Source of the DNA: Bolinopsis microptera
Taxonomy: Eukaryota > Ctenophora > Tentaculata > Lobata > Bolinopsidae
NCBI RefSeq assembly: GCF_026151205.1
Contig: NC_087078.1
Location: forward strand, 7,022,675 to 7,086,674
Length of the DNA stretch: 64,000 bases
Reading direction: 5' to 3'
Shown piece by piece: positions 1-64,000 of the stretch. The notes under the pieces are model-generated. The model worked only from the letters and a program-made list of their open reading frames with translations. It searched no databases and was not told where the DNA came from. Position 1 is the first letter of the stretch; each line of letters opens with the position of its first letter. The position numbers and the translations under genes are program-made.

Positions 1-131
1 TCAAAACATTTTCGGGGCAAGGACAAAAGGAAATTGCAGCATGTGAGGAATCTCGATTTTTCACGTTTGCCGCAACAAATCACGATTTTTTTCAGATCCT
101 GGCTTCGCGTCAAATCGCGATTTTTTCAGTT
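1..131. repeat. Degenerate copy related to the hAT-type MITE at 37.2 kb
   Basis: The stretch has ggacaaaagg followed by gcatgt and alternating 'cacgattt'/'caaatcgcg' blocks. This resembles the order of blocks in the short element at 37232-37380 (ggacaaaagg, gcatgt, cgaaatcgcga, cgacaaat). Similarity is patchy and the termini are not clear, so this is only a probable old relative. Confidence 0.3.
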
Positions 132-930
132 CTCCTCGACAAATTGCATATCTTTTTTTTGAAGAATCAATAAGATCAAAACCAAATTCGCCTATTTTCC
201 TTCAAATCTGCGGGCCAAATATCACGTTTTCTATAAAGCTATAAGTATTAATATGAAACCAATCACATCCACAGCCTTCCGAATGTACTGTAGGTACGGA
301 CTTCAGAAAACCGAACAAATATTTTCGGCATCATAATGGGTAGCATGAAACATGAACAAAAGTACATAGTTTCCAGAAAAACTTTGAAAAATTTTGACTT
401 AGAAAATTTTCGGTAAAAAAACCGAAAACGTTTTTTTCCCAAAACTTTTTAGAAACCTAAATTAAAAAGTTGGCCCTTTTTGGCCCCTTGACCTGATTTT
501 ATGGGGGGGGGGGGGGGGGCCGGGGGGGGGGGGGGGGGGGGGGGGGCCGGGGGGTGGGGGCGATGGCCCCATGCCCCCCTGCTTCCTACACCCCTGAAAT
601 TTCCACACTACTATAAGCTATAGAAGTTGGGCTCTTATTATTGCATAAGTTTAACAGTAATTTACTTTTAGGGCATGGTGCCAAATAGATGCCGCAAATT
701 TCTCAATTTAATTCGGCAAGTGCCAAATATTGCACATGATAGTGCCGCAAGTACTGCATAGTAGTGCTGCAAGTGCCGCAAGTGCAGCATATACATAATA
801 AGTATTATTACTGTTAGGGCTCTCATTAACAAAATTATGTTTAATTCCTGTTTAATTCCTATACTTGACATAGGGTTAAATAATGCTCCCCTGCGGCGAT
901 ATCGATCTCAAATATGAAACATGGCTTATT
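132..930. other. AT-rich non-coding stretch
   Basis: No supported gene. It contains the poly-G tract listed separately and imperfect 'gtgccgcaagtgc' repeats at about 700-790. The only open frame (minus, 668-871) lies in these repeats and has no coding character. Confidence 0.5.
505..554. repeat. Poly-G tract
   Basis: About 50 nt of almost pure G on the plus strand, broken by two CC pairs. Similar homopolymers occur at 7.6-7.7, 27.8 and 61.7 kb. Tract length in such runs is unreliable in most sequencing data. Confidence 0.9.
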
Positions 931-939
931 GGCTATGTT

Positions 940-1085
940 ATAAAACCCAACGTGAGTGTACTGACTTTTGAAAAAATTTAATTTTCAGAGGTCTGCACAC
1001 CTAATCAACAGTGCATTGCTTATAGTTATATTACACTTACATATTCGTGTTTTCGAACATGCTAAAAACTCTATTCTCTACGTTT
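940..1085. repeat. Fragment of the mariner-type MITE family
   Basis: The segment has 'aacccaacgtgagtgtactgac' like the terminus of the element at 39104-39864, then internal family sequence (attcgtgttttcgaacatg) seen also at 9.2 kb and, reversed, at 28.1 kb. Only one end is kept, so this is a truncated copy. Confidence 0.5.
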
Positions 1086-1098
1086 GAAATTGACTTAC

Positions 1099-1147
1099 CG
1101 CTGGCCGAGATCAATACAAGAAGAGTGAGAGAAAAGAAAAGTGTCAT
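1099..1147 (-). CDS. First coding exon encoding a signal peptide (gene continues left of the window)
   Basis: On the minus strand an ATG at 1147 opens 16 codons, MTLFFSLTLLVLISAS, followed by a single G and a consensus donor GTAAGT. The peptide is a classic secretory signal: short start, Leu/Phe-rich core, small residues before the presumed cleavage site. The phase-1 exon end is usual for genes of extracellular modular proteins. The rest of the gene would lie at lower coordinates, outside the window or unrecognised in 1-1098. The call rests only on the signal peptide and donor, so the product is unknown; a chance hydrophobic ORF is the alternative. Confidence 0.45.
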
Positions 1148-1816
1148 CTTGATTTCTTCCCTATTCTTCTTTTGCAATAATTTCCTAATCGGAGTGAGTC
1201 TTTAAGAGTTAATTTATTTTTAACCGAGTAAATAAACTGACAGTAATGGTTAATCCTAAACCGGAAAATTTATTTTAAACAATAACATTGCCATAATGAA
1301 AATTGATCTACTCGAAATTGTGCTCTACGTGCAGCTAGCAGCGGGAAATAACAATGATAATGATCACAAGACATCTCTTTTTTGTAATCCTTGTGTATCA
1401 TCAAGCGCTGTCTATTTGTTAATAATCTAACTTGTACACGTATAACTTGAATAACTTTCTATAGACTAGTATATTGTCTTTCACTGAGAGTGAGATTAAG
1501 CTGTCTATTCAAGATGTGTAAATCTATAGAATTACCCTCGTAGAAGGTTTAACTATAAGATGGACAGGATCACTGGGGCAAATTATTCAATAATATAAAT
1601 ATAACAATATAATGTTCCAACATATTATGTGTATATTAATATTTAAATAAATATAAGCTTACATGTGCGTACTGCGTAACCAGAAGTGATCCAGCTTGAA
1701 ATGTTATTCATTTGCCAAGATTCACCTCTTTTCTTTAAACAAAATCAAATATCAATATTATTAAAAGTCAAGTCTGTCGATGCATTATCAACTTCAACTT
1801 GCTATCTTATGATAAT
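1148..1816. other. Upstream and intergenic AT-rich sequence
   Basis: This would be the promoter side of the signal-peptide exon at 1.1 kb. No TATA or other element stands out. The open frame at 1686-1910 runs into a repeat and is not supported as coding. Confidence 0.35.
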
Positions 1817-2179
1817 CACAGTGCTGGCAAGCATGACCGCCGCCATTATACTCACTATACTATTTACCTCCTATACTATATACCCCTTTACTGTTTTTCA
1901 TGCATTATAAGACTCACCGAATGTAGTTCAGCAAGAATATTTTAAGTTCAAAACATTACAATTCAATGTCAAAGATGACAGGAATAAGAAATAGTTATGT
2001 GGAGATCTTTAAGAAATTTGCATAAAATACGCGCCAGTACTGTTATTAAGTTATACGAAATTCGGTAAAAAACCCAAAATCGCCATATTCAGGTGCGTTA
2101 AAAACCATGTTAAAATTGGGAGTATCGGGAAGTGGGTTTTCTGGAACCCCTGTTTTACAACAGATTGTCGTGAAGTATA
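1817..2179 (+). repeat. Interspersed repeat family 'cacaatgctg', copy A (left part)
   Basis: Closely matches copy B (from 5738) and copy C (from 23958): cacagtgctggcaagc, then 'aagactcaccgaa', 'aagatgacaggaataa', 'atagttatgtggag', 'acgcgccag', 'aaacccaaaatcgccatatt' and 'ggaacccctgttttacaac'. Copy A breaks off where the mariner element at 2182 begins. Confidence 0.7.
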
Positions 2180-2181
2180 TA

Positions 2182-2857
2182 CAGGGTGAGTTGAAAATGA
2201 AAATAGTGTGTGGAATGTAAATAGCTTTAATTTTTTTGACAAATGAAATTTCTACCTAATTTTTGCATATTTGGGTAATGAAAATATATAAATATTATAA
2301 TAATACAATAAAAATACTTAATAATTAATAATTTGCTCAACCCATCGTCCTTTATTAGCTAGGACATGTTGATAACACGTGTAAGACAATTGTCTATAGC
2401 CGACTTGACTGTATTAAGTTTGATCTTTCTCGCTTCCCTTCTGATGTTTTCTTTTAGCTCCTCTGTTGTTTTGGGAGTGGGGTTAGTGTAAACCTTACTC
2501 TTAAGGTACCCCCAGAGGTAGAAATCACAAGGGTTGAGATCAGGCGAGTATGGTGCTATGGTAGCCACAGAAAGTCAGCATTCCGAGAAATGATGCTATC
2601 CTGAAATCGAGTACTCAGCCATTCCATACTTTCTTTGCTACAATGGGGTGGCGCCCAATCTTGCTGCTTGCATAAACCAACAATTTTTAAGGCTTTCTTC
2701 CTTTTTAGTGTACAAACTTAAAGTACAAACTTCTTCTTCAGCATTTCAATATAATTAGCCGAACTAATAGAAATTCACCTTTCAAAATTTGCTCCTTCAT
2801 AAAAATAATTATCGAATTTTAGTTTTACATTCCACACACTATTTTCAACTCACCCTG
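2182..2857 (-). mobile_element. Mariner-like DNA transposon, defective, inside repeat copy A
   Basis: Terminal inverted repeats of about 35 bp begin cagggtgagttgaaaat at 2182 and end with the complement at 2857; one arm has a 4-bp insertion. TA dinucleotides flank both ends (2180-2181 and 2858-2859), the target duplication of Tc1/mariner elements. The body is only 676 bp and holds a broken transposase end on the minus strand. It interrupts or abuts repeat copy A, so it is younger than that copy. Confidence 0.85.
2359..2680 (-). pseudogene. Mariner transposase, C-terminal remnant
   Basis: The minus strand encodes QQDWAPPH (second catalytic Asp region) near 2670, then SMEWLSTRFQDSIISRNA, a frameshift near 2570, and then PYSPDLNPCDFYLWGYLK with the third catalytic region, followed by a helical tail ending near 2359. 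These are the hallmarks of IS630-Tc1-mariner transposases (cut-and-paste DDD/E enzymes). The N-terminal DNA-binding half and the first Asp region are absent and the reading frame is broken, so it cannot make an active enzyme. Confidence 0.85.
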
Positions 2858-2859
2858 TA

Positions 2860-3711
2860 TATATAAAATATCGATTTTTGTCGTGGTTTTTTTAAAAGGG
2901 TGAATGTTTAAAAAAATTTTCGAGATAATGGCCCCTAAAGGTTAACATTGGCCCTTTTATGTAACCAATTTTCTGAAATGTTTTAGGGCGAATGTGTGAC
3001 ATTGTATAGTAGGACAGGGGTACTATTGGTGGTTTTAATGTTTGAGATATTTAAAAATATGTAAAAGATTACGGAGATTTCGTGCCATTTGTGGTGTCGT
3101 ACGGTCTCTTTAAATTTCTTGTAAGACTAGAATGCCTGTTGTCACAAAAAAGGACCATCCTTGAAAGTCAGTTTTTTACCACATGCCCATCTAAAAATAT
3201 ACATTCAAACCGAAGATAAAGTATATTTGAATAAAATACACACTGAAACAGAAAACAACAAAATTACAACAAAACAGATCATAATGTGGCTGCAATAATG
3301 CGGTCACATGCACATTGCACAGGTCTTTAATTAATGCGGGAGACTCTAATTTGGCGTAAAATCAGAAGCTTTGTACTTACCTGCATCCTCACTCGGAATA
3401 GAAGCTGATGTGCACTTGAGATAAACATCAAGGAAAACACCCAAAGCAATGTATAAGTGCCACTCTAATGTGAATATACGTTATAATATTTTCCGGTTCC
3501 GATTGGAAGGGGTATAACTATAATCCGATACGTGCGCATGATACAATATAGTGTCTAATATATAGAACGCCAGTGTTATTTGTTTTACAACTTGCCGCCA
3601 GCCAGTCTGAGGTCTATGCTGATAATAGTAATACCTTCGCTTCCCTTGCGGGATATATCGGCAAATTATCAGCTCTCAGTGTCCGAGACTTTTAGTGGAT
3701 ATAACATATTA
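2860..3711. other. AT-rich non-coding stretch
   Basis: No supported gene or RNA; no clear repeat beyond short AT runs. It separates the mariner element from the pogo-like element. Confidence 0.4.
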
Positions 3712-3841
3712 TACCTTATCGGACCTTATTTAGACGCGGACGGACATTAATTGAACGCTGGAGGCCCTTGCCCCTTACGTTCATCTTAATGTCCGTTCAA
3801 ATAAAGTCCGTTCATTTAAGGTCCGTCCAAGTTAAAGTTCG

Positions 3842-4383
3842 TTGAATTTTTTTCAAACATTTTTCCACTTTGAACTTTTTGTCCAGAATATGACAACTAT
3901 GAGAACTTTATTGTGCCTTACGTTAACGAAGGAAAGGTTCTCCTTGGACCTTGGTCTGCCAGAGGCACAGAAAACTCTACTAGTATATGAGGTTTTGAAG
4001 GGTCACTTGGCGGAAAAAGTCAACGGAATTATGGCACTCAACAACATAGTTCATGAGTTAGTCCCCGCCAACATGACAAACTTTTTCCAGCCTCTAGATA
4101 TTACGGTAAATCGTGTTGCCAAGGACATTGTCCGACGTTGTTATAGTTCATATTACTCAGGGGAGGTAATGAAACAGTGCTAGAAAAACTCCAAGCGATT
4201 AAGGTTAACCTTAAGTTGTTTAAGATAAAACCACTTCACGCCGAATGGCTTGTAAAAGTTAACACTGAAATGCAGGACCGGGGTAGTTTGATAAAAAAGG
4301 TTTCCATAAAGCTAGAAATCACTGATACTTCAAGAATGGACTATTTCATGCACGAAAACCCATTTGATGAAGATGATATGTGA
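3842..4383 (+). pseudogene. Pogo/Tigger (DDE_1) transposase C-terminal fragment
   Basis: The first frame (to 4183) reads LKGHLAEKV, NNIVHELVPANMTNFFQPLD and a basic stretch, the region of DDE_1 transposases around 'vPaNtTdllQPLDv' and the third catalytic Asp. The second frame (4177-4383) continues with LKIK..PLHAEWLV, the family's C-terminal 'lkPlharWlv' block, and an acidic end HENPFDEDDM. A frameshift lies near 4180. The first two catalytic Asp regions are missing. The same fragment recurs at 18.3-18.7 kb. Confidence 0.8.
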
Positions 4384-4400
4384 TAATAGACACTGATCAT

Positions 4401-5357
4401 CAACCTACGGAAGTGACTCTGATATCGTCACCACAGTGATTAAGTATGAGGAGAACTTAAAGAAGACCAGAAGTTTTTGTAACCTGAGTGACTCAAAACA
4501 ACAGAGTAACACCCTTGAAGAAAAGAAGAATGGCAAAACGTTCTTCCAGTTTGTCAAGAAAACAGGAAGCAACCTCAAAAGTCGGTTGGTTAAGGTGAAA
4601 GACATAGCTCCGGGGAATAAGCATGGTCAAACAAAACCGTGTAGAAAGAAGAACTGTGCAACGTGTGAGTCTATTGATAGTGCTACACAAATCAGCATCA
4701 ATGGGAAACGGGTAAAACCAGCACCAGGTACATGCATCACTTACAACATCATATATTTGATCAGATGTAAACTGTGTGAGAAACCATACGTAGGCAAATC
4801 CACCAGAATGCTACGGGTAAGGTTTGGCGAACACAGAAGAGCATTCTACAAGATCATCAGTGGGCAAAAGGTTGACACGGATGATGACTCAAACTGTGTA
4901 GGACTCCACCTCCATATAGAGCATGGATTGTCTCAGAAGGAAAATTTTAACAATAGTGTTTCAGTGTGTATCCTAGAAAATTCAAGTCCTAGTAGTTTAG
5001 ATGTAAAGGAGCACCGATATATACATGCCTTAAAGTCCCTTCGCCCCTCAGGAATGAATAGTACAAACCCTTTCAAGATTCCTTTACCTCATAATTAATT
5101 TTTATTTTGTCCGAGGGGCTTTCTATAAATTATTTTTTTAAAATACTTGGTCCATTTATTGATGTTTCATTTTTCACAGCATTTTCCTTTTAAGAGTTTG
5201 AGTTTATATTTAGAAACTAACCATACTATCTTTTAGATTTATGTCACTTATGATGGCTCCGGCTGAAAGTACTATGACTCATTTTATTTAAAAGATCGTA
5301 GTTTCATTGCTTCTGAAGTAGCTATCAGTTCGCCGGTCATTGTTGGGTATAATACTC
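4401..5357 (+). mobile_element. 5'-truncated Penelope-like retroelement inserted in the pogo-like element
   Basis: An 11-bp direct repeat acactgatcat flanks this segment (4390-4400 and 5358-5368). Pogo copy 2 at 18.7 kb has the same sequence uninterrupted with a single acactgatcat, giving an empty-site comparison. The insert holds the C-terminal part of a Penelope-like ORF with its GIY-YIG nuclease and about 260 bp of 3' sequence. The 5' end, including the reverse transcriptase, is missing, as expected from incomplete target-primed copying. Confidence 0.85.
4436..5098 (+). CDS. Penelope-like element ORF fragment with GIY-YIG endonuclease
   Basis: The 220-codon frame is the tail of a Penelope-like ORF. 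A Cys-containing linker, KPCRKKNCATCES, is followed by NIIYLIRCKLCEKPYVG and VRFGEHRRAFY, which fit the GIY-YIG nuclease core (I-I-Y, Y-V-G, then Arg and His). In Penelope-like elements this domain nicks the target DNA. The reverse transcriptase domain is absent, so this is a dead copy although the frame is open. The distantly related ORF at 56277-58574 shows the complete arrangement. The ATG at 4436 is probably internal; the true start is lost. Confidence 0.8.
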   Translation: MIKYEENLKKTRSFCNLSDSKQQSNTLEEKKNGKTFFQFVKKTGSNLKSRLVKVKDIAPGNKHGQTKPCRKKNCATCESIDSATQISINGKRVKPAPGTCITYNIIYLIRCKLCEKPYVGKSTRMLRVRFGEHRRAFYKIISGQKVDTDDDSNCVGLHLHIEHGLSQKENFNNSVSVCILENSSPSSLDVKEHRYIHALKSLRPSGMNSTNPFKIPLPHN

Positions 5358-5737
5358 ACACTGATCATGTATACATATTTTAACATTTTTACTGCTTAAC
5401 GACTGCTTTTCTTACTTACTGTATAAAAAATGGATTTAAAAATCATTTGCTGAAATGAAAAACGTCAAAAAATGAAAAAAGTTCGGATTTTTGATGGTTT
5501 TGAATGCCTTCTAGCGTTCATATTAATGTCCGTTCATAATTATGTCCGATCATTTAATGTTCGTCCAAATAAGGTCTGATAAGGTATGTGAATACTCTAT
5601 TTTTAATAACCAAGTGGGATGCTCGGTTCACGCAGGTAATTTTCACTAGGAGTACCAGGAAGAAACATTATTATATAGGACTCACACAATTTAGTACACT
5701 GATATTCGCAGAAAAGAATTGGACAATTTTCGTTAAT

Positions 5738-7517
5738 CACAATGCTGGCAAGCATAACCGTTGCCCTTATATTCACAACACTATGTACCCCCTATACTAT
5801 TATATCCCCTTTATTGTTTTCCAGGCATTAAGACTCATCGAAAGTAGTTCAGCAGGTATATTTAAGTTCAAAACATTCTAATTCGATGTTAAAGATGACA
5901 GGAATAAAAAATAGTTATGTGGAGGTTTTTAAGAAATTTGCGCAAAATACGCGCCAGCATGTTATACGAAATTAGGTAAAAAACCCAAAATCGCCATATT
6001 CAGGTGCCTTAAAAACCATGTTAAAATCGAGTTAGAGATCTGAAACTTTGCAGAGCGTCTAGACCTTGTCCAAATCGACTGTAAAAAAAATTTCATGTTG
6101 CAGGAGTATCGGGAAGTGGGTTTTCTGGAACCCCTGTTTTACAACAGATTGTCGTGAAGCTATATATGTATATATATAAGTATATATGTATAGACGCTTT
6201 TGCAGTAAATTGTAGCCTACATTTAAGTGTCCGTAGATTCAAAAGTATAAAAGATACAGTCATTTCGAACCACAGGTTTTAAAGATAATTGTTTATACTT
6301 TAGTTTACATTATATCGAAAAATAATTTATCGTCATCATCATCACTTGATGACGTCATCAATTTAAGTGTTTTTAAAACTTGATTTTTGACAAAATAACA
6401 ACTTTTCAAATCGATTTTAAAGCATTAAGGAGTAATTTTATTCAAAATCTGAGGACATTTTCATCTCAGATAATTGTTCAAGCATTCTGAAAATCTACCG
6501 GAAAGTTTTCCTACCTTGCTCCTTCATAAAGATATTCGCTATTGAAGTTTGTGCTTTTTTGAAGAATAATTTTATAAAAACACAAAAGTTGTGAATTAGT
6601 ATTCTCTGGTGTTGGGCCATCCCTTGGGTTGTGGAGCTCAATTTTGCTTCCTAAAGGTCTAAATTGTGTTATAGGCTAGTTTTAAAGTTGAAAATCGAAA
6701 AGTTGCACACGTGGGGACACGCCCAAATTCATTTAAAATAGCTAAAATCACTAAAAATTGTTATTTTCACGATTTTTACCAACTTTGGAGCCCCGTTGTG
6801 ATCCAAGTTCTTTTTGAAATCTTCTGAAACTTTTTATGCTTATCAAACTATATATTAAATAACACTATGCAAAAATTTATGGTGATTCAATATTTTATGC
6901 GCACGCAACGTCCGCTCAAAGTTTGCACGTGCGAAAGGTGAGAATTTTGCTCATTCGTGATTTCGAATATATTCTGCTTTCCCACGATATTAAAATGGCA
7001 TTATACATGAATTTAATGCCAACTTGAATGAGTAAAAAGTGCTATATTCAGTCTGTTATTGACAGATATGCCTACCTAAACACAAGGAAACGTTTTCAAA
7101 GGTAAAATTTCGAAATCGTTGAAATTACCTCCTTATTAAGTTTCGACTGTGTAAATTATCCTGACATTATAGTCAAAAAGAGATGATATTTGACCAAAAC
7201 CCATAATCATGGGTAGAGTGAACCGCTGCCAGTGTCTCTCTTTTCCAAACAAAAGAAAATGATATTAATTTGAGGAACCGTCCGCAAATGCAAATTGATA
7301 CCGAGAATGAAATCGGTCGCTCGCTTTTCCCATTCATTCACGGCTTACGTATTGTAATAAAGCTTATTGAATGGGAAAAGCGAGCGACCGATTTCATTCT
7401 CGGTATCAATTTGCATTTGCGGACGGTTCCTCAAATTAATATCATTTTCTTTTGTTTGGAAAAGAGAGACACTGGCAGCGGTTCACTCGACCCATGATTA
7501 TGGGTTTTGGTCAAATT
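5738..7517 (+). repeat. Interspersed repeat family 'cacaatgctg', copy B (longest copy)
   Basis: Begins cacaatgctggcaagc and ends ttttggtcaa near 7517. Copy C (23958-24497) has the same two ends but lacks most of the middle; copy A (1817-2179) has only the left part. The right end is a foldback described separately. I see no long ORF, so this family appears to be non-coding and moved by another element's enzymes. Confidence 0.65.
7188..7517. repeat. Long inverted repeat (foldback), ~149-bp arms
   Basis: The left arm (7188-7336, from atttgaccaaaaccc) is repeated in reverse complement at 7368-7517 with very few mismatches; the spacer is about 31 bp. A transcript would fold into one hairpin of ~150 bp. 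The 74-codon ORF here is an artefact of the palindrome. Copy C at 24250-24497 has the right arm complete but most of its left arm deleted. Confidence 0.9.
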
Positions 7518-7944
7518 AGGTAATCAAAATTTTCGTTTTTTAAACCAATTTTCGTTTAGTAAGTGTTTTGCGATTACTAATCTTGATTACGCGACGTAAT
7601 ATAGAAGGGGGGTTGGGTCTTGATCACGGGGGGGGGGGGGGGGTCAAATCTTGATTACGTAATATAGGGGGGGGGGGGGCTGGTCTTGATTACGGTTGAT
7701 TACGGAGGGGGGGGGGGGGTAAAAATTGCCAAAATATTGATTACGTTATAATATGTGAACGACCCCTTAATAGTAAAACTTTATTGAAATGACAACATAA
7801 TAGAAGAGTATTAAAATATTTTTCTAAGATCAAAATGTCAATAAGTTCCGCGCCGTCTATTGTCCTTTGAAGTTTGAACCCGCTAGTATATAGAAGCAAC
7901 AAATGATAAAACTAAGTAAGTAAATTTGATAATAAATTTTTGAA
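7518..7944. other. Non-coding stretch with three poly-G tracts
   Basis: Runs of G at about 7629-7642, 7669-7679 and 7705-7718 sit in repeats of 'cttgattacg'. Nothing coding is visible. Confidence 0.5.
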
Positions 7945-8350
7945 CTTAAAAAGGTTCTATACTGCGGTCGGCTGCTGTAATGTAATATATTGAATCTTGA
8001 GTATTAAGTTGCTTATATTATATGCTATTGTTTTAGTAACAATAAATAGTAGGTTTTCGTAACAATAAAATGTAACAATAAAATGTAAAAATAAAAATTG
8101 TACGTTGAACTTAAAACTGTTCTGTATTGCGGTCGGCTGCTGCAATGTAATATATTGAGTATTGAGTATTGAGATGTTTATATTATATGCTTTATGCTAT
8201 AATTGTTTTAATAACAATAAATATTAGGTTTTAGTAACAATAAAATGTAAAAATAAAAATTGTACGTTGAACTTAAAACTATTCTGTATTGCGGTCGGCT
8301 GCTGCAATGTAATATATTGAGTATTGAGTATTGAGACGCTTATATTATAT
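7945..8350. repeat. Tandem repeat, ~165-bp unit, about 2.5 copies
   Basis: The block 'tgcggtcggctgctg.aatgtaatatattga' recurs at about 7970, 8130 and 8288, each followed by 'cttatattatatgct' and, in the first two, 'aacaataaaatgtaa'. It abuts the truncated pogo-like copy to its right. Confidence 0.8.
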
Positions 8351-8365
8351 GCTATTATATAAAAA

Positions 8366-8522
8366 ATGGATTTAAAGATCATTAGCTGGTATAAAAAAAC
8401 GTCAAAGAAATGAAAAAAATTCGGATTTTTGATGGTTTTGAATGCCTTCTAGCGTTCATATTAATTTCCGTTCATAATAATGTCCGTTCATTTAATGTCC
8501 GTCCGAATAAGGTCCGATAAGG
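8366..8522 (+). mobile_element. Pogo/Tigger-like element, right end only
   Basis: Matches the last ~157 bp of the copies at 3.7-5.6 and 18.0-18.9 kb, with the internal 'tttttgatggttttgaatgcc' block, the gtccgttca repeats and the terminus ataaggtccgataagg. The left end is missing. Confidence 0.8.
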
Positions 8523-8524
8523 TA

Positions 8525-9195
8525 ATAACGAAGTTCATAAAAGCATGAAAACAATTATATAATATATAGTACTAGAAACCCGCTAGTCGAAAGCTTTGTT
8601 CGAGGAAATTTTAAAAATCAGTTATGTTTTAATTTCTCTTCATCATACAGCTCTGTTATACAGTAGACATAATGGAATTTATCTAACAATGGCGACAGCG
8701 TTGTTAGTATTCGGATTCCCAAAACGATACTTTTTACCGCATCAAAAAATACCAATCACAACCAAAGTTATGAATATAAGTCATAGCGTGAGCGTAAATG
8801 TGAGCTAGTTTTGAAATTATGACGTAGCATACAGCAAAACAACGCGCGTAGTTAAGATGTTCTTGCTCGCGCACGTGCATTTTAACGTTGCTACGCAACA
8901 GCGCAGTAAACCTTTGCTAAAATAACGACATTATTCTAACGGTTATTTTACCTCACTTCCGACGTTAATTATAAAAAATCTAAAGCCTAAATCAAAATTC
9001 TAAGAATGCTATAGCCTATTCCTATCCTTTTTCTACAACCCTGCTAAAAATGGCGAGGTTTCAACTCCATTTGCGAGCTGGGTTTGATTTCATCAGAGGG
9101 TAATTTTGAGGTCGATTTTCGGTGTTTTTTCTTTTATGTCCCCGTTGCCGGGGAAATTTCGTCAAGTTTAAATTATAGTATAGATATACGATGAC
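8525..9195. other. Non-coding stretch
   Basis: No gene supported. The 70-codon frame at 8596-8808 has no recognisable features. Confidence 0.4.
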
Positions 9196-9465
9196 AATTT
9201 AAATCGAGGCCACACCCAATCAACACCGAATTGCTCATACTGGTGTTTGTGAACATGTTAGAGACTCCGTTCATGTAACATATTGCAATAGGTCATTTAA
9301 TCCGGAATATAATCTGAAAAGATGGTGCGAAACGAATTTAAAATGACGAAGTTATCAAGCAATTTGTTTATCTCGTTAGCAAAATTGATTGGGTACTCGA
9401 TGATTACCCAATTACGACACCGTAATTAAGCTCTCTGCACGATTCCAATGCGGATCTAGCATCAA
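9196..9465 (-). repeat. Internal fragment of the mariner-type MITE family
   Basis: In reverse complement this segment joins two blocks that in the element at 26121-28519 lie about 1.4 kb apart: 'ttacggtgtcgtaattgggtaat' and 'acccaatcaattttgctaacg'. It therefore shows the state without the LINE-like insert. Its terminal repeats are lost. Confidence 0.65.
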
Positions 9466-10360
9466 CCCAATCTCAAACCACACTCAAAGACTGAGGAATC
9501 AGGAGGACTCTGTATCCCAGGAACCAACTATCATCGCCCAATAATCGGTTTGGTATCGACGCTACATACTTTTATTTTCCGACTATAAAGCTGACTTAAG
9601 AAACCAGGGAATTAATTTTACCTTCCTAACATCAAATCGTTGATTTTATTTATATATCACTTTATTTTGTTTTATTTATTTTTCAAAACATTCCAGTACA
9701 TTGTGCAGAAAGTTGGAGATTACAAAATTTGGAAGCATGTAGGGATTTAGACCTGATATCGATCGCATAAACTGAAAATACTCTAGCACAATTGTAACTG
9801 CAGTTTTACAGAACTCTAAATGCTTGATGAACACACTTGCAGGTACCACTCGTATTCACACTCAGAACTGAGTTTAGTCATTTTCCGATACGAGATTGGG
9901 GACTGGTTCTACAAACAAACAAACAACAAACAACACATATGCAGTAATGGGAGAGAGAGCGAGCCCCGCGTAACTCTTACCGTTTTCTTGATTAAGCTCC
10001 TCAAGCCATTTTATGTAACATTTGTGGTACAAAATCATCAATTAAACCACTTACGACCGACCGATTTAAAAAACCTTTACTTCCTCATTGTTTTGTCGGC
10101 ACTATACCGAAAAAACCAGCCCCGCATCTCTTACCGTTTTCTTGATTAAGCCGCTCGGAAATTACACACTCAAACACAGAAAACACACAGAAAAGTGAAA
10201 ACACACAGAAAGCACACATTCTGAGATTATTGTTTAAGATAATACACACATGGATATAGCTCATATATAAGCTATATTTTCGTTTTTGAATAGCCTAGTA
10301 ATACCTGAGGTGGTTTTTAAGCGTTGCTTTTGGGTTTGTTTTATAGCTGACGAGCGCATA
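9466..10360. other. Non-coding stretch with a short direct repeat
   Basis: The block 'cttaccgttttcttgattaag' occurs near 9976 and 10130, and 'gaaaacacacag' is reiterated near 10180. The 109-codon frame at 9820-10149 spans these repeats and has no recognisable domain. Confidence 0.4.
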
Positions 10361-10480
10361 CCTTATCGGTCATAATTATCACGGTCATTACTTTCACGCT
10401 GCAGACCTTAGCGTGAATAATTAAGTCCGTGAAAATAATGTCTGTAGCATTAAAGTCCGTGAATAATAAAGTCCGGTAAT
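10361..10480. repeat. Possible short relative of the pogo-like element
   Basis: Starts taccttatcggtcataat and contains several 'agtccgtgaa' units in both orientations, resembling the end structure of the pogo-like family but with a different motif. Boundaries are uncertain. Confidence 0.3.
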
Positions 10481-10998
10481 TATTTCCATTAATTTTAGTG
10501 TGTGTGTTTCTATGTGCCAAATTTGAGATATCACCTTAAACACAAGACGATAGTGCTGTCGGACAGATGTCGCTGTCAGATGTCGTGTTACCATATAGTG
10601 TACGACCCAAACGTGTTACTTTTAGTCCTATTCCTAATTTTACTTTAACGGCAACTTAGATATTGCTAAAATCTTTTCGTATTAATTTGGAAAACTTGTT
10701 TTTTAAATTAATACGAAACATTTTTAAAGATAATTTTGTGATTATGTTCGCTCGTCTGAATCCAAATAATGTCTTTTGGTAATCATTGTTTTGAAACTAT
10801 CATTCTGACTTTGTGAGTTCTGTCTTGCTTTTTAAAGAAACGGCCCCCTCCAGAAAAAGAAAAGGGACAGTGCAAGAAAATTTGTTCAGCAGAAAAATCA
10901 TCCGAATTAACCTTTTTCATTTCTCGGAGAGCTACTGATCAAAATAGTTAACAATTAAAAATTAATCGATTAAATAATTAAAAATAGGAAGGACTCAC

Positions 10999-11182
10999 CT
11001 GCCCACTATCGAACTGCATCACCTCCATCGCCCCACCTCTAGTATACTCGAAACAAGCTTGGAATTGTTTATCCGGGAACAGCTCTCCGATTACGTCACT
11101 ACCTGATCCGCTTAAAGTGTTCGACACTGTCCTTCCCTGGTGGTTGGAAATAGCTGTGAAATACTTTCGGAGGGACATGGGT
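10999..11182 (-). CDS. Internal exon of an unidentified gene
   Basis: A 61-codon open stretch on the minus strand lies between a plausible acceptor (tttcaag at 11183) and a consensus donor GTGAGT after 10999. It begins PMSLRKYFTAISNHQ and ends FEYTRGGAMEVMQFDSGQ, with balanced coding-like composition. It needs two bases from the previous exon and ends in phase 0. I cannot assign a family. The flanking exons were not found: the right side is occupied by the hairpin-bearing duplication and the left by repeats. Confidence 0.4.
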
Positions 11183-11630
11183 CTTGAAACATTTTCAATG
11201 CTTCTTCATAAAATTTCAATTTTGAAAGTTGAGTCACTGGTTATTTTTGTGAACTTTTAGTAAGGGGTAAGTTACTTGTCTTTTAGAAAGGGGTAGGTTA
11301 CTTGTCTTTTAGTAAGGGGTTGGTTACTTGTGATCTCGTTTAAAGGTTAAGGTCAAAAACGTATCATATAACCTTCCTTTTCCATGTAATTTCATAATAC
11401 TTTGAAGGAGAGACAATCAGCGTGGTCTTCGTACACACATCTTTGTTCGTAGCACATGTTTCCTTGTAATGGTTAAAAGCTGACATCACTTTCGTGTCCG
11501 TTATACCTGTAGATGTGTAGTGACAAAATGATACTATCGGTATAAAACCAAAGTACTCCGGGACATTCTGAATGAATTATAACATCAGAGAACTAAATTC
11601 CACGCCGGTGGATATAATCCACATCACCTC
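11183..11630. other. Non-coding stretch with small tandem repeats
   Basis: Three imperfect copies of 'ggttacttgtcttttagtaagg' lie at 11265-11330. No gene seen. Confidence 0.4.
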
Positions 11631-11895
11631 GACCCGCGGGCGGAAAAATCTTATAGCACGAAAATCGTATAGCACGAAAACATGTCCTCCTCGGGCTAGC
11701 GCCCTCGGGGACATATGAAATATTGCACGCGCGTGCACGTGCAATATTTTGTTCCGCCCGCGAGTCTCCGGTGATATGTATATATATATCGCCGGACGGT
11801 ATAGCGGGCTCCCACTATATCAGCGGGCTGTAACAGCGGGCCGGGATATATCAGGTCTTCTAACTCGCGGGCTGCGAGGGCCTGCTGGCGCAAAT
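11631..11895. repeat. GC-rich chain of hairpins, copy 1
   Basis: An outer stem cgcgggcgga / tccgcccgcg encloses two inner stem-loops, one of them aaatattgcacg / cgtgcaatattt. After it follow tccgg.gatat / atatc.ccgga and repeated 'cagcgggc' blocks. This is sharply more GC-rich than its surroundings. No ORF in it looks coding. Confidence 0.75.
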
Positions 11896-12845
11896 ATAGA
11901 ACTTTAGTTGTCGAACTTTAGTACGTAAATCGTCCGATAGTTATTGAGAAGAGGAGCAATTGGTTTACAATAGCTCAAAGCTAGTGCTATCCCGATAAGC
12001 CCGAAGTGATTTGACTTCGAATGAAATCTACTGGAAATCAATTCATCACGACCGCGTAAATCAAGATAGGATTTCTATCGTGGGAATAGCTACAAAAGTA
12101 CAAAGGTATGGAACTATGATCATTATGAGAAACCCCGGCACCGGTCATATCCGGCGGGTTTTAAATTTATGAGCCGACTAGCTCCTAGACAGCTATTGAC
12201 AGCCTGATAGGGCGGCTCACTCAAATTTGAACTGTGATACGTCAAAATTCCACGTTAAATTGGGGTTTTAATGTAGTAACCAGATTCATTATAAATAACA
12301 TGTATGTCATGATAATAAATATGGTCATTAGCTGGTTAGGTTATCGTGTAAAAAATATGCAATAAATTGTTGGTATCATGGTGACCAGCCTCACGGAGCT
12401 AGCTCTATGAGGCTGGTCAACAAACCAGCAGGACAATAAGAAAATGTAAAACATGCCCCGTCAATAAGTCTCAGCGAACCTTAACATTAGTTGAAATATT
12501 CTTCTTAGCATCGCGAGCCTATTGTTAACAAAGAAGCTTAAAATTGTGTGTAACAGAATAACTTGATAAACGTGTGTATAAAAGTATAAACGCTTCACAC
12601 CATTTTATATTTGCCGTACGGATGCCAATTATGGATCGCTTCCCTCTGGTTTAAAGTTTTGACTGAAGATTGATTAAAAATGGAATTGTCAACTAAAACG
12701 ATAAATGGGGAAGGAATTTAAACAGGAAATGATAATTTGCTTCATGGGTCATGTGCTGACTATGCAGTATGCACCCTGATAGCGTTCACGTGCACCCTCT
12801 CAGTTTCTCATTTGATCTCATGCAGATGCAGCAGAGGTGCCGGCC

Positions 12846-12997
12846 AGAGTAACAGGTCACTGCATTAGAAGCAAAAACATCACAACACTTCCTATGTGAA
12901 TGCATCCAGCTGATGACAACTAGAATGAGGATATTTGGTAAACCCATCCTAACAATTGAGGAACTCATCAATAGTAAACTCGACCACATTATCAAAT
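12846..12997 (+). pseudogene. LINE C-terminal fragment, interrupted by hairpin block
   Basis: The same frame as the fragment at 14272-14460 (SQHFLCEC..LMTTRMRIFGKP) runs to 12997, where it is cut by the second hairpin block. It is a broken piece of a non-LTR retrotransposon. Confidence 0.6.
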
Positions 12998-12999
12998 CC

Positions 13000-13283
13000 G
13001 ACCCGCGGGCGGAAAAATCGTATAGCACTCGGGCCCGATGGGCCCTCCGTGCTATACGAAAATATGTCCTCCTCGGGCTAGCGCCCTCGGGGACATATGA
13101 AATATTGCATGCGCGTGCGCGTGCAATATTTTGTTCCGCCCGCGAGTCTCCGGTGATATGTATATATATATCGCCGGACGGTATAGGGGGCTCCCGCTAT
13201 ATCAGCGGGCTGTAACAGCGGGCCGGGATATATCAGGTCTTCTAACTCGCGGGCTGCGAGGGCCTGCTGGCGCAAATATAGCC
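13000..13283. repeat. GC-rich chain of hairpins, copy 2
   Basis: Same series as copy 1 plus an extra perfect stem cgtatagcac / gtgctatacg at 13018-13057. It lies directly after a LINE fragment cut at '...cattatcaaat'. In unit 2 the LINE continues past that point, so the block sits at a break in the LINE. Confidence 0.75.
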
Positions 13284-14271
13284 CGCTGGTGGATATAGTA
13301 GTATTAGTGACATTCGAAAACCACGATCTTTAGTTGTCGAACTTTAGTACGTAAATCGTCCGATAGTTATTGAGAAGAGGAGCAATTGGTTTACAATAGC
13401 TCAAAGCTAGTGCTATCCCGATAAGCCCGAAGTGATTCGACTTCGAATGAAATTTCTACTGGAAATCAATTCATCACGACCGTGAATCAAGATAGGATTT
13501 CTATCGTGGGAATAGCTACAAAAGTACTAAGGTATGGAACTATGATCATTATGAGAAACCCCGGCACCGGTCATATCCGGCGGGTTTTAAAGTTATGAGC
13601 CGACTAGCTCCTAGACAGCTATTGACAGCCTGATAGGGCGGCTCACTCAAATTTGAATTGTGATACGTCAAAATTCCACGTTAAATTGGGGTTTTAATGT
13701 AGTAACCAGATTCATTATAAATAACATGTATGTCATGATAATAAATATGGTCATTAGTTGGTTAGGTTATCGTGTAAAAAATATGCAATAAATTGTTGGT
13801 ATGGTGACCAGCCTCACGGAGCTAGCTCTATGAGGCTGGTCAACAAACCAGCAGGACAATAAGAAAATGTAAAACATGCCCCGTCAATAAGTCTCAGCGA
13901 ACCTTAACATTAGTTGAAATATTCTCCTTAGCATCGCGAGCCTATTGTTAACAAAGAAGCTTAAAATTGTGTGTAACAGAATAACTTGATAAACGTGTGT
14001 ATAAAAGTATAAATGCTTCACACCATTTTATATTTGCCGTACGGATGCCAATTATGGATCGCTTCCCTCTGGTTTAAAGTTTTGACTGAAGATTGATTAA
14101 AAATGGAATTGTCAACTAAAACGATAAATGGGGAAGGAATTTAAACAGGAAATGATAATTTGCTTCATGGGTCATGTGCTGACTATGCACCCTGATAGCG
14201 TTCACGTGCACCCTCTCAGTTTCTCATTTGATCTCATGCAGATGCAGCAGAGGTGCCGGCCAGAGTAACAG

Positions 14272-14460
14272 GTCACTGCATTAGAAGCAAAAACATCACA
14301 ACACTTCCTATGTGAATGCATCCAGCTGATGACAACTAGAATGAGGATATTTGGTAAACCTATCCTAACAATTGAGGAACTCATCAATAGTAAACTCGAC
14401 CACATTATCAAATTCGTGGAACAGTCAACAAGGTTTGACAGAGACGATCCATTTGGATAA
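14272..14460 (+). pseudogene. Non-LTR retrotransposon (LINE) C-terminal end
   Basis: The frame reads SQHFLCECIQLMTTRMRIFG, then KPILTIEEL, LDHIIKFVEQSTRF and a stop. 'HxLCEC..L...R...LG' followed by 'LL.FV..S.RF' is the typical end of the RNase-H or Cys/His tail in Jockey/RTE-like LINE ORF2 proteins. Only about 62 codons remain and the reverse transcriptase is not visible. No initiation codon is expected here. Confidence 0.65.
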
Positions 14461-15183
14461 GCATCTAGGACATACACCAAGGTTCATAAACAATCATACA
14501 CTAGACCCACACAGGACTATCTCAGATAGTGACAAATATTCAGGTGTGGACCATGCTCGGAAGTCCCTCGCCTGCCCGCCAAAGAAGAACATCTGAAGTT
14601 GGTTTGCTCTGAGCAAGGTAGTAACAGCTTCGAGACTCAAGAGGTCTGTTGCGTTGATATCTATTATTCTATGTTTTTGTATATACTTAGGGAGTCCTGG
14701 AGTGTGGCTAGCAGGAGTCACACTCTGTGGGCACGGCGAGAAAGCCTCCCTCTTCACTAGGAGGCCAGAAACCGTTGACCAAAACAGAGAGAGAGAGAAT
14801 TTGCTTCATGGGTCATGTGCTGACTATGCACCCTGATAGGGTTCACGTGCACCCTCTCAGTTTCTCATTTGATCTCGTGCAGATGCAGCAGAGGTGCCGG
14901 CCAGAGTAACAGGTCACTGCATTAGAAAAGTGATTATTGAACGTATGATAGAGTACAACCGATACTACAGCGGTGGAATGTGGATTTAAATGTCACCTGG
15001 TCAAACCCGGGGTGGACTATTTTCCAGATCCTGGTGGAACCTAAGCGATCCATGATATCACGACAGGCCCTATGGGATCAGTCAAAACCACATGCCCAAT
15101 AACCAGGCATCATCAACAATCCTGTTGAATCTAGTAGTCCTAGTTCCCTAACATAGCAGTAATAGGATCCAGAAGTTAACAAG
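14461..15183. other. Repeat-derived non-coding stretch
   Basis: Probably LINE 3' sequence, then a third copy of the 130-bp block repeated in the upstream duplication (14801-14930). The small frames here are not supported. Confidence 0.4.
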
Positions 15184-15659
15184 TGTACGAGATATTGTTC
15201 TCTATCACTGTACGAGATATTGTTCTCTATCACCGTGCGAGATATTGTTCTCTATCACTGTACGAGATATTGTTCTTTATCACTGTACGAGATATTGTTC
15301 TCTATCACCGTGCGAGATATTGTTCTCTATCACTGTACGAGATATTGTTCTCTATCACCGTACGAGATATTGTTCTCTATCACTGTACGAGATATTGTTC
15401 TCTATCACTGTACGAGATATTGTTCTCTATCACTGTACGAGATATTGTTCTCTATCACTGTATGAGATATTGTTCTCTATCACTGTACGAGATATTGTTC
15501 TCTATCACTGTACGAGATATTTTCCTCTATCACTGTTTACTTAGGGTCCTGTTCGCGGCAATCCCTGTACGAGATATTGTTGATTGTTCTCTATCACTGT
15601 ACGACATATTGTTCTCTATCACTGTACGAGATATTTTTCTCTATCACTGTTTACTTAGG
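15184..15659. repeat. 25-bp minisatellite
   Basis: Unit tacgagatattgttctctat + cactg; about 14 copies to 15539, then 'ttacttagggtcctg' breaks the array, then about three more copies and a second 'ttacttagggtcctgg'. Because 25 is not a multiple of three and no stop arises, all three plus frames stay open; these are not genes. There are no unique spacers, so it is not CRISPR-like. Confidence 0.95.
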
Positions 15660-16575
15660 GTCCTGGCTGCATGGTAAATATATGCGCCTCACCACTCACC
15701 AGTATACCATACTCCAAGTCCACAGGGCAGCTGGTATATCAAAACAAATCGAGGTCGTATATAGTCCAGTCATTTATGGACATTTATGGAAATTAACATA
15801 GAACGGGAGGCAAAAATGGCTGATTAAACCAATTTTGTGCAAATTTTTTCTGTTTTTTCTCCAAATAACTCGAAAAGTAAGCATTTTAGGGTACATTTTG
15901 CTTCATAAGTTTTATATAAACATGGCCGTTCTGCACAATTTGCACTCATTAAAAAATCTCTAGGGCCTTCATAGCCCAATTTACCAGATACCCATATTTT
16001 TGCATGATTTATGGAACCGAAAATCAGCTTTTCGCCAATAACTGAAAAAGTAAGCACTTTAATGTATATGTTTCTTTGTAAGTCATATATAAATATGCCA
16101 ATTGCGGTTCTTTTGCACTCTATCCGAAAACTCTATCACGATCCTATCAAAAGTTAGTAAAATAGGCTCAGCGCCACGCCCAAAATGGTTTTTGGCGAAT
16201 TTCTCGAAAAGTAAGGATTTTAGGCCATGTGTTGATCAATAACTCCTAAATAAACATGCATATGCGGCTTCGTTTAAGCATATTTTGAAGTCTCTACGAC
16301 CTTCAGAAGCAAAGGGTCAGTTACGTTATTAGGTCAATATGGGCGTGGCCCTCCTGGGTTTTCCCCACGGTAAAAAAAATGTCTCCAACCGAAAATCGTT
16401 TATATATATCTTTCAAAAAGTCTGTGCAAAGTTTCGTGAGTATCTGAAGATTTGCAGGCAGCTGTCCTTAAATGACTGGACTAATACTGGAATCTTAACA
16501 AATTCAAATCATGTTATACATTGCACAAAATCAAATCAAGCCAGATGAGGCATGTTGGCCCAGTTTTTTATTTTA
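15660..16575. repeat. Degenerate repeat related to 61.9-62.5 kb
   Basis: Contains several blocks of the type 'cgaaaagtaagcattttag', 'tatataaacatg' and 'gggccttcatag', spaced about 190-200 bp. Similar wording occurs at 61.9-62.5 kb. No coding support. Confidence 0.5.
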
Positions 16576-17137
16576 GTAAAGTAAAGTAAAGTAAAGTAAA
16601 GTAAAGTAAAGTAAAGTAAAGTAAAGTAAAGTAAAGTAAAGTAAAGTAAAGTAAAGTAAAGTAAAGTAAAGTAAAGTAAAGTAAAGTAAAGTAAAGTAAA
16701 GTAAAGTAAAGTAAAGTAAAGTAAAGTAAAGTAAAATAAAGTAAAGTAAAGTAAAGTAAAGTAAAGTAAAGTAAAGTAAAGTAAAGTAAAGTAAAGTAAA
16801 GTAAAGTAAAGTAAAGTAAAGTAAAGTAAAGTAAAGTAAAGTAAAGTAAAGTAAAGTAAAGTAAAGTAAAGTAAAGTAAAGTAAAGTAAAGTAAAGTAAA
16901 GTAAAGTAAAGTAAAGTAAAGTAAAGTAAAGTAAAGTAAAGTAAAGTAAAGTAAAGTAAAGTAAAGTAAAGTAAAGTAAAGTAAAGTAAAGTAAAGTAAA
17001 GTAAAGTAAAGTAAAGTAAAGTAAAGTAAAGTAAAGTAAAGTAAAGTAAAGTAAAGTAAAGTAAAGTAAAGTAAAGTAAAGTAAAGTAAAGTAAAGTAAA
17101 GTAAAGTAAAGTAAAGTAAAGTAAAGTAAAGTAAAGT
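16576..17137. repeat. Pentanucleotide (GTAAA)n microsatellite, ~112 units
   Basis: Almost perfect array of 562 bp with one substitution (gtaaaataaa near 16735). The two long minus-strand frames made of Leu-Tyr-Phe-Thr are translation artefacts. Confidence 0.97.
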
Positions 17138-17776
17138 ACGGACATATTCACGCCCACCAACCCTGATCTCCAAAATCCCACCTTTTCACTAATGTCCATA
17201 ATGTTTTCCAACCATTTTTACTTGGTGGGTAGACAAAATAAACGAATGGATCAAAACAATGATATTTTATCATTGAAACGAATCGTCAAACAATGAGAGA
17301 TGATCAAATATACAGAAAAGGATATTGTTCAATTCGTTAAAGGGTAATATACTCGCGACCTACTGGGCAGTCATACTGTAACTAAAAGCAATGGCCTATT
17401 AACGATATCTCGAAAAATGGACGTAAAACATCACTATTGAAAACGATAGTTACTAAAAACCTACAACACGATAAATCCCTGTGTCATAATGTCCTTGACT
17501 AAAACATTTATAGATTTCTATTCTGATTTCTGGTGGGGAGGTGAAGCATATTTTGGGCACGTGACAGTGATTCGATTGTTCAACAGTAGAAGCTTATTGG
17601 TTGATTTCAAAATTTCTGTAACATTCCAATCGATATGCCTCGCCTCCCAACCAGAATCCACATTTATACACCAACTTAAGTCTGCTCAAAGAAAAATGGG
17701 TTGTTAGAATTATTACATCGAAACACAATAATTCATAGAGCATCAAAATATTTAAATACAGAGGAGGCAGTCACTT
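17138..17776. other. Non-coding stretch
   Basis: No supported gene. The 72-codon plus frame at 17489-17707 lacks recognisable features; the minus strand here would be the 3' flank of the exon at 17777. Confidence 0.35.
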
Positions 17777-17901
17777 TTACAGTTCATGGGTACCAAAATC
17801 ATCATTTAAGTCACCATCTTTGTGATCATGTGGTGGCTTGAAAGGAAGGAGTGTCCTTTGAATAGCTTTGAGAGTTCGAGAGTCCATGGTGTAATGATAT
17901 C
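17777..17901 (-). CDS. Terminal exon of an unidentified minus-strand gene
   Basis: After a strong acceptor (tttccattttcag) the minus strand reads YHYTMDSRTLKAIQ, LLPFKPPHDHKD, DDFGTHEL and a stop, about 40 residues, needing one base from the previous exon. It looks like a hydrophilic C-terminal tail. The next gene upstream is the receptor ending at 19109, but that gene has its own stop and AATAAA signal, and I found no receptor donor that joins this exon in frame. It could be an alternative end of that gene or belong to a gene whose other exons I cannot see. Confidence 0.4.
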
Positions 17902-18022
17902 CTGAAAATGGAAACGGTTATTTAAATCACTGAACTGTTGAGTGTTGATGATAGTGTTCATAAATATAAATATCAATATTGTGCATATTTATTTTTATTT
18001 CATTCATTGATATATTATTATA

Positions 18023-18932
18023 TACCTTATCGGACCTTATTTGGACGGACATTACTTGAACGCTGGAGGCCCTAGCGTTCATCTTAATGTCCGTTCAAAT
18101 AAAGTCCGTTCAATTAATGTCCGTCCAAGTTAAAGTCCGTTGAAATTTTTTCAAAAATTTTTCCATTTCGAACTTTTTGTCCAGAATATGACAACTAATT
18201 TGAGAACTTTATTGTGCCGTAAGTTAACGACGGAAAGGTTCTCCTTGGTCTGCCGGATAGGAGGCACAGAAAACTTTACTAGTATATAATGTTTTCAAAT
18301 TCAAGGGTCACTTGGCGGAAAAAAGTCAACGAAATTATGGCACTCAACAACATAGTTCATGAACTAGTCCCCGCCAACATGACAAACTTGTTCCAGCCTC
18401 TTGATATTACGGTAAATCGTGTTGCCAAGGACATTGTCCGACGTTGTTATAGCTCATATTACTCAGGGGAGGTAATATGAAACAAAGTGCTGGGAAAGCT
18501 CTACGTGATGTTAAGGTTAACCTTAAGTTGTCTAAGATAAAACCACTTCACGCCGAGTGGCTTGTAAAAGTTAACACTGAAATGCAGGACCGGGGTAGTT
18601 TGATGAAAAAAAGGTTTCCATAAAGCTAGAAATCACTGATGCTTTAAGCATGGACTATTTCATGCACGAAAACCCATTTGATGAAGATGATATGTGATAT
18701 ATTAGACACTGATCATGTACACATATTTTAACATTTTTACTGCTTAATGACTGCTTTTCTTACTTACTGTATAAAAAATGGATCTAAAACTCATTTGCTG
18801 AAATTAAAAAACGTCACATTTTTTTTTAATTCGGATTTTTGATGGTTTTGAATGCCTTCGAGCGTTCATATTAATGTCCGTTCATAATTGTGTCCGTTCA
18901 TGTAATGTCCGTCCAAATAAGGTCCGATAAGG
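18023..18932 (+). mobile_element. Pogo/Tigger-like DNA transposon copy 2 (uninterrupted)
   Basis: Termini CCTTATCGGACCTTATTT and aaataaggtccgataagg are flanked by TA, with the same subterminal gtccgttca repeats as copy 1. It lacks the Penelope-like insert and is the reference for that empty site. It lies between the receptor's 3' end and the exon at 17.8 kb. Confidence 0.85.
18289..18695 (+). pseudogene. Pogo/Tigger transposase C-terminal fragment
   Basis: Same fragment as at 3842-4383: NIVHELVPANMTNLFQPLD, then in another frame PLHAEWLV and HENPFDEDDM. Several frameshifts and the absence of the first catalytic residues show it is inactive. Confidence 0.8.
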
Positions 18933-19108
18933 TATTAACAATATGCATGAAAATTTATCCTGATGATAAAGTGAAATATTAATTGATTTATAAAATTGGT
19001 GAAGCAATGTCTTTCAACAGTATTTAGTAATGCTTAGATCCTCTTTTATTTATCCAGAGATTCTATGTAGAGCTGTTAAATCTCACCTTATCATTAGTTT
19101 GGCTCCAT
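18933..19108 (-). terminator. 3' flank of the receptor gene with polyadenylation signal
   Basis: On the minus strand an AATAAA hexamer lies at about 19050-19045, some 60 nt after the receptor stop codon. This supports the end of the transcript here. Confidence 0.5.
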
Positions 19109-21834
19109 TTAAATTGGAGTTTCTGTAACGATATCCTCGTTTGCTTTTACTAGCGATGCTCCCTCACAGGCAATTTGATCAGCAGTATCTAGCGTTTGCT
19201 CTGCTGAAGCAACTTTAAGCGATCTTAAAGATATTATACATTTCGAGAATACGGCAGCAAAATGTTTGACAGTCTCATCAAAACACTCTCGGAGAGTGTT
19301 GTCATACAATAAAGGGTTAATGACCGAATTGAGGGGTAAAACTATCATAGCGAAGGTGACGTACCAATCTGAAGCATCGATTGTTTCAAGATTGTGGAGC
19401 CCACTGATGATTATAAATGGAACCCAACAGGCAAAATCGGTGGCTATGATGAGCGCAACCCTGTTCTGCATCACCCGGTTTTTGCGGACAGCTTCAGGAT
19501 TGTTGTTCTGTCCAGAATTCTTAGATGATTTCTGCGATTTCATGTTGATCATAAAATAAGACACGGTTATCAACACAAAGCAGAAAAGGTTGACGCCCAA
19601 CATGAGCCAGACTATAATATTTCCTTTCACGTCGATCATTTCAGTTTCCACATCCGATGTTGTTCGGCTTCTTCTAGGATCATCACTTCGAACAAAATAC
19701 TTGAAGAGGCACACACCATCATTACCGTAAAAGTGAACAGCACTTTTACTCAAGCTTTTTTCGAACATTCTATCAACTTTCTTGCCGATTCTAGCCCAAG
19801 TTTCAGTTGTTGAAATGTTTTGTTTATAGTATGCTCGAAGAATTTTGATGTGCTTTATTTTGTTTGGGAATCCGATAAATAACTTGTAGAGTGGATCATA
19901 AAAGAAACCTTGCACAAAATAGTCCTCTAAAGCGGGGACCAATGGTATGATTGCCACTGATAGCGAGGCAATAGTGATTCCAATAACGATCCCAATGGCT
20001 TTTGCTATTACTCTTTTATTGACAGGTGCTGGAGCGCTAAAAGAGCTTTTCAGAATTCCCCACATCCTTATCAGGCTTAGAATCGTCATAGAAAAGAGAG
20101 AAAGTTGTGATCCTGTAGTACTGATAACTCCTAGAACAGAACAAGCATTTCCTGATAACCACTCAGCTTGCTTCCTGCAATAATCCTTTCCGAGAATGAA
20201 ACTGTCGAATACGGATAGTACGACCAAGTAGACTCCTATCAGGAAATCACCCGATCCGATTAGACAAACTAACACTGTAGTGTATAGCTTGCTTCCTGTT
20301 TCAGAGTCTTTCACTAAACTCGCTACTTTGGTTACCATGACAGCATTAAAAATGACTGCTAAAAGGCCCAACAACCAGCAATAAAGTTTCAAGAACATGT
20401 TCATGATAATTTCCTTGCCACAGATTAAATTGCATTCATCTGAAAGATCGAAACAATCAAATATACCATCACACTTCTGAGAATAAGCTATCCAGTGCTC
20501 TTTTACACCAGTCAGGTTTCTTGTATTTTCACACACCGCATGGTTAGTACAGTTTTGTTCATCGGACATGTCACCACAGTCATCAACAAGGTCACAAACT
20601 TGGCTATACTCAATACATTTAGTATTTTTACATTGGAAAAATGTATTTTCATATTCACCATGATCAGACAATGTTACGAAAGTCAGGTTATTGTTGTTGG
20701 CCAGAGTTTTAACTCGGTCAGGATACTGACCAGGACATGAATCATACTCTAAAAGCGTGTCCTGAAGAGGACATGTTGAGTTTTGGCACAAACCCATGCA
20801 ACTGATAAACACATAATATTCACCGAACAGATTATTGCAGTTCACCTTTAAGCTCGGGACATTAAGCATTATCTTAACACCAAAAACAGATCCTGCTGGC
20901 CTCCTAAATTCCCGTGTACGACATGGTACATTTTTAAGGTCTGATAATTTGCATAAATCTCGTCCAGCACATCTTTCATTCACAGCAGACGTATTGATAC
21001 TTGGGAAATCTCGCGAAATTCGGCAGACCTCATTTTCAACCTCTGCCTCACAAGAGTTCACACCATCACAAAGAAAGTCAAACTCAACATAGCCGGTAAA
21101 AAGCGGACAATAAAAAACGTTCTGGCAGGTTTTTTCTCCGATGGCTATTCTTTTAGCGAAATCGAAAATAGGGGATTGATTATTATTTCCACAATTTTTC
21201 CAAAACTGACTGTGAATATATTCATCTTCTCCGATCATATTATGAGCATATACAGGGAGACAGTCGGATTCCTTGTCCCTTATCCATTTTATAGGTATTT
21301 CCATATTTCTATCGCCACCAAACTTGCGAGTACAGTTGAAGTAGCCCTTTGTTGTTAGTTGGCATATGTCAAGGGTCTCATCACTATTATCTTCACAGTC
21401 ACTAACTCCATCACAGAGTCTGTGTTTGTGAACTTTACAGTTTGTGAACCGAACATCGCTGTTGCTGTTGATAAAGCTCTGTGACGGATTCTCACCAGAA
21501 TTTCTTCGACAGTTCTGGTCACAGTACTCTACAAAATGTCGTACTCCTTTTTTATCTTCACTAAAATAACCTCCACAGAGGTAATCGTTTTGTTTTGTAA
21601 TTTTCGAATGAAAACCACTTGCCTGATAAACATACGGGTCATTTTCACACACAGTAGAGACACTAAAGAGTGTTTTACTCTCAGTACTCATTACATTATA
21701 GGTAATGTTCGAATATGCGCACATGTGAAAGTAATCTTTTCTACTTTCATCATAACACAGGTGTTTCAAAAATCCGCCGATATTAGTCACAGTGCAATTT
21801 TTGTTGGATTGCTGCCAAATTTCGTCAACACATC
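19109..21834 (-). CDS. Receptor exon 9: LDLa modules and seven-helix domain
   Basis: 907 codons and a stop in one exon. LDLa-type Cys/Asp-rich modules lie at about residues 132-157 (CDGVSDCEDNSDE), 242-270 (CDGVNSCEAEVENEVC), 401-428 (CDLVDDCGDMSDE) and 434-467 (CDGIFDCFDLSDEC); the second lacks the usual SDE and may not bind calcium normally. Seven helices follow: about 477-502, 517-542, 560-587, 608-634, 747-771, 797-819 and 827-850. TM6 has TDFACWVPF and TM7 NPLLYD, as in glycoprotein-hormone/relaxin-type receptors. The DRY position reads IRMW. The loop between TM4 and TM5 is about 110 residues, far longer than usual. The C tail is ~60 residues. Many NxS/T sites fit an extracellular location. 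Confidence 0.85.
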
Positions 21835-24800
21835 CTGGTCAGTGGACAGTTGTTATTTTCAAAATAGAACAAAAACCACCTGCAGATACCCTATTATTTC
21901 ATCTTCATGTCGCACTACGAGCCTCTACAGGTTATTTAGTACTAATTGTTTAGTTTGACTTTACTGGAGGCCACGAAATATAATAAAATAAATCGTAACT
22001 CAATTAGAAAGTTTAACTATAGACCTGTATTACTAAAGCAGTGGAGCCAGATACTGTCCTCATATTGACAGTTGAGTCTGTGAACAAAATCGCAAACTGA
22101 TATGTCTGTATCTTTCTCTTTACAGCTTACGTGATTCATTTCTCTTGACATGTCATTGTCAGTTCGATTCAGCCATTCCCTGAATTATTAAATGGTTGAG
22201 TGCAGAATGTTTGGATATTCAGAATGGGAAATATACAGGATTTCCATTGCAACAGAAACTTTGATGTTGACATGTAATTATGAATTAAACTCACTCTGGA
22301 ACATATTTCATGTTTCTCGGATAACTTCCCCAGTCTGAGAAGCGATGTTCAATTGACCGGCAAAGAAGCTGTGCCGAATACCAGTTAAATGAATTCTTAC
22401 AAACAAGTCCATTTTGCGCCTCACCAGTTTGCTTGTCAATAAATGTTGTGATCAAAAGACCCCCGTTATCATTTAATCTTTTCGTTCCATTTACCATGTT
22501 GATAAGAGACATATTTCCCTCAAAGTCCCAGACACTCTCTGAAACAATCATTATAACAGTTAGTGAAGAATCGTATTTTTTCCCGATCCATGACTCAAGT
22601 GCCGAAGGCACAAAAGAGTCAAGGACAAGGGTTAGCGAACGAGGTTCATTTTGGTATAACTATATGGTAGCTTGTGTCCGTCGCCTGCTGTCGTCGCGTA
22701 CATGCCTGTTATCGCCCACCGCGCCCACGTTCCTAACTGTGCAAAGTTATTTTTCGCGATATTCTGAATTAAATTTTTGTTGGTGCGAGCTGCTGAACTG
22801 ATCATCGTCAAGTAAAGCGTTCATTTCACCATAAACGTATCCCACAAGGCACAAATTGATAGCATATTATTTCGAGTTAGTATTACTATTATGCACAGAT
22901 ATGTGTCAGGTTGCATAAATAATAAACATATACGGTACATAGAAGTATACACGATTTTAAAATTCAATATGGAGTTAACTTGGCGGCGCTCGGCCTGTCA
23001 CTCTGCCATATCCGCATCTTAACATGGTACCGCGACAATTGACCCCCCCGACAATTGATCTAGGGTTTAGTCTCTTGAGTCTTGACACCATTTCCTGCTA
23101 GTGCTTATAAACAGTAAATCCTGGGGTTCTCAGGTTGTATGGAATATGATAAAATACGCCATCATGGATCGGGAAATTGAGCGGCCATCCACAAAAGAAA
23201 AGTGGCCACATTTCTTATTGAAAGAGCGAATTAACCCTTATTAAATATTTATTGATCCTTCCGTGATTGGTCTAATAGTAATAATAAACGAAGTCCCAGT
23301 ATCGGATTAAACGATGCTGAGGATAGAGTTTTAATTTCACTTATTAATGTTACATTGTCACGGCCCACAATCCACATTTTTAATTCACTAACCTATATAA
23401 TAAGAGGCACTCAGGAAGCCGCGCGATCCAAGAAGGGTTATTTGCATTTTGCTCACTTCTCTTCCCCACTTCCAGATTCTTCCACTACACCTTCTAGAGG
23501 TTGCTGTTATATTGATAACCAGTTCTCCGTTGCAATGTATTATAGTCCTATAACCATGTTTTTCTACCACCCAGTTTTTATCTGTTTCTGCTGGTAGATT
23601 TGTCAGGAAGGGAGTCCAGGTTGACTGACAACTTAATTTTAACCCACCTACAGAATTACTGAGTTGGATGATAATATCTCCTAGTACACTGTATTTCTCA
23701 TTATAGTACACTATGGATATATAGCCCTGACTATCCACAGTGGTGTTCGTTCTCAGGTGCAGGTAAGAATTCTCCATGTCAGCAGGGATCCTCATAAGCC
23801 ATATACTCTTTTTCATATACTGATACTCTTTGTCAAGTATCCACATACCTGTTGATTTGTTAGTTATTCTGAGATTAACCGGGAAGGAAAATGTACGATA
23901 TAATATTGTATAATTATTATATATCCATGGTTTTTCATATAATAAAATATATTATATCACAATGCTGACAAGCATTACCGTTGCCATTATATTCACAATA
24001 CTATTTACCCCCCTATACTATTATATCCCCTTTATTGTTTTTCAGGCATTAACACTCATCGAAAGTAGTTCAGCAGGTATATTCAAGTTCAAAACATTCT
24101 AATTCAATGTTAAAGATGACAGGAATAAGAAATAGTTATGTGGAGGAAAAGGAAACGTTTTCAAAGGTAAAATTTCGAAATCTTTGAAATGACCTCCTTA
24201 TTAATGAAGTTTCGACTGTGTAAATTATTCTGACATTATAATCAAAAAGAGATGATATTTGACCAAAACCCATAATCATGGGTAGAGTGAACCGCTTTTC
24301 CCATTCATTCACGGCTTACGAAATGTAATAAAGCTTATAATTATTGAATGGGAAAAGCGAGCGACCGATTTCATTCTCGGTATCAATTTGCATTTGCGGA
24401 CGGTTCCTCAAATTAATATCATTTCCTTTTGTTTGGGAAAGAGAGACACTGGCAGCGGTTCACTCGACCACTGATTATGGGTTTTGGTCAAATATACCTA
24501 TACGAATTAATAATAATTATTAACTCTATCATCTAAATATATAAAGCGAGACGATATAATATATGGATGTGTTTATCCGTGCCATTTTACTGACACCACG
24601 GCATCAAGTTTAACGCGACTTTCCGCAAAAACCGTAAAAGATATACAACTGAAACTTTTTTGAATGGGTCAAATTATGCTTTAATGGCCTCCAAGTCCAA
24701 GTCAGCATGAAAAAGTAAAAAATTGGCCAAGGAATAGGAGTTTTAGAGCCCAAAATTTGGACCCCCAAGTGGTGTCAAAAACGCGAATTAAATAGGTAAT

Positions 24801-27800
24801 AATTATTTCAGTCTCTAACTCTTGACACCATTCGTTATGAATATTATCGTTCGTAATATTATCTGCACAAATTAGCAGATACAAATAAGTATAAAAACCA
24901 ATATCTATTTACAAACTACAGCTACTATTTTACTTGGAAATGTGCCGTCGCTAATTATTGAATCTTATCTTTTTATACATAGCTGATAAGATTTTCAATG
25001 CATGTAAGACTATGTACTTATATTATTACTGCAGTACAAGTATTGTTTCGACTCCAAAGTAGTGTGCTGTTTTTTGCACATGGGGGCCAATTCGAACAAA
25101 AATACGATTTAGAACCGACATATGCTGCTGCCACTGGCGGAAGCGCTGCCCAAATTTCGCACTTTGTATGACCAAAATGTTTGTACGGAAATTTATATTA
25201 AAATAATTGTTATCATTATCATAACACCAAGTCTGTTATCTTTCAACTATTCCTATTAATTTTCAGGCTCAAGTATTAGGTTTTGTACGTCACATGTGAA
25301 CAAATGAATACAAATTATTAAGCCTTCTCTCCTACACATTCAGTTCCAGGTTAATATAATAAAGAATAAAATAATGTTTGATGAGATTCCTAGACTCTTT
25401 GACTTTGATTTTTTAGTGCGTGACAGGAATTATTATTATTTGTTTATGATACATATCAGATGATGACTCTAATAATGAAGTACCTGGCACCTGCTGCTAT
25501 CTCGCGCTGTTGATTTCTCCGATCATCAATATAATCCAATAATACCTTGGATTTTGAGTGCTACGCGCGATAATTCCCATCGGCTTGCTGGAGTATACTA
25601 TAATGATATCATTCTCTAAATTGTAGCTTACCAGCAAACCATATACGCTTTGTCGTATACTCTTTGTCAAGTATCACAGGATTCCACATACCTGTTGATT
25701 TATTAGTTATGCTGAGATTAACCGGGATGAAATATTCCGAGCTGCGAAACAAATTTCAAAAATGTTAATAGGAAAATGTACGATATAATATTGTATAATT
25801 ATTGTATATCCATGGTTTTTTCATATTATATAATATATTATATATACCTATACGAATTAATAATTATTATTAACTCTATCATAATCGTAATAGTCACATG
25901 GTATGAAAATGGAGTATATCACCTGCTTCGTTGGTACAATGCAGCCACACGCTCCGATTACTACTGCAACTGTCTGTTGATACTCTAACATTGCATTCAG
26001 AACTTGCATTCAGAACTTCGTTGTTAATGTCTTTGCAAATCAATTCACTCAGTATCATAGACTCTTTTGTGTGTTGTTGTAAAAACGTTCTGGATTATAT
26101 TATTGGTTTTATAAATTTATACAGGGGGAGGGGGCCAAAAATCAGTACCCAAACGTTGGCCTTAATAGCTCAGTCACTGAGTGCCCAATTGAAATAATTC
26201 TTATGATATGACTCACTACCACCACTGGTTCGAGGAATTTGTAAAATCGAAAAATATTCGTGTTAATTTTTTACAAATGAAGGTTAATTTTTGCATTTAT
26301 TTGATAGTTTGGATAGTCGATAGTTTGGATATTCAAGCTAAATTTTATTGAATTGTGTTTAACCATTTAAATCAAGTTTGTCCTGAAAAAAAAATGAGAG
26401 TTCTAGTTTCTCAGATGACCGAGATACGAAGCATAACGAGTATGTTCATTACGTGTGATCAGGTGATTGTTTTGAGGCTAGATCTGCATTGTGGGAATCG
26501 TGCAGAGAGCTCAATTACGGTGTCGTAATTGGGTAATCATTGATTACCTAAAATGAGATTGCAGTTTTTGTTACGTGTTGACAATCTAGCTCTCTTATCT
26601 CTATTTTATCGCTACATTATATATAACTGCCATTGTGCTGGTACTGTGTTTTTATTTATACAAGTACAAGTACAGGATGGATGATGATGAAATAGATACA
26701 CTTCAAAGATTGTCAGGTTACTCTGCCTACATTACCGAAGAGCATGAGGTCTATAACGATTCGGTCACTGAACTCGCGGAAGCTATGAACTGTGACAATA
26801 AATCAGAGTTTTCAGTTGAAACGTTCAAAAAGCCAGAGAAGTCAGTTTTAGTAAAATATTTGTATTGTGCGTATCAGACAACCAGTGATCATGTAAATAA
26901 GTTTCTGGATATCAAGAAAGATATGGAGGAGTTGAAGAGCGATCTTATCCGATCGCAAAGTACTATTATCAAGCTGCAGGCTGAACTTCTGGAAATCAAA
27001 TCGAAGCAGTTGGAATCCGTGCACTCCACCGTCAAGACCGCTGTTCAGGACACTGTTCAAGCAGTCAAGCTGTTTCAAAAGCAGAAGAGAGCTTGAAAAA
27101 GGTTGTACAGAATGTTATATCAGAAGATGATCGAACTAAGAATGTGTTAATATTTGGAAGAGAATCTGAGTCATGAAGTTGGCGAGATGTTTCAGCAGAT
27201 TGAAGAAAAGCCACACTTCGAAGCTGTCTTGGTTGGGAAAAAGTCAGCTGAAAAGATTAGACCCGTTAAAGCTTCTTTTGAAAATTCAAGTGCAATCCAT
27301 CAGATATTAGTGAAAGCCAAAGAACTGAGACTGATTCCACGTCATAATTTTTTTTTCATTTCTCCGGACCGATCACCTGAGGAACGAACTATCCATCAAC
27401 AGTTGCAAGTCTTAGAGATGAAACAGATTGCCAAAGAAGACACAGATAAACACTATTATATCAGAAGTCGTAAAATTTGTTGTAAGGACAAGGTATTGGA
27501 GTGAACGATTTATAAATATAATAATGTTTAATGATATATATCCTTAAGTTGTTTTTTATACCGGTGCTATACTAACTTTTAATGTCAATAAGTAATTTGG
27601 TTTTGGATTTTTTGGATTTATCATACTCATTAAGGGTATTTGGCTAAATTGGACCTAATTTGGACCAAATATGGGCGTGGCTGCCCCGCAGGCACCGTTT
27701 GGCGGTTGGGGTCTGGGACCCCCTCAAAGGTTTGGTCACCGGTCCTAGTTTATTGGTCAACTGCTATCTCGAAACCAAGTTTCACAAAAAATCAGGGTTA

Positions 27801-29241
27801 ACCCCCTCTCCCCCCCCCCCCCCCCCCCCCCCCCTTAAAGCTTAACTGAATATCTTAGTTTGGGGTATATTCATAGGTCAGCCGCTTTGACATCGGCAAT
27901 TTTTATTTTTATTTGGATTGTTGATATAAGCGGGATAAAAATGCTTTATTTCATTTCATTTCATTTTCATTTTCATTACCCAATCAATTTTGCTAACGAG
28001 ATAAACAAGTTGCTCGATAACTTCGTCATTTTAAAATCCGTTTCGCACCATCTTTTCAGATTATATTCCGGATTAAATTACCTATTGCAATATGTTACAA
28101 CAGAGTCTTTAACATATTCACAAACACGAGTATAAGCAATTCAGTGTTGAATGGGTGTGGCACCAAAAAATCGAATTTTCAAATTTTGTTGACGCTGTGC
28201 TTGATCAACACAGCGAAGCCTCGGGCGAAGAAAGTGTGGCATAGTGCCTTAACCGTTGCTGGCCTTAGGAACGATCCTTCGGCTTCTTGTAAAGCTCTTC
28301 CTTGAAAGTGCTGGTTTACATTGTAATGCAGGTAATGCCGAAGTAAAATAACAAAGGTGGTCGACTCATTCGATGGCCTTGTTGCGTCGCAACGAATCCT
28401 CATAAGATAAGATAAGATAAGAATCCTCGAGCAAGTAGGTACAGTATGCCATCTGCAAAGCAACAACTCTAAAATATAACGCGGTGGTATAACTATAAGA
28501 CCCAACGTATGGGTACTGAATTTTTGTCCCCCCTGAATTTTTGTCCCCTCCGTTTAGAAGAAAAATTCAATTAAAAACTCACTCGGAAATGAGTCTCCAA
28601 TAATTGTTAGGTTTGCTGTCCCACTTTCCCTGTTCGTTTCCAAGGTAGCGACAGAAGGTATTTGCTGTGTACCAATTAAAGTTACCAGGACAAACGGTGC
28701 CGTTCATCTTTTCTCCACTTTTCTTATCGAATAAACTCACAACGAGCACACCTTCATTTCTTGTTCCAACAACTGTACCGTTCACCTCGTTTACTAGGGA
28801 TGCTTCAAAGAATTGCCAATCATTGTAAGATCGACTCTCAGACGCTTCCCCAACTGAAAAAAAAAACGCAATATAAAATACCTACCTTCGGCTACCTCAA
28901 CAACGAAGTTTTTAGCAAGAATTGGGAGAAAAGTTTTAATGATTTAAATTTTTGCATCGATTTTATTTGTAACACAAGTTTTTTATCTAAGGTGCATCGT
29001 CAGTAAATAGCAGCTTTTTGAAACCATAAATATCAGTGTGAGCTGTGACTCACCATAGTTATTCACAGTTTCATCATCTTCTGTATCCTCATTTCTTACT
29101 CCATGATTGAGCACCAGCATTAAACTGCAGGTAACAAAAGTTAATAAATTTATTGGTAAATAAATATTTATTGTAAATATAATATAATAATATTAATCAT
29201 ATGTCTACATCATACCTGAACACTGAATGTACAATGTACAT
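19109..29241 (-). CDS. Multi-exon receptor: SRCR - novel domain - SRCR - LDLa x4 - 7TM (LGR-type GPCR)
   Basis: Nine exons were joined by hand: 29241-29216, 29124-29054, 28853-28583, 26089-25923, 25691-25632 (optional), 23848-23393, 22538-22295, 22179-22025 and 21834-19109. Every junction has GT/AG and the codon phase agrees at each join, giving 1391 residues, or 1371 without the optional exon. The product should be a plasma-membrane G-protein-coupled receptor with a ~900-residue extracellular region of scavenger-receptor and LDL-receptor modules, probably binding a protein or microbial/carbohydrate ligand. The ligand and G protein cannot be inferred. LDLa plus LGR-type helices is known from relaxin-receptor-like proteins, but leucine-rich repeats, usual in that group, are not seen. 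Introns hold a mariner-type element, a 'cacaatgctg' repeat and Helitron-like pieces. Confidence 0.7.
22025..22179 (-). CDS. Receptor exon 8: second half of SRCR domain 2
   Basis: 51 codons: EWLNRTDNDMSREMNHVSCK, then DISVCDF, RLNCQYEDSIWLHC and FSNT. Four cysteines and the closing 'iwLhC' complete a six-cysteine, group A-like SRCR domain with exon 7. One base completes the shared Glu codon; the exon ends in phase 1, matching the start of the last exon. The frame contains no ATG. Confidence 0.65.
22295..22538 (-). CDS. Receptor exon 7: first half of SRCR domain 2
   Basis: 80 codons from SVWDFEGNMSLINMVNGTKR to MKYVP. NGLVCKNSFNWYSAQLLCRS is the SRCR signature with both cysteines. Acceptor tgattgtttcag, donor GTGAGT; enters after phase 1, leaves in phase 2. 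An open frame continues upstream to 22611 but lacks homology and is intron. Confidence 0.7.
23062..23102 (+). repeat. 3' end fragment of the Helitron-like family
   Basis: 'agtctcttgagtcttgacac' then 'cctgctag' match the right end of the elements at 42622 and 52843, with a short internal deletion. It lies in the receptor intron. Confidence 0.5.
23393..23848 (-). CDS. Receptor exon 6: unrecognised ~150-residue extracellular domain
   Basis: 151 codons in one exon, phase 1 at both ends, so a complete exchangeable module. It contains alternating strands (SIWLMRIPADMENSYLHLRT, GYISIVYYNEKYSVLGDIII), 'NWVVEKHGYRTIIHCNGELV' and cysteines near LSCQS, IIHCN and RRCSG. It looks like a beta-sandwich lectin- or FAMeT-like fold, but I cannot assign a named family. 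Position between two SRCR domains implies an extracellular role. Confidence 0.6.
23958..24497 (+). mobile_element. Repeat family 'cacaatgctg', copy C, internally deleted, in receptor intron
   Basis: Left end cacaatgctgacaagc, right end gggttttggtcaa as in copy B. The intron duplicate at 25.80-25.88 kb has 'aatatattatatatacctat' uninterrupted at the matching point, so this copy inserted after the intron segment was duplicated. The middle of copy B and most of the left foldback arm are missing; the arm deletion joins at 'cgct'. Confidence 0.75.
24534..24830 (+). repeat. Helitron-like family, 3'-truncated copy
   Basis: Shares 'aaagcgagacgat', 'gtgccattttactgacacc', 'aaaaccgtaaaagatataca' and 'aagtggtgtcaaaaacgcg' with the copies at 42.6 and 52.8 kb, but loses the last ~40 bp. 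Confidence 0.7.
24831..25631. other. Receptor intron, unique sequence
   Basis: No exon candidate or repeat family recognised here. Confidence 0.35.
25632..25691 (-). CDS. Receptor exon 5: 60-nt optional cassette
   Basis: It reads MWNPVILDKEYTTKRIWFA between acceptor aaatcaacag and donor GTAAGC, phase 1 on both sides. Its start and the ~90 nt of intron before it duplicate the start of exon 6 (MWILDKEY...). Since exon 4 can also join exon 6 in phase, it can be included or skipped without breaking the frame. It may equally be a decaying partial duplicate that is never used. Confidence 0.4.
25923..26089 (-). CDS. Receptor exon 4: second half of SRCR domain 1
   Basis: 55 codons: TFLQQHTKESMILSELICKD, then ASSECNV, STDSCSSNRSVWLHC and TNEA. 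The spacing of the four cysteines and the final 'vwLhC' match the second half of an SRCR domain and the paralogous exon at 22025-22179. It takes one base and ends in phase 1 before GTGATA. The acceptor (aatataatccag) is weak in pyrimidines but is the one that gives the needed phase. Confidence 0.6.
26635..27096 (+). CDS. LINE-type ORF1, N-terminal part (coiled coil)
   Basis: A 153-codon frame; the likely start is the ATG at 26677 (MDDDEIDTLQRLSG). The C-terminal half, MEELKSDLIRSQSTIIKLQ onward, has heptad-type Leu/Ile spacing of a coiled coil, as in trimeric LINE ORF1 proteins that bind the element's RNA. A stop after KQKRA and an offset to the next frame (27154) suggest one frameshift. No transposase or reverse transcriptase motif is present. 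Confidence 0.45.
   Translation: MLVLCFYLYKYKYRMDDDEIDTLQRLSGYSAYITEEHEVYNDSVTELAEAMNCDNKSEFSVETFKKPEKSVLVKYLYCAYQTTSDHVNKFLDIKKDMEELKSDLIRSQSTIIKLQAELLEIKSKQLESVHSTVKTAVQDTVQAVKLFQKQKRA
27154..27504 (+). CDS. LINE-type ORF1, C-terminal domain
   Basis: The frame contains KIRPVKASFENSSAIHQIL, KELRLIPRHNFFFISPDRSP and ERTIHQQL..LEMKQIAKED, closing with HYYIRSRKICCKDK. 'RPvKv.f......L..akeLr.....ifIspDrtpeeR...r.L..el' is a pattern I associate with ORF1-type proteins of invertebrate retroelements. It follows the coiled-coil frame at 57 bp and is probably its continuation after a frameshift. ORF2 is absent; only ~470 bp of 3' sequence follow. Confidence 0.45.
   Translation: MEENLSHEVGEMFQQIEEKPHFEAVLVGKKSAEKIRPVKASFENSSAIHQILVKAKELRLIPRHNFFFISPDRSPEERTIHQQLQVLEMKQIAKEDTDKHYYIRSRKICCKDKVLE
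27805..27834. repeat. Poly-C tract
   Basis: Nearly 30 C residues after 'aaccccctctc', within the 3' part of the LINE-like insert. Length uncertain. Confidence 0.85.
28195..28420. mobile_element. SINE-like insertion with (AAGAT)n tail
   Basis: Present here and absent from the MITE at 39.2 kb, where 'ttttgacgac' runs straight into 'ggaatcctcgaa'. It contains tggcatagtgcc and, ~30 nt later, ggaacgatcc, resembling the A and B boxes of tRNA-derived RNA polymerase III promoters, and ends in a short aagat repeat. Origin from a tRNA SINE is an inference. Confidence 0.4.
28583..28853 (-). CDS. Receptor exon 3: first half of SRCR domain 1
   Basis: 89 codons from GEASESRSYNDWQFFEASLV to WRLIS. NGTVCPGNFNWYTANTFCRY matches the SRCR signature 'GtVCdd.fdw..A.vvCrqLG' (two of the conserved cysteines). 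Acceptor is a long pyrimidine tract ending cag, donor GTGAGT. It starts after phase 1 and ends in phase 2, exactly as the SRCR-2 exon at 22295-22538 does, so the two SRCR domains share an intron inside the domain. Confidence 0.7.
29054..29124 (-). CDS. Receptor exon 2: end of signal peptide and acidic linker
   Basis: Between acceptor ctgcag and donor GTGAGT the frame gives LMLVLNHGVRNEDTEDDETV and NNY: the end of the signal peptide and an acidic linker. It takes two bases from exon 1 and gives one to exon 3. A damaged second copy of this exon lies at about 30240-30315. Confidence 0.55.
29216..29241 (-). CDS. Receptor exon 1: start codon and signal peptide beginning
   Basis: ATG at 29241 opens MYIVHSVF before donor GTATGA, leaving two bases. 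Joined to exon 2 the N terminus reads MYIVHSVFSLMLVLNHGVRN, a credible signal peptide with hydrophobic core. In-frame stops lie just upstream of the ATG, which fixes this as the first possible start in this frame. Confidence 0.55.
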
Positions 29242-29640
29242 TCGGTGTGATCACACTGTTTACAGCAGAAGAAAACGAAACGCAACGCGCCAGAAGTAAG
29301 TTTTGAATTTTCTGCAACGTGACCGGGAACGTGCGCGCGCAAACTAAATTTGGCCCGGCCCCCCCAGAATGTTCCAGTCGATCGACATCCTTGTACTGTG
29401 ATATGTACAGTGTAACACGCGACGCGTGGTAAAGTTTCGAAGTACCCAATATATTTAGTTGGTTTTAACAATCGTATGTTAATTGTTGAAATTGGCTGCA
29501 TTTGTAAATACAATACTGTTTTAAATTTCATTTTACGTAAGTGTACAAACCGAACTCCTCAAGAGTTCGTAATTTTGGGGTGAATGATTTTCGTAGAGTT
29601 CGTTGTCACTGAGAGTTTCGTAGAAGTTCGTACAATCAAC
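29242..29640. promoter_or_regulatory. Probable 5' flank of the receptor gene
   Basis: It lies upstream of the inferred start at 29241 on the minus strand. I see no clear TATA box or other motif. The overlapping minus frames (29205-29531) end at the same donor but have no features of their own, and one of them runs through the inferred start in another frame. Confidence 0.3.
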
Positions 29641-30345
29641 TATGACTATAAGAACCCAACGTATGTGTACTGAATTTTTTGTCCCCCCTGAAATTTTTGT
29701 CCCCTCCGTTTAGAAGAAAATTCATATTAAAAACTCACTCGGAAATGAGTCTCCAATAATTGTTAGTATTGCTGTCCCACTTTCCCTGTTCGTTTCCAGG
29801 TAGCGACGAAGGTATTTTTGCTGAGTACCAATTAAAGTTAAACCAGACAAACGGTCCGTTCATCTTTTCTCCACTTTTTCTTATCAATAAAACTCACAAC
29901 GACTACACCTTCATTTTTTCTTGTTCCACAACATGTCACCGTTCACACTGTTTAACTAGGGATGCTTCAAAGGAATGCCAATCATTGTAAGAAATCGACT
30001 CTCAAACGCCTTCCCCAACTGAAAAAAAAAACGCATTATAAAATACCTACCCACCTTCGGCCTACCTCAACAACGAAGTTTTTTTTTAAGGCAAGAATTG
30101 GGAGAAAAGTTTTAATGATTTAAATTTTGTGCATCGATTTTATTTGTAACACCGTTTTTTTTAACTAAGGTGCATCGTCATTAAAATACAGCATTTGGAA
30201 ACCATAAATATCAGTGGTGAGCTGTGACTCACCAAAGTTATTCACATTTTCATCATCTCTGTATATATCCTCATTTCTTTACTCCATGATTTGAGCACGC
30301 AGCATTAAAAACTGCAGGTAACAAAGTTAATAAATTTATTGGTTA
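29641..30345 (-). pseudogene. Second, damaged copy of receptor exons 2-3
   Basis: Aligns along its whole length to 28489-29180 but has many one- to several-base insertions and deletions, so the SRCR frame (TVCPGNFNWY region) is broken repeatedly. The errors are mostly in homopolymers and near-duplicated bases. It is either a decayed duplicate or good sequence spoiled by uncorrected reads. Confidence 0.7.
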
Positions 30346-30462
30346 AATTCACCAAGATTTTTTGAGAAACGACGATCTAGATCCGATTATAAGTATATTT
30401 ATAATATATAGATATACTATTACTATAATCAGATCTAGATCTTCTTTCCTCTAAAAGAGTAT
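30346..30462. other. AT-rich spacer with inverted repeat
   Basis: 'gatctagatc' and 'cagatctagatc' flank an AT-rich stretch. No gene. Confidence 0.4.
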
Positions 30463-32940
30463 AATTAGTCATGGATCTGACGACATTCCCGTCTATATAA
30501 CTTTCCGCCCCGGGGGTTTTGAGACTTGGAATAAACCTCCAGGGACCCATTAGAAACAAATTTGGCTTGGGTAAAATTTTGCTATGGGGCAGTTTTGCGC
30601 TAATTGACCACGCCCTTTTTTTGGCGCTTTGCAAACTTTAAATCAAAATAACTCCGCTTCTAAAATTGGAATTAGAAGCTCCAGCTTGGCTTTAAAGTTT
30701 TTTCAGAATCATCACATTTAGGGGGTAAGCATAATTTTTAAAGTCAACAACATCGGGTTGTTGATTTATGTGACCATCTGACACCTTATTTGACCTCCTC
30801 GCGAGTCCGTGATTTTCACACTAAATACGAGATAGTCTCGGCTTCTGGAATGAGCTACGTGCTCATCCGGCATTAAAATGTTCACGGGAATCATCACATA
30901 GAGTAGGGTAGAACAACACTTTCAAAGTCCTCAAATGTCAGGTTGTTGAGTTATTAGGCCCCATCCTGTTTTTTTTTACTCACTCAGCGGTAGCGATTGC
31001 AGGCGCTTAAAAAAATCCAAAAATAACTCAGCTTCCAATTGAAGTTAGGAGCAAAACTCTGGCAGCAAAATGTCCAATCATCCTCATTGAGTGGGGTAGA
31101 ACGTAGTTTCAAAGTCCTCAGACCCAGGTTGTTGAGTTATTCGGCCGCACACCAATAATATTTACTCTTCTCGCAAGTCGCGAGAGCTGTCCGACACTTA
31201 AAATCAAAATAACTCGGCTTCTGATTAGAGTAAGAACTAAACTAGGGCATAAAAATGTCAGAATCATCACATTGAGTGGAATAAAACGTAGTTTTCAAAG
31301 TCCTCAAGACGTTAGGTTGTCATTTTAGGCTGAAACCCATTTGTACGCTCTCAGCGAGTTCCGCGAGTCACACTTAAAATTTCCAGATAACTCGGTTTCC
31401 TGATTAGAGGTTAGAACAAACCTTGGCATGGAGAAATGTTCAGAATTATCATATTAAGTGGGGTAGAACGTGGTTACAAAAGTACTCAGGCTCCCGTTGT
31501 TGAGTTTATTCGGCGGAACCCCTATTTTTAATGCTCTCGCGAGTCGCGAGTCGACACTAAAATCAAATAACTCGGCTTCCTGAATAGAATAAAAACAAAC
31601 TTGGCAAAAAATTCTGGACATTTCTAAGCCCAAAGTTTAATTCCTAACTCTAATCAGTAGCTAGAGTTATTTTGATTTTAAGCATAGAATCCCTACTTTG
31701 CGAGAGCGTAAAAATAGGGTTCCGTCGAAAACATAACAACCTGACGTCTGAGGACTTGAAGGTACGTTCTATCCCACTAATTTAGATTCTGAACATTTTT
31801 TATGCCCAAGTTTTAGTTCCTAACTCTAATCAGAAGCCGAAGTTATTTTGATTAAAGTGTCGACTCGCGGCTCGCGAGAGCGTAAATAATTATGGTGTGG
31901 GGCCTAATAACTCAACAACCTGACGACTGAGGACTTTGAAACAATGTTCTACCCACTCAATGTGATGATTTCTGAACATTTTTATGCCCAGTTTAGTTCC
32001 TAACTCTAATCAGAAGCCGAGTATTTTGATTTTAAAGTGTCGACACTCGCGCTCGCGAGAGCATAAAACTGGTTCCGCCTAATAACACAACAACCTGACG
32101 CTGAGAACTTTTTGAAACCACGTTCTACCCATTAATGTGATGAAGTCTGACATTTTATGCACAAGTTTAGTCCTAACTCGAATCAGAAAAAGCCGAGTTA
32201 ATTTGATTTTAAAAAGGTTGTCGACTCGCGACACGCGAGAGCGTAAATATTATGGTGTGGGCTAATAACTCAACAACCTGACGACTGAGGACTTTGAAAC
32301 TACGTCTACCCCACTCAATGTGAGATTGTGAACATTTTGCTGCCCGAGTTTTGCTCCAAACTTCAATTGGAAGCTGATTATTTTGATTTTTAAGCTCTGT
32401 CTAAAAAAAAAAATCGGGGCTACCGGCGCGAGAGCGAAAAACAGGTTGGCCTAATAACCTCAACAACCAGACATCTGAGACATTGAAATTGTGGTCTACC
32501 CTACCAATGTGATATCTGAACATTTTAAAAAGCCCATGATGAGCACGTCCTCAATCAGAGCCGAGATAATCTCGTATTTAGTGTAAAATTCACTACTCGC
32601 GAGGGTAAATAATGGTGTGGTCCACCATAACCGACACCCGATTGTCTGGTTTGACTATAATAATTTATGCCTCTATCCCCCCTAAATGTGATGATTCAGA
32701 ACAACTTTAAAAGCCAAGCTCAGCTTCTAATTCGCAATTAGAAGCAGGATTTATTTTTGATTCTAAAGTTTCAAAAGCGCAAAAAAGGGCGTGGCCAATT
32801 GCGCACAACTGCCCCATAGCCAAAATTACTACCCAAGCCAAATTTTGTTTCTAATGGACCCTTGCGGTACTCCAAGTCTCAAACCCCGGGGCGGAAGTTA
32901 TATAGACGGGAATGTCGTCCGATCCTTGACTAAAATGGTA
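30463..32940. repeat. ~2.5 kb imperfect palindrome built of ~190-bp repeats
   Basis: The left arm starts 'tctgacgacattcccgtcta', 'tttccgcccc', 'gagacttgga' and reappears in reverse complement ending near 32935. Inside, each arm carries repeated modules: 'aataactcggcttctgatta', 'aaaatgttcagaatcatcac', 'gtagaacgtagtttcaaagt', 'gttgttgagttatt' and 'ctctcgcgagtcgcgagtc'. The centre is near 31600-31650. Modules and arms differ mainly by small indels. Confidence 0.8.
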
Positions 32941-33830
32941 TATTATGGACAAACGTTTTCATTGAGTTTGAGGAAATTGGTAAATTATAAGTGACCCTAT
33001 TAAACGGCACAGTTAGTGGACTGTGTCACACTATGAAATTACTAAACCCTTGGTGGTTAGGATAATCGTCTCATCCTTCTAGGCAAACTTTGTCACATAA
33101 CTAATATCTTAATCAGGTGATACATATCCGTTTAAATACGCCGGCACGGAAATGGGTTACATTGTCACGATATCAACATTACGGAGTACATATGGACCCC
33201 TTGCTGACGTTTTTGACCAAGATATTTTTTTGTGTGTCCAGTTGATTGGATGGTAACATAGACCATTGCCTACCATATTTGACGAATTTTTTTTCGTTAG
33301 ATGGCGCATCTCAGGTTTACTCTGTCACACATTAAAGAAACTATGTGAACAATGTATAGGGCACCCTGACAAGCAATGCCAGAGTGTGTATGTTTATTTG
33401 AAATGGCCTGGAAGTGCTGGGAATCGATATAAATATTCACATAGTCGTAAGGAATAAAAACACAAAAGGCACAAACAAGATTTAATACTTTTGTCACATA
33501 CTCTTGAGGAATCTGAACATATTGTGTGAAAGTAACAAATAATGATATAACAGCTTGAACACCCTTATATTACGTACTAAGGATAAAAAACAACACTGCT
33601 ATTACCATGCCACCAGTTACATAAATCCATTACCAGTGGTAATATGTGTAACAGTGTCACAAGTAAAATACCGCACATGGTCATAAGTAGGGTAATTTTT
33701 GTCACAAACAAAATTATTATAACTCAGTTAGCTACTGCTGGCACAATAACGAGTTTTAAATCAAAATGTTTTTTGATTATGAAGTTAACATAGTATTCTA
33801 TAAGGAATAAGTTACTTCAAAAAAAAAAAA
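32941..33830. other. Unique-looking AT-rich stretch
   Basis: No supported gene. The small frames at 33266-33497 overlap on both strands and lack features. Confidence 0.35.
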
Positions 33831-34980
33831 GGGGCAAGACATGTTTACTTTGTCAATCAGTTATTAAAAGAAGTTAGGTAATCGTCATAAGATTAAACTA
33901 TCATTTTTTGTAGTTTGGATCGATTAATATAGGCAATAAAGCAGCCTATGCTAAATTTAACACACTATCTTTGATATTGTTGGGACAGGGAAAGTTATTT
34001 TGTCACATTTTTTTAGTGAACTTTGACAAATTTAACAAAAGATTGCAAACTTGACCTCTGATGGTTCTGGAAAATGTTTCTATTAATCTTTTGAAAAAAT
34101 CTTTGAATTCCTAATAGAGGTATAGATCTTCAAAATAGGGCAAGACATTTTTACTTTGTCACTAAGTTATTAATAAAGAAGTAAGGTAATCGTCATAAGA
34201 TAACAGATCTTTTTTGTAGTTTTGGGATCGATTAATATTAGCAATAAAGCAACCAATGCTAAATTTTAAACACACTATCTTGCTATTTTGGGGGCAGGGA
34301 AAGTTAATTTTGTCACTTTTTTAGTGACTTTGACCAATTTATACCAAAAATTGCCAAACTTGACCTCTGATTTTCGTGACAGGTTCTAATAAATCTTTTG
34401 AAAAAATCTGAATTCAAATAGATGTAAAGTAGATCTTCAAAATAGGGGCAAGACATGTTTAACTTTGTCACATTAGTTATTAAAAGAGTTAGGGTAATCT
34501 TCCATCAGATTAACAAATTCTATTTTGTAGTTTGATCGTTTAATTTAGGCAATAAAGCAGCCTATGCAATTTTAACACACTATCCTTGATTATATTGGGT
34601 GGGGCAGGAAAGTTAATTTTGTCACATTTTTAGTGACTTTGGACAAATTAACCAAAAATTGTCAAACTTGAACCTCTAATGTTCGAACAATAATTCTATC
34701 ATCTTTTTCTGAAAGAAATGGTTAAATTCTAAAGAGGTAATAAGATCTTTCAAAATATGGGCAAGCCATGGTTTAACTTTGTTACATCAGTTATTATAAG
34801 AGTTAGTAATACGTCCATCCAGAATTAAGAATCTTTTTTGTAGTTTGGATCGATTTAATATAGGCAAATAAAGCATCCTATAGCCAATTATACACATGAC
34901 CTATCTTGATATTTGTTGGGGCAGGGAAAGTCAAATTTGTCAAAATTTTTTAGCGACTTTACAAATTTAAAAAACCAAAA
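33831..34980. repeat. Tandem repeat, ~305-bp unit, four copies
   Basis: Units start at about 33831, 34136, 34445 and 34757 with 'ggggcaagacatgtttactt', then 'ttttttgtagtttggatcga', 'ggcaataaagcagcctatgc' and 'ggggcagggaaagttaattt'. The copies differ chiefly by single-base indels. Confidence 0.85.
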
Positions 34981-35934
34981 TTGTCAACTTGAAATTTTTT
35001 GTGACAATGTTAACATCAAGTGAATCTTAACTTGCATCAACAACATTGGGTCCTTAAATAAAGTTTTCCGCCATTCAAACCATAAGTCTAATAATAACTC
35101 GCCCAAATTTAAAATCACAATATAAAATTCCCATAAAATTGTGACAGAAATAAGCTCATTTCCCAATAACCAAGTGCCTGTCTTAGCTAACTAATTCAAA
35201 CCAACATATGTCTTAGGGCTATATTGGTTAGAGCAACATCAAATAAGATTGAAAGGGTTTTGGGACACCTCACAGTAGAAAAGAGGTATTATATTCCGAG
35301 TGTGACAAAGTTACCCAAATGTCGCCTTGTAACCGTTCGATCCGTGCCCTTTAACCAATGTTGTATCATAATTGTTAGATTGACCTAATCTACTATATTT
35401 CAGACCAAGTAATGATAATTAGGCAACTGCAGTTAACTAAGTCACACAAAATGTGACATTTGAACCATTATAGTGCCTAACAACAATAGATTTTCTTTCT
35501 GAGTAGTGCATATGGGAGTATGGGTTACGTGGCTTATGTTCAGAACTTCTGAACGTGCTAGGTTAAGAGATGTTAAAATTAAGCCACTATCGTCAAAAAC
35601 GCTATTATTTTTATTTACCAATATCCTCAAACTCAAATGAACGTGTCCATATATAATTGACGAACAGTATTATAGAATGAACTCAATGTAGATAAGTTCA
35701 CACGACCCCAATTTCCAGTGTCTGTAGCCTCTCAAATAAACTGTCAAGAGTCTCATATACCTCATTGGGGCTTTACATGAATGTATTGCGATTTGCGTCG
35801 TATTGTCATGAAATACAGCTCGATGTGTAATGTGTATTCAAATCACCACCAAATGCATTATGAGCTAAAATAAATCACATTTCTTGCACAAAAATAGCTA
35901 ATTAACTATAATAAACAAACAAAAGTTTGGGGGA
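34981..35934. other. Unique-looking AT-rich stretch
   Basis: No supported gene; two ~60-codon minus frames (34984-35166, 35442-35636) have no recognisable features. Confidence 0.35.
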
Positions 35935-37770
35935 AAGAAGAGGCACGGTATATCAAGATACTCGGTATAGAAAGGCACGGTATATAGAGGTTCCACTGTA
36001 AAACACCGGTCTGTAGGATTTAACTGGTTAGTTCTTGACTTCCAGTTCCAGAGCCCACAAAAATATTCGAATATCTAGAAATATTTAACTTATCAGTCCT
36101 CTAATGTAAATATAATATAATAATATTAATCATATGTCTCTCACCATATCAAGCATGAAATTAGAATACTCTTCATGTGGTCGTTGAGAAAAGCATATTT
36201 GGATTCTCGTCAATATCAGCGATGAAACATAGTAAATAAAGCCGATAAATAAATTGTGTACCAACTATCCACAAATACGAATAATTAACACGTGGGTCGT
36301 GGAAGGGCTAAACAAAACTATTTTTCATTGTTCTGTCAATCTATAAAACACACCGATTTGGGCTAAACAGAACTTTTTCATTGTTTTGATAATCTATAGA
36401 CAGAGAAGGGGTTTAGTGGCATTGCATGCAGCACAGTATAAAAGTATAAAACACACCAATTTGGGCTAACTGTTAACTAAGTTCAGAGGTAATAATTGAG
36501 CTTTTTCAATTATAATACCATGTGGACTAACACAATAAGACAGTCTTTCCAGTTTGACTGACTGGCCCTCATTTCAAATTTCAACAAATTCTTTGCTCTG
36601 AAATCACTGGTTGATATGTCATATGAGTCAAAGTAGTATAATTAAATGATGGATTTTTCCCCCTACTCTTGCCGAAGGCAAAAAGATCGTAGGGAATAAG
36701 TAATCGGGTGTGGATATATGAGGTGGCCCGATCACGGTCCTACGGTGATGACAAAAGTCTGCTCCTTCGAGGCACGGTATATCAAGATACTCGGTATAGA
36801 TTATAGAAAGGCACGGTATATAGAGGTTCCACTGTAAAACACCGGTCTGTAGGATTTAACTGGTTAGTTCTTGACTTCCAGTTCCAGAGCCCACAAAAAT
36901 ATTCGAATATCTAGAAATATTTAACTTATCAGTCCTCTAATGTAAATATAATATAATAATATTAATCATATGTCTCTCACCATATCAAGCATGAAATTAG
37001 AATACTCTTCATGTGGTCGTTGAGAAAAGCATGTTTGGATTCTCGTCAATATCAGCGATGAAACATAGTAAATAAAGCCGATAAATAAATTGTGTACCAA
37101 CTATCCACAAAAACGAATAATTAACACGTGGGTCGTGGAAGGGCTAAACAGAACTATTTTTCATTGTTCTGTCAATCTATAGACAGAGGAGAGGTTTATT
37201 GGTAAGCAGTACAGTATAAAACACACCAATTCAGGGACAAAAGGATTTCGCGGCATGTACGAAATCGCGAAATTTCCCATTATCCGCGACAAATTTTATG
37301 TGTAGTTTAATGTATAGCCTGTTAAATTTCGCGGTACCGCGAAATTTGGCCAAAATAATCGCGAAATCCTTTTGTCCCTGCACCAATTTGGGCTAAACAG
37401 AACTTTTTCATTATTCTGTTAATCTATAGACAGAGGAGGGGTTTAGTGGCATTGCATGCAGCACAGTATAAAAGTATAAAACACATCAATTTGGACTAAC
37501 TGTTAACTAAGTTCAAAGGTAATCATTGAGCTTTTTCAATTATAATACCATGTGGACTAACACAATAAGACAGTCTTTCCAGTTTGACTGACTGGCCCTC
37601 ATCTCAAATTTCAACAAATTCTTTGCTCTAAAGTCACTGGTTGATATGAGTCAGAGTAGTATAATTACATGATGGATTTTTTTTCCTACTCTTGACGAAG
37701 GCAAAAAGATCGTAGGGAATAAGTAATCGGGTTTGGATATATGAGGTGGTGACAAAAGTCTGCTCCTTCG
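35935..37770. repeat. Tandem duplication, ~0.83-kb unit
   Basis: Unit 1 (about 35935-36765) and unit 2 (about 36770-37770) share 'ggcacggtatatcaagatac', 'aaaacaccggtctgtaggat', 'ataatattaatcatatgtct' and 'cagtctttccagtttgactg'. Unit 2 is longer because of the MITE at 37232. 'aatataatataataatatta' also occurs in the receptor intron at 29.2 kb. Confidence 0.85.
37232..37380. mobile_element. hAT-type MITE, 149 bp, with 8-bp target duplication
   Basis: Termini cagggacaaaaggatttcgc and its complement ending gtccctg are near-perfect inverted repeats. The 8-bp direct repeat caccaatt flanks it (37224-37231 and 37381-37388). Duplication unit 1 has a single 'caccgatt' at the matching place, an empty site. 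An 8-bp duplication and a CAGGG end fit the hAT superfamily. Confidence 0.85.
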
Positions 37771-38218
37771 CAATGCCAATAAAGACCACTCCTCTATAAT
37801 TAAGTGTATAGGGAGCGTCTGTTATTGGTTATGCTGCGCGCGACGCTAGCCATGTGTTAATTTATTATGAATTACACTTACAGTGAAATTCCTCCTTCGC
37901 AAAGTTGTTTTCTGCAATTTTCTGGATATTCATTTATTATTGATGCGCGACGCTACATGACATTGGTCAAATAAATTATCAATTTTTACCATGCACGAAT
38001 CGCACTAATTAATAAAAAACACAGTATGTAAATATGTTGCACTTTTTTCCAGTCACACTTTTCACTCAAAAGAATTAATGGTACAAGTACATCGTAAAGA
38101 AAATTGATCGTGCGTGGTTTAACCGCGGCGAAATTTTTGTTTGGTTGCCTTTTTGTAGCGCGATGCACTACTGGGTCGCGCGCGCATCAAATAATGCTTC
38201 TCGCAACCAAATAATGCT

Positions 38219-38250
38219 TCTCGCCGATCTACTTCGGTAGATCGGCGAGA
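38219..38250. repeat. Perfect 13-bp hairpin with C(TTCG)G loop
   Basis: Arms tctcgccgatcta (38219-38231) and tagatcggcgaga (38238-38250) surround cttcgg. As RNA this would be a very stable UUCG-capped stem. The sequence 'ataatgcttctcg' is duplicated just before it. Confidence 0.85.
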
Positions 38251-38795
38251 TGCACCACTGTGCCTCACCGAGCTGCGAAGGATTGACATCGTGAATCAAA
38301 TTGCCTTTTTGGGCAAAATTGTGGTACATGTAATTTAATGGGAGTAAGCGTATAACGTAAGGTTATACCGGCGGTTAATTGACGATGTCAATTCATGGCA
38401 GCTCGGCGCGGCACAGTAGCGCATCTCGCTGTGAGAAGCCTCATTGAGTGCGCGGCGCGGCACAGTAACGCATCGCGCTACAATACCGGCGGCACCTGTG
38501 TAACTAATGTATCAATGTACAATGTAGTCACTGGTTGCTGTGCAGTGTGCAAGCAGAAGTCACTTGTACCTGGTTGTTTTTTGTCATACGTTGTATGACC
38601 CGCCGCGCACCCCCTGTAGCGTGGGGGTCACCACGTGATACAAGTTGTTTTCTATCTGGACAATAATCACATTAATTTATAAGTAGCTCTATATATACTA
38701 TAGCTTTTTATATATAGTAGTTGAGCACTTTGCAACCTGGCGAGATATTAGCAAAAAACTGTCCAGTCTTGATCACGTGATATGACCGTATAAGG

Positions 38796-38824
38796 ATTAG
38801 GGATAGGGTTAGGGTTAGGGTTTG
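38796..38824 (+). repeat. Short interstitial telomere-type repeat
   Basis: 'ggattagggatagggttagg' continuing as gttagggttt: about four TTAGGG-like units, the animal telomere motif. Confidence 0.6.
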
Positions 38825-39103
38825 AGCAGAACGGAGAATCGTTTAAAATTATTTTCGAGGAAACTCGACTAAAACTAATCACGTTATTATATTTATATTT
38901 GGGCTTTTTACGGAAATATAAGACAATAGCAATTTTTAGCTTGTTAATGTTATTCCTTACCTGGGGACCACAGTACGTGCCCAGGCTATCATGTTCATAA
39001 ACATACCAAATAGAGATTCGGCAGAATGACAGGCTGATCGAGCACCGCCCAGTAAGTTATTCCAAGTGATTTATATTAGTGCATATTATATTGATTCTAA
39101 ATA

Positions 39104-39864
39104 CAGGGTGGGCCAAAAGTCAGTACCCATACGTTGGCCTTAATAGCTCCGCCGTGTTTTATATTTGAAATTGAGATATGTTGCTTTCAGCTTTGCAGAT
39201 GGCATACTGTACTTACTGGTTCGAGGATTCCGTCGTCAAAATTTGAAAAGTCGAATATTTTAGACCACGCCCATTCAATATTAAAACACCTATATTGTTT
39301 TCTCTGAACATGCTGAACGCCTAATGTTTTCAGAGACGGTAGATTATCAAATGTTGCATATGATCTGAAAATATGAGGCAAAACAGATTAGAAATGACAA
39401 AGTTATCAAGCATTTTCTGTATCTCGTTAACAATATTGACTGGGTGATTATGTGACACCGTGACACGACACCTTAATTGGGCACCCTTAACAATTCCCAT
39501 AATGTTTAACGGGGTAGTTAACGGGGGCACCTTATCACGTGATTAGGTAAACCAATCACCTGATCACACGTAATGAATAAACTCGTTATGCTTCATATCT
39601 CGGTCATCTGAGAAGCTACAGTTCTAATTCTTTCAGGACAAACGTAATTCCATAACATTTAGCTTGATCCGACTGTCCAAACTATCAAATAAATGTGAAA
39701 ATGAACCTCCATTTGAAAAAAATGAATGCGAATATTTTTCGAGTTGACAAATTCCTCGAACCAGTGGTGGTACTAAGTCATACCAGAAAGAAGTATTTAA
39801 ATTGGGCACTCAGTGACTGAGCTATAAAGGCCAACGTATGGGTACTGACTTTTGGCCCACTCTG
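39104..39864. mobile_element. Mariner-type MITE, 761 bp
   Basis: Inverted ends cagggtgggccaaaagtcag and its complement (...cttttggcccactctg) are flanked by TA on both sides. The inverted similarity extends to about 45 bp. The interior matches the element at 26121-28519 in reverse orientation without the LINE-like and SINE-like inserts. It has no transposase frame. Confidence 0.85.
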
Positions 39865-39866
39865 TA

Positions 39867-41219
39867 CATTGCAAAAGATTTTATCTCGATTCGTGATCAA
39901 GTTCAAAAGAATTGAAGTTGTTACAATGCCGAACAATGCGCGCAATTCCGCCTTGGACCTTGGTATGGTATGTATGGGGAAATATAAACTACGCCTTCGA
40001 GAATTTAATCGGCGGGGACTTCAAGCCATGAATTTAGTTTATGGATCCAGTATAGACTTGAACAAAGGACAAAATAGACATTGGACAAGATAGAAACAAG
40101 ATAGAGGCATGGCCTTATTAAACAAATTTTTCATTAACTTTGACAGTAAATAAGTAAAAGTTAACCGTGCCGAGTTAACGTTTATTATTTTCAGCATTCA
40201 ACTGGTCCATATGTTAACAATCGCAAGCCAATAGAAAATAAAAATGCGTGAATGTGAGTTGAAAAGTAAAAACAAATTCGAGGTTATAAAAAACATTACA
40301 AAATCAAAACATTTCATATAACTTTTAAAAGAATCACAATAAAAGTATATATAGTATCAAAATCAAAACAGATCTTTAGCCTTTACACTTATGCTGCTAC
40401 CAGTGGGCCCTCATTCTCTGTTACTAAAGTTTGAAATGCTTAAACTCAAAAGCTGTATCTGTTACAACAACGCTTTGAGGTAATACCAGTTCGATCATTT
40501 CCTCTGTTTAGGAAATTACGTTAACATTGAGCAATGAATGCACGTTACACTATTGATTTAATGCAAGTAACAAAAAGTAAATAATTGACAATTCAGATTA
40601 CATGATTTATAATTAAATACTATATCACAAGTTGATATTTTGTCAGATTCAACATAATGACGGCCCCCATCCACTGCGTACATGATTCCACCCCGAAACG
40701 CTCAATCCCCGAAATGAAAACCTCGTAAAATACATGACAATAAGTTTAACACGTGACATAATAACACGTGTTCTATACCACGTACGTGTTATAAAACACG
40801 TGACATATGCAGGTGGTAATCATCACCAATCTTCACACACTGTATACATAATCAGAATGAGGAATCAGATAATTGACATTAAGAAAGTATTACATAAAAT
40901 GAAGGTATCATCACAATCAGACTACTGATACTATTAGAGTAAACCACGCTGGAACCATCACAATTAACCAATTAATTAATTGTCAATTAAACGCGCTGTC
41001 CACATAAGACAATTATCAGTTTTGGTATACCTAACAACATCAACTTATTAGATCCGATATGAACGGTATTTACAACTACTGTATCTGAAAACATCCTCCA
41101 GGATAGCGTAACCATGGTGACGGATAAACCGTAACTAGGCGAATTATCTGGAGCTAAGTTGCCATGGTTACGAACTAGTTATGATCTGTGTACTATATCT
41201 ACTTGTGAGGCTGGAGGAG
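39867..41219. other. Stretch without supported gene; 3' side of the PH gene
   Basis: Contains inverted 'aacacgtgac'/'gtcacgtgtt'-type motifs at 40745-40810. It would include the 3' UTR of the minus-strand PH gene; no clear AATAAA close to the stop was found. Confidence 0.4.
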
Positions 41220-41379
41220 CTACGTGGGCAGCCTGCTGTCGAGCAGAATGAAGCTGTTTCGGTTATTTGGATTTTGGAGCGTGGCTCGTTTGCTTCGAAC
41301 TAGTCTGTAGTCTGGTTCTTTGAACTTGACGTAGTTGATTCGGTATAACCACCGCCACATTTCCGCCTCATCTGCCGCA
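41220..41379 (-). CDS. PH-gene last exon: C-terminal PH helix and tail
   Basis: AADEAEMWRWLYRINYVKFK, then a basic tail ending NSFILLDSRLPT and a TAG stop; acceptor cacttccccag. The Trp-containing amphipathic helix is the diagnostic end of a PH domain. Confidence 0.65.
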
Positions 41380-43917
41380 CTGGGGAAGTGGCGAGTTAGT
41401 CGAATTCAATTAAAACTAAAATTGGGTGAATGTGATTCAAGGTGAATCGAAAATGATAAGAAATAAAAGAAAAAATTAAAGTGAATTTTTAGCTCAACTC
41501 ACCAGAAAACTTTGAAGATATCATCTTTGTGATCTCTGGTTGGACTGACGCATCGTAGAGTGAAGCAGTGGCTGCGGAAATTACTTGATTATTTCATGTC
41601 TGCCACGTTATTGTTTTTTAGGGGAAGTTTAATTATCATTGGAAACCGGACGTGCCTTAGATTAAATATTAACGTACCTTAGATTAAATGTTAACTTTAA
41701 ATTTCCTAAAATTCTTAGAAAAAGTTTTGACGCAGGGGGTGGTAACCAGGTACGGGGGTAGTAACCGGATAATGAGGTGGTTACCATGGTTACCATGGTT
41801 TCACTTACTGAGTTGGAGGTGACAAGTTAGTCTCACAGCCGAGGTACCACGTGTAGTTCAGCAGATTCAGATTAGTCTTAACTTTTAGTTTAGAGTAAGT
41901 GAAGTTATCCTGGCTCAGCTTGCACTGAACTTCCCGCCATTTCTTCTTTGCTTCGTACATGTGGAGGGAACCTGGGGAAAGGGGGAGGTGAGGAGGAGAA
42001 GTTTAGTGAGATACGAGGATTTTTACTGCTAAATCGGTTTCTTGTTATTTTAGGAGATGGTTACCAGTTACTCGATGGATCAGTCGAGATTCAAGTATTT
42101 ATTTCTCAGCCAGCTAGTTGTGATCCCTTGTAATTAAGGTACAAAATACCTTACGAGACATTTATTTATTTATGTTCGACATAATTCCGGTGACCGAAAT
42201 GATTTGGGAAAAACTATGGGAATTTTTACCGAAAACCGCCACATTTCGTACCCCGAATTAAATCATGGTATTTGGGTTTTTTCATCTCCTTTTTTTACAA
42301 AAATGAAACCAAATATTTGAGAAAGCTGTTCCATCTTGTAAACAATTTCTCCGGAGCCTTTGAAAGTTAGCCTCAACTTAACTTATAATCCTCCAGAGGA
42401 TATAGGAGACCGAGAGTGTTTGTTATCCCGAAATTTCACCGCAGTGGCCAATAAAGTAGTGACAGAGCTTGCTTATTCTTAATGGAATGTGTCCAAAATC
42501 ATTTTTTAAGCAATTCATGATCGAAACTAGTATTCATTAATTGTTTGATGAATCATATTTACAACTTACTTAGATAGACCAAAAATATGGTGTTTTTTTT
42601 CGAAAAACCACTTTCGTACCATCTTACTATATATAAAGCGAGACGATATATATGGATGGATCCGTGCCATTTTACTGACACCACGGCATCAACTTTAACG
42701 CGACTTTCCGCAAAAACCGTAAAAGATATACAACTGAAACTTTTTTGACTGGGTCAAATGCCTTTATGGCCTTCAAATCAGCATAAAAAAATAAAATATT
42801 GGCCAAGGAATAAGAATTTTAGTACCCAAAATTTGGACCCCCAAGTGGTGTCAAAAACGCGAATTAAATAGATATTAATTATTTTAGTCTCTTGAGTCTT
42901 GACACCACTTTAGGGTTAGACGGGTTCCTGCTAGTTTAAATAATATGTCTCGTAAGTTAAGGCAAAACCATTCTTGATTAATTGAATTCCATTAAAAAAG
43001 CTGGTCAATTGAAGCCTACAATTTCATCGATTAAATATTAAATGTCCATATTAAATAGGTTTGAATTAAGTTATGTATCAAAGAGAATGATTGGGAGATT
43101 CAGTCATTGAAACCAACAAATAAATGTAAAGGTTGAGAATGACCTTTATTTCAAAATCAACTCTTCTGTTGGATATTCGTGATGAATATCCTGGAGATCA
43201 CACGAATTTCAATTGCACGGAGTAAGCTACAAGCAGCAATAAAGTAAATTTTAGATTATTGTAGATAATAGCGCAAACAAAGTGATTTCGCCAAATTCCT
43301 GAGATACCTTCCGTAACTCCACGATAGACACAAGGTTCTAGATACTTCGGCAGCGAGGTTAGAGGGCAGTGAGACAACACTGATACGAGAAATTAGATAG
43401 TAGAATAAGAAATTAAATTAATTTAAGTAATTTAAGTAATTTAAGTAATTTGAGTAATTTAAGTAATTTAAGTAATTTTAGTAATTTAAGTAATTTAAGT
43501 AATTTAAGTAATTTAAGTAATTTAAGTAATTTAAGTAATTTAAGTAATTTAAGTAATTTAAGTAATTTAAGTAATTTAAGTAATTTAAGCAATTTAAGTA
43601 ATTTAAGTAAATTAAATAGTTTAAGTTATTAAATAGTACGTAGAGAAATAAAATAGTAGCGTGAAAACTCGAAAGTATGATTTAAAAATGCAGTAGGTTC
43701 AGCTAGTACGAAAATAATCAGTAATTGATCAGCTCAATTAATTTATAAAACCACACAAACAATTACCTTGTTCAGTAGAATCATGAGGTGGAGGCTCGTA
43801 TATCTTTAGTTTCTCCTTAATGTTATTATAGTCGATAGCAAGCCAGGACCTCTGTACTCGCTCCTCCCAAAGAGTTACTGTTGTGTTCAACAGGTACTCC
43901 GACAGATGCACTGGACG
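41220..43917 (-). CDS. C-terminal four exons of a PH-domain protein
   Basis: Exons 43917-43767, 41971-41809, 41571-41503 and 41379-41220 join with GT/AG and agreeing phase, ending in a stop. The joined product runs from RPVHLSEYLLNTTVTLWEER through YEAKKKWREVQCKLSQDNF, YLGCETNLSPPT, HHCFTLRC and FKVFCAADEAEMWRWLYRIN to a basic tail. The central ~110 residues fit a PH domain: 'kkkWr...c.L', a 'hCFtL' strand and a final 'caade.em..Wl..I' helix. The layout resembles RA-PH adaptors (MRL/Grb7 type), but that is an inference. PH domains usually bind phosphoinositides or proteins at membranes. Upstream exons should lie above 43.9 kb. Confidence 0.65.
41503..41571 (-). CDS. PH-gene exon: middle of PH domain
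   Basis: 22 codons, HCFTLRCVSPTRDHKDDIFK and VF, between acceptor atttccgcag and donor GTGAGT. Too short to be seen as an ORF; identified by phase and PH-type sequence. Confidence 0.6.
41809..41971 (-). CDS. PH-gene exon: first half of PH domain
   Basis: SLHMYEAKKKWREVQCKLSQ through LNLLNYTWYLGCETNLSPPT; acceptor ctttccccag, donor GTAAGT. It carries the first beta strands of the PH fold. Without splicing the frame stops at once, which supports the donor. Confidence 0.65.
41972..42621. other. PH-gene intron
   Basis: No other exon recognised. Confidence 0.4.
42622..42934 (+). mobile_element. Non-autonomous Helitron-like element, copy 2
   Basis: Begins TCTTACTATATATAAAGCG after an A and ends GGGTTCCTGCTAG before a T, the TC...CTAG between A and T pattern of Helitrons. 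The copy at 52843-53163 has identical ends in a different flank. I could not identify a clear terminal hairpin. It lies in a PH-gene intron. Confidence 0.6.
42935..43417. other. PH-gene intron
   Basis: No exon or repeat recognised; the 60-codon minus frame at 43198-43380 is unsupported. Confidence 0.35.
43418..43612. repeat. 9-bp microsatellite (TAATTTAAG)n
   Basis: About 21 units with a few substitutions. The Ser-Asn-Leu frame through it is an artefact. Confidence 0.95.
43767..43917 (-). CDS. PH-gene exon: region before the PH domain
   Basis: 50 codons, RPVHLSEYLLNTTVTLWEER, VQRSWLAIDYNNIKEKL and KIYEPPPHD; acceptor atctgacag, donor GTAATT after one extra base. It starts in phase 0. It may be the end of a preceding globular domain. 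Confidence 0.6.
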
Positions 43918-44498
43918 CTGTCAGATAAGTGGGGTTAATTGGTGCAATTATTGGAGTATTAGTGGATAATTAGATTTTAATTGGATAGGTAATTGGTTAA
44001 ATAATTTGTAATTACATATCATTATTGGTTATTGATGTTCTGGTCAGCGGGGTTGCTATTTTACAGGTTTTATTTCACTTAGTTTTTTAGCTGTAACATA
44101 CATCGTTTTGTTTTATTTTGTTAGTATAGTTTCTATGAGCACAGTTTAGGTTGGATTGGGGATAGTTGAATGTTAGAAATTTGTCTTTCAGCAGAGATGT
44201 TCTGTTAATAAAACAGGTACTTTTTCGCAAACAGTTATTTGAGCAAGTCCATTTGAACAATATCAATCGGACGAATGACAATAGCAGGCTTGTTACAAAT
44301 ACTTGGCAGCCCAATCAGAGCTGCCCTCTCAATAGCAGCTTCGCAATTATTCCATATAAAGATATAAGGAATAACTGAGATCACGTGACCATTGTTCGGA
44401 TCACGATTTCACTAGGATCTGCTTCCAGTCAATCACCATACTCCATAGCCTAGTCATTCACACAATCCTCTGCTGATTCACTCAATAATTCTCATATT
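43918..44498. other. Probable PH-gene intron
   Basis: No exon found. Small frames on both strands at 44087-44378 overlap and have no features. Confidence 0.35.
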
Positions 44499-47400
44499 CA
44501 CCAGTACAATTACCATATGGCATATCCCCACCACCAGTACAATTACCATATCCCCACCACCAGTACAATTACTATATCCCCACCACCAGTACAATTACTA
44601 TATCCCCACCTCTAGTACAATTACCATATCCCCACCTTCAGTACAATTACCATATCCCCACCACCAGTACAATTACTATATCCCCACCACCAGTACAATT
44701 ACTATATCCCCACCACCAGTACAATTACCATATTCCCACCACCAGTACAATTACCATATCCCCACCACCAGTACAATTACCATATCCCCACCACCAGTAC
44801 AATTACTATATCCCCACCACCAGTACAATTACCATATCCCCACCACCAGTACAATTACCATATCCCCACCACCAGTACAATTACTATATCCCCACCACCA
44901 GTACAATTACCATATCCCCACCACCAGTACAATTACTATATCCCCACCACCAGTACAATTACCATATCCCCACCACCAGTACAATTACTATATCCCCACC
45001 TCCAGTACAATTACTATATCCCCACCAACAGTACAATTACTATATCCCCACCACCAGTACAATTACCATATCCCCACCTTCAGTACAATTACCATATCCC
45101 CACCACCAGTACAATTACTATATCCCCACCACCAGTACAATTACCATATCCCCACCACCAGTACAATTACCATATCCCCACCACCAGTTCAATTACCATA
45201 TCCCCACCACCAGTACAATTACTATATCCCCACCACCAGTACAATTACCATATCCCCACCACCAGTACAATTACCATATCCCCACCACCAGTACAATTAC
45301 CATATCTCCACCTCCAGTACAATTACCATATCCCCACCACCAGTACAATTACTATATCCCCACCTCCAGTACAATTACCATATCCCCACCACCAGTACAA
45401 TTACCATATGGCATATCCCCACCACCAGTACAATTACCATATCCCCACCACCAGTACAATTACCATATCCCCACCACCAGTACAATTACCATATCCCCAC
45501 CACCAGTACAATTACTATATCCCCACCTCCAGTACAATTACCATATCCCCACCACCAGTACAATTACCATATCCCCACCACCAGTACAATTACCATATCC
45601 CCACCACCAGTACAATTACCATATCCCAACCACCAGTACAATTACTATATCCCCACCACCAGTACAACTACCATATCCCCACCTGGTGGTCCTCCAGTAC
45701 AATTACCATATCCCCACCACCAGTACAATTACTATATCCCCACCACCAGTACAATTACTATATCCCCACCACCAGTACAATTACTATATCCCCACCACCA
45801 GTACAATTACTATATCCCCACCACCAGTACAATTACCATATCCCAACCACCAGTACAATTACTATATCCCCACCACCAGTACAACTACCATATCCCCACC
45901 TGGTGGTCCTCCAGTACAATTACCATATCCCCACCACCAGTACAATTACTATATCCCCACCACCAGTACAATTACCATATCCCCACCACCAGTACAATTA
46001 CTATATCCCCACCACCAGTACAATTACCATATCCCCACCACCAGTACAATTACTATATCCCCACCACCAGTACAATTACCATATCCCCACCACCAGTACA
46101 ATTACTATATCCCCACCTCCAGTACAATTACTATATCCCCACCAACAGTACAATTACCATATCCCCACCACCAGTACAATTACCATATCCCCACCTCCAG
46201 TACAATTACCATATCCCCACCTTCAGTACAATTACCATGGTAATTGTGGGGATATGGTAGTTGTACTGGAGGTGGGGATATGGTATACCATATCCCACCT
46301 CCAGTACAACTACCATATCCCCACCACCAGTACAATTACCATATCCACACCACCAGTACAATTACCATATCCCAACCACCAGTACAATTACCATATCCCC
46401 ACCACCAGTACAATTACCATATCCCCACCACCAGTACAATTACCATATCCCCACCACCAGTACAATTACCATATCCCCACCACCAGTACAATTACTATAT
46501 CCCCACCACCAGTACAATTACCATATCCCCACCACCAGTACAATTACTATATCCCCACCACCAGTACAATTACTATATCCCCACATTCAGTACAATTACC
46601 ATATCCCCACCACCAGTACAATTACCATATCCCCACCACCAGTACAATTACTATATCCCCACCACCAGTACAATTACTATATCCCCACCACCAGTACAAC
46701 TACCATATCCCCATCACCAGTACAATTACCATATCCCCACCTCCAGTACAATTACCATATCCCCACCTTCAGTACAATTACCATATCCCCACCTCCAGTA
46801 CAACTACCATATCTCCACCACCAGTACAATTACCATATCCCCACCACCAGTACAATTACCATATCCCCACCACCAGTACAATTACCATATCCCCACCACC
46901 AGTACAATTACTATATCCCCACCTCCAGTACAATTACCATATCCCCACCACCAGTACAATTACTATATCCCCACCACCAGTACAATTACTATATCCCCAC
47001 CACTAGTACAATTACCATATCCCCACCTCCAGTACAATTACCATATCCCCACCTTCAGTACAATTACTATATCCCCACCACCAGTACAATTACTATATCT
47101 CCACCTCCAGTACAATTACCATATCCCCACCACCAGTACAATTACTATATCCCCACCACCAGTACAATTACTATATCCCCACCACTAGTACAATTACCAT
47201 ATCCCCACCTCCAGTACAATTACCATATCCCCACCTTCAGTACAATTACTATATCCCCACCACCAGTACAATTACTATATCTCCACCTCCAGTACAATTA
47301 CCATATCCCCACCTTCAGTACAATTACCATATCCCCACCTCCAGTACAATTACCATATCCCCACCACCAGTACAATTACCATATCCCCACCACCAGTACA

Positions 47401-48966
47401 ATTACCGTATCCCCACCTTCAGTACAATTACCATATTCCCACCTCCAGTACAACTACCATATCTCCACCACCAGTACAATTACCATATCCCCACCACCAG
47501 TACAATTACTATATCCCCACCACCAGTACAATTACCATATCCCCACCACCAGTACAATTACCATATCCCCACCACCAGTACTATTACTATATCCCCACCT
47601 CCAGTACAATTACCATATCCCCACCACCAGTACAATTACTATATCCCCACCACCAGTACAATAACTATATCCCCAGCACCAGTACAATTACCATATCCCC
47701 ACCACCAGTACAATTACTATATCCCCACCACCAGTACAACTACCATATCCCCACCTGGTGGTCCTCCAGTACAATTACCATATCCCCACCACCAGTACAA
47801 TTACTATATCCCCACCACCAGTACAACTACCATATCCCCATCACCAGTACAATTATCATATCCCCACCTCCAGTACAATTACCATATCCCCACCTTCAGT
47901 ACAATTACCATATCCCCACCTCCAGTACAACTACCATATCCCCACCACCAGTACAATTACCATATCCACACCACCAGTACAATTACCATATCCCCACCAC
48001 CAGTACAATTACCATATCCCCACCACCAGTACAATTACCATATCCCCACCACCAGTACAATTACCATATCCCCACCACCAGTACAATTACCATATCCCCA
48101 CCACCAGTACAATTACTATATCCCCACCACCAGTACAATTACCATATCCCCACCACCAGTACAATTACTATATCCCCACCACCAGTACAATTACTATATC
48201 CCCACCACCAGTACAACTACCATATCCCCATCACCAGTACAATTACCATATCCCCACCTCCAGTACAATTACCATATCCCCACATTCAGTACAATTACCA
48301 TATCCCCACCACCAGTACAATTACCATATCCCCACCACCAGTACAATTACTATATCCCCACCACCAGTACAATTACTATATCCCCACCACCAGTAGAACT
48401 ACCATATCCCCACCACCAGTACAATTACCATATCCCCACCACCAGTACAATTACCATATCCCCACCACCAGTACAATTACCATATCCCCACCACCAGTAC
48501 AATTACTATATCCCCACCTCCAGTACAATTACCATATCCCCACCACCAGTACAATTACTATATCCCCACCACCAGTACAATTACTATATCCCCACCACTA
48601 GTACAATTACCATATCCCCACCTCCAGTACAATTACCATATCCCCACCTTCAGTACAATTACTATATCCCCACCACCAGTACAATTACTATATCTCCACC
48701 TCCAGTACAATTACCATATCCCCACCTTCAGTACAATTACCATATCCCCACCTCCAGTACAACTACCATATCTCCACCTCCAGTACAATTACCATATCCC
48801 CACCACCAGTACAATTACTATATCCCCACCACCAGTACAATTACCATATCCCCACCACCAGTACAATTACTATATCCCCACCACCAGTACAATTACCATA
48901 TCCCCACCACCAGTACAATTACCATATCCCCACCACCAGTACAATTATCATATCCCCACCTCCAGC
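44499..48966. repeat. 26-bp minisatellite, ~170 copies, 4.5 kb
   Basis: Unit cagtacaattaccatatccc + caccac. The main variants are acca/acta, ccacctccag, ccaccttcag and caactacc. Longer patterns recur: 'attaccatatggcatatccc' at ~44510 and ~45405, and 'cacctggtggtcctccag' at ~45680, ~45897 and ~47753, showing larger duplications. As 26 is not a multiple of three and no stop arises, each plus frame stays open for hundreds of codons with a 26-residue period; none is supported as a gene. The minus strand has a G-rich block, ggtggtgggg, in every unit. Confidence 0.97.
46232..46320. repeat. Inverted units within the minisatellite
   Basis: From about 46237 the array runs backwards for two units (gtaattgtggggatatggta, gttgtactggaggtggggat), then forwards again with complementary sequence, forming a ~40-bp-arm palindrome centred at about 46283. 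Confidence 0.85.
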
Positions 48967-48989
48967 AACAACAACCACGTCTTTACATC

Positions 48990-49064
48990 ATGGACCAGTG
49001 ACCAGTGACCAGTGACCAGTGACCAGTGACCAGTGACCAGTGACCAGTGACCAGTGACCAGTGA
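48990..49064. repeat. 7-bp microsatellite (ACCAGTG)n
   Basis: About ten perfect units directly after the minisatellite. Confidence 0.95.
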
Positions 49065-49558
49065 CGCACTTCCATTTCAAACCATCTCACAATTTTATAT
49101 TGTCCATTTCAAAGTAAAAGGTGTATAAAAGTAAGGAGATGTTAGGACGATAATTCCGCGGTGTTAAAGCTCTGGATATTTAGACTCGAGACATTCTTAA
49201 TCTAATCGATAAATTATTCACAAAGTAAACAGTTGAACGAGCAGGAGGAATGACCCGCGTCCTTTTTGTCTAACTATTTGCTGTCTGAGATTTATTTTTA
49301 ATTAATATTTTGGAATCCAAGGAGAAAAGAAAATCATTTATAATTAGCAGTCTAAATGTTTTTACGGAGGATGAAGCTTTTTAAAATTTCGACTAAGACA
49401 AATTATGGGCCCCTCCACTTTCTGCTGCCTTCAGTCTTTAGTAGTAAACGTCTGTATCCTTCTATTCTAAAGGAGATAGGTAATATATCAGTTCTCTTTA
49501 AGGTTAAGAGTATCGTATTGTAAATGCAATGAGAGAAATAATTTGTATAATTATGTTC
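49065..49558. other. Stretch without supported gene
   Basis: Ordinary AT-rich sequence; no exon recognised. Confidence 0.35.
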
Positions 49559-49676
49559 TTAACATCGACATGAGAAGTAGGACTTGTTAGTGAAGTTCAT
49601 GTCAGCATATCTTCTTGAGATCTTGTGAAGGAAGTTCCCCTCCTGGTTGAGATCGAGCCTCTCTCTTAAAGCCGCT
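49559..49676 (-). CDS. Candidate exon, ALRERLDLNQEG...
   Basis: After acceptor gatgatcttcttttag the frame reads AALRERLDLNQEGNFLHKIS, RRYADMNF and a stop near 49561. It takes one base, which is what the candidate exon at 51062-51257 provides. No donor in phase with the exon at 43.9 kb is convincing, so either it is a terminal exon or the end is mis-set. Family unknown. Confidence 0.3.
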
Positions 49677-51061
49677 CTAAAAGAAGATCATCCTCGAAAT
49701 AGTACTTTACGACCCATCTCCTCAAGGGATCACTCGATTTTTAACTTGCCACTCATTTTAGGGCTTTAACTTTCCCCTTTGTTAATAATTATTCTCTCAT
49801 CGTTTCTTTCGTAAAAATATAATGAGAGCCTAAAAAAGTTGATAGAAAGTTATTTGGGCGCTTCATCTCTAACCAAATTTGAATAACTCCATAATTTGTT
49901 AAGTGTCCACACGTTTTTGCCTGTCTAACTTGGTCGCCTCTTTGCATCGCTCAACATTCCTTTGAAACTCACTGACATTTGAAGTACTGGTAACTGAAAA
50001 CTAAACACAATCTGAGCTATCCGAGCTGCTCAACGTCTCATAGCCGGGCACCCTCAAAGAAGCAACCCTGTTTCGAGAAAAGTTTGTAAATAACAACGTA
50101 ATTGGCTATGGTAAATAATTGCGGAATAATTCCAAACTATCAATCAGGAAAAAAAACGGTCCTTCTGTCCCACTGATGGCGGATTATTACATAGAGACTA
50201 TTCTGAGACTTGTATAACTATAATGCTAACACAGTGGAAAGTTACGGCTTACTCCAGTTCCTTAAAACACAAAGCCCTAGGTGAACTTTAGTATTTCGGT
50301 CAAGTAAAAAGCTATCTTCATTGAAAACATGACCGAGCTGCTCCTAATTGGAACCAGAATCTTCAAGAGCATTTCCTTGAAGGAGCTTTCCGGATCTTGC
50401 GATGGACTCGATGTGTTGGGTTAAGAGCTTTCCTCTGTTTCGATCGTACTCCGAGCTGTATTTCAGTGTTGCCGTGGTCTGAGTTCCTCTACCTGGGCCC
50501 CAGGTATTATATTTATGTTCATAAATAATCATAGTATAGATAATAATCCATAGTATAAGATATTAGGCGAATGAAACAGCTGAGCGCCGCCCCTAGGGTT
50601 TTTTAAAGTTCCTCCTGAGTTAAATGGTTGTTCATGATTTTTGCTAGTTGTTGATGCTATTCGTGTCCAGTACATGGTGGAAAGTAGCTGTTTACCCTTT
50701 CAACGTCTATAGCCTATTCGAACTTTTATTCACAAGGGATGGTATAAGTTTGGTCACAAAATGTATTTTTACCAGTATCAATCACTAGATAAAAAACGTG
50801 AATGATTTATTTCATAAAAATTCCAACAGCACAGACGATTGAATCTTCTTGAGGATGATATCATTTATTAATCTGTGACTATAAATATAACTTTGTATTG
50901 GATATATTGTAATGTTTTAGAATACTTCGCTTCTCGTAAACATGACCTCGACTGAGCTGTGTTATCTTGATGCTGTAATTCTTCAAAAATATTTGTAATC
51001 CGATATGCACCTCATGGTTCATGGAATTGGAAAGTCTAATCTTGTCTTTTAAAAATCGCAC
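49677..51061. other. Stretch without firmly supported gene
   Basis: The minus frame at 50344-50500 (KYSSEYDRNRGKLLTQHIES...) has coding-like composition and could be an exon, but its splice sites are weak. Nothing else seen. Confidence 0.3.
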
Positions 51062-51257
51062 CTACGCCACTCCACTTCTTGTGTCTCTTTGTAAGCGAAG
51101 CAGCAAATGTCAGTGACAGGGAAAATTGCAAATATCTCCATTAGCAACACCCTGTCTTCCATAACAACACCCCTGATTGCAATCTGCCGTCTGGCAGTTA
51201 CAGACGTGGGCATGTTTGCGTGGTACAAGTTTTCCCAAAAGAAGGGTACCAAGGACA
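51062..51257 (-). CDS. Candidate exon, ...VPFFWENLYHANMPTS...
   Basis: 64 codons between acceptor tctttgttccaatag and donor GTGCGA: SLVPFFWENLYHANMPTSVT, RGVVMEDRVLLMEIFAIFPV, CFAYKETQEVEW. It takes two bases and ends in phase 2, which fits the exon at 52562 before it and the one at 49.6 kb after it. A plus-strand frame overlaps it; coding composition favours neither strongly. Family not recognised. Confidence 0.35.
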
Positions 51258-51419
51258 CTATTGGAACAAAGATTCTCCAAACCGAATCCCCGTGATTGGA
51301 GCGAGGAGCAGCTTAAAAGCGGGAGACACTATTAATAGCCACAGCAGATGAGTTGTTAACAAAGAGCGACGACCCAGGCTGGATGAACATAGGAAAAATA
51401 GAAACATTAGTGAGTAGAA

Positions 51420-52430
51420 ACGTTAAGGACGCATCACCCCCCCTCTACCTCCCCGGGTTTGCGGGGAGGCTACGTCCGCCTTGTGGCTAACGTCTCTTGG
51501 AGCTCCTTTGGTTGCGGAGGTGTACCGATAGCTCGGCTGGGATGGGGACTCGCTGAGCCGGCACGAACCAAATGGACATAACATTGCTGTTATGACCCGG
51601 TGGAACGGCGATACCCCTAAGAGTATCTGCCATATGTTCCGTCATCGGGGGACTTTCTGAGTCCATAGAAAGTCAACTGTCGAAACAGCCTCCCGGAAAA
51701 TTGGGTTTGATAATGCGAGAAACTGCCACTTCCACTGTTATCTGGCTAACAGCTCCGCTAGGTGTTTCTCGATATTTACTGTGCTTGATGTTTGTTGTTT
51801 TGCCGTGATTTGTTTGGTCGCGCGCGCACCAGTTTGGTGATAAATTTGTGGCTTTCTTTACTATGTATGTCTTTTTCCGCGCGTTCCGTGTTTTCAGTAG
51901 ACCCCTTTTGCCGTTCTCTCTGTTTATGTGACGAGCTATTGTACTGTTTTGGCATATTTGTGGGTTTTAGGTACCATTTGTCCATGGTTGGGTCGTTTTA
52001 ATATTCTACTGTCCGTAGCGGAAAGGAGCTTGCCGGGCTCCTGTGTGAGTGAGGTGGAGTGGAGAGAGGCCAGGTATGTGCTGGTATTTGATCTGATCCA
52101 GCCAGACGACGTTTAGCCTGCCGGACAATGAGGGGCAGTTACCATCCCCTACTAACGTGGAGGTCACTCTGAGGTTGCTAGTGGGTCCAGAAACAACAGG
52201 GGGGATGGAGTGAGTGATCCCTGCAGTTTGCTGGCTACCCACCCCAGAGCGGGCGGGGTTGTGAAAGCCGTGCTCAGACTAGGCACCCCACCCGTCGTCT
52301 CTTCTTGCAGTAGCAAGGCGTGTTAGTTGATGAGGACTAACACAAGGGACATCGGTAACCGCCGTGCTAACGAGTACTTTGAGAAGACGTTGGATCCTAC
52401 CGTCTACGATCGCCCTGCACCAGATTCTGA
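51420..52430. other. GC-richer segment, possibly a retroelement end
   Basis: Clearly higher GC than the neighbourhood, with wording such as 'ggttgcggaggtgtaccgat', 'acccggtggaacggcgatac', 'gagcgggcggggttgtgaaa' and 'cttcttgcagtagcaagg'. Frames on both strands at 51.8-52.2 kb have no domains. It may be an untranslated end of a transposable element; I could not identify it. Confidence 0.3.
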
Positions 52431-52561
52431 CATGTTAGTTATACTTACTTTGATATTAGTATTGAGTTTTTAAAAGTGATTCACCAGAGAATTTATCGCT
52501 GTGATTGATTTATAAGTTTATAGTCAAGAGGATATTCAATAGTTCATTCAAATCTCCATAC

Positions 52562-52797
52562 GGATGTCAAATCCATTTTTTCCCAAGTTCACCACAGTCC
52601 ACAAGTACCAATGACAATGTTTATATTCCAGCACATTGATTTTGTAGACGTCACTTGTTGAGTAGAACAGTTGTTCAAATACAATATTCTTGTCGTCCTT
52701 TAATTTTAGGGAAGTATAACTTATTAGAGTTCTCCTAATTTTCAGAAAGACAGGGTAGTTTTGAATGTCTGCTCTGAGAGTTAAAGTCTCTAGTAAA
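52562..52797 (-). CDS. Candidate exon, ...TLRADIQNYPVFLKIRR...
   Basis: An open stretch of 78 codons without ATG: LLETLTLRADIQNYPVFLKI, KDDKNIVFEQLFYSTSDVYK, INVLEYKHCHWYLWTVVNLG. Acceptor ttgaaatgtcag, donor GTATGG in phase 1, which matches the exon at 51257. Composition is strongly protein-like. It is probably part of the gene ending at 41.2 kb or of a neighbour; family unknown. Confidence 0.4.
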
Positions 52798-52842
52798 CTG
52801 ACATTTCAATCATTCTTAGGGTTGCTCTGAAGCGACCATACA

Positions 52843-53163
52843 TCTTACTATATATAAAGCGAGACGATAAATATATATATATATATTTATCTGTGCCATT
52901 TTACTGACACCACGGCATCAACTTTAACGCGAATTTCTGCAAAAACCGTCAAAGATATACAACTGAATCTTTTTTGACTGGGTCAAATGCTTTAATAGCC
53001 TCCAAATCAGCATGAAAAAATAAAAAATTGGCCAAGAAATAGGAGTTTAAGAGCCCAAAATTTGGTATCCCAAGTGGTGTCAAAAACGCGAATTTAATAG
53101 GTAATAATTGTTTTAGTCTCTTGAGTCTTGACACCATTTTAGGGTTAGACGGGTTCCTGCTAG
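52843..53163 (+). mobile_element. Non-autonomous Helitron-like element, copy 3
   Basis: TCTTACTATATATAAAGCG after A, and GGGTTCCTGCTAG before T, as in copy 2; 321 bp, with a longer internal (AT)n. Confidence 0.6.
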
Positions 53164-54028
53164 TTAGTTGAATCCCTAAATTGTTACTTGTAAATTTTGT
53201 CTAACTTAAAACATTCTCAAATAAGTGGAATAACACCTTGAGAGACTGATAAGTCTGTAACAGATGCTTGCAGTTCACATAGAGTTAACAGTGCCTAAAA
53301 TAACTCTCTCAGCTTCCTGTTAGAGAGAAAACCTTCCAAAAAAAGAGTTCTTAGAACTGCGCTGTAAACTTTATTTCGCATATTTTACTAAGTATTTGGA
53401 CATACACACCAATCGATGACAGAAACGTAATCCAGTACCATCTAAATAAATTTCTCATAGGTTTCTGCCAGGTTACTGTCAAGTTCTGATAGGGTTTCTG
53501 GTTCGCTACGTTTCGGTATGTTCCTGGTATGTTCCTGGTATGTTCCTGGTATGTTCCACTCGCATTTTGTAGTGCATATAAACTTGCCTATGGTTGAGGA
53601 TACTTCGCAAAATATTATACAAGAGTTTATTCTAATATTTGTTACTGGTAGTGGTAACGCAAAGAACAATACAATAGTCACTTATATGGTCTGTTTAGTT
53701 TTACATCAAGATCGCATAGATTACTTTTATATTGACATTCTAGCGCTGATTGTGACGGATTATCTGTCGCAGTTGCTCAATGGCTGCAGTTTCTCCGTAG
53801 TCTAGCCTATTATGATTTCTCAATAATATACGACACAAACCATGCTATCAACCAAGTTTATATCTATGTCACAACTCTTTTCTCCAGAAAAGCAAGGGAT
53901 CGTGACATATTATCTGGTGCAGTTTCACGATAATTGATGTAGCACAACTCCTATTATAATCCTAATAGTACCAGTCTAAAACTAAGTCATACATATCACA
54001 GCTCCTCATCTAAAGTAACTTGTTTCAG
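53164..54028. other. Stretch upstream of the plus-strand PH gene exon
   Basis: Contains four copies of an 11-bp unit (tatgttcctgg) at 53517-53561. No exon of the PH gene recognised. Confidence 0.4.
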
Positions 54029-54128
54029 GAAAGTTAGGGAAGCGTTTATAGAGGAGAAGTTCACGAGAAGCTGCTGGAGTGACGTCATAACGTCCCCTGT
54101 AGAGGAACTCAATCTGGAGCTCATGGAG
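54029..54128 (+). CDS. PH-gene (plus) exon before the PH domain
   Basis: One base plus 33 codons, KVREAFIEEKFTRSCWSDVI and TSPVEELNLELME; acceptor cttgtttcag, donor GTAAAG, phase 0 end. The following exon also starts in phase 0. Confidence 0.5.
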
Positions 54129-57100
54129 GTAAAGTTAGAAAATTGTTGTTATTGTAAAGCGAAAATTGTTCATTAGCAACAAGCTTAATTGTTTTTTAGG
54201 AAGTATAAAATAATCTAGTGGTTAATTCCCACATCCAGAAAGGCGGCAGACCGGCAGATAATCTGCGAGAAAATTTTTGATTTTAGAGAATATTTTGATA
54301 AAGTTATAGGATCTAACCTTTTTCAACACGGAATTTCTTTGGTAGGTTTCATCTGTACACAAAACACATTATTGAACATATGAAAATAACAGAGAAAATT
54401 TCTATCACAAGTAAGAGCTATTTCCACAGAAATCAAGCCAAACTCTTTATCTTGAAGTGAAGTATAAGTAAAACTCTTTGTTCATTTAGACTTAATCACA
54501 CTGAGGTTAAAACATTCTGAAACATTATAAACATTAGTATTAAAATAACTGAAATAAATAAACAAGAAATATAACAATCTCCCCGAATAAATAAACACAA
54601 CTACAAAATCAAAAAGTGATCCCGTGCGCGTGCGCGCGCAAAATTTAAAACAGAAGAAGTGCTTACAAAAACTTTGACCTAAGATGGCGTCCTAGAGTAG
54701 ACCCTTTCAAAGTGCCAATTTAAAATGTGCACGGCACAAAATATAAATTACCTTCCTAACACAGGTTCTAAGAATAATGCCGATTTCCCTACTCGGGTAA
54801 AAATTCAATTAAACCTCCGACAGGCTAAATATAATAAATACGTCAGTCACGCTCTATTGAACGGAATACAAAACAATCAGAATTCAATTCTAATAAAGAG
54901 AAAAACATCTACTTCGGAAATACCCAATCCAGGTGAATATGAAAGATGAATGTGAAACATAAGTATGAAACGTAAATATGAAAACCGTGAATATGAAATG
55001 TTTACTGATAGCCAGAGTTACTAGACGTGCTATCAGGTGATGGATACAACACTGTGGGAGTTCTGTCTCTACCAGATCTACGTAGTCTTATAGGATTGTC
55101 AATAGTTTTTGTACAGCCTCATTATTACTTTCTGAAGGCACAATACTGTCATGAACATCGGAAGTCACAATATTGTCATAAGCATTAGGCCGGGAATCAT
55201 CACCAATAGGAGCTAACCTCAGTGTGATTAAACTTCATTTAATCACACTGAGGTTAAAAAATTCTCAAATTATTTGTTATATTAATATAGTAGTGTTGAA
55301 AGTATTAAAACTCCTAAGGCATTTATAGCTGGCCTACAGTCTCCTGGTATACGTCAACGGGTATTGGAAAGCGAGAAGACTGCATTGTCAGACATCTATT
55401 CCTTAGCTAGAGGGCTAGAGGCAGCAAAGGTTCAGGCCCAATCTTATGTCAACCAAGGTTCATCTCTCAACGCAATTGTTAATAACAATGAATCAGTGTC
55501 AGATTCAGAAGGGTGTGCTAACCATGATGACAACTTCGTAGCAGCTGCCCCATTTCAATTCTCCTGTTATTTCTGCGGTGGGCCCAAACCGCACACAAAC
55601 AGACAGGCCTGTCCTGCTTTTAACTCTAACTGCAACGGTTGTGGAATTCAGGGACATTTCCAAAAAGTCTGCAAAGCCGGTCGCCAATCTCAAGTTCGGG
55701 GCGGCAGTGCCCGCGGCAAGAATCGACGTTACAATCAATATCGTAGCTCTCAGAATATGACATCATCAGCAGTCTCTCACAGTAGCTCTCAATCCCAAAA
55801 CGGGACATCATCGGCTCTCCACAACCATTATCTTGCAGCTTCGCCTCCATGCTTGTCCAAGAGTATTACCAGAGTCCTTGTCAATGGGAGAGAGCTTGAT
55901 GCCTTGGTAGATTCTGGAAGTTCATCAACTTTTCTCAGTAATGCCAGTGTCCGGAAGCATCAATGGGACATTAATCGCGGAGACCATGCACCTGTCAGTA
56001 TGGCCTCTTCATCCCACATCTCTCATCCTGTCGGTCACTGTACTGTAGATGTTCATTTCAATGGTGAATTATTACCAAATCAAACGATTGTGGTAATGAA
56101 GGACTTATGTGCTGATATGATCATAGGACTAGATATCCTTTCTGATTACAAATCCGTGACATTGGAGTTTGGAGGCCACAAACCTCCTACTATTGTATCT
56201 GCAGCTGCTTGTCTCATCAAAACACCTAAGTGTCATGAAAACGGTGCTTATCTTCTGTGAATATCACCTCTACTAAAACACAGTAGATGGGTACAATGCT
56301 GCCAACAAACAAGCATGGAAAGCTGTTTTTAAGAACTCAGCACGGGATAACGAAGTTCCTATGGAGCTACTGAAGAAACCAGTAACAGCTCCTTGTACTT
56401 CTTTTGAAGACCCAGCCATCAAGTCTGCAAAAGACAACATTGTCAATTTTGTAGACAACTTCAAGCCCAGAAAACTTGAATCTAATATGAACCGCTATGA
56501 GAGTGAAGGGTATATGTGGTTGAAGAAGGCTGTCAAGGATGGCTTAATAGCCATAACATCGGCTGATAAGGGCGGTGCGATAATCATTGTCACCCCTCAG
56601 ATAATCAAGGATATCACTTCTGCCAAAGTTGAGGACCCTTTGAGATACAGACCTTTGCAAACTGATCCTACTGGATCTTTGAGAGGGAGGTTGTTAGAGC
56701 TGTGGTCATCTGGTTTGGAGCGGAAGTATGTAAGTGGTGAACAGTCTAAGTGTGTGGTTGGTTTGATTCAGAAGTCTGATCGGGACACTCTTTCACAGAG
56801 CACTTCAGATCTAGTCAAGCCCGATATTCCGTATGGTTACCCATTACTGAAAATTCACAAGCTGACTGAGACTGAAATTAGAGAGAAAAAGATTCCACCC
56901 AGTCGATTCGTGACTGATCTCTCTAGAGGAGTAACTGCAAGATCAGATAAGTTTGTTGTTTGGAAGTGGTTGGGACCTCTTGCCAGGGATTACTGTATAG
57001 ATCTTGTTAAAGATTCAACTGCAGCTCTCATAAAACTCGAGGAATTGGCAGCTTCCGGACAAGTAGTCGATACTTGGATCAGCTTCAGTATTGATATTGT

Positions 57101-60100
57101 TTCTCTATACGATTCTCTGCAACATAGCTTGGTGATGTCAGCCTTAGATGATGCTATGGAGTCGTGTAGACCAGATTGGTCTGAGGAGTTCAGGACTTGG
57201 CTGAAGGGACTGATACAGCTTAGTTTTGATTCGGCAGTCTTGAAGAATGCAGACAACTGGTATGAGGTCGTTAACGGTGTACCCACTGGAGGTATCAATT
57301 CAGTGGATTGCGGTAACATTGCTTTGTTCTTTGTCCTAAAGAGTCTGGTTTACGACCCGGTTGTTAGACCAGAGGAGCTCAAGAACCTTGATCGGTTTGT
57401 GGATGATATTTCGGGCCAAGGTATGTGGAGAGGTTCTATGATTGGTTTTGAAGAATGGGTAGGGTCATTACGCAGTAAGATGGTTGATAACTATGGCTTA
57501 GATATTACATACGAAGTGAAACCAATCACGGAGTTCACTCAGTTCCTGGACATTCAGTACAAGTTTGTTGGAGGGAGACTCACAACAGATCTGTTTAGGA
57601 AACCTACTGACGCCAACAGGTATCTTGAATTCTCAAGTTTCCATCCACGACATACCTTCCGGAGTATAGTCTTCTCACAGGCACTTCGATACAGAAGGAT
57701 AATCAATGATGACGTCTTGCTGGATGAGAGATTGGCAGAGCTTCAGTTGTTTTTTGAACGGTCTTCATATCCTACTGATATGGTGAGAGAGGTCATCAGT
57801 GATGTCAGATCGATACCAAGAACTTTACAGTACAAGGCAAAGGATCAGGGTCCCCCTTCTTTCACACCATGGATTGTTACATTCGGTGCGGGCTATGAGG
57901 AAACCAAGGAAAAGGCTAAAGAGGCCAGTAACATCATCTCAAATAGCCGTACATGGAGCAGTGAGAACCCTGAGAGGATCCCTAAACTCCAAGTGGTGAC
58001 CAGGCGAGCCCCTAACTTAAAGGACACTTTATTCAAGAGAAAGAAGCTTGCCTTAGGTTCAGAGTCAAGAACAACTGACCCATGCACCAAACCTGGTGAG
58101 AAGAAGAAAGGCAGACCCTGCCAAACTTGTCACCTTGTTAGTGGCAATTCCATGGTCTCCAATAATGGACACTCAGTCAGAACTCAAGGTGGTAACTGTA
58201 AGACACGCAACATTGTGTACGGCGCGACATGCAAACTTTGTACTGTTAATAACGTATACGTGGGAAAAACAGTCACCAGCCTCAGCCAACGTGTGAATGG
58301 TCATCGCAGTAAATATTATGAGATTTTAGAGGCGAGTAGTAAGGGGAATGTTGAGAGCCACAGAGATTTTGATGACGAGAATGTTTTAGGAGCACATCTT
58401 TTTTCAGTTCATAATTTGAGGGAGAGATCTGTTTTCAATGAAAGTTTCCATTTTGATATTTTGTGTTCTACATCCCCAGATAATATTAGAAAGTCAGAAC
58501 AGTTCTATATTAACAAATTGAAGACACTTTATCCGTTTGGCCTGAACAATGTGAATTCCGTTTCTGGAAGCTAATTTTTCATGGTGTCCCGAATTTTATT
58601 TTTAAATCGTCCATTTTTTGTTTATATATGCAGTCTATCAATTTTTGAATTGCGTCTTTTTGATCTAATGAACTACTGCAGACTCCACATTATTATAGTA
58701 TATGCGATTAATTTTGTTCCGATTTTAAACTATTCCATTTTTACGAGATGCTAAATTAATTTTTTGAGACTTTACTACATTTTTGATGAGAATTTTTGAC
58801 ATTTTCAAACTAACCATTGATATTCTCAGATTATGTGACTGATTAAATGCTGAAGATAAAAGAAATATATTCATTTTGCTAAGATTATGTTTGCGTTTCA
58901 TTGCTCAACAGCTGTTCGAAGGATCAAATATAAGATACTAAAACACAAGGATTTATTTTATCAATATTCTATCCTCAGGGGAGTATCCTAGACGACTTGT
59001 TGGGCGGTGAGATGAACAGTCCTGATAAAGCTGGTCTCCTTAAGAAACAAGGCAACAGCCGACTCAGGGACTGGAAGTCCAGATACTGCGCCGTTAAGGG
59101 TGAGATCAGCTCTATTTTTACATCCCCATGTTGCTTGTCTGGATCTGGGTACCCCGACCTCTTGCTCTGCTTCCTGTTATAGTTTTTATTTATTTTCAGC
59201 CAATTATTGTAAGTTTAACATGAGCAAGCTGGGTGGTCGGCGGTCACCCTTTCAACTGCTAGACTTAGCTTAGACATTTGCGCATTTTTGTGAAATTAAC
59301 AGCGGAGAATTAGAGTTCTTTATAGAGTTTCGGGTGTTGATTGTGTTGCCATTATCCCGTAAATTATTGGGCGAGTGAAAACTTCCTGACAACATCGATG
59401 TAGCTATAGTTTAACGGTTGTTAAATTGCATGAATTGCCGAATGTTATGCTAATATATACGAGGAATTGAGGACTATATTTGTGATGTCACGTACTTAGC
59501 AGCGTTCCCCCACCTTTTTTATAATTCCCTGTCTCGTGCTGTAATAAAGCAGGAAATACAGTAAATTAGCTATCCCATAATTAAGACCACTGATTTTAAA
59601 GTGTGTCCTAATTGATTGAAATATTATTTTCTAAAAGACCTGATAAGTGCTAAGCTCAAAAACACTGGGCAGTAAGAGTACAATCTAATAATCTAGATTA
59701 ATAAATCTAAATAAGATAAGATCTATATACTTATATATTGATAAATCTAGATCAATCTAGTATTCCATTTTATCAGAAAATTAATGGTGATAAAAACCTT
59801 AACTTAACTTATTATTACAGACGGCACGTTCTGCTACTACGAGAGCTACGAAGCGTACTGTATAGCCACTCCCATAAACTCTATCTACTGTGGGACCCTC
59901 AAAGCTCAGATCTCGGACAGGGCCAGGTTCAAGTTCGAAGTCATCGTGCCTAACAGAACATATTAGTAAGTTACAAGATTGTTAGTTTATTGGAGAGATA
60001 GAGAGAGATATTGGGGATTATTTGACATATTTTGTCCTAGAAATGTTGCATATTCGACATACCTAAAATGTCAGCATACAATGAAATAGCCCAGAAAATG

Positions 60101-60560
60101 CAGCTAGTTGCGCATAATTACGGCCGATACTCAAGACGTATCGATCTAAATCATCACATATGATTCTGAATCTAGTAAGTGCAGGTGTTCTCTGTCTAGC
60201 AGCCCTCCTTTAAATACACCCCCTGTCATCAGATCCACTAGAATAATAATATATACTAATAAAACACTGCTACCTCTCTAAATCAGGGCTGGTATTAGCT
60301 TATTAGAGAACCTCAAAACAGACCTTAATGCTATTCTCTCTAATTCGTCCTCCATTTTCAGCTTTATGGCACAGACCGAATCAGAGATGATGTCGTGGAT
60401 AGAGTCGCTAAATAAGGCGGTGGCTGCTGCTTTGACAGATCTCAAGTCCAGTGGCTCCACAGCTAAGGAGCTGATTCAGAGGATTTACGAGGAGCCTAGT
60501 TGCGTGGGCCCATACTTGTGCAGGAGGTGCATTTTGCTCTCAACATCTGTGTTTTGGTGA
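54029..60560 (+). CDS. PH-domain gene (possibly ArfGAP/PH type), four exons
   Basis: Exons 54029-54128, 58979-59099, 59821-59965 and 60362-60560 join with GT/AG and agreeing phases. The product reads KVREAFIEEKFTRSCWSDV..., then a PH domain beginning KAGLLKKQGNSRLRDWKSRY, continuing GTFCYYESYEAY, ARFKFEVIVPNRTYYFMAQT and closing ESEMMSWIESLNKAV. The order KAGLLkKqg..W+.RYCav / FeViv..RtY.F.A..e.E...Wi..l is a clear PH signature. The first exon resembles the 'REaFI..KF' end of ArfGAP domains, so an ArfGAP-PH protein is possible but unproven. The ~4.9-kb first intron holds Ty3- and Penelope-like ORFs. Earlier exons lie upstream of 54029. Confidence 0.65.
54129..55011. other. Intron sequence, possibly LTR-derived
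   Basis: A (gc)-rich 'cgtgcgcgtgcgcgcgc' run at 54625 and 'aagatggcgtcc' at 54681 suggest retroelement leader or LTR sequence, not proven. The 74-codon frame at 54725-54949 has no domain. Confidence 0.3.
55012..55235 (-). pseudogene. Ty3-like pol C-terminal fragment, inverted
   Basis: On the minus strand: DDSRPNAYDNIVTSDVHDSI, then after a frameshift NPIRLRRSGRDRTPTVLYPS and a stop. Such Arg/Pro-rich ends are usual after the integrase of Ty3-like elements. It is oriented against the gag-protease ORF to its right. Confidence 0.35.
55214..55256. repeat. Hairpin at the junction of two retroelement fragments
   Basis: cctcagtgtgattaaa and tttaatcacactgagg are complementary around cttca. The right arm with 'gttaaaa.attct' also occurs at about 54492-54518. 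Confidence 0.8.
55286..56260 (+). CDS. Ty3-like gag (zinc knuckle) - aspartic protease fragment
   Basis: The open frame starts before the first ATG (SIKTPKAFIAGLQSPGIRQR; ATG at 55364). It contains paired zinc-binding motifs, CYFCGG... and CNGCGIQGHFQKVC (CX2CX4HX4C), then a basic stretch, then an aspartic protease: RELDALVDSGSSSTFLS with the catalytic DSG, and ADMIIGLDIL, the family's 'iiGlDfL'. This is the gag end and protease of a Ty3/BEL-like retrotransposon, which package RNA and cut the polyprotein. The gag capsid part, reverse transcriptase and integrase are not attached. It lies in an intron of the plus-strand PH gene. Confidence 0.75.
   Translation, partial: YSSVESIKTPKAFIAGLQSPGIRQRVLESEKTALSDIYSLARGLEAAKVQAQSYVNQGSSLNAIVNNNESVSDSEGCANHDDNFVAAAPFQFSCYFCGGPKPHTNRQACPAFNSNCNGCGIQGHFQKVCKAGRQSQVRGGSARGKNRRYNQYRSSQNMTSSAVSHSSSQSQNGTSSALHNHYLAASPPCLSKSITRVLVNGRELDALVDSGSSSTFLSNASVRKHQWDINRGDHAPVSMASSSHISHPVGHCTVDVHFNGELLPNQTIVVMKDLCADMIIGLDILSDYKSVTLEFGGHKPPTIVSAAACLIKTPKCHENGAYLL
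56277..58574 (+). CDS. Penelope-like element: reverse transcriptase + GIY-YIG endonuclease
   Basis: Open from 56277 (first ATG 56361, 737 codons). Order: ITSADKGGAIIIV (near residue 70), DIPYGYPLLKIHK (~155), PPSRFVTDLSRGVTA, SIDIVSLYDSL with the first catalytic Asp (~240), NGVPTGGINSVDCGNIA (~310), RFVDDIS in place of YADD (~343), then FLDIQYKFVGG, TTDLFRKPTDANRYLEF and HPRHTFRSIVFSQALRYRR, all Penelope-like landmarks. Toward the C terminus come a Cys cluster (PCQTCHL...NCKTRNIVYG) and the GIY-YIG nuclease, NIVYGATCKLCTVNNVYVGK with RVNGHRSKYYE. Length and domains are complete, and there is no frameshift, so it may be recently active. 5' and 3' ends of the element were not located. Confidence 0.9.
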   Translation, partial: NTVDGYNAANKQAWKAVFKNSARDNEVPMELLKKPVTAPCTSFEDPAIKSAKDNIVNFVDNFKPRKLESNMNRYESEGYMWLKKAVKDGLIAITSADKGGAIIIVTPQIIKDITSAKVEDPLRYRPLQTDPTGSLRGRLLELWSSGLERKYVSGEQSKCVVGLIQKSDRDTLSQSTSDLVKPDIPYGYPLLKIHKLTETEIREKKIPPSRFVTDLSRGVTARSDKFVVWKWLGPLARDYCIDLVKDSTAALIKLEELAASGQVVDTWISFSIDIVSLYDSLQHSLVMSALDDAMESCRPDWSEEFRTWLKGLIQLSFDSAVLKNADNWYEVVNGVPTGGINSVDCGNIALFFVLKSLVYDPVVRPEELKNLDRFVDDISGQGMWRGSMIGFEEWVGSLRSKMVDNYGLDITYEVKPITEFTQFLDIQYKFVGGRLTTDLFRKPTDANRYLEFSSFHPRHTFRSIVFSQALRYRRIINDDVLLDERLAELQLFFERSSYPTDMVREVISDVRSIPRTLQYKAKDQGPPSFTPWIVTFGAGYEETKEKAKEASNIISNSRTWSSENPERIPKLQVVTRRAPNLKDTLFKRKKLALGSESRTTDPCTKPGEKKKGRPCQTCHLVSGNSMVSNNGHSVRTQGGNCKTRNIVYGATCKLCTVNNVYVGKTVTSLSQRVNGHRSKYYEILEASSKGNVESHRDFDDENVLGAHLFSVHNLRERSVFNESFHFDILCSTSPDNIRKSEQFYINKLKTLYPFGLNNVNSVSGS
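58575..58978. other. 3' flank of the Penelope-like ORF and intron end
   Basis: AT-rich; the 3' end of the element is not defined. Confidence 0.4.
58979..59099 (+). CDS. PH-gene (plus) exon: start of PH domain
   Basis: GSILDDLLGGEMNSPDKAGL, then LKKQGNSRLRDWKSRYCAVK; acceptor tctatcctcag, donor GTGAGA after one extra base. First PH strands with the conserved W+.RY. Confidence 0.7.
59821..59965 (+). CDS. PH-gene (plus) exon: middle of PH domain
   Basis: GTFCYYESYEAYCIATPINS, IYCGTLKAQISDRARFKFEV, IVPNRTY; acceptor ttattattacag, donor GTAAGT in phase 2. It has no in-frame ATG, so a search starting at ATG would miss it. Confidence 0.7.
60362..60560 (+). CDS. PH-gene (plus) last visible exon
   Basis: FMAQTESEMMSWIESLNKAV is the closing PH helix; then LTDLKSSGSTAKELIQRIYE and EEPS. 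The frame runs to a stop at 60560 and AATAAA follows at 60695, so the gene may end here. However 'AKELIQRIYEEPS' resembles the lead-in to an ArfGAP domain, and a GT at 60503 could be a donor; no ArfGAP exon was found to the right. Confidence 0.6.
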
Positions 60561-60694
60561 CCCTCAGGTCCTTTGATTACATACATTTTGTCCTAGAAAA
60601 TCTGATTTTATCGGAGTCTTATACTTTTGAGAAAATTTAATGTTGTTCATTCATTGTGTAAATTTGTATGTAATTGATCGATTTGAAAGATTTC

Positions 60695-60700
60695 AATAAA
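60695..60700 (+). terminator. Possible polyadenylation signal AATAAA
   Basis: 135 nt after the stop at 60560 on the plus strand, consistent with the PH gene ending here. Confidence 0.4.
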
Positions 60701-61147
60701 AAAATGCTTTCTGCGCTGACTGTAATTCTCCCGGTAAGTAAAATAGTAATGCTTTCTGCGCAGGGGAATGGTGGAATTTTTTAATGATCGGTACTATGCA
60801 GTGATAATGAATCCAATGCTTGGGGGAAATGTTGGGAAAAGGAATCTTAGTGGCAACTGAAACTTATTGGAGGCATCGGGAAGTTTAGAAGAGCGCGCGA
60901 TTGTTGTACTTTTTGCGTGCACTCCTTTTTGTGTAAATACCATGTAACGTTTTGAGTGGTCCGGTATCGTTTCCTATGATATCTTGGTTAATTGAGAAGG
61001 TTTAATTTTCATCGTATATCAGAATCTTCTATTCGCCTTGGAACGCGCGGAGAATGCCAAACTGTTTGAATAACACGTTTCTTTTGATATCATTAATTAT
61101 GGTACGGCACAAGCACGTGGTAGTCGAGTGACGTAGTGACACAGCAC
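60701..61147. other. Stretch without supported gene
   Basis: 'aatgctttctgcgc' occurs twice near 60705 and 60751. Nothing else. Confidence 0.35.
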
Positions 61148-61220
61148 TCTCAGAGCTTGTGAATGGCCATTGCAGCAGAGTGCCACTCTGCTGCAATGGC
61201 CATTCACAAGCGTCTCAGAG
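61148..61220. repeat. Perfect 28-bp inverted repeat flanked by an 8-bp direct repeat
   Basis: Arms gcttgtgaatggccattgca + gcagagtg (61155-61182) and the exact complement (61184-61211), with a one-base centre. The direct repeat tctcagag lies at 61148-61155 and 61213-61220. Confidence 0.85.
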
Positions 61221-61715
61221 TAAAACCGGTTTTTCTGAATATTTATGTGAGATTCACATCACTTATAGTTCTAGAGAACAGCACGGGTCAAGTATGAAGT
61301 ATCATTTTAAACTTTTTAAATTAGAGTAGATCGGAAAGGAACTACTTTCATAAATTTGAACAGGAAATTATCACCAACAATAATTTGAAAAAATATTCAA
61401 GTTTTATTTATCAAAACTACCCGGTAAAGCGGATTTAAATAAAGTGCTTTTTTCACTCCTAATAATTAAGGCGACTAATAATTTCTTAAGAACAAGCACC
61501 ATCAACACACTGTTTGATGCAGGTAACGGAAACTGACATAATTAAGACTTTAAGAGGACCAGACACAGGAGCGTAGTCACGAGACATAAGTGACAAAATA
61601 AATGAAAATTCCTGGCACAAAAAGATCAAATAGGACCGGGTCCTTGCACGCTAATCCTCTCAATCTCACCTCAAAACTCAATTAAAGATCTGCCAAAAAC
61701 CCATGCTACCAATAA

Positions 61716-61717
<2 letters not shown>
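61221..61717. other. Stretch without supported gene
   Basis: AT-rich, no repeat or exon recognised. Confidence 0.35.

Positions 61718-61746
<29 letters not shown>
61718..61746. repeat. Poly-C tract
   Basis: About 29 C residues. Length uncertain. Confidence 0.9.
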
Positions 61747-61889
61747 TGCTTTAGCCATCAATTGACTATTTAAAAAAATTGTTTATTCAGGCCTGACCTT
61801 AATAGTCCAGTCCAATTGGCCATTGCTATATTTATGTGTATATTGTTTGAATATTCCTTTTCTTCAGTAAAAAAAATTGTTGCTATACT

Positions 61890-62500
61890 TACTTAACTTT
61901 CTAAGAGTCGAAAAATTTTTACTCACGCCCCAAGTGAAAATCGTTTTTTACTGAATTTTTCCAAAAAAATACAGCAATAGTGGGCCTTCATGATACCTCC
62001 ATAGTGCCAATATAAACAATGTACATTGCGGTTCATTATAAGCCCACTTTTGAGTCTCTAAGTCCTTGCAGAAGCTGATATACAAATTTCCCATATTCCA
62101 CATAATATGAAATATGTGCGTGGCTCCAAGGGTTAAACTACCTAAAAGAATTGCTTACTTTACCAATTCCGATTTAGAATGACCTACAGAGATCCCTGTG
62201 TTTAGAAATGTTGTAGTCACTGAACTGCTTTCTCCGATTTTCACTTAATTTCTAGGGTGTTAAATTTTTTACTCATGCTTGTCCAAGTGAAAATGGGTTT
62301 TTCTGAATTATTTGTTCCAAAAATAAGCATTTTGGTCTTTCATGACCTTCATAGTACCAATATAAACATGTGCATTGCGGTCCATTATAACCCAAGTTTA
62401 AAGTCTCTAAGCCCTTCAGAAGCTGAGCTAAATAGTTCCATATACGCACCTGGTATGAAATATGGCGTGGCCTACCACATTGTTGGGACTAGCGACACAA
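61890..62500. repeat. Degenerate tandem repeat, ~350-bp unit, two copies
   Basis: 'tttttactcac/tgc' + 'ccaagtgaaaatcg', 'ccttcatga', 'ccaatataaaca.tg', 'cattgcggt.cattata' and 'gtctctaag.cctt.cagaag' occur twice, at about 61915 and 62267. Related wording occurs at 15.8-16.3 kb. The 128-codon frame at 62257-62643 lies in it and is not supported. Confidence 0.6.
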
Positions 62501-62689
62501 CATGCGGCCCTCGATTTTTTGAGTTACCAATGACCTATTTAACTCCGATTCAACAGCAAAACTGGGACATCGAAGTGCACACTCAACACATCCTTGCTAC
62601 TGAGTATCTGCTATTCAGTGTTTTTTACTTTACTTTTTACTAAAAAGTGTGCAAAACGTTTCAAATCGTTTCAAAGAACTGTGTATAGA

Positions 62690-63290
62690 ATGCCGTGCCG
62701 GATGCCCTGCTAAGGGCAGGAACCGAGAGTGCCCCTCTACCCACGTTTGTCTTGTATTGACGTTTCCTTTCAGTCCTTGTCATTTCCTGTCATTGCCTTG
62801 TCAATCCTAGTGTCATTTCCCTGTCATTTAAAGCTGAGCAAAGGTTAAATTTATAAATTAATTTAACCTTTTTGGTGCTGTATAAAAAAACATTAATTTA
62901 TTCTTATTTATTAATATTCCTTGTCATTCCTTGTCATTCCTGTCGTTCCCTGTCGTTCCACTGTCATCCCTGCTCATATTGTCCACATCTTGTTGTAAAA
63001 TTGCAACCATAGGGCACTCTCGATCCTGCCCTCAATTGTAAGTTTCGTACAACATATCACTGTCCCTGTGACGGCGTAAATCCAATGAGTCTTCATATTG
63101 TAATGTATTACCTGACTCTGCAATTGCAAAGCCTGATTATGATTGTATGTAAATACATTTGAATTAACCTTTGGGGACCTTTTCTGTATTTGTACAACCA
63201 TGGAAAAGTGTTTGACAGAATGTTTTTAAAACTAGTGAATGATGTTATAATGTCATTATTCTTAATCTAATCTAATCTAATCTAATCATG
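62690..63290 (+). repeat. Probable LINE 3' end with (TAATC)n tail
   Basis: Ends in four to five 'taatc' units (63263-63287), the kind of short tandem tail found at the 3' end of many invertebrate LINEs; 'ccttgtcatt' is reiterated at 62775-62960. No coding remnant recognised. Confidence 0.35.
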
Positions 63291-64000
63291 AACAACTTGC
63301 AACAACAATTAAAAACGATTATCAGTTAAATGGATCGACGTCAATTGAGCATCCAGCAAGTTTTATCGTGTACAATCAGTGATCTTGAGCTCAGCATTTC
63401 GTCTTTGACTTACTACAAAAAGATCAAATATTCGAGAAGTAAGGCAGAACGCATTACGATCACTGATAGAGTGAAGGCTACCAAACATTGGGGACAGAGA
63501 GATCAAAGGAAAAATTGAACATGACAAAGCGTTGAGAGTTCATGATTGATCAAGGTCATGATATTTCCAATCCTCAAAACGTAAAATACGAGTAAACGTT
63601 TAGGCACGCGAAAAGGGGTTACAGACGTGTATCAATTCAAACTTATTCTGATGTATAGTATCCGATATTGTTACACCAGTACATGAATTGCAACCTAATA
63701 CATATAAATATAAAGAAATGCTGCTTACATTCACTTCAAGCCGTCACGTTACAGCAACTGATAATGAGGCAGATAACGAATCAGAAATATATACTAACTC
63801 TGAATAATACTGTAATTAAAGCAATTTAAAGAGACCAAGTTTATAGTGTTATATTGACGAAAAGCTAAATGGGAATGTTTCAATATGAGCCTCAACTCGA
63901 AACTTAGATGTGAGATGAAGACTCAGTAGAATACGACAACGTTATCCTAAAAAAACACCATAAAGAATTGTACCACACCGTTATTTGGTCTCACCTAAAT
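63291..64000. other. Stretch without supported gene
   Basis: The 62-codon plus frame at 63330-63518 is lysine/serine rich and has no recognisable family or splice context. Confidence 0.35.

Follow-up and report, generated by a model that had tools for sequence, protein, structure and literature searches.

The receptors nearest in plan to the gene described here, among the relatives found, are the LDLRR-GPCRs of Ciona, in which 14 of the 32 receptors of the RXFP-like cluster were reported to carry LDLa without leucine-rich repeats (LRR) (PMC2396169). They share with the ctenophore gene an RXFP-like 7TM, an LDLa ectodomain without LRR and a lineage-specific expansion (PMC2396169), but their number is far smaller, the word 'SRCR' is absent from the text of PMC2396169, and additional Cys-rich segments are a feature of the ctenophore terminal exon. 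RXFP1/RXFP2 and other LGRs (type C) resemble the ctenophore gene in their LDLa module and in a 7TM that was the nearest in the PDB, and the mollusc GRL101 was reported to have several LDLa (PMC4079206). Unlike RXFP1/RXFP2, other LGRs and GRL101, the ctenophore gene displayed SRCR domains and a further segment, here called module B, in place of LRR, of which none were found at E<=1 in the window's exons; TM4 and TM5 were moreover separated by a very long loop, and an isoleucine or methionine stood before R3.50.

SRCR modules on 7TM proteins were reported for Adhesion GPCRs of amphioxus and Amphimedon (PMC2246102, PMC4302439), and the partner domains of SRCR genes in 29 animals were reported to include 7tm_2 (PMC10855680). 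Those amphioxus and Amphimedon receptors are adhesion-class, whereas the ctenophore 7TM was class A (7tm_1), and a Pfam scan of the window's exons (E<=1) yielded neither GPS/GAIN nor 7tm_2 of Adhesion GPCRs. Within the same phylum, Mnemiopsis was reported to have 55 SRCR genes with unusual partner domains, LDL among them, and like the genes analyzed here this repertoire combines SRCR with LDL and many other domains and is largely expanded (PMC11797021); in the passages of its figure 3 legend that were covered, 7TM is named for C-type lectin proteins and not for SRCR ones. The word 'SRCR' was absent from the main text of a choanoflagellate GPCR catalogue (PMC12716839). An earlier note on this DNA knew of no described rhodopsin-family receptor with SRCR domains: within the text available from the open-access literature searched on SRCR, no rhodopsin-class receptor with SRCR was found, but SRCR domains in GPCRs as such were already known from the amphioxus and sponge adhesion receptors (PMC2246102, PMC4302439). 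The ctenophore family adds SRCR and module B to the known LDLa/RXFP-like class A receptors.

The gene was located on the minus strand of the window (the whole stretch of 64,000 nucleotides of Bolinopsis microptera that was analyzed). A glutamate receptor encoded in this genome had the Mnemiopsis ML032222a domain as its top PDB match (407 bits, compared to 243 for the next molecule), but the genome's closest match to part of that domain reached only 81% identity, which indicates a ctenophore other than Mnemiopsis leidyi. Its core, from 28853 to 19109 (minus strand), was composed of six exons supported by GT/AG splice sites, by phases that match and by paralogue comparison, and encoded in this order an SRCR, module B, an SRCR, a Cys-rich/LDLa ectodomain and a class A 7TM. 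Junctions were set by comparison with two to six paralogous loci per junction. The features were the following:

29216..29241, minus strand: exon 1 of the earlier note, a putative alternative start (MYIVHSVF) with an ATG and a good donor; doubtful, as paralogues L055 and L056 have an uninterrupted signal-peptide exon instead
29054..29124, minus strand: exon 2, closing part of the signal-peptide exon (SLMLVLNHGVRNEDTEDD...), aligned with L055 and L056
28583..28853, minus strand: exon 3, first part of SRCR1; Pfam SRCR 25.3 bits together with exon 4
25923..26089, minus strand: exon 4, which completes SRCR1; acceptor corrected to AATCCAG/A (phase 2) by paralogue comparison, with a raised Pfam score
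25632..25691, minus strand: mini-exon of 60 bases, phase 1-1, an in-frame copy of part of the module B start; either optional or without function
23393..23848, minus strand: module B, single exon of phase 1-1, about 150 aa, without known family; 150+ genome matches and omega 2.2 in close paralogues
22295..22538, minus strand: first part of SRCR2; Pfam SRCR E 4e-5 together with the next exon
22025..22179, minus strand: second part of SRCR2; phase-2 intron before, phase 1 after
19109..21834, minus strand: terminal exon with Cys-rich/LDLa ectodomain, RXFP/LGR-like 7TM, tail ending TETPI and stop; supported by Pfam LDLa and 7tm_1, PDB RXFP1 (7e-16), hydropathy and motifs

The chain of nine exons accounted for 4176 bases, divisible by three, with a single stop at its end (1391 aa, or 1371 aa without the 60-base mini-exon, exon 1 of the earlier note being included in both cases). 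The minus-strand exons of that note between 28853 and 19109, with their GT/AG sites and phases, were confirmed; its first exon (29241-29216) was not seen in L055 and L056. Introns at module borders were of phase 1 and those inside both SRCR domains of phase 2, so that the reported splitting of the two SRCR domains at the same phase was retained, with the SRCR1 acceptor moved. This acceptor was placed at 26089 (AATCCAG/A) by comparing five paralogous loci, and the Pfam score of SRCR1 rose with it from 18.7 to 25.3 bits, the second query also lacking the first 33 residues; two other acceptors, at 26030 and 26047 (CTGAG/T), were dropped because paralogues showed AATCCAG/A at 26089. The exon 3 acceptor of the window was upstream of that of the paralogues, but in phase.

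The start of module B was fixed by paralogue comparison at the conserved ATCAACAG acceptor. By self-comparison, the mini-exon matched this start at 81.5% over 92 columns; the paralogue model required no mini-exon, and the segment 25691-25632 may be skipped in splicing. An exon start at an upstream GCAG acceptor (25741) was rejected because the frame did not fit and this acceptor was not kept in all paralogues, while the ATCAACAG acceptor is kept. At the 5' end, the signal-peptide start through exon 1 was not confirmed: L055 and L056 read an uninterrupted signal-peptide exon and their ATG is gone in the window; the open frame of exon 2 extended further upstream, but the ATG of the paralogues was missing there. 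A second copy of SRCR1 with signal peptide at 30349-29642 was rejected as the true 5' end because of its 41 gap openings, against 18 mismatches, in 720 columns (89.4% identity) and its stops in all three frames; it resembles either a dead copy or long-read sequence whose errors were left in place.

In the window's exons, LDLa was above the Pfam cut-off (E 6e-13, 3 stretches), with other Cys-rich segments besides it in the terminal exon, and the two SRCR domains were just below theirs (25.3 bits for SRCR1 and 24.2 for SRCR2, against 26.1), while a family member at C7:16.97 Mb reached 28.0 bits, above this cut-off. Each SRCR of the window model contained six Cys and a phase-2 intron. Six conserved Cys and a domain split over two exons are characteristic of SRCR group A. 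No LRR family was obtained from Pfam at E<=1 in the window's exons. Module B, announced in the earlier note as a novel module, had no Pfam relative among the 14 members scanned (best E 0.036, no family common to two members), and its profile had no relative in the PDB (best E 0.43). Modelled by AlphaFold from its single window sequence, module B came out mostly beta, but poor and uninformative (pLDDT 43.7), and a fold search with this low-confidence model gave no match at E<=0.001.

The 7TM was encoded by a single exon and matched 7tm_1 with 47.7 bits against a cut-off of 30.5 (E 1.9e-12). The best PDB sequence was RXFP1 (E 7.4e-16), with LHCGR and TSHR at about 1e-13 and FSHR also among the top matches. 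By these similarities, the 7TM belongs to class A and is closest to relaxin/glycoprotein-hormone receptors; the LGR-type assignment made earlier was supported by the same matches, but the LRR usual with such receptors was missing at E<=1 in the window's exons. The motifs TDFACWVPF and NPLLYD were both present as first described, as were R3.50 and the Cys of TM3 and of the long loop that follows. Compared over 20 terminal exons, the residue before R3.50 was isoleucine or methionine in all 20 and the acidic residue was absent; given this replacement, G-protein coupling may differ from that of RXFP1. The loop motif HFYGxDGVCxFK and the NPxLY motif were each present in 19 of the 20 exons. Eleven of the 20 ended in T-x-I or T-x-L, which is PDZ-ligand-like, and some of the others were broken by frame breaks or an N run. 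Hydropathy at a threshold of 1.5 displayed six segments in the window, L010 and L019 and seven in L027, and the window stretch aligned with LHCGR and RXFP1 covered TM3. An AlphaFold model of the 7TM part (19112-20560, sequence alone) was mostly helix and unusable (pLDDT 40.4, pTM 0.27).

The genome encoded at least 205 related 7TM loci, fragments included. This number is the union of two TM5-TM7 queries with at least 150 matches each, a lower bound that also takes in stop-containing frames and, on small unplaced contigs, four loci that could be alternative haplotypes. Clusters occurred on several contigs. With the terminal exon as query, 50 of 757 candidates were scored, and their main match was 51-80% identical, the window itself aside.

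Module B had at least 150 genome matches; 19 of its best 20 had a listed 7TM match within 20 kb downstream, compared to 7 of the 20 at ranks 21-40 and 4 of the 110 at ranks 41-150. The low share among lower-ranked matches implies that module B is also used in other proteins, and two copies were found in one frame in L062 and three open-frame copies in L063. Two SRCR queries gave 73 and 88 matches at 92 distinct places, of which 74 had a listed 7TM match within 20 kb downstream on the same strand. Conversely, 107 of the 150 listed 7TM loci had no SRCR within 20 kb with these two queries, and the domain is thus not needed by the family. SRCR also occurred in a distant 7TM clade: in L061, a pair of exons ahead of the 7TM frame, joined at GT/AG sites in phases 2 and 1, gave an SRCR of 28.0 bits, while for another distant 7TM relative (L059) neither SRCR nor module B was found in the 5.5 kb upstream examined (L064). 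A 2802-aa open frame near L028 was discarded as a run of N. As read from the genome sequence, the SRCR-B-LDLa-7TM combination is a family architecture and not a single odd gene.

Divergence between close paralogues was unevenly distributed along the gene. In a clade of close paralogues, a codon model on a tree gave omega 2.22 for module B (eight sequences; 2dlnL 15.84 against omega 1), compared to 0.19 for the 7TM (2dlnL 55.6, purifying) and 1.49 for the variable LDLa stretch (2dlnL 3.04); the tree was fixed and kappa set on a grid in these tests. On the 74 of 178 codons of module B away from gaps, omega was 2.20 (2dlnL 6.23). By pN/pS, module B reached 1.70 (8 sequences; codon-bootstrap 95% 1.19-2.61), the first and second parts of SRCR2 1.08 (7 sequences; 0.53-3.39) and 0.54 (7 sequences), and those of SRCR1 0.27 (2 sequences) and 0.66 (3 sequences). 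Within the terminal exon (6 sequences), values were 0.24 for the N-terminal segment, 1.07 (0.74-1.61) for the variable LDLa stretch, 0.36 for the rest of the ectodomain and 0.17 (0.10-0.26) for the 7TM. A second clade of module B (3 sequences) displayed omega 0.99, and the pair L043 and L044 pN/pS 0.43. The window copy was outside all omega sets. The terminal-exon sets left out L011 and L026, whose frames were cut, L014, which nearly duplicates L012, and L018, which has a stop inside the frame, and the module B set left out L032 (near-duplicate of L034) and second records of same genes (L031, L056, L057); L036 was tried both in and out of the latter. Module B appeared to be under diversifying selection in one clade of eight and, among the parts tested, changed fastest between close paralogues, while the 7TM and the long loop hardly changed.

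Such a fast head on a near-constant 7TM would be predicted for receptors that face varied ligands but share one output. Diversifying recognition receptors with RXFP-like signalling are probably the best explanation of the data overall. The stacked SRCR-B-SRCR head would be placed outside the cell in a membrane-distal position on what is presumably a cell-surface receptor, and would bind a macromolecular ligand that varies, be it the surface of a microbe, of prey or of tissue, with module B as the part of the head under diversifying selection. The head would vary between paralogues while the output stage is kept. We regard recognition of variable external ligands by this family as evenly balanced. 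The earlier note proposed microbial, matrix or lipoprotein sensing; the diversifying change of module B fits recognition of varied ligands and names none. In Mnemiopsis, expression of 12 of the 55 SRCR genes was reported to shift upon a second exposure to Vibrio, upward in 8 of the 12 (PMC11797021), in keeping with the recognition reading. What the head has bound would be relayed through the LDLa segments, by analogy with RXFP1, to the long and conserved second extracellular loop and on to the 7TM, and the 7TM would signal via G protein much as that of RXFP1 does, with LDLa acting on the bundle. In RXFP1, LDLa was reported to act on the bundle after the ligand binds the LRR (PMC12687439), and a similar transmission step can be proposed for the ctenophore receptor only tentatively.

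Among the other readings, a chemosensory or prey-sensing family was given the most weight. It would operate in neurons or sensory cells and not in immunity, with SRCR and module B binding surface molecules of prey or conspecifics, and we consider it somewhat unlikely. A family of such size, with at least 205 loci and clusters on several contigs, is typical of chemoreceptors, but SRCR is in other animals chiefly an immune and scavenging module, which speaks against this reading. The latter role is also discussed in PMC11797021. Published GPCR data may favor chemosensation, should the receptors concerned belong to the SRCR-7TM family: ctenophore-radiated GPCR clades were reported, with 79 GPCRs falling within the top 10% of selection windows, and a GPCR was the top copy-number gene in Mnemiopsis (PMC13231562).

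A different question concerned the window copy itself, which could be a recent pseudogene of the family. The start codon of two paralogues was lost here, so that the copy may have decayed recently or may initiate elsewhere, and the shifted acceptor of exon 3, the partial duplication of the start of module B and the absence of about 130-170 aa of ectodomain relative to full-length close paralogues all point in the same direction. However, about 4.1 kb of coding sequence was open with all phases consistent, and an alternative start exon with good splice sites is available. The terminal exon, which contains no stop, moreover displayed dN/dS of 0.34-0.37 in comparisons with seven sisters (dS 0.36-0.39) and has thus evolved under constraint most of the time. 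Parsimony placed 95 nonsynonymous and 53 synonymous changes on the window branch, against 67 and 27 on the sister branch, a count that was biased by the site filter and showed no clear relaxation or constraint. Recent pseudogenization was judged unlikely.

Relaxin-type peptide hormone receptors with ornamental ectodomains, in which a fixed endogenous peptide would be the ligand and the head would only position the receptor, appeared quite improbable. Both the proximity of the 7TM to RXFP1 and the strong conservation of 7TM and loop suit such a function, but no LRR was obtained at E<=1 in the window's exons, and LRR was reported to be the relaxin-binding part of RXFP1 (PMC12687439). An omega above 1 for module B in one clade would also be unexpected with a fixed ligand.

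All of these readings, as well as the preferred one of diversifying recognition receptors, concern a single gene, and its unity was displayed by a paralogue from a different chromosome. This copy, at C10:1.78 Mb, comprised six exons (GT/AG sites; phases 1, 2, 1, 1, 2, 1) that formed one frame of 1455 residues with the order SRCR, B, SRCR, ectodomain, 7TM, in the same order and phases as the window gene; the incoming base before the first exon was set by hand in this model, as its signal-peptide exon was not found in the stretch examined. The order SRCR-B-SRCR-ectodomain-7TM recurred on one strand in paralogous loci. Around the 150 listed 7TM matches, module B was found within 20 kb upstream on the same strand in 24 cases and in 0, 1 and 0 cases in the other three orientations; at 10 kb the upstream same-strand number was 21, with none in the others. 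SRCR was upstream on the same strand of 43 of these 150 matches at 20 kb and of 38 at 10 kb. Among the controls, SRCR was upstream on the opposite strand of one match at 20 kb and none at 10 kb, and never downstream on the opposite strand, while downstream same-strand positions (9 at 20 kb, 6 at 10 kb) are expected in tandem clusters. Shuffled positions placed SRCR near 7TM at 10 kb 0.36 times on average, with a maximum of 3 (500 shuffles). The combination of SRCR, novel module, LDLa and LGR/RXFP-type 7TM in one gene, as first proposed, was therefore reproduced across a paralogous family, and the SRCR-B-SRCR-LDLa-7TM architecture almost certainly belongs to a single gene. The mis-joining of two adjoining genes, one for a secreted SRCR-B-SRCR protein and one for a separate LDLa-7TM receptor, is highly improbable: many 7TM relatives had no detected SRCR and the intron between 22025 and 21834 is the weakest link, but this intron is short (190 bases in the window), its phase 1 donor and acceptor were kept in window and paralogue with a continuous frame, and one order was found on one strand across the clade.

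Ctenophores were reported as sister to all other animals (PMC10232365, PMC11797021), and Mnemiopsis as having no bona fide Toll-like receptors (PMC11797021). It is conceivable, at somewhat less than even confidence, that the family constitutes a ctenophore lineage-specific, fast-diversifying repertoire, in which an interchangeable head of SRCR and a new, positively selected module is wired directly to a conserved relaxin-receptor-like G-protein output. If true, GPCRs would play in ctenophores the part that diversified receptors of immunity or recognition play in other animals, and a large class A family with scavenger modules and a fast-evolving domain would give ctenophores a recognition system of their own kind. 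The family would offer a direct entry to how ctenophores sense microbes, prey or tissue, and its natural series of heads on one output stage would allow tests of how an ectodomain drives an RXFP-like 7TM.

The end of the intron preceding module B, together with the start of the module B exon, was duplicated locally (window 25727-25636 against 23884-23796, 81.5% identity), and a piece adjoining this duplicate reached 94.6% identity. The local duplication produced the doubtful in-frame, 60-base mini-exon of the receptor gene. Module B was also encoded outside receptors, as two copies followed by a cysteine-rich stretch with a sub-threshold MANEC match in a single frame of one stretch (L062:1019-2407), and as copies near an Ig-like frame in another (L063).

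Paralogues of the receptor's seven-helix domain formed a tandem cluster in the Bolinopsis microptera genome (contig C7, 16.92-17.10 Mb), accompanied by SRCR exons that were 84-100% identical to the query from L061, a stretch of the distant 7TM clade with SRCR upstream. Among the genome matches listed for module B, none was located near this cluster.

Upstream of the receptor gene, the signal-peptide and first SRCR exons were nearly duplicated at window 30349-29642 (720 columns, 18 mismatches and 41 gap openings). Its appearance is that of long-read sequence left uncorrected during assembly or, alternatively, of a dead copy. The intron splitting SRCR1 contained open-frame pieces (26590-27504, + strand), which we take to resemble a retroelement ORF1. 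Other repeats and mobile-element-like frames, the first two recognized by eye, were distributed across the window as follows:

4397-5098, + strand: second GIY-YIG-like fragment
55286-58574, + strand: zinc-knuckle/protease-like frame adjoining a 765-aa frame
44521-48965: tandem array of a 26-base unit, about 4.4 kb

By eye, the 765-aa frame within 55286-58574 (+) resembles a reverse transcriptase of the Penelope type that carries a GIY-YIG end. Several frames of the 26-base array were open over hundreds of codons.

At the receptor C-terminus, the motif T-x-I/L was encoded in 11 of the 20 terminal exons read (window 19112-19126 and paralogues), resembling a class I PDZ ligand.
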